Shown here piece by piece: positions 1-64,000 of a stretch of 64,000 bases of DNA. The position numbers and the translations under genes were made by a program. Position 1 is the first letter of the stretch, and the number at the start of each line of letters is the position of its first letter. Origin of the DNA: Neoasaia chiangmaiensis (GTDB taxonomy: Bacteria; Pseudomonadota; Alphaproteobacteria; Acetobacterales; Acetobacteraceae); contig NZ_CP014691.1 in NCBI RefSeq assembly GCF_002005465.1, forward strand, positions 1,364,001 through 1,428,000, written 5' to 3'. The notes under the pieces were generated by a model. The model was given only the letters and a program-made list of their open reading frames with translations. It made no database searches and had not been told where the DNA came from.

Positions 1-937
1 GCCGATCGTTCCCGGCCGCTTCGATCGGCAGGATCGTCAGGGTGGCGATTCGTCTGCTGACTTCGGGATTGGACATGTGCAGATGATCGGGCATGGCCGA
101 ATCATGCAGCAGCATGTCGCCGCCGTGCGAAGCAGGCGCCGGCGTCAACGGCACCGGAGATGCCCCATTGGCGGACGCAGCGCTCGCAGGCGCGGGCATG
201 CGGCGCAGGTTGGCAATCAGGGCCATCGTCGCCGTGCCGGGTGACTGTCCGAGACGGGATTCGAACGTGCGGATGGCCTGTTCCGCGTAGAGAGCGGCCT
301 GGGCATGCTCACCCTTGTATGCAGCCGCCTGCATGCGCGCGCGCCATGCCGCTTCGTTCAGCTCATCCATGTTGAGCAGTCGATCGGCGGCATCAAGAAG
401 GATTTCCGGATCGTTCTGATCGCGCAGGACATTCTCAAGGAGCATCTGGATATGCCGCGAGATCCGCGTGCGCTGTTCATCCAGCCAGATATCGAAGGCC
501 GGGTCGATGCCATTCAGTTCGCTGAGCAACAGGTCGGAAGGCGCGCCAAGCTCCTCGAAAGCCGACAAACCAGCCGTCAGGATACGTTCGGCATCCACCG
601 ACGTCAGCACCGGCTTGAGAGACAGCGCATGGCGCTGCACGTCGATGACATCGACACCCAGCGGGCTAAGCGCGTCCAGAAGCCGGTGAATTTCCTGCCT
701 TAGCGAAGCACGCGCCAGATCGTCGGGACGGCGGCTCCAGAGAAGTTCCGACAGCCGCGACCTGTTCACCGGCTTTCGGTCCGCCAGTGCCAGAATCGCC
801 AGAAGTCCTTTTGTTTTGCCACCGATCGGTAAGACACTCTCCCCCATCATCGTCCGCGCTTCCATCGAACCGATCAGACGCAAACGCAACAGGGTGGGAT
901 CGGTCTTGGGCAAGCCGCGCCTCCCAAGGTCGAACAT
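1..937 (-). CDS. SARP/BTAD-type transcriptional regulator, 3' end outside window
   Basis: Reading the minus strand from an ATG at 937 gives at least 312 codons without a stop, running off the left edge, so the C-terminus is missing. Residues about 20-115 look like a winged-helix DNA-binding domain of the OmpR/SARP kind (GKTKGLLAILAL, then SRLSELLW, then ASLRQEIHRL). Residues about 120-250 are helical and resemble the bacterial transcriptional activator domain (BTAD). A Pro/Ala/Ser linker follows, then RRIATLTILPIE, which resembles the start of a TolB-N-like domain often found C-terminal in this family. A GAGAGG Shine-Dalgarno lies about 9 nt before the ATG. The gene diverges from the tRNA. 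Target genes are unknown. The domain reading is by eye. Confidence 0.75.
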   Translation of the reverse strand, partial: MFDLGRRGLPKTDPTLLRLRLIGSMEARTMMGESVLPIGGKTKGLLAILALADRKPVNRSRLSELLWSRRPDDLARASLRQEIHRLLDALSPLGVDVIDVQRHALSLKPVLTSVDAERILTAGLSAFEELGAPSDLLLSELNGIDPAFDIWLDEQRTRISRHIQMLLENVLRDQNDPEILLDAADRLLNMDELNEAAWRARMQAAAYKGEHAQAALYAEQAIRTFESRLGQSPGTATMALIANLRRMPAPASAASANGASPVPLTPAPASHGGDMLLHDSAMPDHLHMSNPEVSRRIATLTILPIEAAGNDR

Positions 938-1262
938 GGCGGACACCTCTCTCAAAACAAATCGCGAACTAGAAGATTTTCATGAACTTGTTGCCGCTTC
1001 AGAAATCTATATCTCAAAAAAACGTCTGACATGAATGTTCGTGAACTACCCAATATCTGCCATTTTCTGCAAGCTCACAGAACAGTGAAAATGATTTCGC
1101 ATTAATGTCGGTTAACGACAATTGTCGCTGGCCTAGAGAAGCCAGTCGTCGCATCTAGCGTTTGCAAGGCACTGGCGTTCCGCAGGAATCTATCGTCATA
1201 ACATCGATGCGCACCATCGCGCTTGCCCCGGACCCTACGATCCGGTAGTGCTAGGGCCACGT
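938..1262. other. AT-rich intergenic region between regulator and tRNA
   Basis: No credible coding sequence is seen here. The part next to the regulator is clearly richer in A/T than its surroundings and contains a perfect 8-bp palindrome TTCATGAA (979-986) and a GTTC-GT-GAAC element (1037-1046), which could be regulator binding sites. A weak promoter-like pair for the tRNA, TTGCCC (1223-1228) and TAGTGC (1246-1251) 17 bp apart, can be drawn but matches consensus poorly. Confidence 0.4.
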
Positions 1263-1565
1263 GTCCGCGTAGCTCAGCAGGATAGAGCACAGGATTCCTA
1301 AGGCACGAATTGGGCGTCATGAAGGAAACTTCATGGTGGATCCACTCAAATTCGGGGAAAGCTGACGGTCGAAGACCCTGCCGATCCCGAGCCAAGCCCG
1401 ATCCGTCGGGAAGGTGTAGAGACTGAACGGGTGGCGCCTGTCGACCGCAAGCCGGTCCATGGCGAAGAGACAGTCCAGACCACGAACGCATCGCACGATG
1501 CGGCGGCGAAAGCCGAAGTGGTATGAATCCTGGGGCCGTGGGTTCGAATCCCGCCGCGGACACCA
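1263..1565 (+). tRNA. tRNA-Arg(CCU), interrupted by a group I intron
   Basis: The 5' exon (1263-1299) carries the acceptor strand GTCCGCG, a D-arm GCTC...GAGC and the anticodon strand CAGGA followed by TTCCT. The 3' exon (1526-1565) resumes with AA, TCCTG, a short variable loop, the T-arm GTGGG-TTCGAAT-CCCGC, the acceptor strand CGCGGAC, discriminator A and an encoded CCA. Joined, the loop is TTCCTAA with anticodon CCU at positions 34-36, so the tRNA reads AGG. All stems are perfectly paired. The interruption is exactly after the third anticodon base, the site known for the Agrobacterium tRNA-Arg(CCU) group I intron. Standard tRNA finders may miss this gene. Confidence 0.95.
1300..1525 (+). 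ncRNA. group I self-splicing intron (Azoarcus-like, IC3 type) in tRNA-Arg
   Basis: The 226-nt insert follows U1299 and ends in G1525, as group I introns do. P1 can be drawn as CCTAA (1297-1301) with TTGGG (1310-1314), giving the obligatory U-G wobble at the 5' splice site (U1299-G1312) and an internal guide GGG pairing with the anticodon CCU. P2 is CATGAAG-GAAA-CTTCATG (1318-1335) with a GNRA loop. Core blocks resemble the Azoarcus tRNA-Ile intron from memory: TCAAATTCGGGGAAA (1346-1360), GAGCCAAGC (1389-1397), GGTGTAGAGACT (1413-1424), and AGACAGTCC (1468-1476) whose AGTC pairs with GACT in P7. P9 CGGC-GAAA-GCCG (1504-1515) again has a GAAA loop. It contains no endonuclease gene. Self-splicing is inferred from these features. 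Confidence 0.93.
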
Positions 1566-1606
1566 CAAGTCGCCGACTCGGCGCATGACACGTCGTAGAT
1601 ACGAAA

Positions 1607-1891
1607 TCAAAACGAGAGGGTTCCGGACATGCCCGGCGCGAACAGCGCATGCAGCAGGACCAACACGAGAAGAATCGCAATCAGGACGCCGAACAATCGT
1701 CCGAACAAACGCAGCGCCACGACGATCAGGGCCAGCAGCAGCAATGCCAGGAGCGCGGTCTGCGCTTCCCCGCCAATGCCAATCCGCATCAGGGCAACGC
1801 GCGCGCCATGCTCGATGACGGCAATCGCCGCCACGATCAGACTGAACAAACCAACGATAAGCCCGACGATCAGGTTATAAAGGTGTTGCAT
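1607..1891 (-). CDS. small integral membrane protein, unknown function
   Basis: A 94-residue protein made almost entirely of hydrophobic segments: about residues 4-25 (IVGLIVGLFSLIVAAIAVI), and a long run from about 45 to 88 (ALLALLLLALIVVALRLFG, then GVLIAILLVLVLLHALF), consistent with three membrane spans and a short basic patch between the last two. No family was recognised. It lies between the split tRNA and the phosphatase gene and diverges from the latter. The Shine-Dalgarno is weak. Composition is typical of a real membrane protein, so it is probably genuine, but the function cannot be guessed. Confidence 0.7.
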   Translation of the reverse strand: MQHLYNLIVGLIVGLFSLIVAAIAVIEHGARVALMRIGIGGEAQTALLALLLLALIVVALRLFGRLFGVLIAILLVLVLLHALFAPGMSGTLSF

Positions 1892-1988
1892 ATGCGTAAT
1901 CTATCCGGGGGTTGATGACGATACCAGCCCGTTTCAAAGCATACCCGCCCCGCCTGTCATTCCCCGGACCTGATATCGAGGAGCCTCC

Positions 1989-2471
1989 GTGCCGAAATTA
2001 CCCAGCTTTCTTTTCGTCTGCACCGGCAATATCTGCCGCTCTCCCCTTGCCGAAGCCGCAATGCGCAGCGAAGCCACGAGACGCGGCCTCAGCCTCGATA
2101 TCGATTCGGCGGGAACGGGGTCCTGGCACATCGGCGATCCACCCGATCGTCGCGCCCGCGCCACCGCGCAGCGGCACGGCCTGACGATCGACGCCTATCG
2201 CGCCCGGCAGGTCGAGCCGGAGGATTTCGAACGTTTCGACCATATTCTCGCCCTGGACGAGAGCCATCGCCGCGCGCTCCTGCGCCTGGCCCCAGACAGC
2301 ATACGCCACAAGATCACCCTGCTCCTCGACCATGTACCGAATCGCCGGGGCGAGGAAGTCGACGACCCCTATTACGGTCCGGATTCCGGCTTCGAAGCCA
2401 CATGGCGCGACGTTGCCGAAGCGTGCCGCCACCTTGCCGCCGCCACGCTGGACGAACGCAACCGGTCGTGA
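1989..2471 (+). CDS. low-molecular-weight protein-tyrosine-phosphatase-family enzyme
   Basis: A 160-residue cytoplasmic enzyme with the LMW-PTP P-loop CTGNICRS at residues 11-18 (nucleophile Cys11, Arg17) and the general-acid loop DDPYYG near residue 123, at the usual family length. The GTG start is preceded by GAGGAG. The stop codon overlaps the GTG of the next gene (a fructosamine-kinase relative) by 4 bp. From memory, this pairing recurs in bacteria, where the phosphatase (LMW-PTP-A) acts on protein-bound ribulosamine 5-phosphates so that the kinase can then repair the glycated protein. Given the coupling I favour this deglycation role over a protein-tyrosine phosphatase, but sequence alone does not separate the two. 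Confidence 0.92.
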   Translation: MPKLPSFLFVCTGNICRSPLAEAAMRSEATRRGLSLDIDSAGTGSWHIGDPPDRRARATAQRHGLTIDAYRARQVEPEDFERFDHILALDESHRRALLRLAPDSIRHKITLLLDHVPNRRGEEVDDPYYGPDSGFEATWRDVAEACRHLAAATLDERNRS

Positions 2472-3295
2472 CCGGGGATACGCTCAACCTGCCGCGCCAT
2501 GCCGCAGGGCTGCTCGATGGCGTGCTGACGGAAACATCGCCCGTCAGTGGCGGAGATCTGGCGGAAGTCTGGGCGATCGGCCTGCAGGACGGTCGGCGCG
2601 CCATCGTCAAGACCGGCCCCCTGCCCGCCATCGAGGCCGACATGCTGCGCGCCCTGCGACAGGCCGGCGCACCCGCCCCCAACGTTCTGGCAGTCGATGA
2701 CCGGACGCTTGTGCTGGAGCGCCTGCCGGGCGGCGGCACGCTGCCAGCGGCCTGGTCCGATCTCGGCAGCGTCCTGCGACGCCTGCACGATGCGCCGGTC
2801 GCCGCTGCCGCAGGGTATGGCTGGGCAACGGATTTCGCATTCGGCACGCTACCGATCGTCAACGGCTGGCACGCGGACTGGGCCCGCTTCTGGCGCGATC
2901 ATCGCCTGCTGACCCATGTTCCCCATATTCCGACAACGCTGGCGCATCGGCTGGAAGCGCTCGCCCGACACCTGCCGGACCGCCTGCCGGCGCATCCGCG
3001 ACCCGTCCTGCTGCATGGCGACCTGTGGAGCGGTAACGTTCTGGTGTCTCAGAAACGGATCAGCGGCCTGATCGATCCTGCCTGCTGCATCGGCGCGGCA
3101 GAGGCCGATTTCGCCATGCTGACCCTGTTTGCGCGCCCGGACGCCGCTTTCTGGTCCGCCTACGGAGCATTCGACGCAGGCTGGCGCGAACGGATCGCCA
3201 TCTACCGGCTTTGGCCGGCGCTGGTTCATCTGCGCCTTTTCGGCGGCAGCTATCACGGCATGGTGAGCAGCCTGCTCGATGCAATTCCGCTGTAA
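2468..3295 (+). CDS. fructosamine/ketosamine-3-kinase family protein
   Basis: A 275-residue kinase of the aminoglycoside-phosphotransferase fold. It shows AIVKTG near residue 50 for the ATP-binding Lys, an HGDLWSGNVL catalytic loop near residue 183 and LIDPACCIG as the Mg-binding DFG-like motif, a combination typical of the fructosamine 3-kinase family. It phosphorylates the third carbon of ketoamines on proteins, leading to spontaneous release of the sugar. The GTG start overlaps the upstream phosphatase stop (GTGA), so the two are translationally coupled. A longer in-frame reading from 2402 exists but would overlap the phosphatase gene by 70 bp and adds an Arg/Pro-rich tail unlike the family. 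Confidence 0.9.
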   Translation: MTGDTLNLPRHAAGLLDGVLTETSPVSGGDLAEVWAIGLQDGRRAIVKTGPLPAIEADMLRALRQAGAPAPNVLAVDDRTLVLERLPGGGTLPAAWSDLGSVLRRLHDAPVAAAAGYGWATDFAFGTLPIVNGWHADWARFWRDHRLLTHVPHIPTTLAHRLEALARHLPDRLPAHPRPVLLHGDLWSGNVLVSQKRISGLIDPACCIGAAEADFAMLTLFARPDAAFWSAYGAFDAGWRERIAIYRLWPALVHLRLFGGSYHGMVSSLLDAIPL

Positions 3296-3345
3296 TCCCT
3301 TTCGTTCGACAAAACATTACCGGCAATTTCGAAGGAAGACCGTTC

Positions 3346-4278
3346 ATGCCTGATCGCACCGAAATCCTGATGATCGACCCCATGCCGGCCCCGATCACAC
3401 AGCGACTGCAAACCTTCTTCACCACGCATCCTTTCTCCGGCATCGACGAACTGGGCGATCTCGCACCACGCATCCGCGGCGTCACCACAGGCGGTGGCAG
3501 CGGCCTGAAGCCGGAGATCATGGCGGCCCTGCCCAATCTCGAGGTGATCTCCGTGAACGGCGTCGGCACGGACGCCATTGATCTCGTGGAGGCAAAACGT
3601 CGCGGCATTCGCGTCGCCACGACGCAGGGCGTCCTGACCAACGACGTGGCGGACATGGCGATGGCGCTCATGCTCGACACCCTGCGCGGCATCAGCACCG
3701 GCGACCGTTTCGTGCGCGCGGGTCAGTGGGGCAAGCAACCCGTGCCGAATTCCCATACCGTGACCGGCAAAAGACTGGGTATCGCCGGCTTCGGGCAGAT
3801 CGGTGGCGCAATCGCCACGCGCGCCGCGGCCTTCGGCATGGAGATCGCCTATTTCAACTCCCGCAAGCGCGAGGACAGCCCCTACGTGTTCCACGACAAG
3901 CTGGTCGATCTGGCCCGGAACGTGGATGTGCTCGTCCTCGCCGTCTCGGGCGGTCCACGCTCCAAGGGTATCGTCAACCGTGAAGTGCTGGACGCGCTGG
4001 GACCGAAAGGCTTCCTGATAAATATCGCACGCGGCAGTGTCGTGGATGAGCCGGAACTGCTCGCCGCCTTGCAGGAGAACCGGATCGCCGGCGCCGGACT
4101 GGATGTTTTCGCGCAGGAACCTCACGTGCCGGAAGCGTTCTTCAAGCTCGACAACGCGGTGCTTCAGGCACACCGCGCCAGCGCCACGGTGGAGACGCGG
4201 ACGGCCATGGGCAATCTGGTGATCGACAATCTCGTCGCCTATTTCAATGGCCAGCCGCTCCTGACACCCGTTATCTGA
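3346..4278 (+). CDS. D-isomer-specific 2-hydroxyacid dehydrogenase
   Basis: A 310-residue NAD(P)-dependent dehydrogenase that reduces a 2-keto acid to the D-2-hydroxy acid. The Rossmann motif GIAGFGQIGGAI lies near residue 145. The family signature LINIARGSVVDEPELLAAL is followed by GAGLDVFAQEP (catalytic Glu) and a His in LQAHRASATVETR. Such enzymes in acetic acid bacteria include glyoxylate/hydroxypyruvate and 2-ketogluconate reductases; which one this is cannot be read from sequence. The ATG at 3346 was chosen because of GAAGGAAGA 7 nt upstream and the normal family N-terminus. It follows the kinase gene by 50 bp and may share its transcript. Confidence 0.93.
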   Translation: MPDRTEILMIDPMPAPITQRLQTFFTTHPFSGIDELGDLAPRIRGVTTGGGSGLKPEIMAALPNLEVISVNGVGTDAIDLVEAKRRGIRVATTQGVLTNDVADMAMALMLDTLRGISTGDRFVRAGQWGKQPVPNSHTVTGKRLGIAGFGQIGGAIATRAAAFGMEIAYFNSRKREDSPYVFHDKLVDLARNVDVLVLAVSGGPRSKGIVNREVLDALGPKGFLINIARGSVVDEPELLAALQENRIAGAGLDVFAQEPHVPEAFFKLDNAVLQAHRASATVETRTAMGNLVIDNLVAYFNGQPLLTPVI

Positions 4279-4305
4279 AATATGCGACAAGTCGGGGTGC
4301 CGCGC

Positions 4306-4761
4306 TCATTCCGCGTGGCGCCCCGAATGATACGGCGTGTACTGCGCATGCTCGATCAGCCACACTCCGCCTTCCCGACGGAGGATGAAGCTGGCGATCA
4401 TCGACCGATGGATGATCCGGCCCTCAAGCGTCAGGTCGAAAGCGAGCCGGACAGTCACGAGATCGATATGTCCATACGGCACAACGCTCGGCATCGACAG
4501 GGCGACGGAGGCAGGCACCTTGCCGCGCGGTTCATAAAACCGCAGCACATCGGCGCGCTTGTCCACATCGCCGACCGGCGATATTTCAGTGTAATCAGAC
4601 GCCATAAGCAATGCCATTTTGTCAGGCTCGAATGCCACTTCGGCTTGCAGGAACTGATGAACGACATCGATGGCCTGCGAGGGCGCCGGCGTGCCAGCAT
4701 GCGCCGGTAACGCACAGGCAGATACTGACATCAACCCGGCCAGTTTTTTTCGAATCGCCAT
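4306..4761 (-). CDS. exported NTF2/SnoaL-like protein
   Basis: A 151-residue protein with a Sec signal peptide (MAIRKKLAGLMSVSACALPAHA). The mature part has the alpha+beta cone layout of SnoaL/DUF4440-type proteins: a first helix with AIDVVHQFLQAEV, a DYTEISPVGDV segment, then strands ending in EGGVWLIEHAQYTPYH. Such domains can bind small molecules or be non-catalytic, so the ligand is unknown. The start is set by AGGAGG six nt before the ATG. The reading frame stays open upstream but that part lies antisense to the dihydroxyacetone kinase gene and has no start signal. It is convergent with the dehydrogenase. Confidence 0.8.
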   Translation of the reverse strand: MAIRKKLAGLMSVSACALPAHAGTPAPSQAIDVVHQFLQAEVAFEPDKMALLMASDYTEISPVGDVDKRADVLRFYEPRGKVPASVALSMPSVVPYGHIDLVTVRLAFDLTLEGRIIHRSMIASFILRREGGVWLIEHAQYTPYHSGRHAE

Positions 4762-4856
4762 GTCTAACCTCCTGACGAAAGACATGACGGGTAACTTTAC
4801 CGTATCGATGACGCAATGACGCCGGATGACAGTTGCGACACCAGTCCAATGGCCCG

Positions 4857-6473
4857 CTATCCGGCGTGCGTCAGCCCTTCCAGCAACCGCGCAATCGCTT
4901 CCGCACCCGGATCGGGGATGGCACGCAGCTGCTCCTCCGGAACATAGGCCGCCCGCCCGGCGCGGGCCGGCATATCGCGCGTCGCATCCGCGCCTTTCCG
5001 GGCAGCGGTCGCCGCGCCACCCAGATCGCCCTTCTGTAGCGCGGCAACCGCCGGGATCAGGGCATCGAGCATGGTGCGATCGCCTTCCGACGCCCCGCCA
5101 TAGTCCTGCATGCGCCGAACGCCCGCCTGCAACCCGGCGCGCCAGTCGTCCTGCTGACCCGCCGCCGCGAACATGATCGACAGGAGAACGCCGCTGGATC
5201 CCCCGGCATTGCGCGCCAGCAACCGCCCGATCGTGGCGCAAAGCTGGCGTGGCGAGGCCAGCGGCAACCGGTCGATATCCTTCAGGACCACACGTGCGGA
5301 TTCGGCGAATGTCGATCCCGCATCGCCATCGCCGATCCTGGCGTCGAGGGCGTTCAGTTCCTTTTCGTTATCCACCAGTATCTTCGCCCCACGACGGATC
5401 AGCGCCTCGACCGTCGGGTTTTTCGATGCCGCATCGATGAAGGTCTCCGGCAACGCCGGCACGGGCTGCGTCCGCACAGCCTCGAAAGCGGCGATGCCCG
5501 GCCACGCCGCCGGTTCGACATCTGCCTGCAACGCTTCGGTAAACGCGGCAGTCGCGGGAATGGCGGAAAGCGAGAAGCCGTTCATGTCCAGCGAGGTCAT
5601 CAAGGGTGCCGGTCCCACCACAAAAGCCAGACGTTGCGCCATATCGGTGCGGGAAACAGCGTCCAGAATCGCCTGCGCCTCGATAACCGGCACGGCACCG
5701 AGCAGATTGACCATCAGAACCTGCCGATCACCCGTCAGATGCTCCGCCAGCTTCTCCGCCGCCGCCACCACCAGATCATCCAGCCGCGCCATGTCGATCC
5801 GTTCGGCACCGGGCTCGCCATGGATGCCAAGCCCCAGCTCCGCCTCACCGTCCTCAAGCCGCGTTTCGTGCTCCGGGTCGTAGACATTCACATCCGTCAG
5901 CGCCAGACCGATCGAGGCCGTCGCGCCGATCGCATCGCGCGCCGTCTGTGTCACCGCCGCCAGAGTCGCCCCTTTTTCCGCCGCGTATCCCGCAACCTTC
6001 TGCACCAGCACGGTGCCCGCAATGCCACGTGCATTGCCGCCGCGCTCCAGCGCCACGTCATCCGCGACGATCACGAGCTCCACCTTGTGCCCCAGCGCAC
6101 GCGCCTGCTCGGCGGCGAGACCGAAGTTAAGCCGGTCGCCCGTGTAGTTCTTGACGACCAGCAGGCACCCCGCCTCCCCCGTCACAGCCAGAATGGCCGC
6201 GAGAATCGCATCCACGCCGGGTGACGCGAACAACGCCCCGCAAACGGCAGCCGTCAGCATTCCGCGTCCGACGAACCCCGCATGCGCCGGTTCATGGCCC
6301 GAACCGCCGCCCGACACGATCGCAACTTTCGACTTATCCCAGTCGCGACGCAGCACCACATGGATGTTGTCGTGACCTTTCAGCCGACACAGATGCGCTC
6401 CGGCCGACGAGCGCAGAAGCCCATCGATGGCTTCCGTCACGATGCTGTCCCGGTGATTGTAGAAACGCTTCAT
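4857..6473 (-). CDS. dhaK: ATP-dependent dihydroxyacetone kinase (DhaK-DhaL fusion)
   Basis: A 538-residue single-chain glycerone kinase that makes dihydroxyacetone phosphate from dihydroxyacetone, the product of membrane glycerol oxidation in acetic acid bacteria. The N-terminal DhaK part has SGGGSGHEPAHAG, VVKNYTGDRLNFGLA and the His that forms a hemiaminal with the substrate in LGIHGEPG. The C-terminal DhaL part has ARIGDGDAGSTFA with metal-binding Asp residues and NAGGSSGVLLSI for the nucleotide loop. The fused layout marks the ATP-using rather than the PEP/PTS type. The ATG at 6473 has GGGGAG just upstream. It diverges from the ABC transporter genes across a region with a GATCG-N3-CGATC palindrome (6533-6545). 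Confidence 0.96.
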   Translation of the reverse strand: MKRFYNHRDSIVTEAIDGLLRSSAGAHLCRLKGHDNIHVVLRRDWDKSKVAIVSGGGSGHEPAHAGFVGRGMLTAAVCGALFASPGVDAILAAILAVTGEAGCLLVVKNYTGDRLNFGLAAEQARALGHKVELVIVADDVALERGGNARGIAGTVLVQKVAGYAAEKGATLAAVTQTARDAIGATASIGLALTDVNVYDPEHETRLEDGEAELGLGIHGEPGAERIDMARLDDLVVAAAEKLAEHLTGDRQVLMVNLLGAVPVIEAQAILDAVSRTDMAQRLAFVVGPAPLMTSLDMNGFSLSAIPATAAFTEALQADVEPAAWPGIAAFEAVRTQPVPALPETFIDAASKNPTVEALIRRGAKILVDNEKELNALDARIGDGDAGSTFAESARVVLKDIDRLPLASPRQLCATIGRLLARNAGGSSGVLLSIMFAAAGQQDDWRAGLQAGVRRMQDYGGASEGDRTMLDALIPAVAALQKGDLGGAATAARKGADATRDMPARAGRAAYVPEEQLRAIPDPGAEAIARLLEGLTHAG

Positions 6474-6532
6474 GATGCTCCCCGCTCTGGACACGAAAAT
6501 ATCGTCGACGGGATAAACGCCATGACATCCCC

Positions 6533-6545
6533 GATCGGCGCGATC
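6533..6545. promoter_or_regulatory. palindrome between dhaK and ABC transporter genes
   Basis: GATCG-GCG-CGATC is a perfect 5-bp inverted repeat about 60 bp before dhaK and about 90 bp before the divergent ABC ATPase gene. Its position suits an operator, but GATC-rich palindromes arise by chance, so the evidence is weak. Confidence 0.25.
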
Positions 6546-6636
6546 ACCTTCACGCGACCTGCCCCGCAGCGGCACATTGACCGCCAGTCTGCCACCTGCA
6601 ATAGTTCGTTACTCTAGCGGAAGAACATGGCGGAAC

Positions 6637-7485
6637 ATGCGGCAGACAGACCCGATACGCGTCACGCAGATGACGAAAACCATCGGCGAGCGAAACATCC
6701 TCGATCGTGTCGATCTCGATATTCCGCCTGGTGAGATCGTGGCATTGCTGGGACCGAACGGGGCCGGCAAGACGACGCTGATCGGCTGCCTCCTCGGCCT
6801 GCTGACGCCCTCCGCCGGCTCGATCACGCTGTGGGGCGAGCCGGTCGCCGAACTCAGCCCCGAAACACGCGCGCGCATCGGTTTCGTGCCACAGGCGCTG
6901 ACGGGCTTCACATGGTTCCGCGTTCGCGAACTGATGGATTACCTCGCCGCCTACCGTGAACGCCCGAACGACCCGGAAGACCGGGTCTGGGAGGAATGGG
7001 CAGCGCTCGATCCCGCCGCACGCGTGAAATCACTGTCAGGCGGCGAACGGCAACGCCTCGCCATCGTCCTTGCCCTGCGGTTCATGCCGGACCTGATCAT
7101 ACTGGACGAGCCGGTCGCCAGCCTCGATCCGCAGGCGCGGCACGACTTCATGCGGCTCCTGCCGGAATATGCGCGCCGTCGCGGCGCCAGCGTGCTGATT
7201 TCCTCGCATATCATTTCCGATCTGGAGGATATCTCGGATCGGATCGTCATTCTGCGGCGCGGCCATATCCGCCTCAACATGACCATTCCCGAGATCATGG
7301 AATCCATCCGCGTCATCGCCGCACCACCACCCGCCGACTGGCCCGTCGAAATCCTCGCCAGCAACGATGACGGCACGACGTGGGTGCGCGGCTGGCGTTC
7401 AGAACTCGACATGGCCGCAGTCGAGCATGGCATGGCCGTCGACACCCCCGATATCGAACGTCTGTTTCTCGCGCTGTCCCGATGA
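6637..7485 (+). CDS. ABC transporter ATP-binding protein
   Basis: A 282-residue ATPase subunit with Walker A GPNGAGKTT (residues 39-47), Q-loop region GFVPQALTGFTWF, signature LSGGERQRLAI, Walker B LIILDEPVASLD and switch His in ISSHIISD. The arrangement matches ABC-2-type exporters of the CcmA/NatA kind with a C-terminal extension of about 60 residues. The ATG at 6637 gives the normal short N-terminus; a GGAAGAA lies 11 nt upstream. The stop overlaps the start of the membrane subunit (ATGA), so the two form one transporter. The cargo is unknown. Confidence 0.92.
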   Translation: MRQTDPIRVTQMTKTIGERNILDRVDLDIPPGEIVALLGPNGAGKTTLIGCLLGLLTPSAGSITLWGEPVAELSPETRARIGFVPQALTGFTWFRVRELMDYLAAYRERPNDPEDRVWEEWAALDPAARVKSLSGGERQRLAIVLALRFMPDLIILDEPVASLDPQARHDFMRLLPEYARRRGASVLISSHIISDLEDISDRIVILRRGHIRLNMTIPEIMESIRVIAAPPPADWPVEILASNDDGTTWVRGWRSELDMAAVEHGMAVDTPDIERLFLALSR

Positions 7486-8894
7486 AAGATACGTTGCACG
7501 CCTTGCGGCTTTATGCCTCGCCGGTCTTTTTCCGCGAAAACGGATCACTGGTGGGTGCGGGTTTCTATATCGTCCTGCTGGCCCTCCAGACCTTCTCTCA
7601 TCTGCATGATACAAAGCTGTGGCAGCATGGGCATTTCCATCAGCCTACCACGTTGGCGACATGGTGGTGGCTCGCCCAGCAGATGCTGTTCGCGGGCATC
7701 GCCAATCAGTATTGGCGGCAGGTTCGCTCGCCACTGTCGTCGCTCTATCCCAGAATGCTCGCAGCGGAATACAGGGCGATCCTGATCGTGCTCGGTTTCG
7801 GCATCGTTGCGATGCTGTTGCCGATGCTGCTCGTCGGCGCACCGGCATTGAACGTCGCGGCGCTGGAGGCCGTTTCGCTGCCCATGACGCTCGGCAGCGA
7901 TATTGCCGGGCCCAGGGTTCTGCGTTCCCGCATGCGTTGGCTGCGTCTCGCACTGATCATGCTCGTGTTCATCATGTTCATGATTCCAAGCATGCAAGAC
8001 CGGATTCTGGAAGCACCCTGGTTCGTGGCACTCGGACTTATCGTGCTCGGCGCCACACTGGCCTTCATCGAATTGCAGCATTCTCCCGTGCCCGTCGATA
8101 CGCCGACGGCGACGGCAGACAGCAAGGCGCGCCAGCAGAAACCGGCGCGAACCATCGGCCACCGCCCGGCCGCAGTGCTACGCGTGCTCAGCTGGCAGCC
8201 ACCATGGACGAGACGCATGCCGGTCCCACAATCGTTCGACGCCACGGCACCGCTGTTGAGCATGCTGGGTATTATATCGCTGACCGTCGTCTTCATGCTG
8301 GGCGCGACAGCGTTCAACGCCGTATCCCACCGTCACTGGCCGCAATGGCACGATGCGCTCAGCGGTGCGCAGAGCGTGCCGCGCTTCATCTGCATGATCA
8401 GCGCGATGGGCCTGTCGTCATGGCTGCTGTCCCGGCGCGACTGGCCTTTTCTTTTCGTCCTCGGACCGTTCGGCAATCGCGCGGTCTTTACTCGCCGGCT
8501 TTATCGCGCGCACGCGTTCCGCGCCCTGCAGACCGTGACAATCACCGCGCTGCTCTCGACCGGCATCGCCTGCGCATCCGGCATGACACCCCTCTCGCGC
8601 CTGCCCGCCGCGACGGCGGCCATTGCCTGCGCGATGCTGGCCGCTGCCTACGTCCCGAGCCTGACGGTCTTCGCCACACGCGCGCCCCGGCCGGGCATCA
8701 CGCAATTCCTCATCACCATCACCTCGACGATCGGCGTGCAGCTGGCGGTCGCATTCTTCCTCGAAACACACCATGTTCCCGTCTGGAGCTGGGCCATTGC
8801 CGCCATGATCGTGCCGTTCTGCATCGCGATCGACCGGCTGGCCCCCGCTGCACTCGCCCGCACCGACTGGCCGATCGAACCTCCGGCGCCATGA
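7482..8894 (+). CDS. putative ABC transporter membrane subunit
   Basis: A 470-residue polytopic protein with about ten to twelve hydrophobic segments, for example around residues 25-40 (GAGFYIVLLALQTF), 105-125, 165-180, 190-205 (FVALGLIVLGATLAFI), 270-290 and several between 350 and 455. A hydrophilic basic stretch near residues 205-245 splits it into two halves. No permease signature was recognised; the assignment rests on its 4-bp overlap with the ATPase gene, which suggests translational coupling. It is longer than a usual ABC-2 permease, as if two half-permeases were joined. Substrate and direction are unknown. Confidence 0.8.
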   Translation: MKDTLHALRLYASPVFFRENGSLVGAGFYIVLLALQTFSHLHDTKLWQHGHFHQPTTLATWWWLAQQMLFAGIANQYWRQVRSPLSSLYPRMLAAEYRAILIVLGFGIVAMLLPMLLVGAPALNVAALEAVSLPMTLGSDIAGPRVLRSRMRWLRLALIMLVFIMFMIPSMQDRILEAPWFVALGLIVLGATLAFIELQHSPVPVDTPTATADSKARQQKPARTIGHRPAAVLRVLSWQPPWTRRMPVPQSFDATAPLLSMLGIISLTVVFMLGATAFNAVSHRHWPQWHDALSGAQSVPRFICMISAMGLSSWLLSRRDWPFLFVLGPFGNRAVFTRRLYRAHAFRALQTVTITALLSTGIACASGMTPLSRLPAATAAIACAMLAAAYVPSLTVFATRAPRPGITQFLITITSTIGVQLAVAFFLETHHVPVWSWAIAAMIVPFCIAIDRLAPAALARTDWPIEPPAP

Positions 8895-8913
8895 CACCCA
8901 CGCCGTTGCGGGT

Positions 8914-10002
8914 TTAGCGCCTGTAGACGTCCCGCAAGGCCGAGATTGTCCTGTCGACCTGCGCATCCGTTCCGATACTGATACGAATCCAGTTTTCCAG
9001 CGGCGTGAAGGCCCGGGCCACCACAATTCCTTGCGTGGCCAGCTGCGCACGCGCCTGCGAGGCTGCAATCGGGCTCTCGAAAAAGACGAAATTCGCCTCG
9101 CTCGCCGTATGTGACAGATGCAGATCGTCAAGCGCCTGCGTCAGACGCGTACGACTGGCAGCGATCCGCTCACGGACCGTGCGCACCCAGGCCTGATCCG
9201 CCAGCGCGGCACGCGCCGCGTCGATCGCCAGACTACCCAATTCGTGCGGATCGCCGAAGCCGGCATCGCGCAATGCCCGCGCCAGCGGTCGCGGTGCAAG
9301 CAAATAGCCGATCGGCAGGCCAGCCAGTCCATAAACCTTGTCCAGCGTCCGGAACACCGCGACATTCGCACCGGCGCGCGTCAGCGACACGGCACTTTGC
9401 GCCGCCGAGGAAAACTCCAGGTACGCCTCATCAACGATGACCAGCGTCCGCGTCGAGACATCCCGCAAAAACCGCCTGAAATCGCCCGGCGCGTTGATCG
9501 TGCCGCTCGGGTTGTGCGGATTGACCAGATAAAGCGCTTTCGTTTCGGCCGTAACGGCGCGCGCCAACGCCGGTAGATCGTTACGCAGATCGGGCCCCAA
9601 CGGCACGCCTTTCACCGCCGTGCCAGCCGGACGGCCTGCATCCACGAGCGCGCCGTAACCGGGCGTCGAATAGACGAAATTGCCACCACGCTGCCCCGTC
9701 GTCGCCAGAAAGAGACCCAGCGGCGCCAGGATCTCGCCCAGGATCACCTGCTCGGTCGCCACCCCTTCGAGAGCCGCAATCTGCGCGACGAGGTCATCCG
9801 CCGCACCGGCATCGCCGTATCGGTTGACCGTGACTGTTGCCCGGCGCAACGCTTCGAGCACCTTCGGTGACGGGCCATAAGGATTTTCGTTCAACGAGGC
9901 CTGCACCGGCGTGATCGTTACCGCCGCCGAAGCCGGCAGGACACGACTGGCACCGGCTGCCACTGCAAGCGATGCGAATTGTCGTTTCGTTATCATGACC
10001 AT
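8914..10002 (-). CDS. exported HisC-like PLP-dependent aminotransferase
   Basis: A 362-residue fold-type I aminotransferase related to histidinol-phosphate aminotransferase: LNENPYGPSPKVLEAL (36-51), NPHNPSGT (161-168), DEAYLEF (191-197), the PLP-binding Lys222 in FRTLDKVYGLAGLPIGY, and an IRISIGT end motif. Unlike cytosolic HisC it starts with a signal-like segment (MITKRQFASLAVAAGASRVLPASA) with KRQF in place of a full twin-arginine motif, so it is probably Tat- or Sec-exported. It lies 51 bp downstream of a TonB receptor on the same strand. The substrate is unknown. The start could be either of two close ATGs. Confidence 0.85.
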   Translation of the reverse strand: MVMITKRQFASLAVAAGASRVLPASAAVTITPVQASLNENPYGPSPKVLEALRRATVTVNRYGDAGAADDLVAQIAALEGVATEQVILGEILAPLGLFLATTGQRGGNFVYSTPGYGALVDAGRPAGTAVKGVPLGPDLRNDLPALARAVTAETKALYLVNPHNPSGTINAPGDFRRFLRDVSTRTLVIVDEAYLEFSSAAQSAVSLTRAGANVAVFRTLDKVYGLAGLPIGYLLAPRPLARALRDAGFGDPHELGSLAIDAARAALADQAWVRTVRERIAASRTRLTQALDDLHLSHTASEANFVFFESPIAASQARAQLATQGIVVARAFTPLENWIRISIGTDAQVDRTISALRDVYRR

Positions 10003-10053
10003 CGGGCGTGTCTGCCTATCCTGAATTCCGGGAGATGAACCGCCAGCCGACCG

Positions 10054-12426
10054 TCAGAGGTCGTAGCTGACCTGTGCGTAATAAAAACCGCCATTGACGC
10101 CGATCTGGCTGGCCGACCCGTCATATCGTCCTGAGCCGTAATAACCGTTGACGGCAGGAATGCGCGTCGGGTACCGGTTGAAAAGGTTATTGGCGCCGAC
10201 GGCGAGATGAAGCCGGTCGATGGGCCGGAAACCCAATTCCAGATTCGTGATCCAGCGTGGATGATTCGTGATCGAATTGAAATTCGTGGTCGAATACGCG
10301 TAAGGACCGTCATACCACGTCAACGCGTCCGTTGTCTGACCATATCGTTGCTCATGCAGAACGACATCCCAGCGGCCTGACGACGATTGCCAGCGACCAC
10401 CGAAAATCAGCCTGTTCTTTGGTGTGCTGCCTGTCAGATAGGCGGCAGTCTGCGCATTCAGATCCGACAGGCCGTTCGCCAACGTATTCACATGCCGGAT
10501 GGATGTATCGTTCGCGTTGAAGGAAACGTCCCAGTCGATGCGTCCGAACGATTCCCAGCGTGTCGTGTAGGTTGCCGTGATGTCGAGGCCCCGCGTGCGT
10601 GTTGCCGCGGCATTGGTGAAGAACGATGCCGAAACGTCATCCGGCGTCAGGCTCGACGATACGGCAATACCTTGCACGCGCAACGCCGCCAGTGCCGCAT
10701 CGCCGGAAATTCCGGGCCCACTGACGATACGGTCGCGGATATCGATCTGATAGGCGTCCAGGGTCAGATGCAGATGCTCGATCGGCGAATATACCACGCC
10801 GGCCGTGATGTTCGTCGCATGCTCCGGCTTCAGCGGCGTGGCACCCAGCAGGCGCGCGGCCGCGGAGTTCGCGGCCAGCGTGCCACTGGCACTTTCCGGC
10901 CCCACGGCCAACGCGCTGTAGTACTCGTTGGCAAGGCTTGGCGCACGCGTGCCTGTGCTGAACGTGGCGCGAACCGCCAGATTCCGCGTGATGTCATAAC
11001 GCGTCGAGGCCTTGCCGTTGAATGTATCGCCGAAATCCGTGTAGTGCTCGTAACGCCCCGCCAGATCCGCCTGCCAGTCGCGGGTCAGATGCGCCGAGAG
11101 ATCGAGATAGGTGCTGTAGACGACACGCGAATGCGGCCCGGCATTGGATGGCAGAAGCCCCGCCTGCGCCTGGCTGCCGCCGTAGAGATAGGAGGCGGAA
11201 CTGCCCACGCCGGTGCCGTATGTCTCGAAACGATGCGCAACGCCGGTGGCGATCGTCAGCGGACCAGCCAGCAGCGGAACATGCACATCCCGGCTCAGGT
11301 CGAATGTATTGTTGAGCTGCGTCGTGGAATAATCGGCCAGATGCACCGAAAGCGGCGTCGTGCCGGTGGCGGCATACAGACCGAGATTGGCCGTGTTGTT
11401 GAGGTTACTGTTGATGTAATCGCCGCCGTAATTCGATGACAAATCCCAGCGCCACCCCAGCAGGTCTTTGCCACGCAGGCCGATCGCAGCGGAGAAATCG
11501 TTCTCGGTCGCCGTCTGCTGCGGCGTAAAACCGTTCGGATAATATTCGGGCAGCCGCGTCGGCACGCGATAGACCTGCGCGATTTCGGTGAAACGATGCG
11601 CGTATGTTTCGGTCGTATACGCCTCGATTCCGTTGGCGAAGGTATAACCGCCATTGATCGCGAAGTCGTATCGCGTCGTCGCCGGATCGCCGACCACGCG
11701 CAACGTATGCGCGTCGGTCCGTTCGTCGATCCCGCTGCGGTTCGTATGATCCTGATGACGATAATCGAAGCTCAGATCGAGAAATCCCGACGACCCGATC
11801 TTCAGTCCTTTCTGCGCCCCTGCCTGCGCCACAAAGCCGTCACCCTCATATGTCTGGCCGATCTGGCTCCGCGCCACGCCGCCGTGATCCGAGGATTTGA
11901 GGATGATGTTGACGACACCCGCAATCGCGTCGGACCCGTATTGCGCGGCCGCACCATCCTTCAGAACCTCGATATGGTCGATCAGCTCCGGCGCGATCAG
12001 GTCGATATCGGTCGGCGTCGCGGAATCCGCGAACCCATCGGTATAGAGATAGGACGAATTATGCCGTCGCTTGCCGTTGACGAGCACAAGTGTCTGGTTC
12101 GGATTAAGGCCGCGCAAGCTGATGAAATCCGTCGGCGCCCCATCGAACTGCCCGACGGCTGGCCGCGTCACGGATGGCAACAGTTGCTGCAACGCCGCCG
12201 TCACGTTCGTCTGGCCGGTCCGGGCCTGCTCGCTCCCGGTGACGATATCGATCGGCGAAAGGCTGTCGCGCGCCTTCTTGTGGGTCTCGCGCGTTCCGGT
12301 CACGATCAGGCTTTCGTTCGTCGTACCGGTATCCGGCGCCGCGATCGCACCGGGCGCGGCATAACAGAAAGGCGTCGCCAAAGCGCAAAATCGCATCAGG
12401 GCATACCGTTTCGGCTGGCGCTTCAT
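10054..12426 (-). CDS. TonB-dependent outer membrane receptor
   Basis: A 790-residue receptor with a signal peptide ending near AAPGAIAA, a TonB-box-like ESLIVTGTRET, a plug domain (residues about 50-165: FISLRGLNPNQTLVLVNGKR, IDHIEVLKDGAAAQYGSDAIAGVVNII) and a 22-strand-type barrel ending in YYAQVSYDL with a terminal hydrophobic residue. The plug wording (LVLVNGKRRHNSS, DLIAPELIDHIEVLKDG) is like receptors annotated for iron complexes or for other small molecules in alphaproteobacteria. The ligand is not readable. It leads the exported aminotransferase gene. Its leader contains two inverted repeats (12444-12466 and 12483-12497). Confidence 0.95.
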   Translation of the reverse strand: MKRQPKRYALMRFCALATPFCYAAPGAIAAPDTGTTNESLIVTGTRETHKKARDSLSPIDIVTGSEQARTGQTNVTAALQQLLPSVTRPAVGQFDGAPTDFISLRGLNPNQTLVLVNGKRRHNSSYLYTDGFADSATPTDIDLIAPELIDHIEVLKDGAAAQYGSDAIAGVVNIILKSSDHGGVARSQIGQTYEGDGFVAQAGAQKGLKIGSSGFLDLSFDYRHQDHTNRSGIDERTDAHTLRVVGDPATTRYDFAINGGYTFANGIEAYTTETYAHRFTEIAQVYRVPTRLPEYYPNGFTPQQTATENDFSAAIGLRGKDLLGWRWDLSSNYGGDYINSNLNNTANLGLYAATGTTPLSVHLADYSTTQLNNTFDLSRDVHVPLLAGPLTIATGVAHRFETYGTGVGSSASYLYGGSQAQAGLLPSNAGPHSRVVYSTYLDLSAHLTRDWQADLAGRYEHYTDFGDTFNGKASTRYDITRNLAVRATFSTGTRAPSLANEYYSALAVGPESASGTLAANSAAARLLGATPLKPEHATNITAGVVYSPIEHLHLTLDAYQIDIRDRIVSGPGISGDAALAALRVQGIAVSSSLTPDDVSASFFTNAAATRTRGLDITATYTTRWESFGRIDWDVSFNANDTSIRHVNTLANGLSDLNAQTAAYLTGSTPKNRLIFGGRWQSSSGRWDVVLHEQRYGQTTDALTWYDGPYAYSTTNFNSITNHPRWITNLELGFRPIDRLHLAVGANNLFNRYPTRIPAVNGYYGSGRYDGSASQIGVNGGFYYAQVSYDL

Positions 12427-12443
12427 GACGTGCTTCCACTGCT

Positions 12444-12466
12444 CCTTTCGAGAACACCACGAAAGG
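12444..12466. promoter_or_regulatory. inverted repeat in leader of TonB receptor gene
   Basis: CCTTTCG and CGAAAGG, separated by 9 nt, form a perfect 7-bp stem that ends 17 nt before the receptor ATG, just ahead of the GGAAG Shine-Dalgarno. It could be an mRNA hairpin or an operator half-site pair. This is pattern only. Confidence 0.35.
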
Positions 12467-12482
12467 GCGTTGCCGGGCCAAT

Positions 12483-12497
12483 CAACGAATTTCGTTG
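12483..12497. promoter_or_regulatory. 15-bp palindrome upstream of TonB receptor gene
   Basis: CAACGAA-T-TTCGTTG is a perfect 7-bp inverted repeat 57 bp before the receptor start, in the divergent control region shared with the MFS pump gene. Size and symmetry suit a dimeric repressor. It does not look like a Fur box. Confidence 0.4.
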
Positions 12498-12690
12498 GTG
12501 TTTCGTCTCCTATTCGAAATTAAACCACACTTCAATGGGAATTTTATCTTTCATACTGTATTCTGTCGTCTTTTATGAAAACCACTGCTCATCACGCCTT
12601 TTTTTGCCGTCGATCTGTCGCAAGAAATTTGCTGCCTCAGAACGTTTTGCGCCTTACCTTTCCCTTCATGTGCAATAAATCCATTCATCC

Positions 12691-14169
12691 ATGAGCAGTG
12701 AGAGCAACGCCGCCGAGGTAGCGAGCGCCCCACCCACCCTTGACTCAAAAGTCCTGAAGATTGCCGCCGTGGTGGTGCTGGGATCGATCATGTCGATCCT
12801 GGATACGACCATCATCAATGTGGCCATCCGCGATCTGTCGCAGCATTTCCATGTCGGCATCAACACCACCCAGTGGATCGCCACCGGCTACATGCTCGCC
12901 CTGGCCGCCGTCATTCCCCTTACCGGCTGGGCGGCGGACCGTTTCGGCACGAAGCGGCTCTACCTGACCTCCATCGCGCTGTTCCTGGCGGGCTCCGCGC
13001 TTTCAGGCGCGGCATGGTCGATGAACACGCTCATCCTCTTCCGCGTGCTACAGGGCCTGGGCGGTGGCATGATCATGCCGGCAGGCATGACGATCCTCTC
13101 CCAGGCGGCCGGCGCGCAGCGTATGGGGCGCGTCATGGGCATCGTCGGCGTTCCAATGCTGCTCGGCCCGATCGCAGGGCCGATCCTCGGCGGCTGGCTG
13201 GTGGATAACGTCTCATGGCGATGGATCTTCTTCGTCAACCTGCCCATCGGCGCCATCGCGCTGCCGGTCGCCCAATATGTTCTGGCGCCGGACAAGCCAG
13301 GGCCGCAGCATAAACTCGACTGGCCCGGCGCCCTGATGCTTTCGCCGGGGCTGGCCGTCTTCGTGTTCGGACTGGCGGAAATCACCGCCGCCGGCTCGCT
13401 CGGCAACATAGGCGACGACGCCTGCCTGATCTCGGGCGCGATCCTGATCGTCGGCTTCGTCCTTCACGCCGCCCGACGCACGGATGCCCTCATCGATGTG
13501 CGCCTGTTCGCGCGTCGTCCCGTCGCCGCCTCCGCCCTGACGATGTTCCTTTTCGGCATGGCCTTCTTCGGCATGACCCTGCTTCTGCCGCTTTATTTCC
13601 AGATCGTCCGGCAACAGACTCCCTTTGGCGCAGGCATGCATCTGGCAGCGCAGGGAATCGGCGCCATGCTCGCCATGCCGCTGGCGGCGCGTCTGACGGA
13701 CAGTATCGGTGCAGGCCGGATCGTCCTCGCCGGCCTCGGCACGGTGGCCATCGCCATGGCCGTGCTGAGCGACGTCCACGCCGACACGGCGCTCCCCCTG
13801 CTGGAAGGCGCCCTCTTCCTCAACGGACTCGGCATGGGCTGCGTCATGATGCCCTGCATGAGCGCCGCGATGGCCCAGCTTCAGCGTCACGAGATCGCCC
13901 GGGCCACCAGCGGCCTCAACGTGCTGCAACGCGTCGGCGGTTCGATCGGCACGGCACTGCTGACCGTCATCCTGGCCCATGAAATGACGCGCGCCGGTGC
14001 TTCCGCGCATCCCGGCGCCCAGACCGCCCCGACAGCCGACATGCTTCCGGCCATCAGCCACGCCTTCGGCCACACTATCCGCTTTTCACTGGGTGTCATC
14101 ATCCTTGCCATTCTGGTCGCCATGCGCCTGCCGATGCGAAAAACCACATCGGAGGCGGAACGGCAGTAG
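12691..14169 (+). CDS. DHA2-family MFS drug/proton antiporter (EmrB/QacA type)
   Basis: A 492-residue transporter with about 14 membrane spans. Visible motifs include LDTTIINVAI in helix 1 (motif D1 of the 14-TMS drug pumps), GWAADRFGTKRLYL in the loop after helix 2 (motif A), FRVLQGLGGGMIMP (motif B) and GPILGGWLVDNVSWRWIFFVNLPIG (motif C, antiporter signature). It probably exports amphipathic compounds in exchange for protons. No adaptor (EmrA) gene lies next to it. It diverges from the TonB receptor gene over 264 bp. No clear Shine-Dalgarno precedes the ATG. Confidence 0.93.
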   Translation: MSSESNAAEVASAPPTLDSKVLKIAAVVVLGSIMSILDTTIINVAIRDLSQHFHVGINTTQWIATGYMLALAAVIPLTGWAADRFGTKRLYLTSIALFLAGSALSGAAWSMNTLILFRVLQGLGGGMIMPAGMTILSQAAGAQRMGRVMGIVGVPMLLGPIAGPILGGWLVDNVSWRWIFFVNLPIGAIALPVAQYVLAPDKPGPQHKLDWPGALMLSPGLAVFVFGLAEITAAGSLGNIGDDACLISGAILIVGFVLHAARRTDALIDVRLFARRPVAASALTMFLFGMAFFGMTLLLPLYFQIVRQQTPFGAGMHLAAQGIGAMLAMPLAARLTDSIGAGRIVLAGLGTVAIAMAVLSDVHADTALPLLEGALFLNGLGMGCVMMPCMSAAMAQLQRHEIARATSGLNVLQRVGGSIGTALLTVILAHEMTRAGASAHPGAQTAPTADMLPAISHAFGHTIRFSLGVIILAILVAMRLPMRKTTSEAERQ

Positions 14170-14221
14170 ACAAAACCGGAACTCTCCCCAAATCTGAAGG
14201 CCGCGTCGCGCGTAGAACACC

Positions 14222-17167
14222 GTGACATCCTCTTCAGACCTGCCGGAACCGATGCCCGATTTTTCTCAACACGCCATCCGCGTCCGTGGCGCGCGCGTTC
14301 ACAATCTCAAGAATATCGACGCCGATATCCCGCGCGATGCCATGACGGTCATCACCGGCCTGTCGGGTTCCGGCAAGTCGTCGCTGGCATTCGATACGAT
14401 CTACGCGGAAGGACAGCGGCGCTACGTCGAGAGCCTTTCCGCTTATGCCCGGCAGTTCCTGGAACTTATGGGCAAGCCAGACGTGGACTCGATCGAGGGC
14501 CTGTCTCCGGCCATCTCCATCGAACAGAAAACCACGTCGAAGAACCCGCGTTCGACCGTCGGCACGATTACCGAAATCCACGATTACATGCGCCTGCTCT
14601 GGGCGCGTGCGGGCGTACCCTACTCCCCCGCGACCGGCCTGCCGATCGAGGCGCAGACGATCAGCCAGATGGTCGACCGCGTCATGGCCATGCCGGAAGG
14701 CACGCGATTGATGCTGCTCTCCCCGGTCATCCGCGACCGCAAGGGCGAATACCGCAAGGAACTCGCGGAATTGCAGCGCAAGGGCTTCGCCCGTGTGAAG
14801 ATCGACGGCGAACTCCACGATATCGCCGAGGCGCCGAACCTCAATCGCAAGCTGCGACACACGGTCGAGGTCGTCATCGACCGTATCGTCGTCAAGGAAG
14901 GGATCGAGTCACGTCTGGCCGACAGCTTCGAGACCGCCATCAATCTTTCCGACGGCCTCGCCTATGCCGAGGAGGTCAAACGCGACGGCGACGCCGAACC
15001 ACCGGCCCATGTCGTGTTCTCCGCCAAGTTCGCCTGCCCCGTTTCCGGCTTCACGCTGGAGGAGATCGAACCGCGCCTGTTCTCCTTCAACGCGCCGATG
15101 GGCGCCTGCCCCGTTTGCGACGGCATCGGTACCGAGACGCATTTCGACGCGCATCTGGTCGTACCCAACGAGAAACTCTCCCTCGACGAAGGCGCGATCG
15201 CCCCTTGGCAGGATGCCAAGAGCCCCTGGTATGACCAGACGCTGCAAGCCCTCGCCAGGCATTTCGGCGAACGGATGGACACGCCCTGGGCCCGGCTGAA
15301 GCCCGCGACACGGGACGCCATCCTCAACGGCACCGAGGATTCGGTGGAGTTCACCTATCGCGATGAGCGTCGCGCCTATTCCATCAGCAAACCCTTCGAT
15401 GGCGTGCTGAACAATCTGCGCCGCCGCATCGCGGAGACGGACAGCGTCTGGGTGCGCGAGGAACTCTCGCGCTACCAGTCCGCCCATCCATGCCACGCCT
15501 GCGGCGGCGCGCGCCTGAAGCCGGAGGCACTGTGCGTCAAGGTCGCCGAGCGCAACATCGCGGAAGCCTCCGACCTGACGATCCGGCGCGCCCTGGAATG
15601 GTTCTCGACCGTCGAAGCGACGCTGACGCCGCAGCGCGCCGAAATCGCCCGGCGCATCCTGCGGGAGATCACCGACCGGCTGCATTTCCTCAACGATGTA
15701 GGGCTGGACTACCTGACGCTCTCCCGCGGCTCCGCCACGCTGTCAGGCGGCGAAAGCCAGCGCATCCGCCTGGCTTCGCAGATCGGCTCCGGCCTGACGG
15801 GCGTGCTCTATGTTCTGGACGAGCCGTCCATCGGCCTGCACCAGCGCGATAACGAACGCCTGCTCGGCACGCTGGATCGTCTCAAGCGCCTCGGCAACAC
15901 CGTCATCGTCGTGGAACATGACGAGGACGCCATCCGCGCGGCCGACTACCTCATCGACATGGGACCGGGCGCGGGCGCGCGTGGGGGCGAAGTCATTGCC
16001 GTCGGCACGCCGGCCGAAGTCGCCAAAAACAAAAAGAGCATCACCGGCGATTACCTCTCGGGCCGCCGCGCCATTCCCGTGCCCGAACAGCGCCGAGCTT
16101 TCGACCGCGAACGGGTGCTGACCCTGATCGGCGCGAACGGCAACAACCTGCACGATGTCACCGCACGTTTTCCCCTCGGCTGCTTCATCGCCGTCACCGG
16201 CGTTTCGGGCGGCGGCAAATCGACCCTCGTGGTCGATACGCTCTACAAGGCGCTTTCCCGCCAGCTGATGGGTTCCGGACAGACGCCGCTGCCCTATCGC
16301 GGCATCGAGGGGATCGAGCATCTCGACAAGATCATCGACATCGATCAGTCGCCCATCGGTCGCACGCCACGCTCCAACCCCGCGACATACACCGATCTGT
16401 TCGCGCCGATCCGCGACTGGTTCGCCGAACTGCCGGAGGCCAAGGCGCGCGGCTACAAGCCGGGACGCTTCTCCTTCAACGTCAAGGGTGGTCGTTGCGA
16501 GGCCTGCCAGGGCGATGGCGTGCTGAAGATCGAAATGCACTTCCTGCCGGACGTGTTCGTGACGTGCAGCACCTGCAAGGGCCAGCGCTACAACCGCGAG
16601 ACGCTGGACGTGAAATTCCGGGGCAAGTCCATTGCCGATGTCCTGGCCATGACGGTGGACGAGGCCCTGCCGTTCTTCCACGCCGTGCCGCGCATCCGCG
16701 ACCGGCTGGCGATCCTGCAACAGGTGGGCCTTGGCTACGTCGCCCTCGGCCAGCAGGCGACGACCCTTTCCGGCGGCGAGGCGCAGCGCGTCAAGCTCTC
16801 CAAGGAACTCGCCAAACGCGCGACGGGCCGAACCTTCTACATCCTCGACGAACCCACGACCGGCTTGCATACGGAAGACGTGCGCAAGCTGCTGGAAGTA
16901 CTGCATGCGCTGGTCGAGCAGGGCAATACCGTGCTGGTGATCGAACACAATCTGGAGGTCATCAAGACGGCGGACTGGCTGATCGACATCGGTCCGGAAG
17001 GCGGCGAAGGCGGCGGTCGGATCGTGGCGGAAGGCACCCCGGAAGATATCGTGGCGACACCCGCCAGCTACACGGGGCGCTTCCTCAAGCCGTTGCTTCC
17101 CGTCGCCATCGCGGCACCGAAGAAGAAAGCGCGCCGGACGAAGGCCGGCGCCAGGGCGGACGCCTGA
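14222..17167 (+). CDS. uvrA: excinuclease ABC subunit A
   Basis: A 981-residue damage-recognition ATPase of nucleotide excision repair, slightly longer than the usual 940-960 residues because of basic and acidic tails. Two ABC modules are present: Walker [10 protein letters not shown] (46-54) and GVSGGGKST (near 661), with LSGGESQRI and LSGGEAQRV signatures and [11 protein letters not shown] and [11 protein letters not shown] Walker B motifs. The second zinc module is intact (CEACQGDG ... CSTCKGQRY). In the first (near 270) the second Cys is Ser: CPVSGF ... CPVCDG, which I recall as common in alphaproteobacteria. The GTG start lacks a clear Shine-Dalgarno; an ATG at 14252 is an alternative. 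Confidence 0.97.
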
Positions 17168-17183
17168 GCCAAGGCGTCCGAAA

Positions 17184-17228
17184 GCCTGACGCGGGCGCAC
17201 GGCATATGACCGGGCGCCCGCGTCAGGC
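17184..17228. terminator. strong hairpin between convergent uvrA and cysteine desulfhydrase genes
   Basis: A perfect 15-bp GC-rich stem (17184-17198 with 17214-17228) around a 15-nt loop lies just after the uvrA stop; its second arm covers the stop codon of the convergent gene. There is no U-tract, so it is a likely bidirectional transcription barrier or mRNA 3'-end structure rather than a classical terminator. Confidence 0.55.
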
Positions 17229-18320
17229 CTCGATCGGCATGCCTTCCCCGAGGAAGGCGCGGAACTGGTTTTCAACCGGCGCGATGTCGAAGCCCCCGGC
17301 CTCCAGCCAGTGGTCGTTGAAATACGTGCCCTGATAACGATCGCCGGAATCGCAGAGCAGCGACACCACCGAACCACGCTCGCCGCGCGCCGCCATGCCC
17401 GAGATCACACGGGCGCAAGCCCATGCATTGGTGCCGGTCGAACCGCCACAGGGACGGCCGATCCACGCCGACAGGACGCGTGCCGCCGCCAGACTCTGCA
17501 CGTCGTCGATCACCTCGCATCGGTCGATCAGCGCGGGCTCGAAAGATGCCTCCACGCGCGGGCGACCGATTCCCTCCACCACGCTGCAACACCGCTCGAC
17601 ATGCCGCACCAGCGGATCGTTCAGATGGCGATGGAACACGGAACTTGCCGGATCGGCGAGGCAGAGCCGGGTGCCATGTCCCCGATAGCGGATATACCGG
17701 CCGATCGTGGCCGACGTGCCGCCCGTGCCCGCACCGCAGACGATCCAGCCCGGTATGGGATCGGTTTCCAGCGCCATCTGGCGATAGATGGATTCCGCGA
17801 TGGAGTTGTTGCCACGCCAGTCCGTCGCGCGCTCGGCATAGGTGAATTGGTCCATGTAGTGGCCGCCAAGTTCTTCGGCCAGACGCAGGCTTTCGTCATG
17901 CGCCTGCGCGGCCTCCGCCACCAGATGGCAGCGCCCGCCATGAAAACGAATGGCTTCGAGCTTCTCCGGCGATGTCGAACGCGGCACCACCGCCACGAAC
18001 GGCAAACCCAGCAAACGCGCCAGATAGGCCTCCGAAACGGCCGTGGACCCGCTGGACGATTCGATGATCGTCGTCTTCGGCCCGACCCAGCCATTGCACA
18101 AGGCATAGAGGAACAGCGAACGCGCCAGGCGGTGCTTGAGGCTTCCCGTGGGATGGGTGGACTCATCCTTCAGATAGAAGGATATCCCCGCGAAGCCCGG
18201 CAAGGGCACACGCAGCAGATGCGTGTCGGCGGAACGGTTGAAATCCGCCTCGATCTTCTGAACGGCACGATTGACCCAGTCGCGCTCCTGACCCGTCAGC
18301 GCAAAGCTTTTTCCACCCAC
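17223..18320 (-). CDS. Cds1-like PLP-dependent L-cysteine desulfhydrase / cysteine synthase family
   Basis: A 365-residue fold-type II PLP enzyme. The Schiff-base Lys is in HPTGSLKHRLARSLF, the substrate loop is ESSSGSTAVSEAYLARLLG, and the phosphate loop is GAGTGGTSATIGRY. The HPTGSLKHR version and the C-terminal GSTGTNAWACARVI and LCDSGDRYQGTYFN blocks fit the Cds1 subgroup, shown in yeasts and mycobacteria to break L-cysteine into sulfide, pyruvate and ammonia, rather than CysK. The GTG start is 2 nt after the dsbD stop with AGGA upstream, so it is translationally coupled to dsbD. A synthase role cannot be excluded. Confidence 0.87.
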   Translation of the reverse strand: MGGKSFALTGQERDWVNRAVQKIEADFNRSADTHLLRVPLPGFAGISFYLKDESTHPTGSLKHRLARSLFLYALCNGWVGPKTTIIESSSGSTAVSEAYLARLLGLPFVAVVPRSTSPEKLEAIRFHGGRCHLVAEAAQAHDESLRLAEELGGHYMDQFTYAERATDWRGNNSIAESIYRQMALETDPIPGWIVCGAGTGGTSATIGRYIRYRGHGTRLCLADPASSVFHRHLNDPLVRHVERCCSVVEGIGRPRVEASFEPALIDRCEVIDDVQSLAAARVLSAWIGRPCGGSTGTNAWACARVISGMAARGERGSVVSLLCDSGDRYQGTYFNDHWLEAGGFDIAPVENQFRAFLGEGMPIEA

Positions 18321-18322
18321 GA

Positions 18323-20470
18323 TTATCCTGCTTTCCCCTGTAACGTTGCCAGAACCAGTCCCGGCGACAGGATCTGCGGCAGAACCTGCCCATCGCCATG
18401 CGGCGGGTAATAGACGTAGAGCGGCACGCCGTCACGACCATGCGCGCGCAAATATGCGCCAATCGCCTCGTTCCGGTTCGTCCAGTCGCCTTTCATATAC
18501 ACGACGCCCCTGTCCCTGAACGCCGATTGCACGGCGCCCGTATCCAGCGCCACGCGCTCGTTGACCATGCAGGTGATGCACCAGGCCGCGGTCATGTCGA
18601 TGAAAACAGGTTTGCCCTGCGCGCGCGCGGCATCCAGACGCGCCGTGGAAAACGGCACGATACCGGCCTGCGCGGTGGTGGCCTGCGTGGCCGGGGGTGC
18701 GACCGCATCCGCCGGTCCCGTGGCCACGCGCGACAGCACGACGAACGCCAGCGCAACGGTCACGACCGCCAGCACGCGGGAGAACACCACGCCGCGCGTC
18801 GGCCCATCGATCATCGCACGCCGCTGCGCCATGCCGAACAACCACGCGGCGAATCCCAGCGCCACGGCACCGCCGGTCGCCATCGCCACGACATCCGCCC
18901 CGCGCTGCAAGCCGGCCACCCAGAGCAGCCATACGCAGGTCGCCAGCAGCGGGAATGCCAGAAACTGCTTCATGACACTCATCCACGCGCCCGGACGCGG
19001 CAGACGGGACGCAACCCCCGGAACACCCGCAATCAGCAGATAAGGCGCGGCCAGCCCCAGCCCCATGGCCAGGAAAATCGCAATCCCCGCCCAGGCCGGG
19101 CCGCCCAGCGCCGCCGCGATGGCCGCGCCCATAAAGGGCGCGGTGCAGGGCGTGGCCACGACGACCGCCAGCAGGCCGGTCAGCACATCGCCGCCCAGTC
19201 CGGATTTCGGCACGATATCCTGCCCGATTCCGCCGGTCGTGATCTCGAAGACACCCAGCAGGTTCAGCGCCATAGCGAACAGCAGCCAGCAGACCGCCAC
19301 GACGAAAACCGGTGACTGGAACTGAAAGCCCCAGCCCGCCGCCGATCCCGCCGCCCGCAGCACCAGCATAAGTCCGCCCAGCAGCGCGAACGTACCCATC
19401 ACGCCGCCGGAATAGGCCAGGGCGCTTCGCAGGGCCACCTGCCGCCCCGCGCCGCCCATCTTCGCAACGGACAGCGCCTTCATCGCCAGCACGGGGAACA
19501 CGCACGGCATCAGGTTGAGGATCAATCCGCCGAGGAAGGCGAACAGCAACATGCGCGGGAGGCTCGTCGCCGGGGCCGCAATCGGAGCCGCAACCGGGGC
19601 CGCCGTCGCGGCATGGACCGGGGTCGAAGCCGCGGCACCCGCTCCCGGCCTGGCGTCGATCCAGAGTGAACTGCTCTGGTCGGCGGCATCCTGCAACACG
19701 ACAATGCCGGACATGTCCCCGTCGTGCTTCACGCCCTGCATCCATTTCAGGTGCAGCGCCAGACGCCCGTCCGTCACCTCGAATTTCTGCGGCGCCACCT
19801 GATCGATCACACCTGTCGTGGCAGGCATGAACCACGCCCGCTCCACCGATTGCGGTGACAGGCCCTGCCCCGTCAGGCTCAGCGTCCCGTCCGCCGCGAT
19901 ACTGGCCGCGAAAGGCGAAGGCATGGGGCGCGCGGCGGCGGCGCGGGCGAAAATCGCGCCGTCTTTGCCAACGCCGGGATCGTTCGGCGCAGCGGGCAGC
20001 GCCAACGTGAAATCGCCGCTCTCCGGCACGCAGGTCGAGGCGCAGACCAGCCATTCCGCATGCGCCTTGAGCGTCGCGCCCCCATTGCCATGCAATGTCA
20101 GGGCCTCCGGCAGCAGGACATCCCCCGTATAGGCATAGGACATGAGCCCGCCTTCGGAGATGCGCACCGGCGTCGGCCAGTCGATCCTTTCCGACTGGCC
20201 CCGACCGTCCGCCGTCACTTTCAGGGTGGGCGCCTCACCCGCATCGCCGGGGTTGAGCCAGTAGGTATGCCAGCCCGGCTTGAGCTTCAGGTGCAAGCCC
20301 ACATGCAAGACCTGACCCGGGCCGATGGCATCGCGGTCCGACACCAGTGTCGCCACGTCGTGATCGGACGTCACGGGCGTGCTTTCGGCCGCATGCGCCG
20401 TCCCGCCCCATGCCAGGGGGCACAACGTCAGGGCAGCGAGCGCTCCCGTCAAAAATCCACGCAAGGACAT
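18323..20470 (-). CDS. dsbD: thiol:disulfide interchange protein DsbD (ScsB-like)
   Basis: A 715-residue inner-membrane protein that carries electrons from cytosolic thioredoxin to periplasmic thiols. After a signal peptide (ending AWGGTAHA) comes an N-terminal domain with WLVCASTCVPESGDF. Then an eight-helix CcdA-like core follows with the redox cysteines in NLMPCVFPVLAMKAL and ATPCTAPFMGAA. Last is a C-terminal thioredoxin domain with AAWCITCMVNERVAL. The long N-domain resembles ScsB-type proteins. The ATG at 20470 follows GGGAA; another ATG is 9 bp earlier. An open frame continuing upstream is antisense to hrpB and not real. It is coupled to the downstream cysteine desulfhydrase. Confidence 0.93.
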   Translation of the reverse strand: MSLRGFLTGALAALTLCPLAWGGTAHAAESTPVTSDHDVATLVSDRDAIGPGQVLHVGLHLKLKPGWHTYWLNPGDAGEAPTLKVTADGRGQSERIDWPTPVRISEGGLMSYAYTGDVLLPEALTLHGNGGATLKAHAEWLVCASTCVPESGDFTLALPAAPNDPGVGKDGAIFARAAAARPMPSPFAASIAADGTLSLTGQGLSPQSVERAWFMPATTGVIDQVAPQKFEVTDGRLALHLKWMQGVKHDGDMSGIVVLQDAADQSSSLWIDARPGAGAAASTPVHAATAAPVAAPIAAPATSLPRMLLFAFLGGLILNLMPCVFPVLAMKALSVAKMGGAGRQVALRSALAYSGGVMGTFALLGGLMLVLRAAGSAAGWGFQFQSPVFVVAVCWLLFAMALNLLGVFEITTGGIGQDIVPKSGLGGDVLTGLLAVVVATPCTAPFMGAAIAAALGGPAWAGIAIFLAMGLGLAAPYLLIAGVPGVASRLPRPGAWMSVMKQFLAFPLLATCVWLLWVAGLQRGADVVAMATGGAVALGFAAWLFGMAQRRAMIDGPTRGVVFSRVLAVVTVALAFVVLSRVATGPADAVAPPATQATTAQAGIVPFSTARLDAARAQGKPVFIDMTAAWCITCMVNERVALDTGAVQSAFRDRGVVYMKGDWTNRNEAIGAYLRAHGRDGVPLYVYYPPHGDGQVLPQILSPGLVLATLQGKAG

Positions 20471-20557
20471 GTTTCCCATCACGACAAAATCCAGTTCCAC
20501 AAAGCGTCGGCGCCGAAGGTTTGCGCATTCCCGGTCCGTCGCGTCATACACGGATAT

Positions 20558-23080
20558 ATGAACGCCACGCCCGCTTCCACCAGTGTCTTCGTTTTGCCGG
20601 ACCTTCCGGTTACAGCCGCACTTCCCGAATTGGAACGCGCGCTCGCCAGTGGCCGCAACGCCGTGCTGGTCGCGCCGCCCGGTGCCGGCAAGACGACATT
20701 GGCACCCCTGTACCTGCTTCAGGCCCCGTGGCGCACGGACGGACGCATCGTCGTCGTCGAACCCCGGCGCGTCGCCGTGCGCTCGGCCGCCCACCGCATG
20801 GCCTCGCTGCTGGGCGAGGAAACCGGCGATACCGTCGGCTTCCGCACACGCACGGATTCCGCCGTCTCGGCCAGCACCCGTATCGAGGTGGTGACCGAAG
20901 GACTGCTTCTGCGCCGCCTGCTGACCGATCCGCTGCTGGACGGCGTGGCCGCCATCCTGTTCGACGAAGTGCACGAACGATCGCTCGATCTGGACACCGC
21001 GCTGGCGTTCGCCCTCGACCTGCAACGCAGCTTCCGCCCCGAACTGCGGCTTGTGGCCATGTCCGCCACGACCGATGGCCGCGCCTTCGCCAGCCTGCTG
21101 GATGGCGAACTGATCGAAAGCGAAGGCCGCCAGTATCCGATCGATATCCGCCATGCGAAACGCGATATCGCCGCCCCGCGTGAACTGGCCGACACCATGG
21201 CACGCGCCGTTCGGGAGGCTTTCGAAACGGAACAGGGCGATATCCTCGCCTTCCTGCCGGGACTTGCGGAGATACGACGCGCCGAACGCGCCCTGGCCGA
21301 CCTGCCGGCCCTCGTCCTGCCCCTGCATGGCGAACTCGCCACCACCGAACAGGACCGCGCCCTGCGCCCCGCCGCGCAACGCAAGATCGTGCTCGCGACG
21401 TCCATTGCCGAAACGTCGCTGACCGTGCCGGGCGTAAGGGTCGTCGTCGATGGCGGCTTCCATCGCACGCCGCGCTTCGATGCCGGATCGGGCCTGTCCC
21501 GACTGGAGACGCGCCGCATCTCGCGTGCCACCGCCACGCAACGCGCAGGCCGTGCGGGACGCGAGGCACCCGGCATTGCCATCCGCCTCTGGACGGAAGC
21601 CACGGGGCGCGCCATGGCCCTGCAGGACCCGCCCGAGATCCTGAACGGGGATCTCGGCGGTCATCGACTGGACGTCGCCGCCTGGCGCGCGGCAATGGGT
21701 ACTCCGCCCGATGCCCTGCCCCTGCTGGACACACCACCCCAGGGGGCCGTTCAGGCCGCCGATGCCCTGCTGCGCGATCTCGGCGCGTTGGACGGTGCGG
21801 GGCATATCACGACGACCGGGCAGGCCATGGCCGTACTCGGCGCGCAGCCCCGGTTGGCCGCCATGCTCTGCGCCGCCCGCACAGCCGCCGAACAGGCCAC
21901 CGCCGCCTGCCTTGCCGCCTTGCTGGAAGAACGCGACCCCCTGCGTCCCCGCCCGGCGCCCGGACAGCGCGCCATCACGCCCCCCGCCGATATCCGGGCG
22001 CGATTGGCGCTGATCGCGGGCGACGACCATGCCCCCGACGCAGACCGCGCCAGTCTGGCGCGCATTCGCCAGTCCGCGCAGCGTTATCAGCGACGCCTCC
22101 GCCTGAGTGGTCGGCTGGCGCCCGATCCCAATGCGGCCGCGGCCCTGATCGCCGCCGGCTTTCCGGACCGCGTGGCGCAGTCGCGTGGCGAACCGGGGCG
22201 TTACCGGCTCGCTGGCGGCGGCAGCGGACGCGTCGCCGCGAACGATCCGCTGGCACGCCATACGCTCCTTGCCGCCGCCGCGCTGCATGTGCGGACCGCC
22301 ACCGACATCACGCTCGCAGCACCTCTGGACCCGGAGAACCTGCCGCGCGCCCTGATCGACCGTACGACGGAGCAGGTGGAAACGACACTCGACAGCACGA
22401 CGGGAAGCATCGTCGCCCGCAAGCGCCTGCGCCTCGGCGCGCTCGTCCTGCGCGACCGGAACGTCACATTGGCGCCTGAGGAAGCCGCCACCCTGCTGTT
22501 GGCGCAAATCCGCGGCGACATCACCGGCACGCTGGACTGGACCGACGCCGCGCGCCAGTTCCAGGCCCGCCTGCTCCTCGCCCGCCAGCATCTCGATCCG
22601 GATATCCCGGACTGCGGAGACGAAAGACTGGCCGCAACGGTCGACGACTGGCTGGCGCCATACCTGTCGGGCATCACACGCCTGACGCAGGTCAAGGCCC
22701 TCGATCTCCTGAGCATCCTTCGCGCGCGCGTGCCTTACGACACGCTGATGCAGATCGACCGGACGCTACCGCCGGCGCTGGACACACCGGGCGGGCGCCT
22801 GTCCATCGACTACACCGCCGTCACACCCACCGTATCCGCCCGCGCGCAGGCATTCTACGGCATGCGCGAGACGCCCCGACTGGCGCACGGCAAGGTGCCG
22901 ATCCAGTTCTCCCTGCTATCGCCCGCCGGGCGACCGCAGGCCATCACGCCGGACATCGCGGCCTTCTGGCAGACCGGCTGGCCAGACATGCGACGCGACA
23001 TGCGGGGTCGCTACCCCAGGCATGACTGGCCGGAGAACCCGGCCGATGCCACACCGCCTCGCCCACGCGGCGCGCGTTGA
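20558..23080 (+). CDS. hrpB: ATP-dependent DExH helicase HrpB
   Basis: An 840-residue DEAH/RHA-type helicase at normal HrpB length. Motif I APPGAGKTTLAPL lies near residue 40, Ia VVEPRRVAVRSAA, II LFDEVHERSLD, III MSATTDG, V ATSIAETSLTVPGVRVVVDGG (split here by position) and VI QRAGRAGREAPG. The C-terminal half has the HrpB-specific region ending with the TPRLAHGKVPIQFSLLSPAGRPQ-type block followed by WPDMRRDMRGRYPRHDWPENP. Its cellular role in bacteria is not firmly established. It diverges from dsbD with 87 bp between starts. Confidence 0.95.
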   Translation: MNATPASTSVFVLPDLPVTAALPELERALASGRNAVLVAPPGAGKTTLAPLYLLQAPWRTDGRIVVVEPRRVAVRSAAHRMASLLGEETGDTVGFRTRTDSAVSASTRIEVVTEGLLLRRLLTDPLLDGVAAILFDEVHERSLDLDTALAFALDLQRSFRPELRLVAMSATTDGRAFASLLDGELIESEGRQYPIDIRHAKRDIAAPRELADTMARAVREAFETEQGDILAFLPGLAEIRRAERALADLPALVLPLHGELATTEQDRALRPAAQRKIVLATSIAETSLTVPGVRVVVDGGFHRTPRFDAGSGLSRLETRRISRATATQRAGRAGREAPGIAIRLWTEATGRAMALQDPPEILNGDLGGHRLDVAAWRAAMGTPPDALPLLDTPPQGAVQAADALLRDLGALDGAGHITTTGQAMAVLGAQPRLAAMLCAARTAAEQATAACLAALLEERDPLRPRPAPGQRAITPPADIRARLALIAGDDHAPDADRASLARIRQSAQRYQRRLRLSGRLAPDPNAAAALIAAGFPDRVAQSRGEPGRYRLAGGGSGRVAANDPLARHTLLAAAALHVRTATDITLAAPLDPENLPRALIDRTTEQVETTLDSTTGSIVARKRLRLGALVLRDRNVTLAPEEAATLLLAQIRGDITGTLDWTDAARQFQARLLLARQHLDPDIPDCGDERLAATVDDWLAPYLSGITRLTQVKALDLLSILRARVPYDTLMQIDRTLPPALDTPGGRLSIDYTAVTPTVSARAQAFYGMRETPRLAHGKVPIQFSLLSPAGRPQAITPDIAAFWQTGWPDMRRDMRGRYPRHDWPENPADATPPRPRGAR

Positions 23081-23094
23081 GGCGGACGACGGCC

Positions 23095-23349
23095 CTAGCG
23101 CGGTGCCTGCGTCGTCGTATCGGGCTGGTTCGGGTTGGCGGTGGTCTGGGTGGTCGTCGTGGTCTGGCTGCCACCGAAAAGATTCAGCGCCTGCATCGGG
23201 CTGACGCCGAACCACAAGGCCAGCAGAACGACGATGATGATCCCGACGATACCGATGCGACCGCGCGCATTGCCCAGTGTCGACATCGTCCCGCCGCCCG
23301 TGGCGTTGTTGTTGGACAGGTTACGGTTGGGATTGTTCGAACCGGACAT
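23095..23349 (-). CDS. small single-pass membrane protein with Thr/Gln-rich tail
   Basis: An 84-residue protein: a Gly/Asn-rich N-terminus (GSNNPNRNLSNNNATGGG), a single hydrophobic span (IGIVGIIIVVLLALWFGV, near residues 33-50) and a low-complexity tail of about 25 residues rich in Thr and Gln. GAGGAG 8 nt before the ATG supports this start. It converges with hrpB at 14 bp. No family was recognised, though small proteins with a VVLLALWFGVSP-type span are common in alphaproteobacteria. Confidence 0.7.
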   Translation of the reverse strand: MSGSNNPNRNLSNNNATGGGTMSTLGNARGRIGIVGIIIVVLLALWFGVSPMQALNLFGGSQTTTTTQTTANPNQPDTTTQAPR

Positions 23350-23474
23350 CGTTACTCTCCTCATCACCATGCGCCTAAAGACGCGGATCCGAAGTCGAGA
23401 CGCCATGCCCGGTGAATAGTTGCGCCGGCATCCGAGCGAAGCAGGCGCGACGATATATTCCTTGTGCGATACCG

Positions 23475-24005
23475 TCAGTGATACTGGCAGGGGGCGCCGA
23501 TCGTGGGCGGATTGGCGGACTGGATCACCATCAGCGTCACCGGATCGTCGCCGACATTACCCGCATTATGCCCCTTCTTTCCCTTATACGGTCCGCTGGG
23601 CATCGGTCTTACGTCCTGATCCTCGCCCAGCAACACATCGCCCTGGTTCAACACGATCTTCTGCCCGTCCATGCTCTGCACCCACCAGCTGCCATGCAGC
23701 GGGATGATCCATTGCGGCTTCGGGTCCGGATGCCATGCGCCGTTCCAGTGCGCGGGCTGGACCGTGAACATGATCGTCGCCGTCTGGGGCTTCATCGGAT
23801 CCTGCCACTGCGGACCGGCAGGCGGCGACATGCTCTTGAGAAAGAAATGCGTCACCTCGCAATCGGCGAGATGGCTGATGCCGTCCTTGTCGGTCCAGAG
23901 ATGATGATAATGCCGGACCGGATTGGGCGGATCGTCCGCGCGCGCCGCGTGGCCTACGCCTGTCGCAACCAGAAAGCTCAGGAGATACGCGGCGCGTCGT
24001 AACAT
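23475..24005 (-). CDS. secreted cupin-fold protein, unknown function
   Basis: A 176-residue protein with a signal peptide (MLRRAAYLLSFLVATGVGHAARA). The mature part begins HYHHLWTDKDGISHLADCEV and contains a plausible cupin core: WHPDPKPQWIIPLHGSWWVQS for the first motif and LNQGDVLLGEDQ plus GHNAGNVGDDPVTLMVIQ for the second. Metal-binding His positions are not certain. A single Cys pair (ADCEV and the near-terminal PCQYH) might form a disulfide. It precedes, on the same strand, nothing closer than 120 bp. Function unknown. Confidence 0.75.
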   Translation of the reverse strand: MLRRAAYLLSFLVATGVGHAARADDPPNPVRHYHHLWTDKDGISHLADCEVTHFFLKSMSPPAGPQWQDPMKPQTATIMFTVQPAHWNGAWHPDPKPQWIIPLHGSWWVQSMDGQKIVLNQGDVLLGEDQDVRPMPSGPYKGKKGHNAGNVGDDPVTLMVIQSANPPTIGAPCQYH

Positions 24006-24095
24006 GGGCGGTCGATCCTTCTTGCGGCGGAAAAGCGTGTCATGCCGCTAACGCCGCATATCGGGCGAAGGATCGTTCCCTGACGACAAATTATG

Positions 24096-25016
24096 TCAAC
24101 CGCCCTGCAACGCCGCGTTGAGCACGGCCGCCAGACGCACGCCCGCCTGTTCCAGACGAAGCTGCATGATCGGCCAGACGATCGTCGTGTAATCCTGCCC
24201 CAGATCCGCACCGTGCCACTGCGGCAAGGCGCCATAAGCCACGCTGCGTGCCAGCGAATGACTTTCGTCGACCCAGTTGATCGTCGCATCGCGCATCTGC
24301 TGCGGCGTGAACCCGGCAACCCAGTAGCTCGTCTCGTCGGGTGTGATCTGGCGCGACAGGATGTCGGCTTCTTTCCGCGCCGCCGCGAAATCGATGCTGT
24401 AATGCGGCCCGACGTGCAGATCGGCCTGACGATCGATCACGCCCTCATCCCATAGCGCATGCAGGTTCATGTGGCCGTTATGGTCGCTGCCGAAATAGGT
24501 CAGCCGGACGTCGTTGCCGCCCTTGTCGTGGTCGTGCTCCGCGGCATGCAGGGGCTGATGCAGATCGCCGATCAGATGCACCACCCATTTCAGTGCCACC
24601 AGACGCTGCTGCGGTGACGCATGCACATCCGCGAGAACCGCCTCTTCCATCGGCAGCTTCTCCGTCACGCAATTCGTATCGGGGCAATCGCGTGACTGAT
24701 CGTAGGCGGGATAGGCGACGTCGATATCCACATAATGCCATTTGAGCGTTTCCGGCATGCCGCCCTTGCTCTTGGGCACATGACCGATCGTATCCGGCCA
24801 GGAAGCGACCTGATCCAGACCATGGTTGCCTTCGAGCGCCAGCAAGGCCGTTGCCGCCTTCGCGGCCTCGGGCGTCAGACGATCCTGCGCGATATCAGCG
24901 ACGATGGCGTGCCCGTACGGCCCCCACGCCCGCGCCTGCGGCACAAGGGCCGAAACGCCGAGACCGAGAAACACGGCCGGAAGAAAACGGGAGCGACGCA
25001 GCATCGAGTCATCCAT
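24096..25016 (-). CDS. secreted S1/P1-family nuclease
   Basis: A 306-residue zinc-dependent nuclease for single-stranded nucleic acids. After the signal peptide the mature protein starts AWGPYGHAIVADIAQ, where the N-terminal Trp and the first His bind zinc. Further ligands are seen in VASWPDTIG, LKWHYVDI, VHLIGDLHQPLHAAEH and HDKGGNDVRL, followed by NLHALWDEGVID. All blocks of the family are in order, and length is normal. It probably degrades RNA/DNA outside the cytoplasm and releases 5'-nucleotides. Start: the ATG at 25016, or one 12 bp later (MLRRSRF) that has GGAT closer to it. Confidence 0.92.
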   Translation of the reverse strand: MDDSMLRRSRFLPAVFLGLGVSALVPQARAWGPYGHAIVADIAQDRLTPEAAKAATALLALEGNHGLDQVASWPDTIGHVPKSKGGMPETLKWHYVDIDVAYPAYDQSRDCPDTNCVTEKLPMEEAVLADVHASPQQRLVALKWVVHLIGDLHQPLHAAEHDHDKGGNDVRLTYFGSDHNGHMNLHALWDEGVIDRQADLHVGPHYSIDFAAARKEADILSRQITPDETSYWVAGFTPQQMRDATINWVDESHSLARSVAYGALPQWHGADLGQDYTTIVWPIMQLRLEQAGVRLAAVLNAALQGG

Positions 25017-25425
25017 GATAAAATTACACCGGTTTCCGCTGTGTCATTGTTCCGCCGGAATCACAACCGGAATCACAACCGGATGTTACCTGTCACAAAA
25101 ACTCGATATCCCTGAATCGGCCAGGCGCTTATCCATTGATATGCCATGATTTCCCGAAACGGGAAGCGGCACGGCCTGCCATCATAACCAACCCGTGATG
25201 CACCGCTCCGTTGCGCCCTGGCAGCCTCCCAGCGTAGAGGACTCGGCCATCGCCAGAAAGTATTCGGAAAAATAGCTGGCGACGACATGAATAGGGCCGA
25301 AGTACGATAATCAACGCCGTCTATTCCATTTCAAGTCAGCCAGTATCGACCAGAACGGCGATTATTGAACACCGACCCTCGACATGCCCGCTCCGACGTC
25401 CGCAACCTCAAGGGTCGCCCATATC
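25017..25425. other. 409-bp intergenic region
   Basis: Divergent control region of the nuclease and aldehyde dehydrogenase genes. Only short open frames occur and none has a credible composition or ribosome-binding site. It holds one short tandem repeat (25055-25082). No tRNA, riboswitch or terminator was recognised. Confidence 0.5.
25055..25082. repeat. 12-bp tandem repeat, 2.3 copies
   Basis: Unit CCGGAATCACAA occurs twice exactly, followed by CCGG. It sits 39-66 bp upstream of the nuclease start, within its likely promoter. Could be slippage or two operator copies. Confidence 0.6.
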
Positions 25426-26931
25426 ATGTCCGCATCCAGTCAAGTTCCGCCCTTCAAACCCCGCTACGAAAACTATATCGGTGGCGAATGGCGCGCGCCC
25501 GTCGAGGGCCATTATCTCCAGAACCCGTCGCCCATCAACGGGCAGGTTCTCTGCGAAGTGCCATCCTCCACCGCCGCCGATATCGAACTGGCGCTGGACG
25601 CCGCCCACAAGGCCAAACATTGCTGGGCCGCGACATCGCCCGCCGATCGCGCCCTCGTGCTGCTCCGCGCGGCCGACCGCATGGAACAGAATCTCGACCT
25701 CATCGCCCGTGCGGAAACATGGGACAACGGCAAGCCGATCCGCGAGACACTGAACGCCGATATCCCGCTCGCCATCGACCATTTCCGCTACTTCGCCGGC
25801 TGCATGCGTGCGCAGGAAGGGGGCATCAGCGAAATCAACGAAACGACGATCTCCTATCACTTCCATGAACCGTTGGGCGTGGTCGGGCAGATCATTCCCT
25901 GGAATTTCCCGATCCTGATGGCCTCGTGGAAGCTCGCCCCCGCGCTGGTGGCCGGCAACTGCGTGGTTCTGAAACCGGCGGAGACAACGCCCGCGAGCAT
26001 CCTCGTGGTGATGGAACTGATCGGCGATCTCTTTCCGCCCGGCGTCCTGAACATCGTCAACGGTCTGGGCAGGAACGTCGGGGCGGCGCTGTCGAACAGC
26101 GATCGTATCGCCAAGATCGCCTTCACGGGCTCCACCGCGACCGGCAAGATGATCGCCCACGCCGCCGCCGAGCACATCATTCCCGCCACGCTCGAACTCG
26201 GGGGCAAATCGCCCAACGTCTTCTTCGCCGATGTCATGGACCATGACGACGACTACCTCGACAAGGCGCTGGAAGGCTTCACGATGTTCGCCCTGAACCA
26301 GGGCCAGATCTGCTCCTGCCCCAGCCGCGCCATCATCCATGAATCGATCTATGATCGTTTCATGGAGCGTGTCCTGCCCCGCGTGAAGGCGATCCGCCAG
26401 GGCAACCCCCTCGATCCCGAGACGATGATGGGCGCGCAGAATTCGAAGATGCAGGAGGACAAGATCCTCGGCTATATCGATATCGGCAATCAGGAAGGCG
26501 CCGAACTGCTGATTGGCGGAGCGCGCCCCGATCTCGGCGCGTCCCTGAACGACGGTTTCTATGTCCAGCCGACCGTCTTCAAGGGCAACAACAAGATGCG
26601 CATCTTCCAGGAGGAGATCTTCGGCCCGGTGCTGAGCGTCACCACGTTCAGGACCGAGGAAGAGGCCCTGGCCATCGCCAACGACACCGAATACGGCCTT
26701 GGCGCCGGCGTCTGGAGCCGTGACGCCAACACCTGCTTCCGCATGGGGCGCGGCATCCAGGCAGGCCGAGTGTGGATTAATTGTTACCATGCCTACCCTG
26801 CCCATTCGGCATTTGGCGGGTATAAGAAGTCAGGCATCGGTCGGGAAACCCACAAAATGGTTCTCGACCATTATCAGCAGACCAAAAACATGCTGGTAAG
26901 CTACAGCGAGAAGAAGCTCGGCTTTTTCTGA
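25426..26931 (+). CDS. NAD(P)-dependent aldehyde dehydrogenase (acetaldehyde dehydrogenase, AldB/ExaC/AcoD-like)
   Basis: A 501-residue cytosolic aldehyde dehydrogenase that oxidises an aldehyde, most likely acetaldehyde, to the acid. The N-terminus [19 protein letters not shown] is typical of the ExaC/AcoD group. Catalytic Glu lies in [12 protein letters not shown] and the nucleophilic Cys in [22 protein letters not shown] is the cofactor loop and [24 protein letters not shown] the late signature. The ATG at 25426 gives the group's usual start (a weak AGGGT lies 10 nt before); an in-frame ATG at 25384 would add 14 residues. It is 76 bp from the NDH-2 gene, which could reoxidise the NADH made here. 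Confidence 0.95.
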
Positions 26932-26940
26932 GCGACGTGG

Positions 26941-26966
26941 CCGGGGCGCGCACCATGCGCCCCCGG
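26941..26966 (+). terminator. GC hairpin between aldehyde dehydrogenase and NDH-2 genes
   Basis: CCGGGGCGC and GCGCCCCCGG pair around a 7-nt loop nine bp after the aldehyde dehydrogenase stop. There is no T-tract, so it may attenuate or stabilise the mRNA rather than terminate it. Confidence 0.3.
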
Positions 26967-27007
26967 ACTCAACCGCGTCGCCAGCCGGGAAACGTGGGAG
27001 AGTATAC

Positions 27008-28291
27008 GTGTCGCAGAAGTACCGTATCGTGATCGTGGGCGGCGGCGTCGCCGGCCTTGCACTGGCCTCGCGCCTCGGCGACCGGATGGGCAAATCCGGG
27101 CAGGCCGAAATCACGCTCGTCGACAAAAGCTTCGCGCACGTCTGGAAACCGATGCTGCATTGCTTCGCGGCAGGCACGGCGCAGAACGAAAACGACCGCA
27201 TCAGCTTCATGTCGCAGGCCAGCCGCCATCACTTCGAATTCTGGCCCGGCGAGATCACCGCGCTCGACCGCGGCAGCAAGACCCTCACCCTCGCGCCGGT
27301 CCTGGCGACGGACGGCAGCGAAGTGCTCGGCGAGCGCACCGTGCATTACGATGCCGTCGTGCTCTCGATCGGCAGCCGTGCGAACGACTTCCGCACGCCG
27401 GGTGTTGCCGAGCACTGCCTGTTCATCGACAACCTCGTGGAGGCCAACGGCTTCAACGAGAAGTTCCGCATGGCGCTGCTGCGCGCCTATGCCGATAACG
27501 AGGAACTCAACATCTCCATCGTGGGCGGCGGCGCGACCGGCACCCAGCTGGCGGCCGAACTGCACAAGGCGCTGGACCTCGTCTCGCTCTATTCCTTCGG
27601 CCAGAAACCGCCGAAGCTGAAGGTGACGCTGCTCGAGGCCGGTCCACGCATTCTCCCCGCCTTCCCCGAAAGCGTGTCGGAAGCCGCGACCAAGCAACTC
27701 GAGGCGCTGGACGTCACGGTTCAGGTGAACGCCATGGTCAGCGGCGCGGACGAACACGGCTTCATACTCAAGGACGGCTCCCGCGTGGAAGCCAGCCTGC
27801 GCGTCTGGGCGGCTGGCGTGAAGGCACCCGACGTCACCACCCGTTTCGGCGGCCTGACGCTGACGCGCTCCGGGCAGATCGAGGTCCGGCCGACATTACA
27901 GACCGTCGAGGACGATGCCATCTTCGCCATGGGCGACTGCGCCTTCATTTCGGAAGCCCCGGTCGCGCCGACGGCCCAGGCCGCCCGCCAGCAGGCACAT
28001 CATCTGGCGAGACAGATTCCCGGCTGGATCACCGCCAGTCGTCCGCTTCAGCCTTTCGCATTCCACAACAAGGGCGCGATCGTGGCACTCGGCAGCTATA
28101 ACGGCTGGGGCACCTTCTCCGGCGGCACCGTCTTCGGCGGCGGCTGGCTGCGCGGCCTGTCGGCGCGGCTGGGGCATCTCGCGCTCTATCGCCAGCATCA
28201 GTTCGAGATTTACGGGCCGTGGCGCGGCTTCGTGTCCTGCGTGGTCGACTGGCTCGACAACTTCGTACGCCCCTCCGTTCGGCTCGACTAG
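27008..28291 (+). CDS. ndh: type II NADH dehydrogenase (NDH-2)
   Basis: A 427-residue membrane-associated flavoprotein that passes electrons from NADH to ubiquinone without pumping protons, a main entry point of the acetic acid bacterial respiratory chain. FAD-binding GGGVAGLALASRLG lies at residues 9-22, NADH-binding SIVGGGATGTQLAAEL near 170, and the second FAD motif FAMGDCAF near 302, followed by PTAQAARQQAHHLA (quinone-side motif). The end of the chain is hydrophobic/basic and could anchor it to the membrane. GTG start with GGGAG 7 nt upstream. The GH32 gene begins 23 bp later. Confidence 0.94.
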   Translation: MSQKYRIVIVGGGVAGLALASRLGDRMGKSGQAEITLVDKSFAHVWKPMLHCFAAGTAQNENDRISFMSQASRHHFEFWPGEITALDRGSKTLTLAPVLATDGSEVLGERTVHYDAVVLSIGSRANDFRTPGVAEHCLFIDNLVEANGFNEKFRMALLRAYADNEELNISIVGGGATGTQLAAELHKALDLVSLYSFGQKPPKLKVTLLEAGPRILPAFPESVSEAATKQLEALDVTVQVNAMVSGADEHGFILKDGSRVEASLRVWAAGVKAPDVTTRFGGLTLTRSGQIEVRPTLQTVEDDAIFAMGDCAFISEAPVAPTAQAARQQAHHLARQIPGWITASRPLQPFAFHNKGAIVALGSYNGWGTFSGGTVFGGGWLRGLSARLGHLALYRQHQFEIYGPWRGFVSCVVDWLDNFVRPSVRLD

Positions 28292-28314
28292 CCACTTTGT
28301 GGTATCGTCCGCAC

Positions 28315-30030
28315 ATGACGGACGTTACCACGCCAAGCCTCAGCCGCCGCTTCGCACTCTCCTCCATCGTCGCCCTCGGCGCCGCCGGTCTGGGCGCCGG
28401 CGCGCGGGCGGCGGACACCAAACCTTCCACGCCCGAAAAGCCGACGCCCCCACAGGCACCGGACGCGACACACAAGGCCGAGCCGAACGCCTCGCATCCC
28501 TCGCCCGCCGATCAGCCGGGCGGCACGTCGCACCCTGTCGTCAAGACGGAAAGCGATATCTTCTATCGTCCCACGATCCATTTCACGCCAACCATCGGCT
28601 TCATGAACGACCCCAACGGGCTGGTCTTCGACGGCACGAACTTCCACCTCTACTACCAGTATGACCCCTTCGCGCCTTATGCCGGCCACGTGCACTGGGG
28701 CCATGCCACCAGCAACGACCTGCTGCACTGGCAGGACCAGCCGATCGCCATTCCGGAAACCAAGGATGGCGAAGCCTTCACCGGATGCGCGGTCATCGAC
28801 AGGACCAACGCCTCCGGTCTGTTCGAGAATGCACAGGGCGGCATGGCGGCGCTCTACACCCGCGCCAGCTCGCACAGACAGGCGCAGTATCTCGCCATCA
28901 GCCACGATAACGGACAAACCTTTACGGAACACGCGCACAACCCGGTGCTCGATATCGGCAGCAATTCGTTCCGCGACCCGCAGGTCATTTTCCATGAACC
29001 CACGAAACAATGGGTCATGGTCGTCGCCAAATCACGCCTGCATCAGATCGCGTTCTATGCCTCGATCGATCTGGCGCACTGGGTCCATCTCAGCGATTTC
29101 GGTCCCTCCGGCCTGTTCGGCGTCGACTACGAATGTCCGAACCTGATCGAGGTTCCACTGGAAGGCGGCGGCAGGCGCTGGGTGCTGTTCGTCTCCGTCA
29201 ATCCGGGCGGACCGACCGGGGGCAGCATCACGCAGTATTTCGTCGGCGAATTCGACGGCACCCGCTTCATTCCGGACGATACGGTCATCGGCCTGACCGA
29301 CTTCGCCAAGGATGCCTATGCGATGCAGGTCTACAGCAACATGCCGCAGGACGAAGCCGTATCGATCGCGTGGCTCGGCAACTGGCAATACTGTCAGGAA
29401 CTCCCGACGCAGAGCTGGCGCGGCGCCATGACCTTGCCTCGCACCATGACGTTGAAACGCGATTTCGCCGGCTGGATCAGGCTGGCGCAGACCCCGCGCC
29501 ATATCGAAACGCTGCGCGGCACGGCCATTCCCTTCGCCACCCGACGCATCGCCGCCGGATCGAGCGCGCAGGTCGCACTGCCGCCCGGCACGGCGATCGA
29601 ACTCGCCATGAGCGTCACGGTGGACGAACGCCCGCACGACCTGCCGCTCGGCGACAAGGGGCGCACCGGTCGCTTCATCATCGTTTTCGGCAATGAGCAG
29701 GGAGAGACGCTGACGATCGGCTTCGATGCATTCTCCGGCCAACTCTGGCTGGATCGCAACGATCTCAAGGGCTTTGCCCAGCCGTTCTTCACCGGGCAGT
29801 TCTCGACCGTCCTGAATCCGGACGACCGGCATTTCGACATTCGCGTCATCCTGGATGCATCCACCCTGGAAATCTTCGCCAATGGCGGTCTGAGCGTCGG
29901 CACGGCACTGATTTTTCCTGCCGGGCCGCTCGATTTCCTCCGCCTCGAAGCAAGCGGCGCGGCCGCGACCGTCGAAAGCCTGTCGCTCTACCCGTTGAAG
30001 AAAACCATGCCGCGCGACACCGCCATCTGA
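28315..30030 (+). CDS. secreted GH32 glycoside hydrolase (levanase/fructanase/invertase)
   Basis: A 571-residue beta-fructosidase. The N-terminus (LSRRFALSSIVALGAAGLGAGARA) is a Tat-like signal peptide, followed by a Pro/Lys/Ala/Thr linker up to about residue 75. The five-bladed propeller carries the three acidic residues of the family: nucleophile Asp99 in GFMNDPNGLV, the RDP motif in NSFRDPQVIF, and acid/base Glu in YECPNLIEV. A C-terminal beta-sandwich follows (LEIFANGGLSVGTALIFP). It cleaves fructose from levan, inulin or sucrose; the exact substrate is not readable. No Shine-Dalgarno is obvious at the ATG, so the start is mainly from the signal peptide. Confidence 0.95.
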   Translation: MTDVTTPSLSRRFALSSIVALGAAGLGAGARAADTKPSTPEKPTPPQAPDATHKAEPNASHPSPADQPGGTSHPVVKTESDIFYRPTIHFTPTIGFMNDPNGLVFDGTNFHLYYQYDPFAPYAGHVHWGHATSNDLLHWQDQPIAIPETKDGEAFTGCAVIDRTNASGLFENAQGGMAALYTRASSHRQAQYLAISHDNGQTFTEHAHNPVLDIGSNSFRDPQVIFHEPTKQWVMVVAKSRLHQIAFYASIDLAHWVHLSDFGPSGLFGVDYECPNLIEVPLEGGGRRWVLFVSVNPGGPTGGSITQYFVGEFDGTRFIPDDTVIGLTDFAKDAYAMQVYSNMPQDEAVSIAWLGNWQYCQELPTQSWRGAMTLPRTMTLKRDFAGWIRLAQTPRHIETLRGTAIPFATRRIAAGSSAQVALPPGTAIELAMSVTVDERPHDLPLGDKGRTGRFIIVFGNEQGETLTIGFDAFSGQLWLDRNDLKGFAQPFFTGQFSTVLNPDDRHFDIRVILDASTLEIFANGGLSVGTALIFPAGPLDFLRLEASGAAATVESLSLYPLKKTMPRDTAI

Positions 30031-30042
30031 CGACTGCCCGCC

Positions 30043-30801
30043 CTAACGCTGGCTGCGGGCAAGCGCGTTCAACGCCGCAAGCGTCTGATCGAACTGCCCG
30101 TTCGCTTCGGCGAAGCGCAGCGGCCGGACGCGCTCGACAAGGATTTCCGCCGGCGTCGGCGTCTGCCCGAGCAGGGTCATCACCTCGTCGATATAGTCCT
30201 TCAGCGGCATATAGCCTGAGCGGCTTGCCTGTCCCGGCGTCAGGTCGGTCTGCACGCCGGGCGGCACGAGTTCGATGACCTCGACCTTGCCACGCAGGGC
30301 CTCCCGCTGCGCGACGGAATAGAAATGCATCGCCGCCTTCGTGGCGGAATAGGTCGGCGTATCGATCAGCGGCACGAAGGCCAGCCCGGACGTCACGTTG
30401 ACGATCGCGGCATCGGGCTGTCTGGCCAGATGGTCGGTCAGCGCATTGGACAGGCGGATCGGACCGAGCAGATTGGTCGTGATCGTCGCTTCCGCATCGG
30501 CAAGGTCGCGGTGCGTATCCAGCACTTCGAACCGCATCAAACCGGCGTTATTAATCAGCACATTCAGTGCGGGAAAGCCTGCCGTCACGCGGGCCGCGAA
30601 GGATGCGATTTCCGCCGCGCTGTCGATGTCGAGCGTGACGGCGTGCATGTTCGCCCGGCCCTCACAGGCCTGTTTCAGCGCCTCCGCCCGACGCCCTGCG
30701 ACAATCACCGTATTCCCCGCGTCGTGCAGGCGATGCGCCAGAGCCTCGCCGATGCCGGACCCGCCGCCTGTCATCAGAATCGTATTGCCGGATATTTTCA
30801 T
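30043..30801 (-). CDS. short-chain dehydrogenase/reductase (DltE-like)
   Basis: A 252-residue classical SDR: cofactor motif TGGGSGIGEAL (residues 11-21), AGRR after the second strand (suggesting NADPH), LDIDSAAEI, NNAG, and the catalytic Ser in VTSGLAF with Tyr-Lys in YSATKAAMHFY. The layout matches the DltE/YdfG-like oxidoreductases. GGAGGAAAGAGC just before the ATG fixes the start. The gene diverges from an HxlR regulator, a common arrangement in which the regulator controls the SDR in response to reactive aldehydes or quinones. Substrate unknown. Confidence 0.92.
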   Translation of the reverse strand: MKISGNTILMTGGGSGIGEALAHRLHDAGNTVIVAGRRAEALKQACEGRANMHAVTLDIDSAAEIASFAARVTAGFPALNVLINNAGLMRFEVLDTHRDLADAEATITTNLLGPIRLSNALTDHLARQPDAAIVNVTSGLAFVPLIDTPTYSATKAAMHFYSVAQREALRGKVEVIELVPPGVQTDLTPGQASRSGYMPLKDYIDEVMTLLGQTPTPAEILVERVRPLRFAEANGQFDQTLAALNALARSQR

Positions 30802-30916
30802 GCTCTTTCCTCCAACAGAAAAACATTGCGAGGCCGAAGGTGGACTGCATGCTTTCCAATAGAAAGAAGGCACCAAAAAGAATTATACTCACCTGAAAGA
30901 GAGTGAGATCGGCAAC

Positions 30917-31354
30917 ATGAAGTCCTACGATGAGCACGCCACCGCTCAAACACGGGAAATCGCGGAATCAACCCCGCCGGACACAGTCAATCCAAAGGTA
31001 GAAGCCCTGGTCACGGACCTGATCGGCCGCGTGGCCGACAAATGGACCATGCTGGTGCTTGAGACACTCGATGCGCACCGCACATTGCGGTTCACGGCGT
31101 TGAGTCGCCTCATCCCCGGCATCAGCCAGAAAATGCTGACGCAAACACTGCGCCGCATGGAGCGTGACGGCATGCTGTCAAGAACAGTCCACCCCGTCAT
31201 TCCGCCGCATGTCGATTATTCCCTGACGGAACTGGGCGGGAGTCTGGGCGCGGCATTCTGTGGAGTCTGGATCTGGGCCGAGGAGAACCTGAGCAGGATC
31301 GAGACGGCCCGCGCGGATTTCGACCGGCGCACCGACATAGGCAAGGGCAGTTAG
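30917..31354 (+). CDS. HxlR-family transcriptional regulator
   Basis: A 145-residue winged-helix protein with the HxlR core: LIGRVADKWTMLVLETL, LRFTALSRLIPGISQKMLTQTLRRMERDGML, then SRTVHPVIPPHVDYSLTELGGSL. A pocket-side Cys is present (GAAFCGVWIWAEE) but the N-terminal Cys used for sensing in some members is absent. It shares a 115-bp divergent promoter region with the SDR gene and probably represses it. Confidence 0.93.
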   Translation: MKSYDEHATAQTREIAESTPPDTVNPKVEALVTDLIGRVADKWTMLVLETLDAHRTLRFTALSRLIPGISQKMLTQTLRRMERDGMLSRTVHPVIPPHVDYSLTELGGSLGAAFCGVWIWAEENLSRIETARADFDRRTDIGKGS

Positions 31355-31372
31355 CCGGATTTTGGCGCACAC

Positions 31373-31398
31373 GGGCCGGACGTCAGAACGTCCGGCCC
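31373..31398. terminator. bidirectional hairpin between hxlR-type and entericidin-like genes
   Basis: GGGCCGGACGT and ACGTCCGGCCC form a perfect 11-bp stem with the tetraloop CAGA, centred between two convergent genes (stops at 31354 and 31408). No U-tract on either side. Position and stability suggest a shared 3'-end structure. Confidence 0.55.
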
Positions 31399-31407
31399 GC
31401 GACCGGA

Positions 31408-31614
31408 TCAGCGCGACGCGGCGCCGGTCGTGTTGGCGATGCCTTGCTGGACATTGGTCGCCGCCTGCGAGGTGTCATGTCCTACCGAACTCACGTCCTC
31501 GCCGGCACCGCGCGTCGCATTACAGGCCGCCAGAGACAGGCAGGCCGCCGTCATCAGGGCTGCCGACAGGGCCGCGCGCTTTTTCGTCGGACGGTTCACT
31601 TCATTGGTGGTCAT
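31408..31614 (-). CDS. entericidin-like small lipoprotein
   Basis: A 68-residue precursor with a basic N-terminus, a hydrophobic stretch and the lipobox LSLAAC, giving a mature lipoprotein of about 38 residues. After the Cys, NATRGAGEDVSSVGHDTSQAA closely follows the pattern of entericidin A/B (RG-G-D---G). Entericidins are small bacteriolytic or stress-induced envelope lipoproteins in toxin-antidote pairs. Only one copy is present here, so no pair is evident. AAGGA lies 10 nt before the ATG. Confidence 0.85.
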   Translation of the reverse strand: MTTNEVNRPTKKRAALSAALMTAACLSLAACNATRGAGEDVSSVGHDTSQAATNVQQGIANTTGAASR

Positions 31615-31749
31615 ACCATCGTTCCTTTCGGTTGCTTCGGCGGTATTAACCGCCTGAGAGCCGGGATGGTTGCACGTGCGGGAAGTCCGTCCGCGTCCCG
31701 GCGCCGGTTTCCGTTCGCTTCCGTTATGTTCTAGGGTGGCACGGATATC

Positions 31750-33312
31750 ATGAGCCGGAGCCGATCATTGCCCTTTCCGTTGCGCTGTCTTGCGATGGCC
31801 TTATTCGTCGCATCCTGCATGTCCATCGCATACGCCGCACCACCGGATATCGGGCAGATCGACCGTCTGGCCGCACGCGTTCAAAAAGAGTTCAACGTCC
31901 CCGGCATCGGGATCGGCATCGTGCAGGACGGGCATGTCGTGCTGGCCAGGGGCTATGGCGTGCAGGACGGTCCCGGCAGCCCGCCGGTCGATGCGCGCAC
32001 GCTGTTCGGCATCGGCTCCAACACGAAAGCCTTTACCGCCGCGGGACTGGGCGTTCTGGTCGATGACGGCAAACTTCACTGGAACGACCGGATGGAGGAT
32101 GTCCTGCCCGGCTTCCAGCTGGCCGATCCGTGGCTGACGCGGGAATTTCGCGTCAGCGATCTCCTGACCCATCATAGCGGCATGGGCCTGGGCGCGGGAG
32201 ACCTGCTGCTGTTCTCCCGCAGCAACTTCGCGCGCGCGGAGCTGCTGCCACGCCTGCGCGACATGCCGTTCACCGGGCGCTTCCGGCAGGACTACGCCTA
32301 CAATAACCTGCTCTACAGCATCGCGGGCGTGACCATCGAACATGTCAGCCACGACAGCTGGGAGCACTTCATCCAGTCGCGGATCATCGATGCCGCCGGG
32401 ATGCCGCGCTGCACCACACAATCCCCGACCCGGCCGGAACCGGGCTTCGTCACCGGGCATAGCGTCGAGGACGGCGTTCTGCGCGCCACGAAGATCGACC
32501 CCCTGATCGCCGCGGCACCCGCCGGCGGCATCGTGTGCAGCATCGACGGCATGAATGTCTGGATGCGCCTGCTGCTGGCCGGCGGCGTGGCACCGAACGG
32601 GCAGCGCATCCTTTCCGAAAAAACGCGGGACGACCTCTGGACGCCCCATGCCCTGCTTGATGTGCCGGACAACGCCGTCATGACGGGGACGCATTTCCGC
32701 GCTTACGGCTACGGCTGGTTCCTGGAGGATTTTCATGGCGCGAAGCGCGTCTGGCATACCGGCACCGTCTCCGGCATGGTCAGCCTGACATCCATGCTGC
32801 CGGAGGCCCATGCCGGCGTGGTGGTCCTCACCAACCAGGAAGATCATGCGGCAACGCAGAGCCTCGCCCTGTCCATCAGCGAGATGCTTCTGGGCGACAA
32901 ACCCAACGATTGGGTCAAATATTATCGGGACCGGGAAAACCGGGATCAGGCCCGCCCGAAACCGCAATTCCGGTTCGTCACGCTCGATCCTGCGGAACAG
33001 CATGCGTTTGTCGGCACCTATCGCGATGCGTGGCGCGGCGATCTCATCGTCGCACAGGATACGGGCGGCCTGCGCCTGACCTTCAGCCGGGCGGACGGAC
33101 TGACGGGCCGCCTGCAACCGCTGCCGCATGACCTGTTCGTCGTACGCTGGGACAATCGCGCGATGGACGGTTCGGATGATTCATACGTGCAGTTCCATCG
33201 CGACACGAGCGGCAAGGTCACGGACATGACACTGCGCGTGGTGGATCACGATTTCAGCTTCGACGTGCAGGACATGCACCCAATCCGGGTGGAAGCCCCC
33301 GACAGGAAATGA
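31750..33312 (+). CDS. exported serine beta-lactamase-fold hydrolase with C-terminal DUF3471-like domain
   Basis: A 520-residue protein with a signal peptide (cleavage near SIAYA-APP). The class C beta-lactamase/esterase fold shows S90-N-T-K93 (SxxK, nucleophile Ser90), the YxN motif as YAYNNLLYS and an HTG triad-like element in VWHTGTVSGMVS. A beta-rich C-terminal domain of about 110 residues (from DPAEQHAFVGTYRD) resembles DUF3471. Related proteins include D-aminopeptidases, esterases and penicillin-binding-protein-like enzymes, so true beta-lactamase activity is not implied. It stands alone on its strand apart from a downstream unknown gene 43 bp away. Confidence 0.9.
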   Translation: MSRSRSLPFPLRCLAMALFVASCMSIAYAAPPDIGQIDRLAARVQKEFNVPGIGIGIVQDGHVVLARGYGVQDGPGSPPVDARTLFGIGSNTKAFTAAGLGVLVDDGKLHWNDRMEDVLPGFQLADPWLTREFRVSDLLTHHSGMGLGAGDLLLFSRSNFARAELLPRLRDMPFTGRFRQDYAYNNLLYSIAGVTIEHVSHDSWEHFIQSRIIDAAGMPRCTTQSPTRPEPGFVTGHSVEDGVLRATKIDPLIAAAPAGGIVCSIDGMNVWMRLLLAGGVAPNGQRILSEKTRDDLWTPHALLDVPDNAVMTGTHFRAYGYGWFLEDFHGAKRVWHTGTVSGMVSLTSMLPEAHAGVVVLTNQEDHAATQSLALSISEMLLGDKPNDWVKYYRDRENRDQARPKPQFRFVTLDPAEQHAFVGTYRDAWRGDLIVAQDTGGLRLTFSRADGLTGRLQPLPHDLFVVRWDNRAMDGSDDSYVQFHRDTSGKVTDMTLRVVDHDFSFDVQDMHPIRVEAPDRK

Positions 33313-33355
33313 CACGGCACTTTTCGCCTGCGAATATTTACCACAGGGCGTTTTC

Positions 33356-34252
33356 ATGAAGAATCTCCTTCACAAACCGCTTCGTTTCGCCTTCGGACTG
33401 TTCTCCCGCGGTCGCGCCGTTTTCTGGCCCGTTCAGACCACGGATCGCATTGCCATCATTGCCACTGTCATATCCATTGCAGCGGCAGGCGCGACGGTCT
33501 GGTCCGCCTTCTTTGCGAAGGATCAGGCTTCCTCGGCGCGTATCAGCGCCAAGGCGGCGGCCGACAGCGTGCCCTACGCCCGCGCCTCCGCCGACGCTGC
33601 CGTCGAGACGCTTCGACGCTCGGACGAAAATTTGCAGATTTTTCTGGACCTGGACCGCACGCATCCTGCCACCATCGCATATGTGCCGGGCGCCGGGTTC
33701 TCGGTGAGCGTTTTTTCCGATGCCGTCATCGTCAATACAGGCGGCACGCCTGCCGTTATCACGGATCGTCTGGTGACGACCTATGCGGGTGCGGCCCAGT
33801 ACAGCAGTCGGGTCGATATCTTCGATGGCGCGACCGGTCAGCTCTGGCCGAAATTCGCCGTCATCCGCCCCGGCGAACCGGTCCATCTGCGTCTTCGTGG
33901 GTGGATACATGCCGATGCGCCGCAATTCGGGAAGCTGATTAATTTCGTCTCAACTCTCTTTCCGGGCGGCGAGACGGCGCCGGGTCAGCAGGATCGGCAA
34001 TTCGCGTCCCTTGAAGCCCTTCGGGATGAGATCTCCCGGCATGCACCACCGGACGTATCGGAAGCCCTCGACCGGCTTCTCTATGGCCCGGGAATCAACT
34101 CCCATTCGCTACCGTCCAGTCCATGGTCGGAAAAAGGCCAGACAGGCTTCAGCCGCATGACGCTTGTCCTGCGCACGGCAGCGTCACGCACCTACAAAAG
34201 CACGCCAAGCCTGTTCGCCCTCGGCCCGGACCCGTCAGGCTATATTCCCTGA
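33356..34252 (+). CDS. membrane-anchored protein of unknown function
   Basis: A 298-residue protein with no recognised domain. Residues about 31-54 (RIAIIATVISIAAAGATVWSAFF) form one membrane span preceded by a basic segment, so the bulk is probably outside or at the membrane. Residues 55-90 are Ala/Ser-rich, polar and helical (KDQASSARISAKAAADS), likely a coiled coil. A beta-rich part follows (VFSDAVIVNTGGTPAVITDRLVTTY ... PGEPVHLRLRGW) that could be an Ig-like sandwich. It lies 43 bp after the serine hydrolase gene and converges with a GH92 gene. Confidence 0.7.
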   Translation: MKNLLHKPLRFAFGLFSRGRAVFWPVQTTDRIAIIATVISIAAAGATVWSAFFAKDQASSARISAKAAADSVPYARASADAAVETLRRSDENLQIFLDLDRTHPATIAYVPGAGFSVSVFSDAVIVNTGGTPAVITDRLVTTYAGAAQYSSRVDIFDGATGQLWPKFAVIRPGEPVHLRLRGWIHADAPQFGKLINFVSTLFPGGETAPGQQDRQFASLEALRDEISRHAPPDVSEALDRLLYGPGINSHSLPSSPWSEKGQTGFSRMTLVLRTAASRTYKSTPSLFALGPDPSGYIP

Positions 34253-34288
34253 CGTGCGGGAAGGCTCTCCGTCGGGCCATCGCGCCCT

Positions 34289-36565
34289 TTACTTCGTCTG
34301 CGGTGTCGCCTGCATGACGAAATGCAATTCGCCACCCGCCAGAACATCCTTCTGTTGCAGGAAGAACCTCGGCAATGGATGACCGTTGAGCGTAACCGCA
34401 CCGACATAGGGATGCGCGTCATCCAGATTATCGGCGGTTATCGTGAACGCATGCCCGTTGCCGAGATGCACGACAGCCTTCGAAACGAAGGGACGCCCGA
34501 CGGCATATTCCCCGCTCGCCGGCGCCACGGGATAAAAACCAAGGGCCGTGAAAATATACCAGGCCGACATCTGACCGAGATCGTCATTTCCCGCCAGCCC
34601 ATCCGGCCGCAGGGCATATTGCGTCTGCATGATCTGCGTCAGCCGCTGCTGCGTCTTCCATGGCTGACCGGCATAGTCATACAGATAGACAACGTGATGA
34701 TCCGGCTCGTTGCCATGGGCATACCAACCGATCAGACCGCTGATGTCCTCGACATTCCTGAAGATCGCCGGATCGACCCTGGCATCGAAAAGCGCGTCGA
34801 TCTTCGCGGTGAACTTCTCCCGACCGCCCATGGCCGTAATCAGGCCGGGAACATCCTGCGGCACATACCATGAATATTGCCAGGCATTGCCTTCCGTATA
34901 ATCGCTGCCATAGGCCGCCGCGGCGGGATTGAACGGTGTGTGAAACTGGCCGTCCGTGGTGCGCGCCCGCATGAAACCGGTTTTCGAATCCCAGACATGG
35001 CGCCAGTTACGGGAGCGCCGCTCGAATTCATCGGCGATGGCCGTCTTGCCCATCGCGCGCGCCATCCGGGCCAGCGCCCAGTCGTCATAGGCGTATTCCA
35101 GCGTTTTCGAAGCCCCTTCCGCCTCCTTGTCGATCGGCACGTAACCGATCTTCATGTAATCGGCCAGATCGCCATAGGGACCGTAGGTCGCGCTGCGCAC
35201 CATCGCCTTCAGCGCGGCATCGGCATCGAAGCCACGCACGCCCGCGAGATAGGCATCCGCGATAATCGGCACGGCGTGATAACCGATCATGCACCACGTC
35301 TCGAGCCCCTGATACGCCCATACGGGCAGCAGGCCGAACGGGCTGTCCTGCGCCGAGACCACCAGAGACCGCACGAATTGCGCACTGAGATCGGGACGCA
35401 GGATCGCCAGCAGGGGCTGCTGCGCGCGATAGACATCCCATGTCGACCATGTCGAATAGAAATCGAAGCCGTTCGCCTTGTGAACCTCGTAATCGGGGCC
35501 ACGATAGTCGCCACTGGCATCCGTACTCAGCGTCGGCGCCAGCATGACATGGTACAGTGCCGTGTAGAACTGCGTGCGCTGGTCGGGTGTTCCCTGAACA
35601 TCGATGACGGAAAGCGCATGCTCCCACGCCGCCTGCGCTTGCGCATGTCGCGCATCGAAATCCCACCCCGCGCCCTCGCGCGTCAGGTTGTCGATCGCAT
35701 TCGCCTCGCTCACCGGGGAAATCGCCGTCTTGACCAGAAGCGGCGCTTTCAAGGCACCGAAATCGAACACCGCTTCGAGCGCACGACCGTTCTGCGCATC
35801 GTGATCGACAGGCTGATAGCCCGGTCCCTTGAAGCCCCTGTAAGGAACGTTCGTCTCCCGATTATACAGCGTGCGCGCCGTCATCGGCTGCGAGAAGCGC
35901 ATGGCGAAACACAACACGCGCCCCGGCGCCCATCCCCGGGTCATGCGACAGCCGGACACCGTCCCGTCCGCGCCGACATGCAGCCGCGCCCAACTGACCT
36001 TGCCGGGATAATCGTAGATGCTCGGCCGCAGATCGAGCAGCACATGCGCCGGCTTTCCCTGCGGAAAGACATAACGATGCCACCCCACGCGCTTTCCAGC
36101 CGTCAGTTCCGCCCGGACACCATAATCGTCGAGCGTCACCGCATAATAGCCGGGCTTCTCCACTTCGGTCGCATGCCGGAAACGCGAACGATAACCACTG
36201 CCCGGCACAGCGGCGTCGCCCGGCTCCAGCCGCACGTCGCCCGCGATCGGCATCACCAGCACGTCACCCAGGTCGGAATGGCCGGCGCCGGTGAAGTGGG
36301 TGTGCGAAAATCCCATGATGGTGGGGTCGCCATACTGATAGCCGGCAGCCCAGGCATACGAATGTCTGAAATCCGTCATCGCCGTATCGGGTGAGAGTTG
36401 CACCATGCCGAATGGCACACTCGCGCCCGGATAGGTGTGGCCCGCCCCGCCGGTGCCGATCCGCGGATCGACGGCACCGATCGCGCGCTCATCCGCTTGC
36501 GCCGACCCCCCTGAAAGAACCGTCGAACCTGCAAGGATAAAGGCACACAGCGCGTAATATCTCAT
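34289..36565 (-). CDS. secreted GH92 alpha-mannosidase
   Basis: A 758-residue calcium-dependent exo-alpha-mannosidase of family GH92. The signal peptide ends near SGGSAQA. The N-terminal sandwich begins VDPRIGTGGAGHTYPGAS and has GFSHTHFTGAGHSDLGD. The catalytic barrel has GNEPDHHVVYLYDYAGQPW and NDDLGQMSAWYIFTALGFYPV, the family's end motif with acidic residues. GH92 enzymes trim alpha-1,2-, 1,3- or 1,4-linked mannose from glycans such as yeast mannoprotein. The start at 36565 is chosen from the signal peptide. It follows the other GH92 gene by 44 bp on the same strand. Confidence 0.95.
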   Translation of the reverse strand: MRYYALCAFILAGSTVLSGGSAQADERAIGAVDPRIGTGGAGHTYPGASVPFGMVQLSPDTAMTDFRHSYAWAAGYQYGDPTIMGFSHTHFTGAGHSDLGDVLVMPIAGDVRLEPGDAAVPGSGYRSRFRHATEVEKPGYYAVTLDDYGVRAELTAGKRVGWHRYVFPQGKPAHVLLDLRPSIYDYPGKVSWARLHVGADGTVSGCRMTRGWAPGRVLCFAMRFSQPMTARTLYNRETNVPYRGFKGPGYQPVDHDAQNGRALEAVFDFGALKAPLLVKTAISPVSEANAIDNLTREGAGWDFDARHAQAQAAWEHALSVIDVQGTPDQRTQFYTALYHVMLAPTLSTDASGDYRGPDYEVHKANGFDFYSTWSTWDVYRAQQPLLAILRPDLSAQFVRSLVVSAQDSPFGLLPVWAYQGLETWCMIGYHAVPIIADAYLAGVRGFDADAALKAMVRSATYGPYGDLADYMKIGYVPIDKEAEGASKTLEYAYDDWALARMARAMGKTAIADEFERRSRNWRHVWDSKTGFMRARTTDGQFHTPFNPAAAAYGSDYTEGNAWQYSWYVPQDVPGLITAMGGREKFTAKIDALFDARVDPAIFRNVEDISGLIGWYAHGNEPDHHVVYLYDYAGQPWKTQQRLTQIMQTQYALRPDGLAGNDDLGQMSAWYIFTALGFYPVAPASGEYAVGRPFVSKAVVHLGNGHAFTITADNLDDAHPYVGAVTLNGHPLPRFFLQQKDVLAGGELHFVMQATPQTK

Positions 36566-36609
36566 ACGAAAGAACCCGGACTGAAAGAGAAATTCGACAC
36601 CGGACACCG

Positions 36610-39600
36610 TTACGGACGATGCCCGAGCCACTCGAATTCGCCGATCTCCACGGCACGGGGATCGCGCGGTGTCCAGCGGTAGAAGCGATGGAGGTGCTGC
36701 TCATGGAGCAGAAACGGGCGAAGCTGATGGTTCCACGTGAAACGTTGTCCCGCCCGACGATCGATGACCGTCCAGTGCACGCCATCATCCGAAGCAAGCA
36801 CATCCCATGCGGATGGCGCCCGCGACGGCGCATCGCTGGACGTCACGGTATAGGCCAGCACTGCCGACGGCGCCGGGAGCGTCAGGCCCAGGCCGCCCGG
36901 CGTCAATGTCGCTGCCGTCATCGAGTCATTGTCGAACGCCGTCGCCGGACCCTCGACATGCGCGCCCGCCATGTCCATGAGATCCCCCGCAGGATCGGGC
37001 CGCGCATTCCCGGCGGTAAGGGACGGCAGGGCCGCAGCCTCATCGGCACCCCATCGGGACGGGTGCGGCCCCATCACGAAATGCAGCTCTCCACCCCTGG
37101 CGATTTCGGCCTGCGAAAGCCACCAATGCGCGATGGGCCGACCATTGAGCGTTACCGACTGGATATAGCGGTTGTCGTCGCTCACGCCCGGCGCGCGTAT
37201 CGTCAGTATCCTGTCCCGGCCAACAGACAGACGCATCGTCTCGAAGCGCGGCGCGCCGATGGCGTAGGTCGGCGTCCCCATGCGCAGCGGATAAAAACCC
37301 GCCGCGCTGAAAATCCACCAGGCCGACATTTCGCCATTGTCCTCATCGCCCGGATAACCCTGGCCGATCGTCGAGCCACGATACAGGCGGTTCATGGCAT
37401 CGCGGATCTTGTCCTGCGTTTTCCACGGCTGACCGGCATCGTCATACATGTAGAGAATATGATGCGACGGCTGATTGCTATGGCTGTATTGCCCCATGCG
37501 AATATCGTGCATCTCGCGCATCTCGTGAATCACGCCGCCATAAGCCCCGACATGATAGTCACCCGGTGTCGTGAAATACGCATCCAGCTTGCGGGCCAGC
37601 CCATCGCGCCCGCCATAGAGGTTGGCAAGCCCCCTGCCGTCCTGCACGGGGTCGAAGGCCATCGTCCAGGCATTCGTTTCGGTATAGTCACCACCCCAGG
37701 CGAGCGGATCGAACAGGCCCTTCGCCACACGCCACGAACCGTCCGGCCTGCGACCGACGAAAAAGCCGACATCCCGGTCGAAGAGATGAACATAGTCCAG
37801 CGCCCGATTGCGCAGATACCAGGCTTCGGCCAGAAAATTCGTGCGCGCCGCGGAACCGGAAGGGGCGTTCGCCGCGAGATCGGCCGCCATTTCTCCCAGC
37901 GCGAAATCGTTCAGCGTCGCGGCATTGGACCAGGAAAGCGCCTCGTCCGTATCGGTATCCGTGAAACCGCGATAGGCGGAGCGGGCCAGCCCCTTGCGCC
38001 CGACGCCCGGATCGTCCGGCACGACCGTCGCGTCCTTCAGTGCCGCCCGATAAAAATCGGAAACGTCGAAATTCCGCACGCCCTTGCGCCAGGCATCCGC
38101 GAAGGCGACATCGGCGCTCGTGCCGGTCATCAGGTCCGCATAGCCGGGCGACGACCAGCGGGCGATCCAGCCCCCTTCCCGATATTGCTGCACGAACCCG
38201 TCGATCAGCGATCCGGCCTCATCCGGCGTCAGCAGCGCATAGGCCGGCCATGCCGCACGATATGTGTCCCAGAACCCGTTATTGACGTAGAGCGCCCCCG
38301 GTTCGATCCGTGCGCCGGTATGCGTTTCGCCATCCGGACCGACATGCGGCACGAACGGACTGGCATGCACCAGACGTGGCGCTTCAGGCGTACCGACATT
38401 TTCATGCGCCGCATTGGGATAGAGATAAAGACGATAAAGATTGCCATAGAGCGTGCGTTGCTCGTCGGCCCCGGCACCTGGAATCGAAACGCGCGACAAA
38501 CGCGCGTTCCACGCATCCCTGGCGGCATTCGCAACGGCCTCGAAGGTCGCGTGGGGCGGCACTTCCATTTCGAGATTGCGCCGGGCCTGATCGAGGCTGA
38601 TGAGCGATGTCGCAATCCGAACCTCGACTGGCCTGCCACCGCGCGTATCGAAAGACGCCCAGGCCTGCACGTCGTCACGCTTCTGGCCGGTCAGACGTCC
38701 TTGCGCCCTGGCGGGCCGGTCGAACACCAGATGGATGAACATCCGCGTCGCACCGGTTGAAAGACCGCTTGCGACATCCGTATATCCGTCCGCGCCTTGC
38801 CCATCCGGTGCGATGACGAAATGGCCGTGGTCATTGATATTATCGAAGGCCAGTTGACCCTCGTCGCCCGGATAACGGAAGCGCATGATCGCGGCATGGT
38901 CGGTCGGCGCGATTTCCGCCGTGATCCCGTTTTTCAGCGACACGGCATAACGATAGGGACGTGCCGTTTCGTGCTCGTGATCGAAAGCCGCCGCCCGTGC
39001 GGTCCGATCCGCCGAAGGCGGCGGGCCGCCCGGGACCGGCATGATCTGGAATGTCTGGCGATCCCCCATCCACGGGCTCGGTTCGTGGCTCAGCGAAAGC
39101 GCCTCAAGGCGCGGCAGGTTATCCGGGCCGTTGCGCTCCTGATACTGGTAAAGCCAGTTGGAATCGCCGCGCGTGACCGGTGTCCAGAAATTGAAGCCAT
39201 GCGGCACCGCGACGGCCGGAAAATTATTGCCCCGCGAATACCGGCCATTGGCGTTCGTTCCCCGCCGCGTGTCGACCCGGTCGACCGGCGTTCGGGACAC
39301 GCCGTCATCGTCGTTTCCAAGGGCGATATCATCGAGATAGAAATGATACGCCCCCGTTCCGGGTGCGCCCGAATGAACCTCGATGGCGGCAATCGTCCTG
39401 CCTGCCGCTACGGCGCCCAGCGGCACATCGACACGATTCCACTGGTTGGGATAGAGCGCACGTCCATGGCCCTGCCCGTCCGCCGTCAGCGACGCACCGG
39501 AGAGGTCGCGCGCGCCAAGGGCGGAGGCCCGGGTGCCGTCGGAAAAGACGACATCGAGCGCAGTGAACGTCGCCGGATCGGTCAGGGAACGCGGATCGGC

Positions 39601-39933
39601 GACCGGAAAGACCATGTAACTGAAAACACTGCCGGCCTGGACCGTAACGTTTCGCCCGTCCATTGGTCGCGCAATAACGGCCGAGATGGCTTTACCCGCC
39701 ACATCGAACCGAAGAACGCCTGGACTGGTGAAGCCGCTATCCGGCCGCGCCGTCAGCACCTCGTCTTTCTGCGGACCGGCCACGACCGATGCGTGCCAGC
39801 CGACGCCTGACAACGCGCGGAATACATTGAAAGACACGACAGGTGCCGGATTTGCCAGTGCTTGCCGGCATTGCCCTTCCACACTCGCAAGCAGGAAAGG
39901 CAACATGACGATCCGGGAAAGGCCGCGTCTCAT
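36610..39933 (-). CDS. secreted multidomain GH92 alpha-mannosidase with F5/8C-like domain
   Basis: A 1107-residue exported enzyme. Residues about 30-215 form a beta-sandwich resembling a galactose-binding-like module (SFNVFRALSGVGWHAS ... TGAYHFYLDDIALG). Then the GH92 catalytic unit starts VDRVDTRRGTNANGRYSRGNNFPAVAVPHGFNFWTP (split here) and includes SHNQPSHHILYMYDDAG-like SNQPSHHILYMYDDAGQ and NGEMSAWWIFSAAGFYPL. The last 110 residues (GPATAFDNDSMTAATL ... FYRWTPRDPRAVEIGEFE) look like an F5/8 type C carbohydrate-binding domain. The start at 39933 has AAGGA at good spacing; an ATG 6 bp earlier is possible. It leads the GH92 pair, so both probably share one transcript. Confidence 0.94.
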   Translation of the reverse strand: MRRGLSRIVMLPFLLASVEGQCRQALANPAPVVSFNVFRALSGVGWHASVVAGPQKDEVLTARPDSGFTSPGVLRFDVAGKAISAVIARPMDGRNVTVQAGSVFSYMVFPVADPRSLTDPATFTALDVVFSDGTRASALGARDLSGASLTADGQGHGRALYPNQWNRVDVPLGAVAAGRTIAAIEVHSGAPGTGAYHFYLDDIALGNDDDGVSRTPVDRVDTRRGTNANGRYSRGNNFPAVAVPHGFNFWTPVTRGDSNWLYQYQERNGPDNLPRLEALSLSHEPSPWMGDRQTFQIMPVPGGPPPSADRTARAAAFDHEHETARPYRYAVSLKNGITAEIAPTDHAAIMRFRYPGDEGQLAFDNINDHGHFVIAPDGQGADGYTDVASGLSTGATRMFIHLVFDRPARAQGRLTGQKRDDVQAWASFDTRGGRPVEVRIATSLISLDQARRNLEMEVPPHATFEAVANAARDAWNARLSRVSIPGAGADEQRTLYGNLYRLYLYPNAAHENVGTPEAPRLVHASPFVPHVGPDGETHTGARIEPGALYVNNGFWDTYRAAWPAYALLTPDEAGSLIDGFVQQYREGGWIARWSSPGYADLMTGTSADVAFADAWRKGVRNFDVSDFYRAALKDATVVPDDPGVGRKGLARSAYRGFTDTDTDEALSWSNAATLNDFALGEMAADLAANAPSGSAARTNFLAEAWYLRNRALDYVHLFDRDVGFFVGRRPDGSWRVAKGLFDPLAWGGDYTETNAWTMAFDPVQDGRGLANLYGGRDGLARKLDAYFTTPGDYHVGAYGGVIHEMREMHDIRMGQYSHSNQPSHHILYMYDDAGQPWKTQDKIRDAMNRLYRGSTIGQGYPGDEDNGEMSAWWIFSAAGFYPLRMGTPTYAIGAPRFETMRLSVGRDRILTIRAPGVSDDNRYIQSVTLNGRPIAHWWLSQAEIARGGELHFVMGPHPSRWGADEAAALPSLTAGNARPDPAGDLMDMAGAHVEGPATAFDNDSMTAATLTPGGLGLTLPAPSAVLAYTVTSSDAPSRAPSAWDVLASDDGVHWTVIDRRAGQRFTWNHQLRPFLLHEQHLHRFYRWTPRDPRAVEIGEFEWLGHRP

Positions 39934-40115
39934 GGACATCCTTGTTTCACAATCAAACCGGGCACCTCGTCACGCCATAAACAGGCCCTCCAAAAACCAA
40001 GCACCGCCCCACAATCCTTGCAACGTCCTTTTTTCCAAAAGGCACGGTCGGGTTCGCTGATATTCCTCCATGAATCCCGTTTTCATCATCTCGCGAAACT
40101 GATTACAGTGCCGAT

Positions 40116-41789
40116 ATGACATCCAGAACCGCAGCCCTCGCCGCTTTCACCACAGCCCTGACATTCCTCTCGCCCGTAGCGCATGCCGCAACCGGCGATT
40201 CAGGCCCCATCGATCCACACCGAATGTCCACCATCATGGAAACCCTCGCCTCGGACGGCTTTCATGGCCGTGCACCGGGCACGATCGGCGAAACCGTGAC
40301 CGTCCCGTGGCTCATCGAACAATTCAAGGCACTGGGTCTGGAACCGGGTGGCGAAAACGGCGGCTGGACGCAGACCGTCCCCATGCTGCGCACCCAGCCA
40401 CTGGAACCCGCACGCATCATCGCCACAACCGGCAAACAGACACTCCCCTTCACCTTGCAGAAGGATATTTCGCTCTCGACACGCCTGCCGCAGGCGCGCA
40501 TCCGCATCGATCACGCGCCCATGGTCTTTGTCGGCTATGGCGTTCACGCGCCGGAACGCCAATGGGACGATTTCAAAGGCGTGGACCTGCACGGGAAGGT
40601 CGCGATCTTCCTCGTCAACGATCCGGATTTCGATGCGAAACCGGACGAGCCCGTCGCCGGACGTTTCAAGGGTCGCGCGATGACCTATTACGGCCGATGG
40701 ACCTATAAATACGAGGAGGCCGCCCGGCAGGGCGCCATCGCCGCGCTGATCGTCCACGATACGCCCAGTGCGTCCTACCCCTGGAGCACGGTCGTCGCCC
40801 CCGGGGGTCAGGTCTATGACGTGGAAGGCCATGGCGGCGAAACACCCGTGCCATTGCAGGGCTGGATCGAAGGCAACGCCGCCGCCAGACTCTTCGCACA
40901 GGCCGGGCTCGACCTTGCCGCATTGCGCACGCAGGCGCGCTCACCGGATTTCCGTCCCGTCGCGCTGGCGCACACACAGTTCTCGGTCGATCTGCCCTTC
41001 AAGGTCGATCATCTGAAAAGCCAGAATGTGCTCGCAAAAATCACCGGCGCCGCTTACCCCGATGAAACTGTCATGTTCGGCGCACATTGGGACGCTTTTG
41101 GCGAGAGCCGGAACGCGCAGGGCCAGACTGTCATCCGCCGGGGCGCGATCGACGACGGCTCCGGCATCGCCGGTGTTCTGGAAATCGCGCGAGCCTTCAA
41201 GAACGGACCCAGGCCGCAACGCACCGTACGCTTCGCCGCCTGGACAGGGGAGGAGCGCGGCCTCCTCGGCTCAGCGTGGTACGTGACGCATCCGCTGGCA
41301 CCGCTGGAGAAAACCGCCGCCAATCTGACGATGGACGTGCTGCAAATGGCTGGCCCTGCCCGCAACGCCTTCGTCATCGGCGCCGGACAGGACAGCCTGC
41401 AGGACGATTTCGCCGCAGCCGCGCGGACGCAGGGCCGCACGACCCAGCCGGAAGCCATGCCCGAACGCGGCGCGTTCTATCGGGCCGACCACCTGCCCTT
41501 CGCGCGTGCGGGTGTGCCCGTGCTGGCCGTCATGGACATGGCCGGCAAGTTCGACCTGCTGAACGGCGGCACCGAAGCGGGCGGCCAGTGGCTCACCGCC
41601 TACATGGCCTGCTATCACCAGCCCTGCGATGCCTGGCACGCGGACTGGGACGTGCGTGGCGCGGCACAGGACGTGGAAGCCGTGCGACTGGTCGGCCACA
41701 AGGCGGCGTTCTCGCGCGACTGGCCAAGCTGGAAGGCGGGCTCGGAATTCGCCGCCATCCGCGCGAAAAGCAACGCGGCGCGCCAATAA
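40116..41789 (+). CDS. secreted M28-family metallopeptidase
   Basis: A 557-residue zinc aminopeptidase-type exopeptidase. The signal peptide ends near PVAHA. A PA-type insert lies between residues about 130 and 270. Zinc-site blocks follow in order: VMFGAHWDAFGES (His, then Asp of the active site), RRGAIDDGSGIAGVLEIAR (bridging Asp), AAWTGEERGLLGSAWY (Glu-Glu, general base and ligand), TMDVLQMAG (Asp) and MACYHQPCDAW (last His). It removes N-terminal residues from peptides outside the cytoplasm. It diverges from the GH92 pair across 182 bp, so deglycosylation and proteolysis of glycoproteins could be co-regulated. No Shine-Dalgarno is obvious. Confidence 0.93.
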   Translation: MTSRTAALAAFTTALTFLSPVAHAATGDSGPIDPHRMSTIMETLASDGFHGRAPGTIGETVTVPWLIEQFKALGLEPGGENGGWTQTVPMLRTQPLEPARIIATTGKQTLPFTLQKDISLSTRLPQARIRIDHAPMVFVGYGVHAPERQWDDFKGVDLHGKVAIFLVNDPDFDAKPDEPVAGRFKGRAMTYYGRWTYKYEEAARQGAIAALIVHDTPSASYPWSTVVAPGGQVYDVEGHGGETPVPLQGWIEGNAAARLFAQAGLDLAALRTQARSPDFRPVALAHTQFSVDLPFKVDHLKSQNVLAKITGAAYPDETVMFGAHWDAFGESRNAQGQTVIRRGAIDDGSGIAGVLEIARAFKNGPRPQRTVRFAAWTGEERGLLGSAWYVTHPLAPLEKTAANLTMDVLQMAGPARNAFVIGAGQDSLQDDFAAAARTQGRTTQPEAMPERGAFYRADHLPFARAGVPVLAVMDMAGKFDLLNGGTEAGGQWLTAYMACYHQPCDAWHADWDVRGAAQDVEAVRLVGHKAAFSRDWPSWKAGSEFAAIRAKSNAARQ

Positions 41790-41812
41790 GGCACGCCGTC
41801 CGACCAGAGGAA

Positions 41813-42832
41813 TCAGGCCCTGGACGCGGCGTCGATCTCCAGCGCGCGCCGCGCCATCGTCACCGCGCCTTCCTTGCTGCCCGCGCCGCAGATGAAGCGT
41901 GCGGGATGCGCGAACACCGCATCCGCCACGCCGGACACCTTGGCCAAAGCCGTGGTCTCCAGCCCGCCCCAGGCCTCCGGCAGCGACACGCGCTGCCCGA
42001 AATCGCCACGGACCGGCGGCACCGCCTTCACGTTCCATTGCTTCGGCCCGGCGGGCGAGACGACATAGACCACCGGCAGGTCGCGCTCGAAGATCACCTT
42101 CTCCGTCGGCATGCCGGTATCCATGATGAGGATGCGCTTGTCCTCGGCCTGCTCATACGCCGCCACCACGCGATCCGCCGCCTTCAGGCTGGCGCGCACG
42201 CGATCGACCATATGCGTCAGATGCGCCGCCACGATACCGGCCGCATTGGCGAAACCCTGCGCTTCACGCCGTTTCGCCTCCTGCACCCCATAGACCTCGG
42301 CCGTATCCCAGGCCGGCCCACAGGCCGAGACGATATCCGCGAGCGACAGCTTGCCCATCTTCGCCACGCCGTTGTCGTCCTGATCGACCGGCACCACCAG
42401 CGAGCCGTCGATCGCACGCCAGATCGCCTCGGCCGTCGCGTCGTCCACAGGCGTCGCCACCAGATGGCGCACCGCCGCCAGACCGTAATCCTTCCAGAGC
42501 AGACCCGCCGCGCTATAGGGCATGCCGTCGTCGCGCAGCGGCTTGTTCTTCATGTGATGATCGTAGCGGCCACGCGCCGGTTCATTCACCGCGCCGACGT
42601 CGAAGACGATATCCGCCGCGCCGATCCGGTCCGGCGCGCGCGAACGCTCGAAACGGAGCCGATCGTCGGCGCTTTCTCCCAACACACGTCCTTTCAGGTC
42701 GCCGTGCGGGGCCAGGGCGTAATGAAGGATCACATAGCCCAGCGTCTCATCCGCATGGAAATTGCCCGAATGGGTCAGCGCCGTGATCGGGCGCGTGTCG
42801 TTCTCAAGCCCGACGGGCGTGTATTCTGCCAT
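41813..42832 (-). CDS. MYG1 (UPF0160) family protein
   Basis: A 339-residue protein of the MYG1 family, related to DHH phosphoesterases and reported in eukaryotes to be a 3'-5' RNA exonuclease. The metal-binding motifs are intact: THSGNFHADETLGYVIL (residues 20-36), VFDVGAVNEPARGRYDHHM with the DHH-like motif and VVPVDQDDNG. The C-terminal half ends with SLPEAWGGLETTALAKVSG and AVFAHPARFICGAGSKEGA, also conserved. Cytoplasmic; cellular role in bacteria unknown. It is upstream of the end of the peptide-transport operon but 80 bp away and probably separate. Confidence 0.92.
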   Translation of the reverse strand: MAEYTPVGLENDTRPITALTHSGNFHADETLGYVILHYALAPHGDLKGRVLGESADDRLRFERSRAPDRIGAADIVFDVGAVNEPARGRYDHHMKNKPLRDDGMPYSAAGLLWKDYGLAAVRHLVATPVDDATAEAIWRAIDGSLVVPVDQDDNGVAKMGKLSLADIVSACGPAWDTAEVYGVQEAKRREAQGFANAAGIVAAHLTHMVDRVRASLKAADRVVAAYEQAEDKRILIMDTGMPTEKVIFERDLPVVYVVSPAGPKQWNVKAVPPVRGDFGQRVSLPEAWGGLETTALAKVSGVADAVFAHPARFICGAGSKEGAVTMARRALEIDAASRA

Positions 42833-42912
42833 ATGAAACCTGCCGAAAGATCAGTGGATTGCCTTGATTGTGCCCCGTCATGCCGCAGGACATCCCGTCA
42901 GACAATCGTTTC

Positions 42913-43851
42913 TCACCCCTCATGCAGCGGAAAATGACATGCGACGGATCGCCGTACGCCGATCTCACGCAGCTTCGGCACCTCGGCACGACACCGCGCC
43001 TGCGCGATCGGGCAACGGGTATGAAAGCGGCAGCCGGGCGGCGGCGAGATCGGGCTGGGCACCTCCCCGGCCAGCGGTGGCGGCAGTGGCCGGTCCGGAC
43101 GCGGCACCGCCTCCAGCAGCGCGCGCGTATAGGGATGCGCCGGCGCGGCCATCACGGCCAGCCCCTCGCCTTCCTCCACGATCGTGCCGAGATACATGAC
43201 CGCAATCCGGTCCGCCATCTGCCGCACCACCGCCAGATCATGCGAAATGAAGACACAGGCCAACCCCAGCCGCGCCTGCAGATCACGAAACAGATTGATG
43301 ATCTGCGCCTGAACCGACACATCCAGCGCCGAGACCGGCTCGTCCGCCACAAGCAGCGACGGACCGAGCGCAATCGCCCGCGCGATGTTGAGGCGCTGGC
43401 GCTGCCCACCGGAGAATTCGTGCGGATAACGCGCCGCCGCCGTCTCCGGCAAACCGACCCAGTCGAGAAGCTCGCGCACCCGTGCCGCAATGTCGGGCCG
43501 CCTGTGAATCCGCAACGGCTCCGCGATGGCATCGCCCGCCATGCGGCGCGGATTGAGCGACGCATAGGAATCCTGGAACACCATCTGCATCCGTGCGCGC
43601 AAGGGCCGCATCCGCCGCTCCGATAGGGCGGTGATCTCCTGCCCCTCGAACCGGATCGAACCGGCGCTGACGCCGTTCAGCCCGACCAGCGCGCGGCCCA
43701 GCGTGGATTTGCCGCAGCCGGATTCCCCCACCAGCGCCAGCGCCTCACCCCGCGCGACGTGCAGGGAAACGCCCGCCACGGCCTGCAACACCCGACCGCC
43801 GCGCAGATGATAGCGCCGCTCCACGTCACGCGCTTCCAGCAGGATGCTCAT
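42913..43851 (-). CDS. Dpp/Opp-type peptide ABC transporter ATPase (DppF/OppF-like)
   Basis: A 312-residue ATPase subunit with Walker A GESGCGKST near residue 41, MVFQDSYASLNPR in the Q-loop region, signature SGGQRQRLNIARAI, Walker B LLVADEPVSALDVS and HDLAVV. The C-terminal oligo/dipeptide tail has the family Cys pattern CRFHTRCPIAQARC ... ACHFPL. It energises uptake through the permeases encoded upstream. The start overlaps the stop of the other ATPase by 4 bp. It is the last gene of the nine-gene operon. Confidence 0.95.
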   Translation of the reverse strand: MSILLEARDVERRYHLRGGRVLQAVAGVSLHVARGEALALVGESGCGKSTLGRALVGLNGVSAGSIRFEGQEITALSERRMRPLRARMQMVFQDSYASLNPRRMAGDAIAEPLRIHRRPDIAARVRELLDWVGLPETAAARYPHEFSGGQRQRLNIARAIALGPSLLVADEPVSALDVSVQAQIINLFRDLQARLGLACVFISHDLAVVRQMADRIAVMYLGTIVEEGEGLAVMAAPAHPYTRALLEAVPRPDRPLPPPLAGEVPSPISPPPGCRFHTRCPIAQARCRAEVPKLREIGVRRSVACHFPLHEG

Positions 43852-44798
43852 GCCGCATACAGCACGCAGGCTACCTCCCGTTCGTCATGTTCGCGCATCG
43901 CGGGTCGTATGGCGCATTCCGCACGGACATACGCGCAACGCGGCGCGAACACGCAGCCCGATGGCCGGTCCTGCGGCGCGGGCGGCTGCCCGGCAATCGT
44001 CGGCAATTCGGCCGGCCTTGGACCGTCGAGCGGCGGAATGGCGGCGAGCAGCGCCTGCGTGTAGGGATGCAGCGGCCGTTGCAGCACCGCCTGCACCGGC
44101 CCGCGCTCCAGCACGACGCCGGCATAAAGCACCGCCACGTGCGTGCAGGCCTGCGCCACGACACCCATGTCATGCGTAATCAGCATGACGCCCGCGCCAC
44201 GCTCGCGCAGCTTGCGCAGAAGCATCAGGATCTGCGCCTGCACCGTGACATCCAGCGCTGTGGTCGGCTCATCCGCGATCAGCAGCGCGGGCGAGCAGGA
44301 CAGGGCCATGGCGATCATCGCACGCTGGCGCAAACCGCCCGAAAGCTGATGCGGAAAGCGCTCGGCCGCCGCCGCGGGGTCCGGCACCCCCATATCGCCC
44401 AGCAGCTGCACCGTGCGGGCCCGCGCAGCCCGACGCGACAGCTTTTCATGCAGCCGTATCTGCTCGTCGATCTGCGCGCCGATGCGTCGAACCGGCAGGA
44501 AGGCGGTCATCGGGTCCTGAAAGATCATGGCCACCTCGCGGCCACGCAATGCCCGCCAGTCGCGCTCCTTCTGACCCAGCAGCGACCGTCCGTCCAGCCG
44601 GATCGCACCCTGCGTCTGCATGCCCTGCAACAGGCCCATCACGCTCATCGCCGTCAGGCTCTTGCCGGAACCGGACTCGCCCACCACGCCCAGCGCTTCC
44701 CCACGCGTCAGGCCCAGTGAAACGCCATCCAGCAGCCGGCGCCCATCGGGGAGCGCCACATGCAGATCCTCGATCGCCAGCAACGGTTCAGCGCCCAT
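43848..44798 (-). CDS. Dpp/Opp-type peptide ABC transporter ATPase (DppD/OppD-like)
   Basis: A 316-residue ATPase subunit: Walker [27 protein letters not shown], signature [14 protein letters not shown], Walker [15 protein letters not shown], and the C-terminal Cys motif [14 protein letters not shown]. Together with the next ATPase it forms the heterodimer typical of peptide importers. The ATG at 44798 has GGGAGGGG just upstream and overlaps the permease stop by 11 bp. Confidence 0.95.
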
Positions 44799-45771
44799 GC
44801 CGCCCCTCCCTGATACGGGGATCGAGCAGTGCATACACACCGTCGATCGCCGCATTGGCCAGGACGACGAATACCGCCGAATACATCACCGTCGCCATGA
44901 TCAACGGAAGATCCAGCGTATTGAGCCCCTGATAGGTCAGGCGTCCGACTCCCGGGAGGGCGAACACCACCTCCGTCAGCAGCGCGCCGCCGCCGACCAG
45001 CTGCGCGAAGTCGAGGCCGAACAAGGAGACATAGCTGAGCCAGGACAGTCTCAGCCCATGCCAGAGCCAGACCCGCGCCGGCCCCGCGCCCTTCGCCCAG
45101 GCCGTGCGGATGGCGTCCTCGCCCATCGCCGCCAGCAACTCGGCACGCAGCACGCGCGAATAAAGCCCGATGAACGACACCGCCAATGTCAGTGCTGGCA
45201 GGAGCAGGGCTCTCGCCCAGTTCCACGGGCTTTCGGCAAACGGCACGTAGCCCAGCGGCGGCACCCAGCGGAACAGCCATGTGTCGTGAAAGCGGTTTTG
45301 CGTCACGAGATTGACAACCTCGCCCAGCCAGAACACCGGGATGGATAGGCCGAGCAGCCCCATCGCCATGAGGAGCCTGTCCAGCCATGTGTCACGCAGC
45401 ATGGCGGACGCGATGCCGATGCCCAGCGAAAGCCCCAGCCAGAACACCGATGCCCATAGCACCAGCGACAGCGTGACGGGGGCCGCCGCCATGACCTCCG
45501 GCACCACGCGTTCGCCATGATCGACGAAGGACGTCAGATCGCGCGAGACGAACAGCTTCTCCATCATGCGCACATACTGAACCGGCAACGGCCGATCGAA
45601 GCCGTATTCCGTCCGCACGCGCGCCATCACCTGCGGACTGGCCCCGCGCCCGGCGATCCGCGCCGTTGGGTCCGCGCCCGGCGTCGCGAAGAAAACCGCG
45701 AAAATCAGGACGGAGATACCGAACAAAACCAGGAGCATCTGCCCCGTGCGGGCCAGGAACGCCTGCATCAT
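44788..45771 (-). CDS. peptide ABC transporter permease (DppB-like)
   Basis: A 327-residue inner-membrane permease with six expected spans: the first at residues 10-30 (MLLVLFGISVLIFAVFFATPG, split), and later ones around 100-120, 135-155, 185-205, 240-265 and 285-310. The EAA-type loop reads VLRAELLAAMGEDAIRTAWAKG and the family's GVGRLTYQG motif follows. The N-terminal part, with ATPGADPTARIAG, is standard for DppB. It overlaps the second permease by 4 bp. Confidence 0.94.
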   Translation of the reverse strand: MMQAFLARTGQMLLVLFGISVLIFAVFFATPGADPTARIAGRGASPQVMARVRTEYGFDRPLPVQYVRMMEKLFVSRDLTSFVDHGERVVPEVMAAAPVTLSLVLWASVFWLGLSLGIGIASAMLRDTWLDRLLMAMGLLGLSIPVFWLGEVVNLVTQNRFHDTWLFRWVPPLGYVPFAESPWNWARALLLPALTLAVSFIGLYSRVLRAELLAAMGEDAIRTAWAKGAGPARVWLWHGLRLSWLSYVSLFGLDFAQLVGGGALLTEVVFALPGVGRLTYQGLNTLDLPLIMATVMYSAVFVVLANAAIDGVYALLDPRIREGRHGR

Positions 45772-46730
45772 GACGCCCGCCCCCGACGCTTCGGATCGAG
45801 CTGGTCACGCAACGCATCGCCCAGCACATTGAGGGCCAGCACCGTCAGCACGATCGCCAGACCCGGCGCAATGGCGACGACGGGGCGCGTATACAACAGA
45901 CCCTCGCCGTCCTGGATAATGCTGCCCCAAGATGCCGCCGGGGCCTGCACGCCCAGGGAAAGGAACGACAACGCGGATTCCGCCAGCAGGCAGAGCGCCG
46001 TCAGCAACGGCGCCAGCACCACCAGCGTCTCGATCAGGTTCGGCACGATCTCGCGCGTCAGAATGCGGAAATGCGAGGCACCCAGCCCGCGTGCCACCAT
46101 GACGAATTCCGCGCGCGACAGGCTCAGGGCCCGTGCGCGCAAGGGCCGCGCGGCATATGGAATATAAACCAGCGCGATGATGACGATGGGAATCAGCAGA
46201 TTATCTGCGGCGATCGTCACCGGACCCAGCCTGAGACCATGCCCGATGGTGACGATCGACAGGGATATCGCCAGCAGATAGACCGGAATCGCCCACAGGA
46301 TGTCCAGAATGCGGCTCAGGACGATATCGACCCAGCCGCCGAAATAGCCCGCGCAGACGCCCACCGCGCCGGCAACCAACAGGCAAAGAACCGCTGCGGA
46401 AAACGAGATCAGCAGCGAGTTACGCCCGCCATACAGCACCCGTGCCGCGACATCCCGTCCCTGCGCATCCGCGCCGAGCGCATAGGGTCCCGGCCGCCAG
46501 TCCGGCCCGACCGGCGTCAGGCCCAGATGGAGCGGATTGTCGTTAGGCTGCATCAGGTCGATCGTCTGGCCATGGCGTATCGTCGTGCCAGCCACATCGG
46601 AGGTGAACGGGTCCACTCCGACCCATCCGGCATAAAGCGGCGCGGCCAGGCTTGCGCCCGCGACCAGCACGAGGGTTGCAAGCGCCAACATCGCGTCCCG
46701 CCGCCGTGCCAGATCGCGCCCCAGTCGCAC
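45768..46730 (-). CDS. peptide ABC transporter permease (DppC-like)
   Basis: A 320-residue inner-membrane permease of the DppC/OppC type. It has an N-terminal span (MLALATLVLVAGASLAAPLYA), a periplasmic part with HLGLTPVGPDWRPGPYALGADAQGRDV (a known block near GTD-xGRD), and an EAA loop ALSLSRAEFVMVARGLGASHFRIL. The chosen GTG at 46730 has GGGAG 5 nt upstream and lies 11 nt past the amidase stop; a TTG at 46748 in the same frame would overlap the amidase gene by 7 bp and add six residues. Confidence 0.92.
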   Translation of the reverse strand: MRLGRDLARRRDAMLALATLVLVAGASLAAPLYAGWVGVDPFTSDVAGTTIRHGQTIDLMQPNDNPLHLGLTPVGPDWRPGPYALGADAQGRDVAARVLYGGRNSLLISFSAAVLCLLVAGAVGVCAGYFGGWVDIVLSRILDILWAIPVYLLAISLSIVTIGHGLRLGPVTIAADNLLIPIVIIALVYIPYAARPLRARALSLSRAEFVMVARGLGASHFRILTREIVPNLIETLVVLAPLLTALCLLAESALSFLSLGVQAPAASWGSIIQDGEGLLYTRPVVAIAPGLAIVLTVLALNVLGDALRDQLDPKRRGRAS

Positions 46731-46741
46731 CCATGCTCCCG

Positions 46742-48181
46742 TCAGCAAGGGGGTTGCGCTCCGTCTTCGAAAGTGCGGGCACCGCTTGGAAATTCAGGCA
46801 TCTCGCACGGCCCCAGCAACTGCCCGATCTGGAGCACCCGCAAATCCGCTCCCGGTCGCCCGACGATCTGCATGCCGGTCGGCAGGCCCGACGGCGCGAA
46901 ACCGCTCGGTACGGACAACACCGGCAGACGCGGCAGCAGATTGAACATCCCCGTCATCGTCGTCTCACGCAGACGTCCTTCCGCATCGGGCGGCGGGCTC
47001 GCATAAGCACCTTCCGCCGGCGGCACGTCCCGGGCCAGTGTCGGACAAAGCAGTGCGTCGTAACGTTCCAGAACCGGCTGCAAGGCATGCGCCATGCGCG
47101 TGCGGACCCATTCGCCCGCGCGCAGTTCCAAAGCGGAAACGCGCCGCCCGATCTCGATCAGCCGCCGCACGTCGGGCGACAGCATTTCCTCGCGTCCGGC
47201 GGCGGCATCGCCGTAGTTGAAGGCCAGCCATACCGCCCATTCGCGATCCCATGTCGCCGTCGCCTCGGCGGGAAATTTCAGCGACACGTCATCCACAATC
47301 ACGCCGCGCGCCCGAAGCCGCTCCGCCGTCGCGCGCAGGTTCTCGGCAATCGCCGGTTCGACCGCATAACATCCAAGATCGACCGAGAGCGCCACGCGAC
47401 AGCCGGCAACAGGCGCCGCCAGCCCTTCCAGGAACGCCACGGGCGGCGGCGCACCGGCGATATCGGCGTTATTCCGCCCCTGCACGACATCCAGAAACAG
47501 CGCCGCATCCCGGCAGGAGCGGGCCAGCGGCCCCCAGTGCGCCAGGGGATCGAAACGATTGGCCGCACCGTCGAACGGCACGCGCCCCCAACTCGGCTTC
47601 AGCCCGATCAGATTGCAGGCACTGGCCGGGATGCGGATCGAACCGCCCATGTCCGAGCCTTCGCCGAGCGGCGCACAGCCAGTCGCCACCGCAACGGCCG
47701 TGCCACCGGAACTGCCGCCTGCGCTGTAATCCGCATTCCAGGGATTGCGCGTCACACCCCAGAGCGGGCTGTCCGTCCGCCCCGACCAGGCAAATTCCGG
47801 CGTGGTCGTCTTGCCGATCACGATCGCCCCCGCCACCTTCAGCCGTGCCGCGATCAATGCATCATGCGTGGCGGCGCGACCGTCGAACAGGCGCGATCCT
47901 TCCGTCCAGACATCGCCTTGTGTCGGCGTCATGTCCTTCAACACGACCGGGACGCCATGCAGCGGCCCGAGCGTCGCGCCGCGTTTCAGCGCCGCCTGGG
48001 CAGCCTGCGCCTCCAGACGTGCGGCATCCTCGCGGATCGATACGAAATGGTTGAGCACATTCTGCATATCCTTGGCGCGGGTCAGCGCCGCATCGACGAG
48101 CGCCGGCCCGTCGATCTCATGTCGCGCAATGCCGTCACGCATCGCCACCGCATCGAAATGAAGCCAGTCAGGACCGGTCAT
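46742..48181 (-). CDS. amidase signature family hydrolase
   Basis: A 479-residue amidase with the Ser-cisSer-Lys triad: Lys in GVPVVLKDMTPTQG, the Gly/Ser-rich signature SAGGSSGGTAVAVATG and the nucleophile Ser in EGSDMGGSIRIPASAC, followed by GLKPSWGRVP. Size and sequence fit GatA-like amino-acid amide/peptide amidases. It lacks a signal peptide, so it acts in the cytoplasm, probably on the product brought in by the linked importer. The ATG overlaps the stop of the binding-protein gene (ATGA). It does not accompany gatB or gatC, so it is not the tRNA amidotransferase. Confidence 0.92.
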   Translation of the reverse strand: MTGPDWLHFDAVAMRDGIARHEIDGPALVDAALTRAKDMQNVLNHFVSIREDAARLEAQAAQAALKRGATLGPLHGVPVVLKDMTPTQGDVWTEGSRLFDGRAATHDALIAARLKVAGAIVIGKTTTPEFAWSGRTDSPLWGVTRNPWNADYSAGGSSGGTAVAVATGCAPLGEGSDMGGSIRIPASACNLIGLKPSWGRVPFDGAANRFDPLAHWGPLARSCRDAALFLDVVQGRNNADIAGAPPPVAFLEGLAAPVAGCRVALSVDLGCYAVEPAIAENLRATAERLRARGVIVDDVSLKFPAEATATWDREWAVWLAFNYGDAAAGREEMLSPDVRRLIEIGRRVSALELRAGEWVRTRMAHALQPVLERYDALLCPTLARDVPPAEGAYASPPPDAEGRLRETTMTGMFNLLPRLPVLSVPSGFAPSGLPTGMQIVGRPGADLRVLQIGQLLGPCEMPEFPSGARTFEDGAQPPC

Positions 48182-49893
48182 TGCACCCACACCTGCGAAA
48201 ACAGCAGCCCGAAGATATGCGTATAGAAATAATTTCCCAGCCGTTTCGACACGAGGATGGTTTCGTATTTCTCGATCATCGGCGCGGCGGGCGATTGCAT
48301 GGCGATCCGCCGGTCCGCCTGTGCCCAAAGATCGGCGCGCTGCGCATCGGAAAGCGTCATGTCCGTCTTGGCGCGATCGATCAGCGCCTGGGTCTGCGCG
48401 TCGCAATAGCCAGGGATATTGATCGAACTGCTGGAACCGGGATGGAAATTTTCGCAGCCGAACAGATCGTCGATAAAATTGGACGGTGACGGATAGTCGG
48501 AAGACCAGTCCTTGATCGAGATCTGCACCCTGTTGCCGCTGTTCTGGATGTAGTCGAACATCACGGCAGGCGCGAGCGGTTTCATGGCCGCCTGATAACC
48601 AAGGCTCTGCAACGTATCGCGCAAGGCGTTGCCCATGGCCTTGTCCACGCTGCGATTGGCCACGATCAGCGTCACCTTCTGCCCCGCCGTGCCGCTTTCA
48701 CGCACCAGTTCGCGCGCGCGTTCCATGTCCGGCGCCCGCCATTCCGGCGCGGGGTGCGCCAGATCGGCGCCCTTCGTGTAGGGGCAGCCGGTCATCCGGC
48801 CTGTCAGTTCCGGCGGCACCATGCCGCAGACAGGCCGGGCAATGGCCGATCCGCCATAGAGAATGGTCATCGCATGCCGGTTGAGCGCGTAATTGACGGC
48901 CTGACGCGCTTTCAGATTGTCGAACGGCGGCAGATGGACGTTCATCGGCGCGAAATAGATCGTCAGATGCGGCTCGATATGGGTCTGCGCCGTATACTGG
49001 CCGCCGATTTCGCCCAGGCGATCCAGCGGGACCGGATCATACTGCCAGTCGATCTGCCCGTTCTCGATCGCCGTCACCGCCGCCTCGTCTGTCATGCCGA
49101 AGCGATAGTCGATCCGGTCGACATAACCGTCCGGCTGCGCATCCTGACTCCACACATGGAAATACGGGTTACGCTCGGCGATCAGACCGCCTTCCGGATC
49201 GTAGGATGCGATACGATAAGGCCCGGTCGTGGGCACCGGCGTATTGCCGACATCGTGATCCGGCGTATCGGCGGGCAGGATGCTGGCATGGGTGAAGGCC
49301 AGCTTCATCAGGAATTCACTGTCCGGCTGGGTCAGATGGAACGTCACCGTGCGTCTGGCCGCATCGCCGATGACCCCTTGCGCCAGCGTGCAATGTCGCG
49401 GGTCGGCCAGACATGCATCCGCCCCCTTGATCGCGCCATAGAACGACCCCGCCGTCGGCGAGCCCACGCGGAAGATGCGGCGCATGGATGCCACGACATC
49501 CTCGACCGTCACCGGTCGGCCGTCGGAGAACCGAATGCCGGGCCGCAGCGTGAACACATAGGTCAGGCCACCATCCTGCGGTGTCGGCAGGCTCTCGGCC
49601 AGATCAGGCACCACCACGTCGCTCGCGGTCCCCCGCGCCTTGCGATAGCCCGTCAGACCATCATACATCACGGCGAACAGGTCGATATACACCGCCGTAT
49701 AATTGATCTGCGGATCGAGCGTGCCGCCGGAGCCGACGGCATTCAGCCGCAACGTGCCGCCACGATGCTCATCCGCCGCCCGAACCGTGGCCGGCAGCGC
49801 CAGCAGCGCCGCCACCAGCATGAGAGAGCGCCGTGAAAACGCGTTCTTCAGGACGGGTGAAATAGGAATAGTCGCCTCGCTCGCTCGATTCAT
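48178..49893 (-). CDS. peptide/nickel-type ABC transporter substrate-binding protein
   Basis: A 571-residue SBP_bac_5 family protein. The signal peptide is KNAFSRRSLMLVAALLALPA up to about TVRA, with an Arg-rich n-region. Family blocks include GGTLRLNAVGSGGTLDPQINY, LAESLPTPQDGGLTYVFTLR and GIRFSDGRPVTVEDVVASM, then TTGPYRIASYDPEG and LPPFDNLKARQAVNYALNR. It captures peptide-like ligands for the linked importer. The ATG at 49893 places 125 bp of the gene inside the upstream hydrolase gene; an ATG at 49821 would shorten overlap but cut the signal peptide. Confidence 0.9.
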   Translation of the reverse strand: MNRASEATIPISPVLKNAFSRRSLMLVAALLALPATVRAADEHRGGTLRLNAVGSGGTLDPQINYTAVYIDLFAVMYDGLTGYRKARGTASDVVVPDLAESLPTPQDGGLTYVFTLRPGIRFSDGRPVTVEDVVASMRRIFRVGSPTAGSFYGAIKGADACLADPRHCTLAQGVIGDAARRTVTFHLTQPDSEFLMKLAFTHASILPADTPDHDVGNTPVPTTGPYRIASYDPEGGLIAERNPYFHVWSQDAQPDGYVDRIDYRFGMTDEAAVTAIENGQIDWQYDPVPLDRLGEIGGQYTAQTHIEPHLTIYFAPMNVHLPPFDNLKARQAVNYALNRHAMTILYGGSAIARPVCGMVPPELTGRMTGCPYTKGADLAHPAPEWRAPDMERARELVRESGTAGQKVTLIVANRSVDKAMGNALRDTLQSLGYQAAMKPLAPAVMFDYIQNSGNRVQISIKDWSSDYPSPSNFIDDLFGCENFHPGSSSSINIPGYCDAQTQALIDRAKTDMTLSDAQRADLWAQADRRIAMQSPAAPMIEKYETILVSKRLGNYFYTHIFGLLFSQVWVQ

Positions 49894-51100
49894 CTGCCGG
49901 ATAGCCGGTGATCGCGAAAACATACGCATCTTTACGCGCCGGGTCATACCAGAGCCCGCTATGCAACGCATAAGCATCGCCCAGATGCCCGCGCAACCCG
50001 CCGCGATAACCGATATAGGGCAGATCGCCCTTGCCACGCGCATCGTGCCAGCCGGTCAGCCAGGCGATCGTCATGCCGTAACGGTTGAACGGCCCGGCGG
50101 TCCCCTCGCCCGTCGTGCCGTTATGGCCGTCGTAGCGCCATGTCGTTCGCTCCATCAGCGCTACCGTCTCCGGTTTGAGTATACGCACGCCGTCCAGTTC
50201 GCCACGCCCGATCAGCAATTGCGCCACGCGTGCCAGATCCGGCATCGAGATGCGCAGCCCCCCTTGCGGCGAGAACAACGTGCCGTTCGTCCCGGGCCGA
50301 TAATGCGTCAACTGCCCTTCCGGCCAGCCGCCCGCCATATCGCCGCCCGCCGTCCGGTCGTCGGTCTCCGGCGTCCAGCCGGCGGCATCGCGATGATAAA
50401 GCGTGGACAGACGTTCCGGATGCGACAACGCATGCACATTGTAGCCACCTGCGATCTTCATCGGGTCCAGGATATGCCGCTGCATGTAACGGTCGAAACG
50501 TTCGCCGCTGACACGCTCGATGATCGTGCCGACCAGCCCGTAACCCAGATTGCAATACTCGAACCACGCGCCGGGCACCTTGTCGCTTCCCTTCGCGAAA
50601 TGATCGCCCGTCGGGCCGGGATGGGCCGCATCGAACATCGCGGAGATCGGCCTGTCGGGCGGCAGCGTGTAGCCCTCCGCATCCCGCAGGCTGGACGTAT
50701 GGTTCAGCAGCATCCGCACGCGGATCGGCTCGTCCGGAAAGGCCGGATTGCGGAGACGGAAGCCGAGGTAATCCGACACGTCCCGATCCAGATCGACCTT
50801 TCCCTGCTCCACGAGTTGCATCAGGCCGATGGTCGTCACGACCTTGGAGACGGAGGCCACGCGAAACAGCGTATCCGGCTGCACCGGCCATGCCCTGCCT
50901 GCCTGACGATGCCGAAAACCGCCGAAAAAACGGTAGCTTTCCTGCCCGTCATGCAGACGGATCGCGGCCAGCCCTTGCAACGGCTGCCCGGCAGACGACG
51001 TCAGGATGGCCGTCATGTCCCGATCGATATCGGGCTTTGCGGCCGGTGCCGCCTGGGCGGCGAAGCTGGCGAATGCCATGATGCCGACAAGTCGTTTCAT
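49769..51100 (-). CDS. exported serine hydrolase of the beta-lactamase/D-peptidase fold
   Basis: A 443-residue protein with a signal peptide (MKRLVGIMAFASFAAQAAPA). The active-site SxxK is S83-V-S-K86 in FRVASVSKVVTT, YxN is WFEYCNLGYG near residue 184, and a C-terminal HSG sits in AYALHSGLWYDP. The family includes class C beta-lactamases, D-aminopeptidases, DD-peptidases and esterases; which of these is not readable. The last 15 residues are Gly/Ala/His-rich (GGGAAGAAGHGSGGG) and lie where the gene overlaps the binding-protein gene. It overlaps the acylase gene by 4 bp. Likely periplasmic. Confidence 0.9.
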   Translation of the reverse strand: MKRLVGIMAFASFAAQAAPAAKPDIDRDMTAILTSSAGQPLQGLAAIRLHDGQESYRFFGGFRHRQAGRAWPVQPDTLFRVASVSKVVTTIGLMQLVEQGKVDLDRDVSDYLGFRLRNPAFPDEPIRVRMLLNHTSSLRDAEGYTLPPDRPISAMFDAAHPGPTGDHFAKGSDKVPGAWFEYCNLGYGLVGTIIERVSGERFDRYMQRHILDPMKIAGGYNVHALSHPERLSTLYHRDAAGWTPETDDRTAGGDMAGGWPEGQLTHYRPGTNGTLFSPQGGLRISMPDLARVAQLLIGRGELDGVRILKPETVALMERTTWRYDGHNGTTGEGTAGPFNRYGMTIAWLTGWHDARGKGDLPYIGYRGGLRGHLGDAYALHSGLWYDPARKDAYVFAITGYPADESSERGDYSYFTRPEERVFTALSHAGGGAAGAAGHGSGGG

Positions 51101-53514
51101 GCGCCGCCCTCCGGCAGTAGTTTCTGTCGTGTGGTGATGTGCGGCGCGATCGCCGGGGCCGAGAACAACATCGGTCGCATCCGTCCGGCCAGCCAGTCCG
51201 GGAGCACATCGTCATAATGCGGCGAGCGCGGATCGTCGCTCTGCCCCGGCAGGTTGAGGTAAAGGGCGTTATCCCACGCCCCAACGTCACACACCATCAG
51301 ATAGCTGGCGCCACCCGTCGCTTCGTATGGGTTGGCGACCTTGCGCGACGCATCGTACCATCGCGCCTGAACGGTATAGGCGTCGCCGCCGCTGGCGAAA
51401 GCGGGACCGCCAACCGGGGGGTAGGCTGCCGCCACCTGCGGCACCCGCGCCAACGAATGGCGGATGGTCACGCTGTGCAACGCACCCCAACGCCATGTCG
51501 CGGCATCCCCGCCCAGCCGGCGCGTCAATTCCGCCTTCGCCGCGCGCAATGCCGCAATCATCAGCATGTCCCGCGCGGCCACCGGGTCGCTTCCCAGCCG
51601 GGCATCCGGTGCCGTCAGAAGCCCCTCGGTCACGGTGACAAAGAGTTCAGGCACCAGATCGCGCAATTTTTCGGGCACGATGCGCTCGTGCAGCGCCCTG
51701 CCCATCTCCGTCCACCACACCTCATAGAGCGCCGCTGCGGCACTGTCGGCCGCCACGTTGCCGTCCCAGCCACGCAGCAGGGCCGTCTCGGCAGCCAGAT
51801 CGGGCGCGTCCGGCACCAGGGCGGCGATTTCGCGCGCCAGACGCGACTGCGTATCGTGCTGCAAGGCCGCGCAATCCGCGACGCTGGTCTTCTCCCGCGC
51901 CGTCAGCACCTGCGCCACGCGCTGATAGCGATAGGGCGGGCTCCATTCGAAGCTGACGCGGTGCGCCGTCTGATCGTAGCCCGGCGGCAGGTTCATCTGG
52001 TTCGAGGACGCGAACCATCCCGGCGCGGGGTCGAGCACATGCGGCAGATCGTCCAGCGTCTGCAACCCGCGCCAGTCGTATCGGCCGTCGCCCGGGGCAG
52101 GCATCAGCCCGTCATGCCCCGAAGCACGGGCTGGCAGGCCGCCCGCCGCCTGCCAGCCGATATGCCCGTCCACGTCGGCGTAAAGGAAGTTCGTCGGGCT
52201 GGTGTGCAACCGCAGCGCTTGACGGAACTCGGTCCAGTCCCGCGCGAGATTGATGCCGATATTCGCCAGCAGGCCATTCGCGCCGGGCGCGAGCCAGGTC
52301 GCAGCGACCGCAACCGCCCGGTGATGTGCGGGATCCTGCGATATGACCGGCCCCTGCGCCGCGAAATGGAGCGTCGCCGTCTGGTCCGGTGCATCCTTGA
52401 CGGCGATTGTCACGGTTCGTGCCACCATCGGCACCCATTCGCCATGGTGGAGATAATGATCGGGCCGCGCCGGATCGGTCCGCAGGACGAACAAATCCTC
52501 CTGATCGATATGGAAGTTGGTGCGTCCCCAGGCGATGCGGTCGTTATGTCCCTGCATGACGCCCGGCATGCCCGGCAATCCGCCGCCGATGACGTCCAGC
52601 CCCGGCGCGGTGAGATGCACGACGTGGCGGGGACCCGGCTGCCCGAAATCCAGGTGGGGGTCGTTCGCCAGAATCGGTCGCCCGGTCGTGGTGCGTCCCG
52701 GCGCGACAACCCAGGCGTTGCTGCCTTCGTTCGCACGACGTTGCACCGGCCGCCCGGCAGCATGCGCCGCACCCGATGGCGGCCCTTTCTGCAACACGCC
52801 GAACCAGCCCAGATCCGCTTCGCTCACCGCATGCACGTCGAGCCCATCGGGCACGCGAAGCGTCCAGGCCGGTTCGAGCGGCCGCATCAACGCGTCCATG
52901 TCCAGCGCGCCACGCGCCGCCAGACGCGCACGACGAATTTCTGCCTTCGTATTGCCTGTGGCCTCCGCCCGCACACGGATCAAATCGCGCAGCTCCCAGC
53001 GCAGGGGGCGATAACCGAAGATATCGAAAATCGGCGGCAACAGGGCCGGGTCGCGTTCGGTCGCATCCAGAAAGGCGTTGATGCCATCCACATAAGCCTG
53101 CGCACAGGCACGCACGCGCGGATCGAGCGCGTCCAGCTCCGCCTCGACATCGCCCTGGAACTGGAAGAGACGGCTGGCGGTATCCGACGGCACGAAAGCC
53201 GCGCCGAACACCGCCGCCAACGCGCCGAGCCCCTGACGATGATCGAAATCGAGCTGCAAGAGTCGATCGCGCGCCGCCACGTAACCGTCACCGAAATAGG
53301 CATCCTCGACGCTGGCCGCGCGGATATGGGGCACGCCGAAACGATCATCGGCAATCTCGATGGACGACCGGACACCCCGCACGCGTCGCACCGGGCCGCC
53401 GGTTGCGCATGCCGTCAGGAGCCCGGCAGCCCCCGCCAGCAGAACATGACGTCGGCGCAGCGATAATGATGAGTTCGATATCAGCACGTTCAACCTTTTA
53501 TCGGTGCGTTTCAT
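51097..53514 (-). CDS. lipoprotein penicillin/N-acyl-homoserine-lactone acylase family (Ntn hydrolase)
   Basis: An 805-residue precursor at the size of penicillin and AHL acylases. The signal peptide ends in a lipobox (LLTACAT), so the enzyme is probably anchored to a membrane facing the periplasm. The N-terminal chain has ADDRFGVPHIRAASVEDAYFGDG. The self-processing site is EGSNAWVV, whose Ser near residue 263 becomes the N-terminal nucleophile of the beta chain. Further blocks are LANDPHLDFGQPGPRHVVHL, GGGLPGMPGVMQGHNDRIAWGRTN, and near the end GGDAYTVQARWYD with SYLMVCDVG. These enzymes cleave an acyl group from amines. It overlaps its neighbours by 4 bp on both sides. Confidence 0.93.
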   Translation of the reverse strand: MKRTDKRLNVLISNSSLSLRRRHVLLAGAAGLLTACATGGPVRRVRGVRSSIEIADDRFGVPHIRAASVEDAYFGDGYVAARDRLLQLDFDHRQGLGALAAVFGAAFVPSDTASRLFQFQGDVEAELDALDPRVRACAQAYVDGINAFLDATERDPALLPPIFDIFGYRPLRWELRDLIRVRAEATGNTKAEIRRARLAARGALDMDALMRPLEPAWTLRVPDGLDVHAVSEADLGWFGVLQKGPPSGAAHAAGRPVQRRANEGSNAWVVAPGRTTTGRPILANDPHLDFGQPGPRHVVHLTAPGLDVIGGGLPGMPGVMQGHNDRIAWGRTNFHIDQEDLFVLRTDPARPDHYLHHGEWVPMVARTVTIAVKDAPDQTATLHFAAQGPVISQDPAHHRAVAVAATWLAPGANGLLANIGINLARDWTEFRQALRLHTSPTNFLYADVDGHIGWQAAGGLPARASGHDGLMPAPGDGRYDWRGLQTLDDLPHVLDPAPGWFASSNQMNLPPGYDQTAHRVSFEWSPPYRYQRVAQVLTAREKTSVADCAALQHDTQSRLAREIAALVPDAPDLAAETALLRGWDGNVAADSAAAALYEVWWTEMGRALHERIVPEKLRDLVPELFVTVTEGLLTAPDARLGSDPVAARDMLMIAALRAAKAELTRRLGGDAATWRWGALHSVTIRHSLARVPQVAAAYPPVGGPAFASGGDAYTVQARWYDASRKVANPYEATGGASYLMVCDVGAWDNALYLNLPGQSDDPRSPHYDDVLPDWLAGRMRPMLFSAPAIAPHITTRQKLLPEGGA

Positions 53515-54749
53515 GAAGGTGCGAAAGCCGCCAGCGGCACGACCGGCCGCGTTCCCGAGGCGATGTCGGCGATCAGTTCGCCACAGGCGGGCGCAAGCGT
53601 GAAGCCCAGGGCACCTTGCCCGGTATTGATGAACATGTTCCGGTATCGTTCCGAGCGCCCGACGATCGGCAATCCCGTCGGGGTCGCCGGGCGGAAACCT
53701 GCCCAGGCTTCCGCATTTTCATAGCGTGACGCCTGCGGAAAGATGTCCTGCGCCAGGGCCTTGAGTTGTGCGATGCGACGCAGGTTGGGCTCGGCGTCCG
53801 CCGCGCCGATATCGACCATCGCCGCCGCGCGCAAACGGGTGCCGATCCGCGCATAGACCACGCGATTGGCGTAATCCGTCACGCTCACCTCCGGCACCGC
53901 GCCATCGGCATCCGGCACCGTCAGGCTGTAGCCCTTCAGCCCATAGATTGGCAGGTCGATCCCGCAGCGACGCAGCAGGGCCGCCGTCTCCAGCCCGGTC
54001 GCCGCCACGACGCCATCCGCCTCGACCGCCATGCCATTGACGTGAACGCCGATGCGATCCCCTTCGGCCACGAAGGACGCATTGCCGCGACGATAGGCAA
54101 AATGCGACATCGCCTCCATACGCGTCAGCAATGCCTGGCAGAACTGCGCGCAATCCGCGACTTCCTCACCCGGCGTATAGATGCCGCCGGCGAAACGCCC
54201 GTGTAACCCGGCCAATGCCGGTTCGATCCCGATGCATTCGCGGTCGTCCAGAACCTGCTGAAGTTCGGGCTGCACAATGTGTTTCGCCGCCGCATTCAGG
54301 GCGCGCCCCTGGCGGTGAATGATCAATTTGCCGGCACGTCGCCAGGCAAACGGTTCAAGTCCTTCGTTGCGCCATTCGCCCAGCGTCGTCTGCGCATGCA
54401 GTGCCAATGTCAGCAACTGTTCGGCATTGCGCCGGTTAGTCTCCGCACGACAGGCGCGAAGGAAAGCAAGGAGCCAGCGCCACTGCCGGAAATCGGCGCG
54501 CAATGTCAGCGCGATCGGCGAATCGGCCCGCCGCATCCATTGCAATGCGGCCAGCGGCACGCCCGCATCCGCAAGCGGGCTGACATAGCGATAGCTGAGC
54601 TGCCCGCCATTGGCGTAGCTCGCCTTGCGCCCCACACCGGCGGCGGCCTCGATCAGCGTAACGGCAAAGCCACGGCGCAAAAGCGCGTAGGCCGTCGACA
54701 AACCGACAACGCCGCCCCCCACAACCACCATCGTTTGTGACGGCTTCAT
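53511..54749 (-). CDS. dadA: DadA-like FAD-dependent D-amino-acid dehydrogenase
   Basis: A 412-residue flavoprotein that oxidises D-amino acids to keto acids and ammonia, feeding electrons to the respiratory chain. The FAD motif is VVGGGVVGLSTAYALLRRG (8-26). DadA-typical blocks follow: ASYANGGQLSYRYVSPLADAG, YGLKGYSLTVP, WAGFRPATPTGLPIVGRS and NTGQGALGFTLAPACGELIADI. It is the first gene of the nine-gene cluster; its stop overlaps the acylase start by 4 bp. A T-N11-A site (54835-54847) and the LysR gene lie just upstream. No alanine racemase gene is adjacent, so use on Ala is only one possibility. Confidence 0.92.
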   Translation of the reverse strand: MKPSQTMVVVGGGVVGLSTAYALLRRGFAVTLIEAAAGVGRKASYANGGQLSYRYVSPLADAGVPLAALQWMRRADSPIALTLRADFRQWRWLLAFLRACRAETNRRNAEQLLTLALHAQTTLGEWRNEGLEPFAWRRAGKLIIHRQGRALNAAAKHIVQPELQQVLDDRECIGIEPALAGLHGRFAGGIYTPGEEVADCAQFCQALLTRMEAMSHFAYRRGNASFVAEGDRIGVHVNGMAVEADGVVAATGLETAALLRRCGIDLPIYGLKGYSLTVPDADGAVPEVSVTDYANRVVYARIGTRLRAAAMVDIGAADAEPNLRRIAQLKALAQDIFPQASRYENAEAWAGFRPATPTGLPIVGRSERYRNMFINTGQGALGFTLAPACGELIADIASGTRPVVPLAAFAPS

Positions 54750-54834
54750 GCAATCCGATATCCCGCCTGTTTTTCGATGGCGCCAGTGTAGCGAACCATC
54801 GCCGATCGCCCATGTCGGACTATGCGCCCGCCGT

Positions 54835-54847
54835 TAACCAAAAGTTA
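54835..54847. promoter_or_regulatory. T-N11-A inverted repeat, candidate LysR site upstream of dadA operon
   Basis: TAAC-CAAAA-GTTA is a perfect 4-bp inverted repeat with the T-N11-A form bound by LysR-type regulators. It lies 86-98 bp upstream of the dadA start and 30 bp past the stop codon of a LysR gene. Position and form fit an activation site for the operon. Confidence 0.45.
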
Positions 54848-54876
54848 TGACCGCGCGTTTTGCGGCATTTGACGGC

Positions 54877-55812
54877 TCAAAGCGGGCTGACAGGCGCATG
54901 GCCGCTGTCTTCGTTCCGGCCAAGCGCATCCAGTCGCGTCAGCATCGTCGCGAATTCCTCGCGCAGGATCGTCAGAAGATGCTGCGCAATCTTGCCGATC
55001 GCGTAATCCTCGCGAAACAGGACGCTACATTCGACCGACATCGGCGGATCCAGCATCAGTGGCGTCGGCAGTTCCGGGTCGTGCAATGCCGTGAAGGCAT
55101 CGACGATGGTGCTGCCGATGCCCAGCTTCGTCAGTTCCGCCGCCATGTAATGCGTGCGAACCCGGATGGCGGGCGCCACCTCATGTCCCAACCGGCGCCA
55201 GACACTCCCGACCGCCCAGGCCGTCGGATCGTTGTCGCTCAGACCGATCCATCGCTCCGGGTCGATATCCTCGATCCGCACAGGTCCTTTCGTCAGGGTC
55301 GCATCCAGCAGAACGAGTGGCACGTCGGCGATTTTCTGCGATTGCAGCCCCGACGTGCGATGCTCGCCGAAAACAATGCCGAAATCGAGATCATGCTTTT
55401 GCAGACGACTCACGATGTCCGCGCCGTGCATTGCATCGACCGTCAGGAAATTTCCCGGAACACTCTCACGATAGCGTTGGATCACGCGCGGCACGATGCT
55501 CAATCCAAGGCTTGGCACGCATCCGATATGAAGTTCGTGACCGCCGCGTCCCAACCGCAGATTATCCGTCAGCCTTTTAAGGCTGCTCATCTGCTCGAAA
55601 ATATAATTCACTCGCGGAATAATGATTTCCGCCTCACGCGTGGGCACCAATCGGCCGCCCGCGCGCTCGAACAGCGCAAAGCCCAGTGATTGCTCCGCAT
55701 GGCGCAGAACCTTGCTGGCGGCGGGCTGCGAGACGTTAAGGACTTCGGCCGCTTTTCGCAACGATCCTGTTGCCATGATACTGTAGAAGACTTCGATATG
55801 TCTCAATCGCAT
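54877..55812 (-). CDS. LysR-family transcriptional regulator
   Basis: A 311-residue regulator. The N-terminal helix-turn-helix is MRLRHIEVFYSIMATGSLRKAAEVLNVSQPAASKVLRHAE (residues 1-40, quoted as overlapping blocks HIEVFYSIM, SLRKAAEVL, VSQPAASKVL). The effector domain starts HELHIGCVPSLGLSIVPRVI. Features such as the DFGIVFGEHRTSGLQSQ block are like amino-acid-responsive members. It is encoded immediately upstream and on the same strand as the nine-gene cluster (127 bp gap), so it probably regulates it, in response to its substrate. It could also be read through into the operon. Confidence 0.93.
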   Translation of the reverse strand: MRLRHIEVFYSIMATGSLRKAAEVLNVSQPAASKVLRHAEQSLGFALFERAGGRLVPTREAEIIIPRVNYIFEQMSSLKRLTDNLRLGRGGHELHIGCVPSLGLSIVPRVIQRYRESVPGNFLTVDAMHGADIVSRLQKHDLDFGIVFGEHRTSGLQSQKIADVPLVLLDATLTKGPVRIEDIDPERWIGLSDNDPTAWAVGSVWRRLGHEVAPAIRVRTHYMAAELTKLGIGSTIVDAFTALHDPELPTPLMLDPPMSVECSVLFREDYAIGKIAQHLLTILREEFATMLTRLDALGRNEDSGHAPVSPL

Positions 55813-56005
55813 GGATCGTGCCCCGCCCTTCGCCTCGGCACGTCAGGCCGATCCGCGATAGTATCAAAACGCAAGCGAAACGCGATGCCCTTCCGGTGCA
55901 ACATACCGTCTTGCTCCGCTCGGAGCCGACATAAACCGCCCGAACGGGCGGATGGACCAGCGGCGGGGAAAGGTCGCTTTGTTACGGACCAGCATCGGAA
56001 CCGCT

Positions 56006-56024
56006 CAGGGCAGGCCCTGCCCTG
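56006..56024. terminator. GC-rich inverted repeat after lipoprotein gene
   Basis: CAGGGCAGG-C-CCTGCCCTG is a perfect 9-bp inverted repeat 13 bp beyond the stop of the minus-strand lipoprotein gene. No U-tract follows. A weak terminator or an operator for the LysR gene are both possible. Confidence 0.35.
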
Positions 56025-56036
56025 GCCGGTTATCCC

Positions 56037-56366
56037 CTACTGGTTGCGCCCGTAACTGACTTCCGTGTCCGGTGTCGCCGGATGCGGCGTCACATCCACG
56101 CCGCCTTCACGCGACGTCGAGAATCCCTCATCCGGGGGCGGTTCCCGATGGCTGCCAGGCGATGGCTCTTCGGCAATGATGGATGGTGGCGCGGCGCCAG
56201 CCAGCGCGGTCGGCGGCGGATGGTGCCGGCCATGCCCCTGCGGTCCGTTCACCGTTAGATCGGCTGCGGGCGGCCCGAACGCCGTGGTCATGCCGCAGGC
56301 GGATAGTCCGAGAACCAGAGTTGTCGAACCGGCAAACAGGGCGATAACGCGCGACATGGGCGCCAT
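56037..56366 (-). CDS. small Pro-rich lipoprotein, unknown function
   Basis: A 109-residue precursor with signal peptide SRVIALFAGSTTLVLGLSAC, lipobox LSAC, giving a mature lipoprotein of about 80 residues that is rich in Pro, Gly, His and Glu (HGRHHPPPTALAGAAPP, EEPSPGSHREPPPDEG). It looks unfolded, with no domain recognised. GAGG 8 nt upstream supports the ATG at 56366; an upstream in-frame extension covers nothing useful. It diverges from the phosphatase gene by about 140 bp. Confidence 0.7.
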   Translation of the reverse strand: MAPMSRVIALFAGSTTLVLGLSACGMTTAFGPPAADLTVNGPQGHGRHHPPPTALAGAAPPSIIAEEPSPGSHREPPPDEGFSTSREGGVDVTPHPATPDTEVSYGRNQ

Positions 56367-56509
56367 GCTACCAGCCTCATGCATCCGGCAGCAAGCGATG
56401 CCGGAATGCCCGTCGGCGCTTTCCATCCGATTGACGTCCGCCATCACATGCGACAAGCAACGCTCTACATATCGTCGAGGAGAAGACCCGCTTGTTCGAA
56501 GGCCCGCTG

Positions 56510-57154
56510 ATGACCGCCGCCGACCGCCGCCGCGCATGGCGCGACAGCCTGTTTGTCGATCACGCGATTTTCCGCCTTCCCTGGACGAACCTGTCGACGG
56601 TCGTGCCGGGGCGTGTCTATCGGTGCAACCATCCAACGCCTGCGCGGCTTGCCCGATTACGCGGCAGGCTTGGCCTGCGCACGCTGATTAACCTGCGCGG
56701 TCACCGACGCTGCGGATCGGACGCGCTATCGCGACAGGCCGCAGCGGATCTGAATCTGACACATGTGGACATGGCTTTCGAAAGCCGCGGCGCACCACAT
56801 CGCGATCGTATCCTGCGTTTCTACGATCTTTACAGGATCGTGGAGAAGCCGATGCTGATGCATTGCAAATCAGGCGCGGATCGCGCGGGTCTGGCATCTG
56901 GTCTCGTGGTGATGTTCGAAGGCGGCACGACTGCCCGGGCACTGCGCCAGCTTCATTGGCGCTTCGGGCATTTCAATCGCTCACGCACCGGTATTCTCGA
57001 CGCGTTCTTCCTGCGTTTTCAGGCACAGGCAGAAGGGCGAATCCCCTTCATGGAGTGGGTGCGCAACGAATATGATGAAGTTGCCCTGAAACAGGATTTC
57101 GTCGCCGGAAAACTCGCCTCGTTCGTGACGGATCAGGTCTTGCGCCGGGAATAA
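56510..57154 (+). CDS. dual-specificity/tyrosine-phosphatase-like protein
   Basis: A 214-residue protein with a Cx5R phosphatase loop HCKSGADRAG (Cys119, Arg125), a preceding TLINLRG strand typical of bacterial dual-specificity-like phosphatases (DSPn/PTP-like), and YDLYRIVEKPMLMHCKSG. The general-acid Asp is not obvious. The C-terminal third (FGHFNRSRTGILDAFFLRF, PFMEWVRNEYDE) is characteristic of a group found in alphaproteobacteria. Substrate could be protein, inositol phosphate or a lipopolysaccharide-linked group. The ATG at 56510 has AAGG 7 nt upstream; a TTG at 56492 with GAGGAG would add six residues. Confidence 0.87.
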   Translation: MTAADRRRAWRDSLFVDHAIFRLPWTNLSTVVPGRVYRCNHPTPARLARLRGRLGLRTLINLRGHRRCGSDALSRQAAADLNLTHVDMAFESRGAPHRDRILRFYDLYRIVEKPMLMHCKSGADRAGLASGLVVMFEGGTTARALRQLHWRFGHFNRSRTGILDAFFLRFQAQAEGRIPFMEWVRNEYDEVALKQDFVAGKLASFVTDQVLRRE

Positions 57155-57184
57155 CGCTGTCCCGGCGTGCCCTGTTATCGTGGG

Positions 57185-57352
57185 TCAGCCCAGATCCGGC
57201 TCCTGGCCACTGTCGCCGGAGTACTGGCTGAGGAACACCTGACGCGGCGCGTAGCAATCCTCAAGCTCGAAGTTGATCGAAGGATGGAAAAGTGGCTTCG
57301 CCGGCTGTTCGAAACTGTCGGGAGACGGAAGGGGGATACGGTTGTCACACAT
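57185..57352 (-). CDS. small acidic hypothetical protein
   Basis: A 55-residue frame from the ATG at 57352 (MCDNRIPLPSPDSFEQPAKP), acidic and Pro-rich, with no membrane span. A GGA lies 11 nt upstream. It lies in the 309-bp gap between the phosphatase and HAD genes. A longer frame begins at 57397. Composition resembles a real small protein, but there is no independent support and no family was recognised. Nothing else is seen in this gap. Confidence 0.4.
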   Translation of the reverse strand: MCDNRIPLPSPDSFEQPAKPLFHPSINFELEDCYAPRQVFLSQYSGDSGQEPDLG

Positions 57353-57463
57353 CGTTAATCGCGTCCTGTCGAATATCTGAACACGATATACGAACATTAA
57401 ATAACGTTAACAAGTTGCCGGGATCGTTATCACGGCCTCGTGATGCTTTGACGCCCGACCGTC

Positions 57464-58135
57464 TTATCTTGTCGCGTACAGGGCCAGTGTTCCATCGGCA
57501 TCGACCTGCGCACGGACGCCATTATAGCCTGAGACGGTGGGATGTCCCGTCTCCAGCGGCTGCGTATGTGTATGCGTAATCACGACCACCGCGGCGCCGG
57601 AAGCTTCGCCTGCCCTGATCCCTGCTGGAGCGTCCTCGAAAACGACGCAATCGGAAGCCTTGAAGCCAAGCTTCTCCGCGCCGAGCAGGAAAGGGTCCGG
57701 GTTGGGCTTGCCACGCGTCACATCCTCCGATGTCACGACGACTTTCGGCATCGGCAGGCCGGCCACCTCGATACGGCGCAACGCCAGATCACGCGTGGCG
57801 GACGTGACGATCGCCCAGCGGTCCGGCGGCAACGATGCCAGAAACCGCGCGGCGTCCGGGATCGGGTTGATGCCGTCGGTATCCATCAGTTCCTGATCCG
57901 TGATCCAGCGTGCTTCCGCTTCCGGATCGATATTCGGCAGATTCTGGCGCTTGATGGTGTCGATCGTGCGAACGCCGTGCAATGTGGGCAGGAATTTATC
58001 GACATCCAGCCCATGCTTTGTGGCCCAGCGTGCCCAGACGCGCTCAGCGGCGATGATGGACGTCAGGATCGTGCCGTCCATATCGAACAGGAAGGCATCG
58101 AAGCGGCGATCGGGGAAAAGAGGATGTTCACTCAC
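57464..58135 (-). CDS. HAD-superfamily phosphatase (Gpp/DOG-like, possible glycerol-3-phosphatase)
   Basis: A 223-residue HAD-IA hydrolase. Motif I is AFLFDMDGTI (nucleophile Asp18, acid/base Asp20), motif II VTSATRDLAL, motif III Lys in RGKPNPDPFLLGAE and motif IV VFEDAPAGIRAGEASG. The cap contains LHGVRTIDTI, which resembles the HG-RT-D signature of yeast Gpp1/Dog2 and their bacterial relatives, acting on glycerol 3-phosphate or 2-deoxyglucose 6-phosphate. It lies 73 bp downstream of glpQ on the same strand, which favours glycerol 3-phosphate. GTG start with GGAG 9 nt upstream. Confidence 0.9.
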   Translation of the reverse strand: MSEHPLFPDRRFDAFLFDMDGTILTSIIAAERVWARWATKHGLDVDKFLPTLHGVRTIDTIKRQNLPNIDPEAEARWITDQELMDTDGINPIPDAARFLASLPPDRWAIVTSATRDLALRRIEVAGLPMPKVVVTSEDVTRGKPNPDPFLLGAEKLGFKASDCVVFEDAPAGIRAGEASGAAVVVITHTHTQPLETGHPTVSGYNGVRAQVDADGTLALYATR

Positions 58136-58208
58136 AGGGCGGCTCCGGACAATGGCAGGTTGCCTTTACCCTGCCGAAGCGAAACGCATCCGGCAAGGCA
58201 ACGCACCA

Positions 58209-59318
58209 TCAACCCGGCGTGTCGACGGCCAGTCGGCCCAGTGCCGGATCGTCCGTGAAGAAGCCATCCAGACCCAGATCGAGGTAGCGTTTGACTTCGG
58301 CAATCATGCCTGCCGGATTGCGCGCATCGGGGCCCGCGTCATTACGAAGCTGTTTTGGCAGGAAGCGGTTTTCCGGTCGCGCCGTATAGGAATGCACGAG
58401 CAGACCGGCGCGATGCGCATCCGTCACCAGCGTACTGGGCGCGCCCCAGGCGCCATCGGCGTCGCGCGGGATCAGGTCGGTGTTCGACGGCCCGATCACA
58501 TCGGCATAACGGCGCACTTCGGCCAGACCCTGCGGTGTCATGAGATCGCCAAACGTGGTTTTCGTCCCGACCGCCAGCAGATCCGGCGGCGTCTGACGGC
58601 GTTCCCCCATCAGCAGCATCAGCCGCGCCTGTGGATTCACCGCGCGCACCTTGTCGCCCAGCATCCTGAGGTTGCCGGTTTCGAATGACTGGACTTCCAG
58701 CGGTGCCTGACGCGTATATTCGTGCGCCGCGATGGTGCGCAGGAACGTCGCCTCCGGATCGAAGCCGAGCTGGTGGAAATGGGTCGAGTTCTTGATTTCG
58801 GGGATCAGGCCGAACACCTTGCCCCGCGCTGCGGACTCCGCAGCCACGAAATCGATGACCTCCTCGAAGGTGGGCACGTCGAAATGCCCGTCATAACGCG
58901 TGTTGTGAACACGCACGGTGCCCAACCGCTCCCGTGCGCGCAATGTCTTGAGTTCGGCGAGCGTGAAGTCGGTGGTGAACCAGCCGGTCTCGCTTTGCCC
59001 GTCGATGGTCATCGTACGTCGGCGACCGGCGAACTCGGGCCGGTCCGCAACATCGGTGGTGCCCGCGATGTTGCTCTCGTGACGCGCGATCAGCACACCG
59101 TCCTTGGTCGGCACCAGATCGGGCTCGATGAAATCCGCGCCATCGGCCATGGCTTTGGCGTAGGACGCGAGCGTATGTTCCGGCCGAAGGGCAGAGGCCC
59201 CGCGATGGGCGAACACCAGCGGCCTGGGCGCGAGTGCCGGCGCGGCGCGTGCCTGGGCACAGAACGTCGCGAGACCGAGGCCGAGTGCCGAGCGGCGTGA
59301 CAGCATGAAACGATCCAT
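58209..59318 (-). CDS. glpQ: exported glycerophosphodiester phosphodiesterase
   Basis: A 369-residue periplasmic-type enzyme that cleaves glycerophosphodiesters to an alcohol and glycerol 3-phosphate. The Tat-like signal is MLSRRSALGLGLATFCAQARA. Catalytic blocks: FAHRGASALRPEHTLASY (His-Arg), DFIEPDLVPTKDGVLIARHE (Glu-Asp-His) and FGLIPEIKN (Glu-Lys), with the TDDPALG end. Length is like E. coli GlpQ. The ATG at 59318 overlaps the TonB receptor stop by one base (TAATG), so the two are coupled. Confidence 0.94.
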   Translation of the reverse strand: MDRFMLSRRSALGLGLATFCAQARAAPALAPRPLVFAHRGASALRPEHTLASYAKAMADGADFIEPDLVPTKDGVLIARHESNIAGTTDVADRPEFAGRRRTMTIDGQSETGWFTTDFTLAELKTLRARERLGTVRVHNTRYDGHFDVPTFEEVIDFVAAESAARGKVFGLIPEIKNSTHFHQLGFDPEATFLRTIAAHEYTRQAPLEVQSFETGNLRMLGDKVRAVNPQARLMLLMGERRQTPPDLLAVGTKTTFGDLMTPQGLAEVRRYADVIGPSNTDLIPRDADGAWGAPSTLVTDAHRAGLLVHSYTARPENRFLPKQLRNDAGPDARNPAGMIAEVKRYLDLGLDGFFTDDPALGRLAVDTPG

Positions 59319-61714
59319 TACCAGTTCGCGCTCAGCGTAAGGAAGAACATGCGCGGCGCAATGGGATAGGCCGTGAATTGCCCGGCCGTCTGCGTCGTGC
59401 CGACGGTGGACCAGCCCTTGTCGTTCGTCAGGTTCGTGATGTTGCCCTGCACTTTCAGCGCCGGGATGTGGGGAATGCCATGGATGGTGTAGCCCGCGTT
59501 CACGCTGAACAACGCATAGGGGGATGCCCACATGTCGTTGGTGTAGGTCGTGTAACGCTTGCCGATCACATCGCCGACGAACTGTCCGGTAAAATTACCC
59601 CACATGGTCGTGGCCACGAATTTCTCGGACCAGTCCGGCATGCCCGTTACGTTGCGACCCGCCGTGTGCACGATGGTGGAGCCGGTCGCGTAATTGTCGT
59701 TATAGACCGACTTATTGTAGGACAGCGCGTTGTAGAACGAGAAATGCGGCCCGAACTGCGCGGTGAAGGAGAAATCCATGCCGTCGGTCGTGACCGAACC
59801 CACATTGGCCAGCGTCGTCGCCGAACCGATGATGGAGGACAGCGTCTGCGTCGTGGCGATCGCGACAAGGCGGTTCGAGAAATGAACGTGGTAGTATTCG
59901 ACCTGCCCCTGCAAATCCGTCAACGGTCCCAGATTGACGCGATGATGCGACCGCAGGCCGGTTTCATAGGTCCATGACGTCTCGACCTTGCCGTGCTCCT
60001 TGAAGTTCTCGAAAGCCGCCTGGCTCGTCGCGCCCCATGGCGTGGCATTGCCGTAGCCGGCATCCTGATAGGAGCGCATGTTCTCCTGGATGTTGGCGAA
60101 CCACTGCTCATTGGGCGTGATGTTCCACAATGCACCGAAGGCCGGCAGGAACGGCTTGACCGCTGCAATCGTGCCACCGGGCACGGTGACGGAGGATGCC
60201 GGCGAGAGCGAGCCCTTCTTGCCCGCCACCGGCAGGGTGCCGTTCGTGTAGACGAGTTCGGACTTGAACCCGGCCGACAGCGTGAAGTTCTTCGACACCT
60301 TCCACGCATCCTGCAAATGCGTGACCCAGGTGTTGGTATAGAAATTATTGGTGTACTGGTCGATCAGCGCGCCCTGCTGCCGTTCGTACGGCGTGGTCGG
60401 ATTGGTGGCGCTGAGCGGATACCAGCGGCGAGCCTGTGTATTGTTGTTGCGTTCGTACCAGCCGCCCAGTTCGATGTTGTGGTTGCCGAGATGGTAATGC
60501 AGCGTGGAAAGAACACCGCCGCGATTGTCCCAATATTCGGTCGTGCGGGTGGCATAGCCGGACCCGCCGAATGTCGAACTCAGCTGGTCGTTGCTCTGAT
60601 TCGGGAAATAGGCGCCGAACAGCGTCGGCAGGCCCGCCGCCGTGATCGGACCGGCAACAACGCCCTCTCCCAGGTCGTGATGGTAATAGAACTGGTTGTC
60701 CCAGTGCAGGTGGCTGTTGAAATCATGCGACCAGGCCAGATAGGTCAGGAAATCCTGACGCTGCGCGGCTGAATAATAATTGCGATAGTTCAGACCCGCC
60801 TGTTTGTATTCCGGCGATCCGTAATAGGACTTGGCGTAGTTGAAGTCCGGATAGGTGAACGGACGGACATACGTGCCGTAGCCGTTCGGCAACACGATGC
60901 CGTCCTCGTTGGGTTCCACCTTGTCCGACCAGTCGAAGAAATATGTCAGCTTGTCGCGGCTGCCGTCATGCACGAACTTGGCATTGACCTGATTGCCCCC
61001 CTGATGCCCGGCAAAGTCCCATGCGCGGGCGTCCTGGCGCGCCCATGACACGTAAGCCGAATTGCCATTGCCGAAATCGCCGGTATCGAAACGTGCGAAT
61101 GTGCGGAAGGTGGACCAGCTACCGAATGTCTGGTTGAGTTGCCCGCCCATATGATGCTTGGGATCCTGCGACATGAATTGCAGCGTCCCGCCCAGATTGG
61201 AGGTCGAGGCTGTACCCAGCGCGCCCGCGCCGGTTGCGACCGACGCGCTGCCGACGTTCTCGCTGATGACGGCGCGCTGGGGCGAAAGGCCATTGAAATT
61301 GCCATAGGCCTGATCGCCCAGCGGGATGCCGTCGAGCGTGAAGCCAAGCTGATTCTGGGTGAAGCCGTGAATAAAAAGCGAGGCATTCTGCTCGTTGTTA
61401 CCCCACGGATCGGCGTCGTTGTAGACCACACCCGGCAGGATCTCCAGTGCCTTGACCGGATTGATGCCCGGCAGGATGCGCTGGAGCTGTGCATGACCGA
61501 GGCTTTGTTCCGAACGCGTCCGGCGTGCCGTGGCGACGATCTCCTCGGCCGGCGCGGTCGAAACGCGGTCCTGCTTCCTGGTCGTATCCTTCGTGGTCGT
61601 GTGCTTCGTCGTGCTTTGCGAGGCGGCTCGGGCGGCATTCGAAGCCACGTTCAGCGCGACCGGTGCGCAGAACAGAGACAACAGAGCCAGGCGACGCGAT
61701 GAGCGGAGGGGCAT
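59318..61714 (-). CDS. TonB-dependent outer membrane receptor coupled to glpQ
   Basis: A 798-residue receptor. The signal peptide (SSRRLALLSLFCAPVALNVA) is followed by a low-complexity Thr/Lys-rich linker (TTKHTTTKDTTRKQ) and a TonB-box-like AEEIVATARRTRSEQ. The plug has VKALEILPGVVYNDADPWGNNEQ and the barrel ends in MFFLTLSANW. The strand-rich Tyr/Trp/Asn content is usual. It overlaps glpQ by one base, so I infer that its ligand is a phosphodiester or a related phosphate compound. A longer in-frame ORF upstream would cover ompW in the wrong strand sense and is rejected. Confidence 0.94.
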   Translation of the reverse strand: MPLRSSRRLALLSLFCAPVALNVASNAARAASQSTTKHTTTKDTTRKQDRVSTAPAEEIVATARRTRSEQSLGHAQLQRILPGINPVKALEILPGVVYNDADPWGNNEQNASLFIHGFTQNQLGFTLDGIPLGDQAYGNFNGLSPQRAVISENVGSASVATGAGALGTASTSNLGGTLQFMSQDPKHHMGGQLNQTFGSWSTFRTFARFDTGDFGNGNSAYVSWARQDARAWDFAGHQGGNQVNAKFVHDGSRDKLTYFFDWSDKVEPNEDGIVLPNGYGTYVRPFTYPDFNYAKSYYGSPEYKQAGLNYRNYYSAAQRQDFLTYLAWSHDFNSHLHWDNQFYYHHDLGEGVVAGPITAAGLPTLFGAYFPNQSNDQLSSTFGGSGYATRTTEYWDNRGGVLSTLHYHLGNHNIELGGWYERNNNTQARRWYPLSATNPTTPYERQQGALIDQYTNNFYTNTWVTHLQDAWKVSKNFTLSAGFKSELVYTNGTLPVAGKKGSLSPASSVTVPGGTIAAVKPFLPAFGALWNITPNEQWFANIQENMRSYQDAGYGNATPWGATSQAAFENFKEHGKVETSWTYETGLRSHHRVNLGPLTDLQGQVEYYHVHFSNRLVAIATTQTLSSIIGSATTLANVGSVTTDGMDFSFTAQFGPHFSFYNALSYNKSVYNDNYATGSTIVHTAGRNVTGMPDWSEKFVATTMWGNFTGQFVGDVIGKRYTTYTNDMWASPYALFSVNAGYTIHGIPHIPALKVQGNITNLTNDKGWSTVGTTQTAGQFTAYPIAPRMFFLTLSANW

Positions 61715-61820
61715 CAGATAATCCGGAATGAGTGACGTTTGCGCGGCGGAAGCTAAGCGCCGGTTCCCGGATTGTGTGTGAAGCTTCGATGAGAGCTTGA
61801 TGACATCTCGATGAAACGAA

Positions 61821-61848
61821 AAATGGCGCGTCCAAGGACGCGCCATTT
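61821..61848 (-). terminator. rho-independent terminator of ompW
   Basis: AAATGGCGCGTCC and GGACGCGCCATTT form a perfect 13-bp stem with a 2-nt loop, 30 bp past the ompW stop. On the minus strand it is followed by a T-rich run (TTTTTCGTTT), the form of an intrinsic terminator. Confidence 0.85.
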
Positions 61849-61877
61849 CAGCGATTCCATACCCGCAGAGGGAATGT

Positions 61878-62687
61878 TCAGAAGCGGTAGCCGATACCCA
61901 TGCCGACGACTGTCGGATCCAGCGAGTCATGCGCCTTGATGAACGCCCCCGACCCACGGTCGTTCGCCCAGGCGTGGTCGCGAATGAACATCTGTTTGGC
62001 ATCCACGTTGAAGAACCAGTTGCCGACCAGCTGATAATCGAAGCCGATATCCACCGACGGGCCGCCGGTGACGCCCACATTGAGCTTCTGCACCAGCCCA
62101 CCGGCCGGCGACACGTTATGGAACCACGCCAGCGTCGCGCCGACACCGACATAGGGGTTGAAGCGCTTGTGCGGGCGGAAATGCCACGCGAAGGTAATGG
62201 TCGGCGGCAGGACCCATGCGCTGCCGACATCGACCTTGCCGAACGGCGTGCCTTCCGCTGCCACCTCGTGCCGCGAACTGGCAGCAATCAGGTCAACGGA
62301 GACGTTGTCCGTGAAGAAATACTCGAAGGTCAGCTCCGGCATGACCTGCCGCGTCGTCTTGATCCGGCCGGGAATGGCGGTGCCGTTCAGCCAGACCTTG
62401 CTGCTGGTATCTTCCGGCAAGACACCGAGCGCCGACAGCCGCACGATGAAGTCGCCGCGGCCCAGGCCAATCCTGGTGTTGGCGCATGTCTGGAAGATGC
62501 CGCACCTTCCGCCGCTGCTGACGGGCGCCGCAACCGGCTGCGCCACGGGAGCGGCCTGCATGCTGGCGGAAAGTGGTGCATTCACAATCGGTTGCGTCGT
62601 CTGCGCATGGGCCGCAGGCGTCAGCGCCGATGCCGACAACCATGCGCCCCCCAAGGCCGCGCCAAGAGCTTTCAGGGAAATCTTCAT
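61878..62687 (-). CDS. ompW: OmpW-family outer membrane protein
   Basis: A 269-residue protein that forms an eight-stranded barrel with a hydrophobic channel. The signal peptide ends near TPAAHAQ, an Ala/Pro/Val linker follows (VAQPVAAPVSSGGRCGIFQ), and then family blocks: FIVRLSALGVLPED, LTFEYFFTDNVSVDLIAASSRH, KVDVGSAWVLPPTITFAWHF, YVGVGATLAWF and the terminal VGMGIGYRF. The ATG at 62687 has GGAT 7 nt upstream; two close upstream ATGs are possible. A FNR box (62747-62760) lies 60 bp upstream; ompW is FNR-controlled in E. coli. A terminator follows. Confidence 0.94.
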   Translation of the reverse strand: MKISLKALGAALGGAWLSASALTPAAHAQTTQPIVNAPLSASMQAAPVAQPVAAPVSSGGRCGIFQTCANTRIGLGRGDFIVRLSALGVLPEDTSSKVWLNGTAIPGRIKTTRQVMPELTFEYFFTDNVSVDLIAASSRHEVAAEGTPFGKVDVGSAWVLPPTITFAWHFRPHKRFNPYVGVGATLAWFHNVSPAGGLVQKLNVGVTGGPSVDIGFDYQLVGNWFFNVDAKQMFIRDHAWANDRGSGAFIKAHDSLDPTVVGMGIGYRF

Positions 62688-62746
62688 TGACATCATCCGT
62701 CATAAATTCGTTGCGGCCCTATGAGCACGCCCCCTTCACGAGTGCT

Positions 62747-62760
62747 TTGACCTGGATCAA
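62747..62760. promoter_or_regulatory. FNR-type binding site between ompW and fnr
   Basis: TTGAC-CTGG-ATCAA differs from the FNR consensus TTGAT-N4-ATCAA at one position. It lies between divergent ompW (60 bp) and the FNR-type gene (91 bp). Site and neighbouring gene match each other. Confidence 0.75.
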
Positions 62761-62850
62761 TAAGGTTGCATCAAACTGCGGAAGTGAGGACAATCGGCCA
62801 CACCGGACGCAGGACGCGTTCCGGCCGATATCGCAAGAGGAGCGGCCAGC

Positions 62851-63564
62851 GTGCTGATGCGACCCCAGGATATCGCGACCCTGGCGAGCCATTGCGCCCG
62901 TTGTGGCGCGCGAGACAGAAGTATCTGCTCCGCGATCGAGGACGAGGACCTCAATCATCTGGCGGTTCATTCACAGCATATCGATGTTGCGGCTGGACAA
63001 TGTTTCATCGAGCAGGACGAACTGGCCCGCGATTTCTTCGTCGTGACGGAAGGGCACGCCAAACTCTTCACACTGATGTCCGACGGAAGGCGGCAGGTGA
63101 ACGGCTTCGCCGGACAAGGCCAGTTCCTTGGTCTGGCGGCAAACGAACGCTACGCCTTCAGCGCCGAAGCGCTGACGCCCCTTAAACTCTGCCGTTTCTC
63201 CCATGACGGCATGCGGCTTCTGACGGCACAGTTTCCCACCCTGGAACAACGCCTTCTCAGCGAGGCCTCGAATGAACTCGTCGCGGCACAGGGACGCATG
63301 CTGCTACTCGGCCGCAAGACGGCGCGCGAACGTCTCGCCAGCTTCCTGATAGAGCGCGGCGCCGGTTGCCACCAGGCCACGACCATCGAACTGCCGATGA
63401 CGCGCACGGACATTGCGGATTATCTCGGCCTGACGATCGAAACGGTGAGCCGCACATTGAATGCGTTGCGACGGGATGGCCTGATCGACATCGACCACAT
63501 CACGCGCATTCACCTGCGCAACCGGCACGCCATTGCCGCGCTGGCATCGGGCGAAGCAGCCTAG
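62851..63564 (+). CDS. fnr: FNR-type oxygen-sensing transcriptional regulator
   Basis: A 237-residue Crp/Fnr regulator. The N-terminus has the Fe-S cysteines Cys15, Cys18 and Cys26 (CARCGARDRSIC) and a fourth at Cys114 (LKLCRFSHD), the expected number and place for the 4Fe-4S cluster lost in air. A cyclic-nucleotide-like domain follows, then a long dimerisation helix and the helix-turn-helix RTDIADYLGLTIETVSRTLNAL, whose E-x-x-SR contacts TTGAT half-sites. GTG start with AGAGGAG 8 nt upstream. The FNR box 91 bp upstream suggests autoregulation. Confidence 0.95.
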   Translation: MLMRPQDIATLASHCARCGARDRSICSAIEDEDLNHLAVHSQHIDVAAGQCFIEQDELARDFFVVTEGHAKLFTLMSDGRRQVNGFAGQGQFLGLAANERYAFSAEALTPLKLCRFSHDGMRLLTAQFPTLEQRLLSEASNELVAAQGRMLLLGRKTARERLASFLIERGAGCHQATTIELPMTRTDIADYLGLTIETVSRTLNALRRDGLIDIDHITRIHLRNRHAIAALASGEAA

Positions 63565-63566
63565 GC

Positions 63567-64000
63567 TCAGGCGATCGAAACCAGTCCCAGGGCGTGGCCG
63601 ATCAAGGCATCGAGATCGTCGTCCCCGCTTTGCTGCCGCAAGGTATCCAGACGCCCGTCGACGGCCAGGGCCGCAAGACCATGCACAATACCCCAACGCG
63701 CGGCGAAGCGAGGCGCCTCCTGCGCGGAGGCCATATCGGCATCTTGCGCGCCGAGAAACGCGAAAGCCTCCCCTGACGTCTCTTTCAGGCGCGGGCGCGA
63801 CCAGTCCAGCGCATCGCTACGGAACATGAGGTTGAACAGCGCCGGATGGGTCAGGGCAAAACGCATATAGGCTCTTCCCCTGCCTTGCACATCACTCCCT
63901 GCCGAATGCATTGCCTTTCCCAACGCGGCGAACCCGTCTGCCGCCAGTTCGGACAGCAATCCAGCCAGATTACCGAAATGCGGGTCGCCTGCCGTCGCTG
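63567..64000 (-). CDS. TetR-family regulator with WHG domain, 5' end outside window
   Basis: At least 144 residues of C-terminal part are seen; the N-terminal helix-turn-helix lies beyond the right edge. The blocks YMRFALTHPALFNLMFRSD and RWGIVHGLAALAVDGRL match the C-terminal WHG domain of TetR/AcrR regulators. The internal TTG that could be taken as a start is inside an open frame that continues to the edge, so it is not the true start. It converges with fnr with a 2-bp gap. Ligand unknown. Confidence 0.88.
   Translation of the reverse strand, partial: ATAGDPHFGNLAGLLSELAADGFAALGKAMHSAGSDVQGRGRAYMRFALTHPALFNLMFRSDALDWSRPRLKETSGEAFAFLGAQDADMASAQEAPRFAARWGIVHGLAALAVDGRLDTLRQQSGDDDLDALIGHALGLVSIA

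Follow-up and report, generated by a model that had tools for sequence, protein, structure and literature searches.

A group I intron in the tRNA-Arg(CCU) gene of Neoasaia chiangmaiensis and its relatives in other bacterial tRNA genes

An interrupted tRNA-Arg(CCU) gene

The genome of Neoasaia chiangmaiensis (GCF_002005465.1) carries a tRNA-Arg(CCU) gene that is very probably in working order and is interrupted by a group I intron, which contains no open reading frame and would splice itself out of the transcript. The gene lies in the stretch of 64,000 nucleotides analysed here (NZ_CP014691.1, 1,364,001–1,428,000; "the window"), whose numbering is used throughout. Joined by script, the two exon halves (Table 1) gave a 77-nt standard cloverleaf that ARAGORN identified as tRNA-Arg(cct), and ARAGORN in intron mode read the genomic stretch (locus L001) as tRNA-Arg (cct) with a 226-nt intron. 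The insert begins directly behind U1299, which is U36 of the tRNA, and its terminal base is G1525. Default ARAGORN found no tRNA gene in the window, and no ORF of at least 80 aa lies within the intron. An earlier note on this DNA had claimed, from the letters alone, a compact ORF-less insert of 226 nt in the anticodon loop of tRNA-Arg(CCU), preceded by U and ending in G, in a gene that a plain tRNA search would miss; all of these claims held. Three open frames run antisense over the tRNA gene (1102–1680, 1317–1610 and 1346–1591, minus strand) and were taken as artefacts of the tRNA sequence.

Table 1 Features of the interrupted tRNA-Arg(CCU) gene in window numbering, with the plasmid-borne tRNA-Leu(UAA) gene in the last row.
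Feature	Position	Strand	Basis
5' exon, tRNA-Arg(CCU), to U36	1263–1299	+	sequence, ARAGORN intron mode, joined-exon fold
Group I intron, 226 nt, terminal G	1300–1525	+	full-length RF00028 match, ARAGORN intron mode, covariation
3' exon, tRNA-Arg(CCU), CCA encoded	1526–1565	+	sequence, joined-exon fold
Acceptor-stem position 5 (G), partner C1557	1267	+	pair separating most intron-bearing from intronless genes
P1, exon 1293–1299 / internal guide 1312–1318, U1299.G1312 at splice site	1293–1318	+	sequence
P2 hairpin, GAAA loop	1319–1334	+	sequence
P3, 1342–1347 / 1429–1434, encloses P4 to P6	1342–1434	+	both partners changed in 3 of 6 pairs
P4, 1352–1357 / 1385–1390, UCGGGG/UCCCGA	1352–1390	+	invariant in 22 introns
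P7, guanosine-site helix, 1421–1424 / 1472–1475, crosses P3	1421–1475	+	paired in 22 of 22, invariant
P8, 1435–1438 / 1461–1464	1435–1464	+	both partners changed in 3 of 4 pairs
GAAA hairpin, P9 region	1504–1515	+	sequence
tRNA-Leu(UAA) with intron, plasmid	L063:3933–4231 (NC_004464.2)

Group I identity, core structure and covariation

The group I model RF00028 matched positions 1287–1490 (+) over model positions 1–253 of 253 (36.9 bits, E 5.9e-8, 441 bases searched), and this was its only match at E ≤ 1 in the whole 3,407,860-base (3.41-Mb) genome. The group I assignment of the earlier note was thus borne out by this match and by a covarying core. Its proposed covariance-score check gave a divided answer: the match is full length, and its score falls under the 50-bit gathering score, at which the intron goes unreported. 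The same was true of all 20 loci examined that hold the intron's subfamily (L012 with masked letters), so that the RF00028 cut-off generally misses related copies. The minimum free energy of the fold was ordinary (z −1.13); with fold energy alone being unremarkable, the evidence for a ribozyme is the covariance match together with covariation.

The insert shows the features that mark a group I intron, namely a U.G pair at the 5' splice site in P1 and a terminal G, both read from the sequence, and a conserved core from P3 to P8 including P7, indicated by the RF00028 match and covariation; insertion after U36 is that of a tRNA-Arg(CCU) intron. P1 consists of U.G, C-G, C-G, one U/C mismatch, U.G, A-U and G-C. 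P1 with its U.G, the P2 GAAA hairpin and the P9-region GAAA hairpin, as drawn in the earlier note, are all present.

For the core (P3–P7), 22 introns were aligned, comprising the window copy, 10 Arg copies of relatives and 11 introns from other tRNAs; L012 (Ns), L064 and L065 (near-copies of L063), L068, L077 and L078 were omitted. The consensus structure was named by hand, with P7 entered as a pseudoknot. Pairing was found in 99.5% of 594 cells, and 9 of the 27 core pairs were changed on both sides (36 cells). None of 500 shuffles matched the paired percentage, the pairs changed or the cells changed, two of 500 matched the further pair types, and slid control structures were 31–50% paired. 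P4, P6 and P7 were invariant in the 22 introns; P3, P5, P6a and P8 covaried.

These features are consistent with the usual group I course. The transcript would fold its own ribozyme, the internal guide would form P1 with the last bases of the 5' exon, and an external guanosine bound at P7 would cut behind U1299. The freed exon would then attack behind G1525, yielding an uninterrupted tRNA for the usual maturation. We infer both this reaction and its efficiency in the cell.

Guide preference was compared with the exons of all sites in two ways. In a best-run version (116 of 120 introns), a guide's own exon was the best partner for Thr and not for Arg, Leu or Lys(CUU). With anchored guides (115 of 120), which start with GGGC in 68 of 72 Arg copies, Arg guides scored 2.92 of 4 on their own exon vs 2.93–3.01 on other sites, Leu guides 3.54 (29 of 35 perfect) vs 2.63–3.29 and Thr guides 3.2 vs 1.0–1.8, while Lys(CUU) guides scored equally on their own exon and on that of Arg. 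Both versions discriminate weakly because G-rich guides pair with much. The lack of preference for the Arg exon, the mismatch within P1 and the sub-cut-off Rfam score speak against this account, as does the weak tree support for the Arg group given below.

Two other explanations of the locus were weighed against these data. Two tRNA-like halves might flank unrelated DNA by chance, which the ordinary fold energy would favour; we give this practically no credence, given the RF00028 E value and the covariation of the core, and it was already refuted by full-length intron-bearing genes in 11 of 59 other genomes. Alternatively, the insert might be a decaying intron in a tRNA pseudogene, formerly spliced, with AGG now read by tRNA-Arg(UCU). 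A tRNA-Arg(UCU) gene is present in the genome, such a tRNA could read AGG by wobble, and splicing of the present intron is itself a deduction. Against decay, the window copy has standard pairs at all 23 nested positions of the core, P4 and P7 are invariant, and the window exons have the commonest sequence among intron-bearing Acetobacteraceae genes (39 of 92). We consider decay very improbable.

A second intact tRNA-Arg(CCU) gene, which the earlier note had named as grounds for giving up its reading, was not found. No other CCU gene occurred among the genome's 46 tRNA matches above the Rfam cut-off, as read by ARAGORN (L050 via the overlapping L049), and an intronless CCU pattern allowing up to three mismatches was absent from the whole genome. 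The list of 46 may be incomplete, since it holds neither tRNA-Ile(GAU) nor tRNA-Ala(UGC). Both usually lie in rRNA operons, and the gap may lie with the search instead of the genome.

Distribution and phylogeny of the subfamily

A covariance model built for the subfamily (R1) found introns, at whatever tRNA site, in 141 of the 299 Acetobacteraceae genomes, in 50 of 385 genomes of the class (with 5 Acetobacteraceae among the 50) and in 41 of 398 genomes of the phylum, 13 of which belong to other classes; every sample includes the own genome. The earlier note had spoken of an intron "in this lineage", which is too narrow given its spread through the family and into other alphaproteobacteria. A scan of named genomes for the Arg-site pattern returned 84 stretches, of which the 80 listed included Gluconacetobacter, Gluconobacter, Acetobacter, Asaia, Azospirillum, Agrobacterium, Rhizobium, Aureimonas and Rhodobacter. 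Intronless tRNA-Arg(CCU) genes were recognised by pattern in 84 of the 299 family genomes. In an empty-site comparison in two genera, the flanks of intron-bearing and intronless genes aligned only over the tRNA and short pieces. One intronless gene (L026) has the intron-type acceptor GTCCGCG and is a candidate for precise intron loss.

By tRNA site, 120 distinct cores, including three near-identical plasmid copies, were divided into Arg(CCU) (72), Leu(UAA) (35), Thr(GGU) (5), Lys(CUU) (3), Lys(UUU) (1) and odd class II Leu genes (4). Twenty of the 120 labels were assigned by eye and the others by script, from the position of the intron ends inside ARAGORN gene bounds. In a quick tree of the 120 cores, 8 changes accounted for the site labels, against a minimum of 6 and a mean of 42.7 after shuffling; none of 200 shuffles came as low. 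A single group (SH-aLRT 95) held 70 of the 72 Arg rows, including the window. With label changes near the minimum, the introns follow the tRNA site even in genomes with two of them; branches of the subfamily are largely tied to single tRNA sites, sorting by site rather than by genome. Inheritance within a site would be vertical.

An enlarged set of named and further loci comprised 189 rows, from which the four longest were dropped for a careful tree of 185. The quick tree of all 189 rows, which has long branches, speaks against a single Arg group, since just 6 of the 129 Arg introns fell into an unmixed group that contains the window. In the careful tree, 121 of the 129 Arg introns, those of the window and Agrobacterium among them, formed an unmixed group (SH-aLRT 93; bootstrap 18, unsettled). 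Kinship with the Agrobacterium site, as suggested in the earlier note, is thus weakly favoured by the careful tree and not recovered in the quick tree of 189 rows. Eight Arg introns fell outside the main group, namely five of family f70, L014 (f8), and L009 and L177 (Acetobacteraceae). Separate origins of these introns were considered and not upheld, in that a single clade of all 129 (p-AU 0.222), or of 123 (p-AU 0.473), was not rejected.

Subfamily introns were also observed in tRNA-Thr(GGU) genes (L015/L070, L072, L146, L151 and L176) and tRNA-Lys genes (L017/L078, L206, L208 and L209); to our knowledge, neither site has been described in print. Four loci (L016/L071, L152, L170 and L172) hold class II Leu-like tRNA genes with subfamily introns and odd anticodon loops. 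The idea that these are allo-tRNAs was dropped, as a search of the open-licence literature returned no paper on point.

A plasmid-borne tRNA-Leu(UAA) gene with a subfamily intron

As a query, the intron body matched 1272 plasmid records, with 77–78% identity in the 20 matches listed. The three plasmid loci that were fetched (L063, L064 and L065) each contain an intact tRNA-Leu(UAA) gene with a subfamily intron. The plasmid region as query matched 1317 of 72,556 plasmid records, 1244 of them at a coverage of 80% or more; among 5426 complete E. coli genomes it matched 645, of which 618 reached that coverage. Next to the region, an ATPase gene and aac(3)-IId were present in each of the four records in which this flank was inspected. 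The plasmid gene table covers no RNA genes. Neither a tRNA nor an intron is annotated at the region in the two RefSeq records opened, and no feature lies under the match in the 8 E. coli rows listed. A donor search of the 385 class genomes gave a best match of 86%, over the tRNA gene alone. The source of the plasmid tRNA-Leu seems to be alphaproteobacterial, and the intron-bearing gene is a hint of such an origin for the DNA beside aac(3)-IId on resistance plasmids.

Linkage of the intron with acceptor pair 5-69

The exons of 92 intron-bearing tRNA-Arg(CCU) genes of the family (named Acetobacteraceae included) were compared with those of 53 intronless genes. The largest difference lay in acceptor pair 5-69 (total variation 0.96 and 0.98), followed by positions 74 (0.50), 4 (0.29) and 17 (0.18). 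Each of the 129 distinct intron-bearing genes that matched the search expression had a purine at position 5 (G 114, A 15), while the 82 intronless genes from 30 families (84 loci minus 2 repeats) had C in 70, T in 10 and G in 2. The expression caught 149 of 162 Arg-site loci. Among the 13 missed, G5 was found in L012 and L222 (same gene), L107, and L130 and L264 (same gene); in L243 the position-5 side is cut off and the matching C69 is present; and seven intron-bearing genes carry C5 (five of family f70, L014 of f8, and L321 from another class). In each of the five genera for which the expression retrieved genes with and without the intron, the intron and the acceptor pair switched jointly. 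Where one form of the tRNA gene occurs the intron tends to occur too, and where that form is missing the intron tends to be missing.

One explanation is co-adaptation, in which the intron would constrain a distant part of its host tRNA and intron-bearing genes would have moved to purine 5. The commonest intronless acceptor, GUCCCCG, contains UCCCCG, which is complementary to the invariant P4 strand CGGGGA. A 5' acceptor strand of this intronless type (pyrimidine 5) would trap the P4 strand in the growing transcript before the 3' acceptor strand is made. If true, intron and exon would have become co-adapted at a site away from the splice junctions, and the joint switch of intron and acceptor pair would have its explanation. 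The rival explanation is that purine 5 is a neutral mark of the one tRNA allele that the intron entered.

The trap was modelled by thermodynamic folding of nascent RNA, in prefixes ending shortly past the first P4 strand. Predicted mean mispairing in the prefixes was 0.607 with C5, 0.020 with G5, 0.015 with A5 and 0.122 with U5, and with C5 it exceeded 0.5 in 43 of 67 genes, with G5 in 1 of 67; for the window precursor it was 0.47 with C5 vs 0.00. Once the second P4 strand was made, P4 was predicted at 0.430 with C5 and 0.659 with G5, being lower with C5 in 42 of 67 genes and higher in 7. Misfolding at equilibrium was discarded as a cause, P4 being 0.600 with either G5 or C5 in full-length precursors (67 of 70 genes analysable).

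The model results divide between the two explanations. Averaged over 68 genes, predicted mispairing was 0.001–0.021 for four intron-type acceptors vs 0.060–0.679 for five intronless types, which argues against a neutral mark, as do the use of both G and A as the purine and the joint switch in five of five genera. Among genes that naturally carry C5, the predicted trap was 0.13 or less in four of the five f70 genes and 0.00 in L014, again as co-adaptation would have it, and 0.66 in the fifth f70 gene; the P4 strand of L321 was unrecognised. In favour of a neutral mark, the 129 intron-bearing genes are non-independent, most grouping together in the careful tree, seven intron-bearing genes carry C5, and the position-5 swap leaves P4 unchanged at equilibrium. 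Furthermore, the intronless acceptor GCGCCCG (12 of 82 genes) pairs with P4 no better than the intron-type GTCCGCG (−7.0 and −7.2 kcal/mol), its trap being just 0.060, and pairing is weaker still for intronless GCGCTCG (−4.0) and GCGGTCG (−1.3). Because none of these three intronless acceptors outdoes the intron type in pairing with P4, we weighed co-adaptation down and the neutral mark up. Common descent from a single tRNA allele goes far to explain the linkage and is the likelier account, which we regard as reasonably probable; co-adaptation, as modelled, is a tentative proposal that we doubt.

Comparison with known systems

The intron itself is a textbook kind in a new place. No report of it in acetic acid bacteria was found among open-licence papers, mostly searched by title, which is weak evidence of novelty. 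An effect of the acceptor stem on intron folding appeared in none of the titles listed from the open-licence literature, where neither the joint switch of the acceptor pair nor the plasmid-borne tRNA-Leu was met; the linkage and the plasmid gene may be new. The linkage could matter as a cheap test of whether a self-splicing intron can shape its host gene at positions remote from its splice junctions. Genes of this kind escape both default ARAGORN and the Rfam cut-off, and genomes may consequently seem to be without Arg(CCU) or Leu(UAA).

Hausner et al. 2014 (PMC3984707) name the Azoarcus tRNA-Ile(CAU) group I intron and place bacterial group I introns mostly in tRNA and rRNA genes. R1 found a core in a tRNA of another class with a CAU anticodon (L318), which ARAGORN called Met and which we read as Ile. 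Interrupted tRNA-Arg(TCT) genes in a published account are likewise missing from annotation; the intron type is not determined there, and the tRNA here is Arg(CCU).

The introns of Azoarcus tRNA-Ile(CAU) and Agrobacterium tRNA-Arg(CCU) have long been known. That of Azoarcus is a small tRNA intron with GNRA loops, as is the window intron, which from its likeness to that of Azoarcus may be of subgroup IC3; the tRNA and the guide sequence differ. The cyanobacterial tRNA-Leu(UAA) intron, also a known system, shares its kind of host tRNA with the subfamily's Leu(UAA) introns, which are inserted after U34. Another close counterpart is the Agrobacterium intron, reportedly described by Reinhold-Hurek and Shub in 1992. 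It interrupts the same tRNA, presumably at the same insertion point; L219 and L224 bear the Arg-site pattern, and Agrobacterium stands on the window's side of the careful tree. Its sequence has diverged, and the eight Rhizobiaceae copies have A5 where the window has G5.
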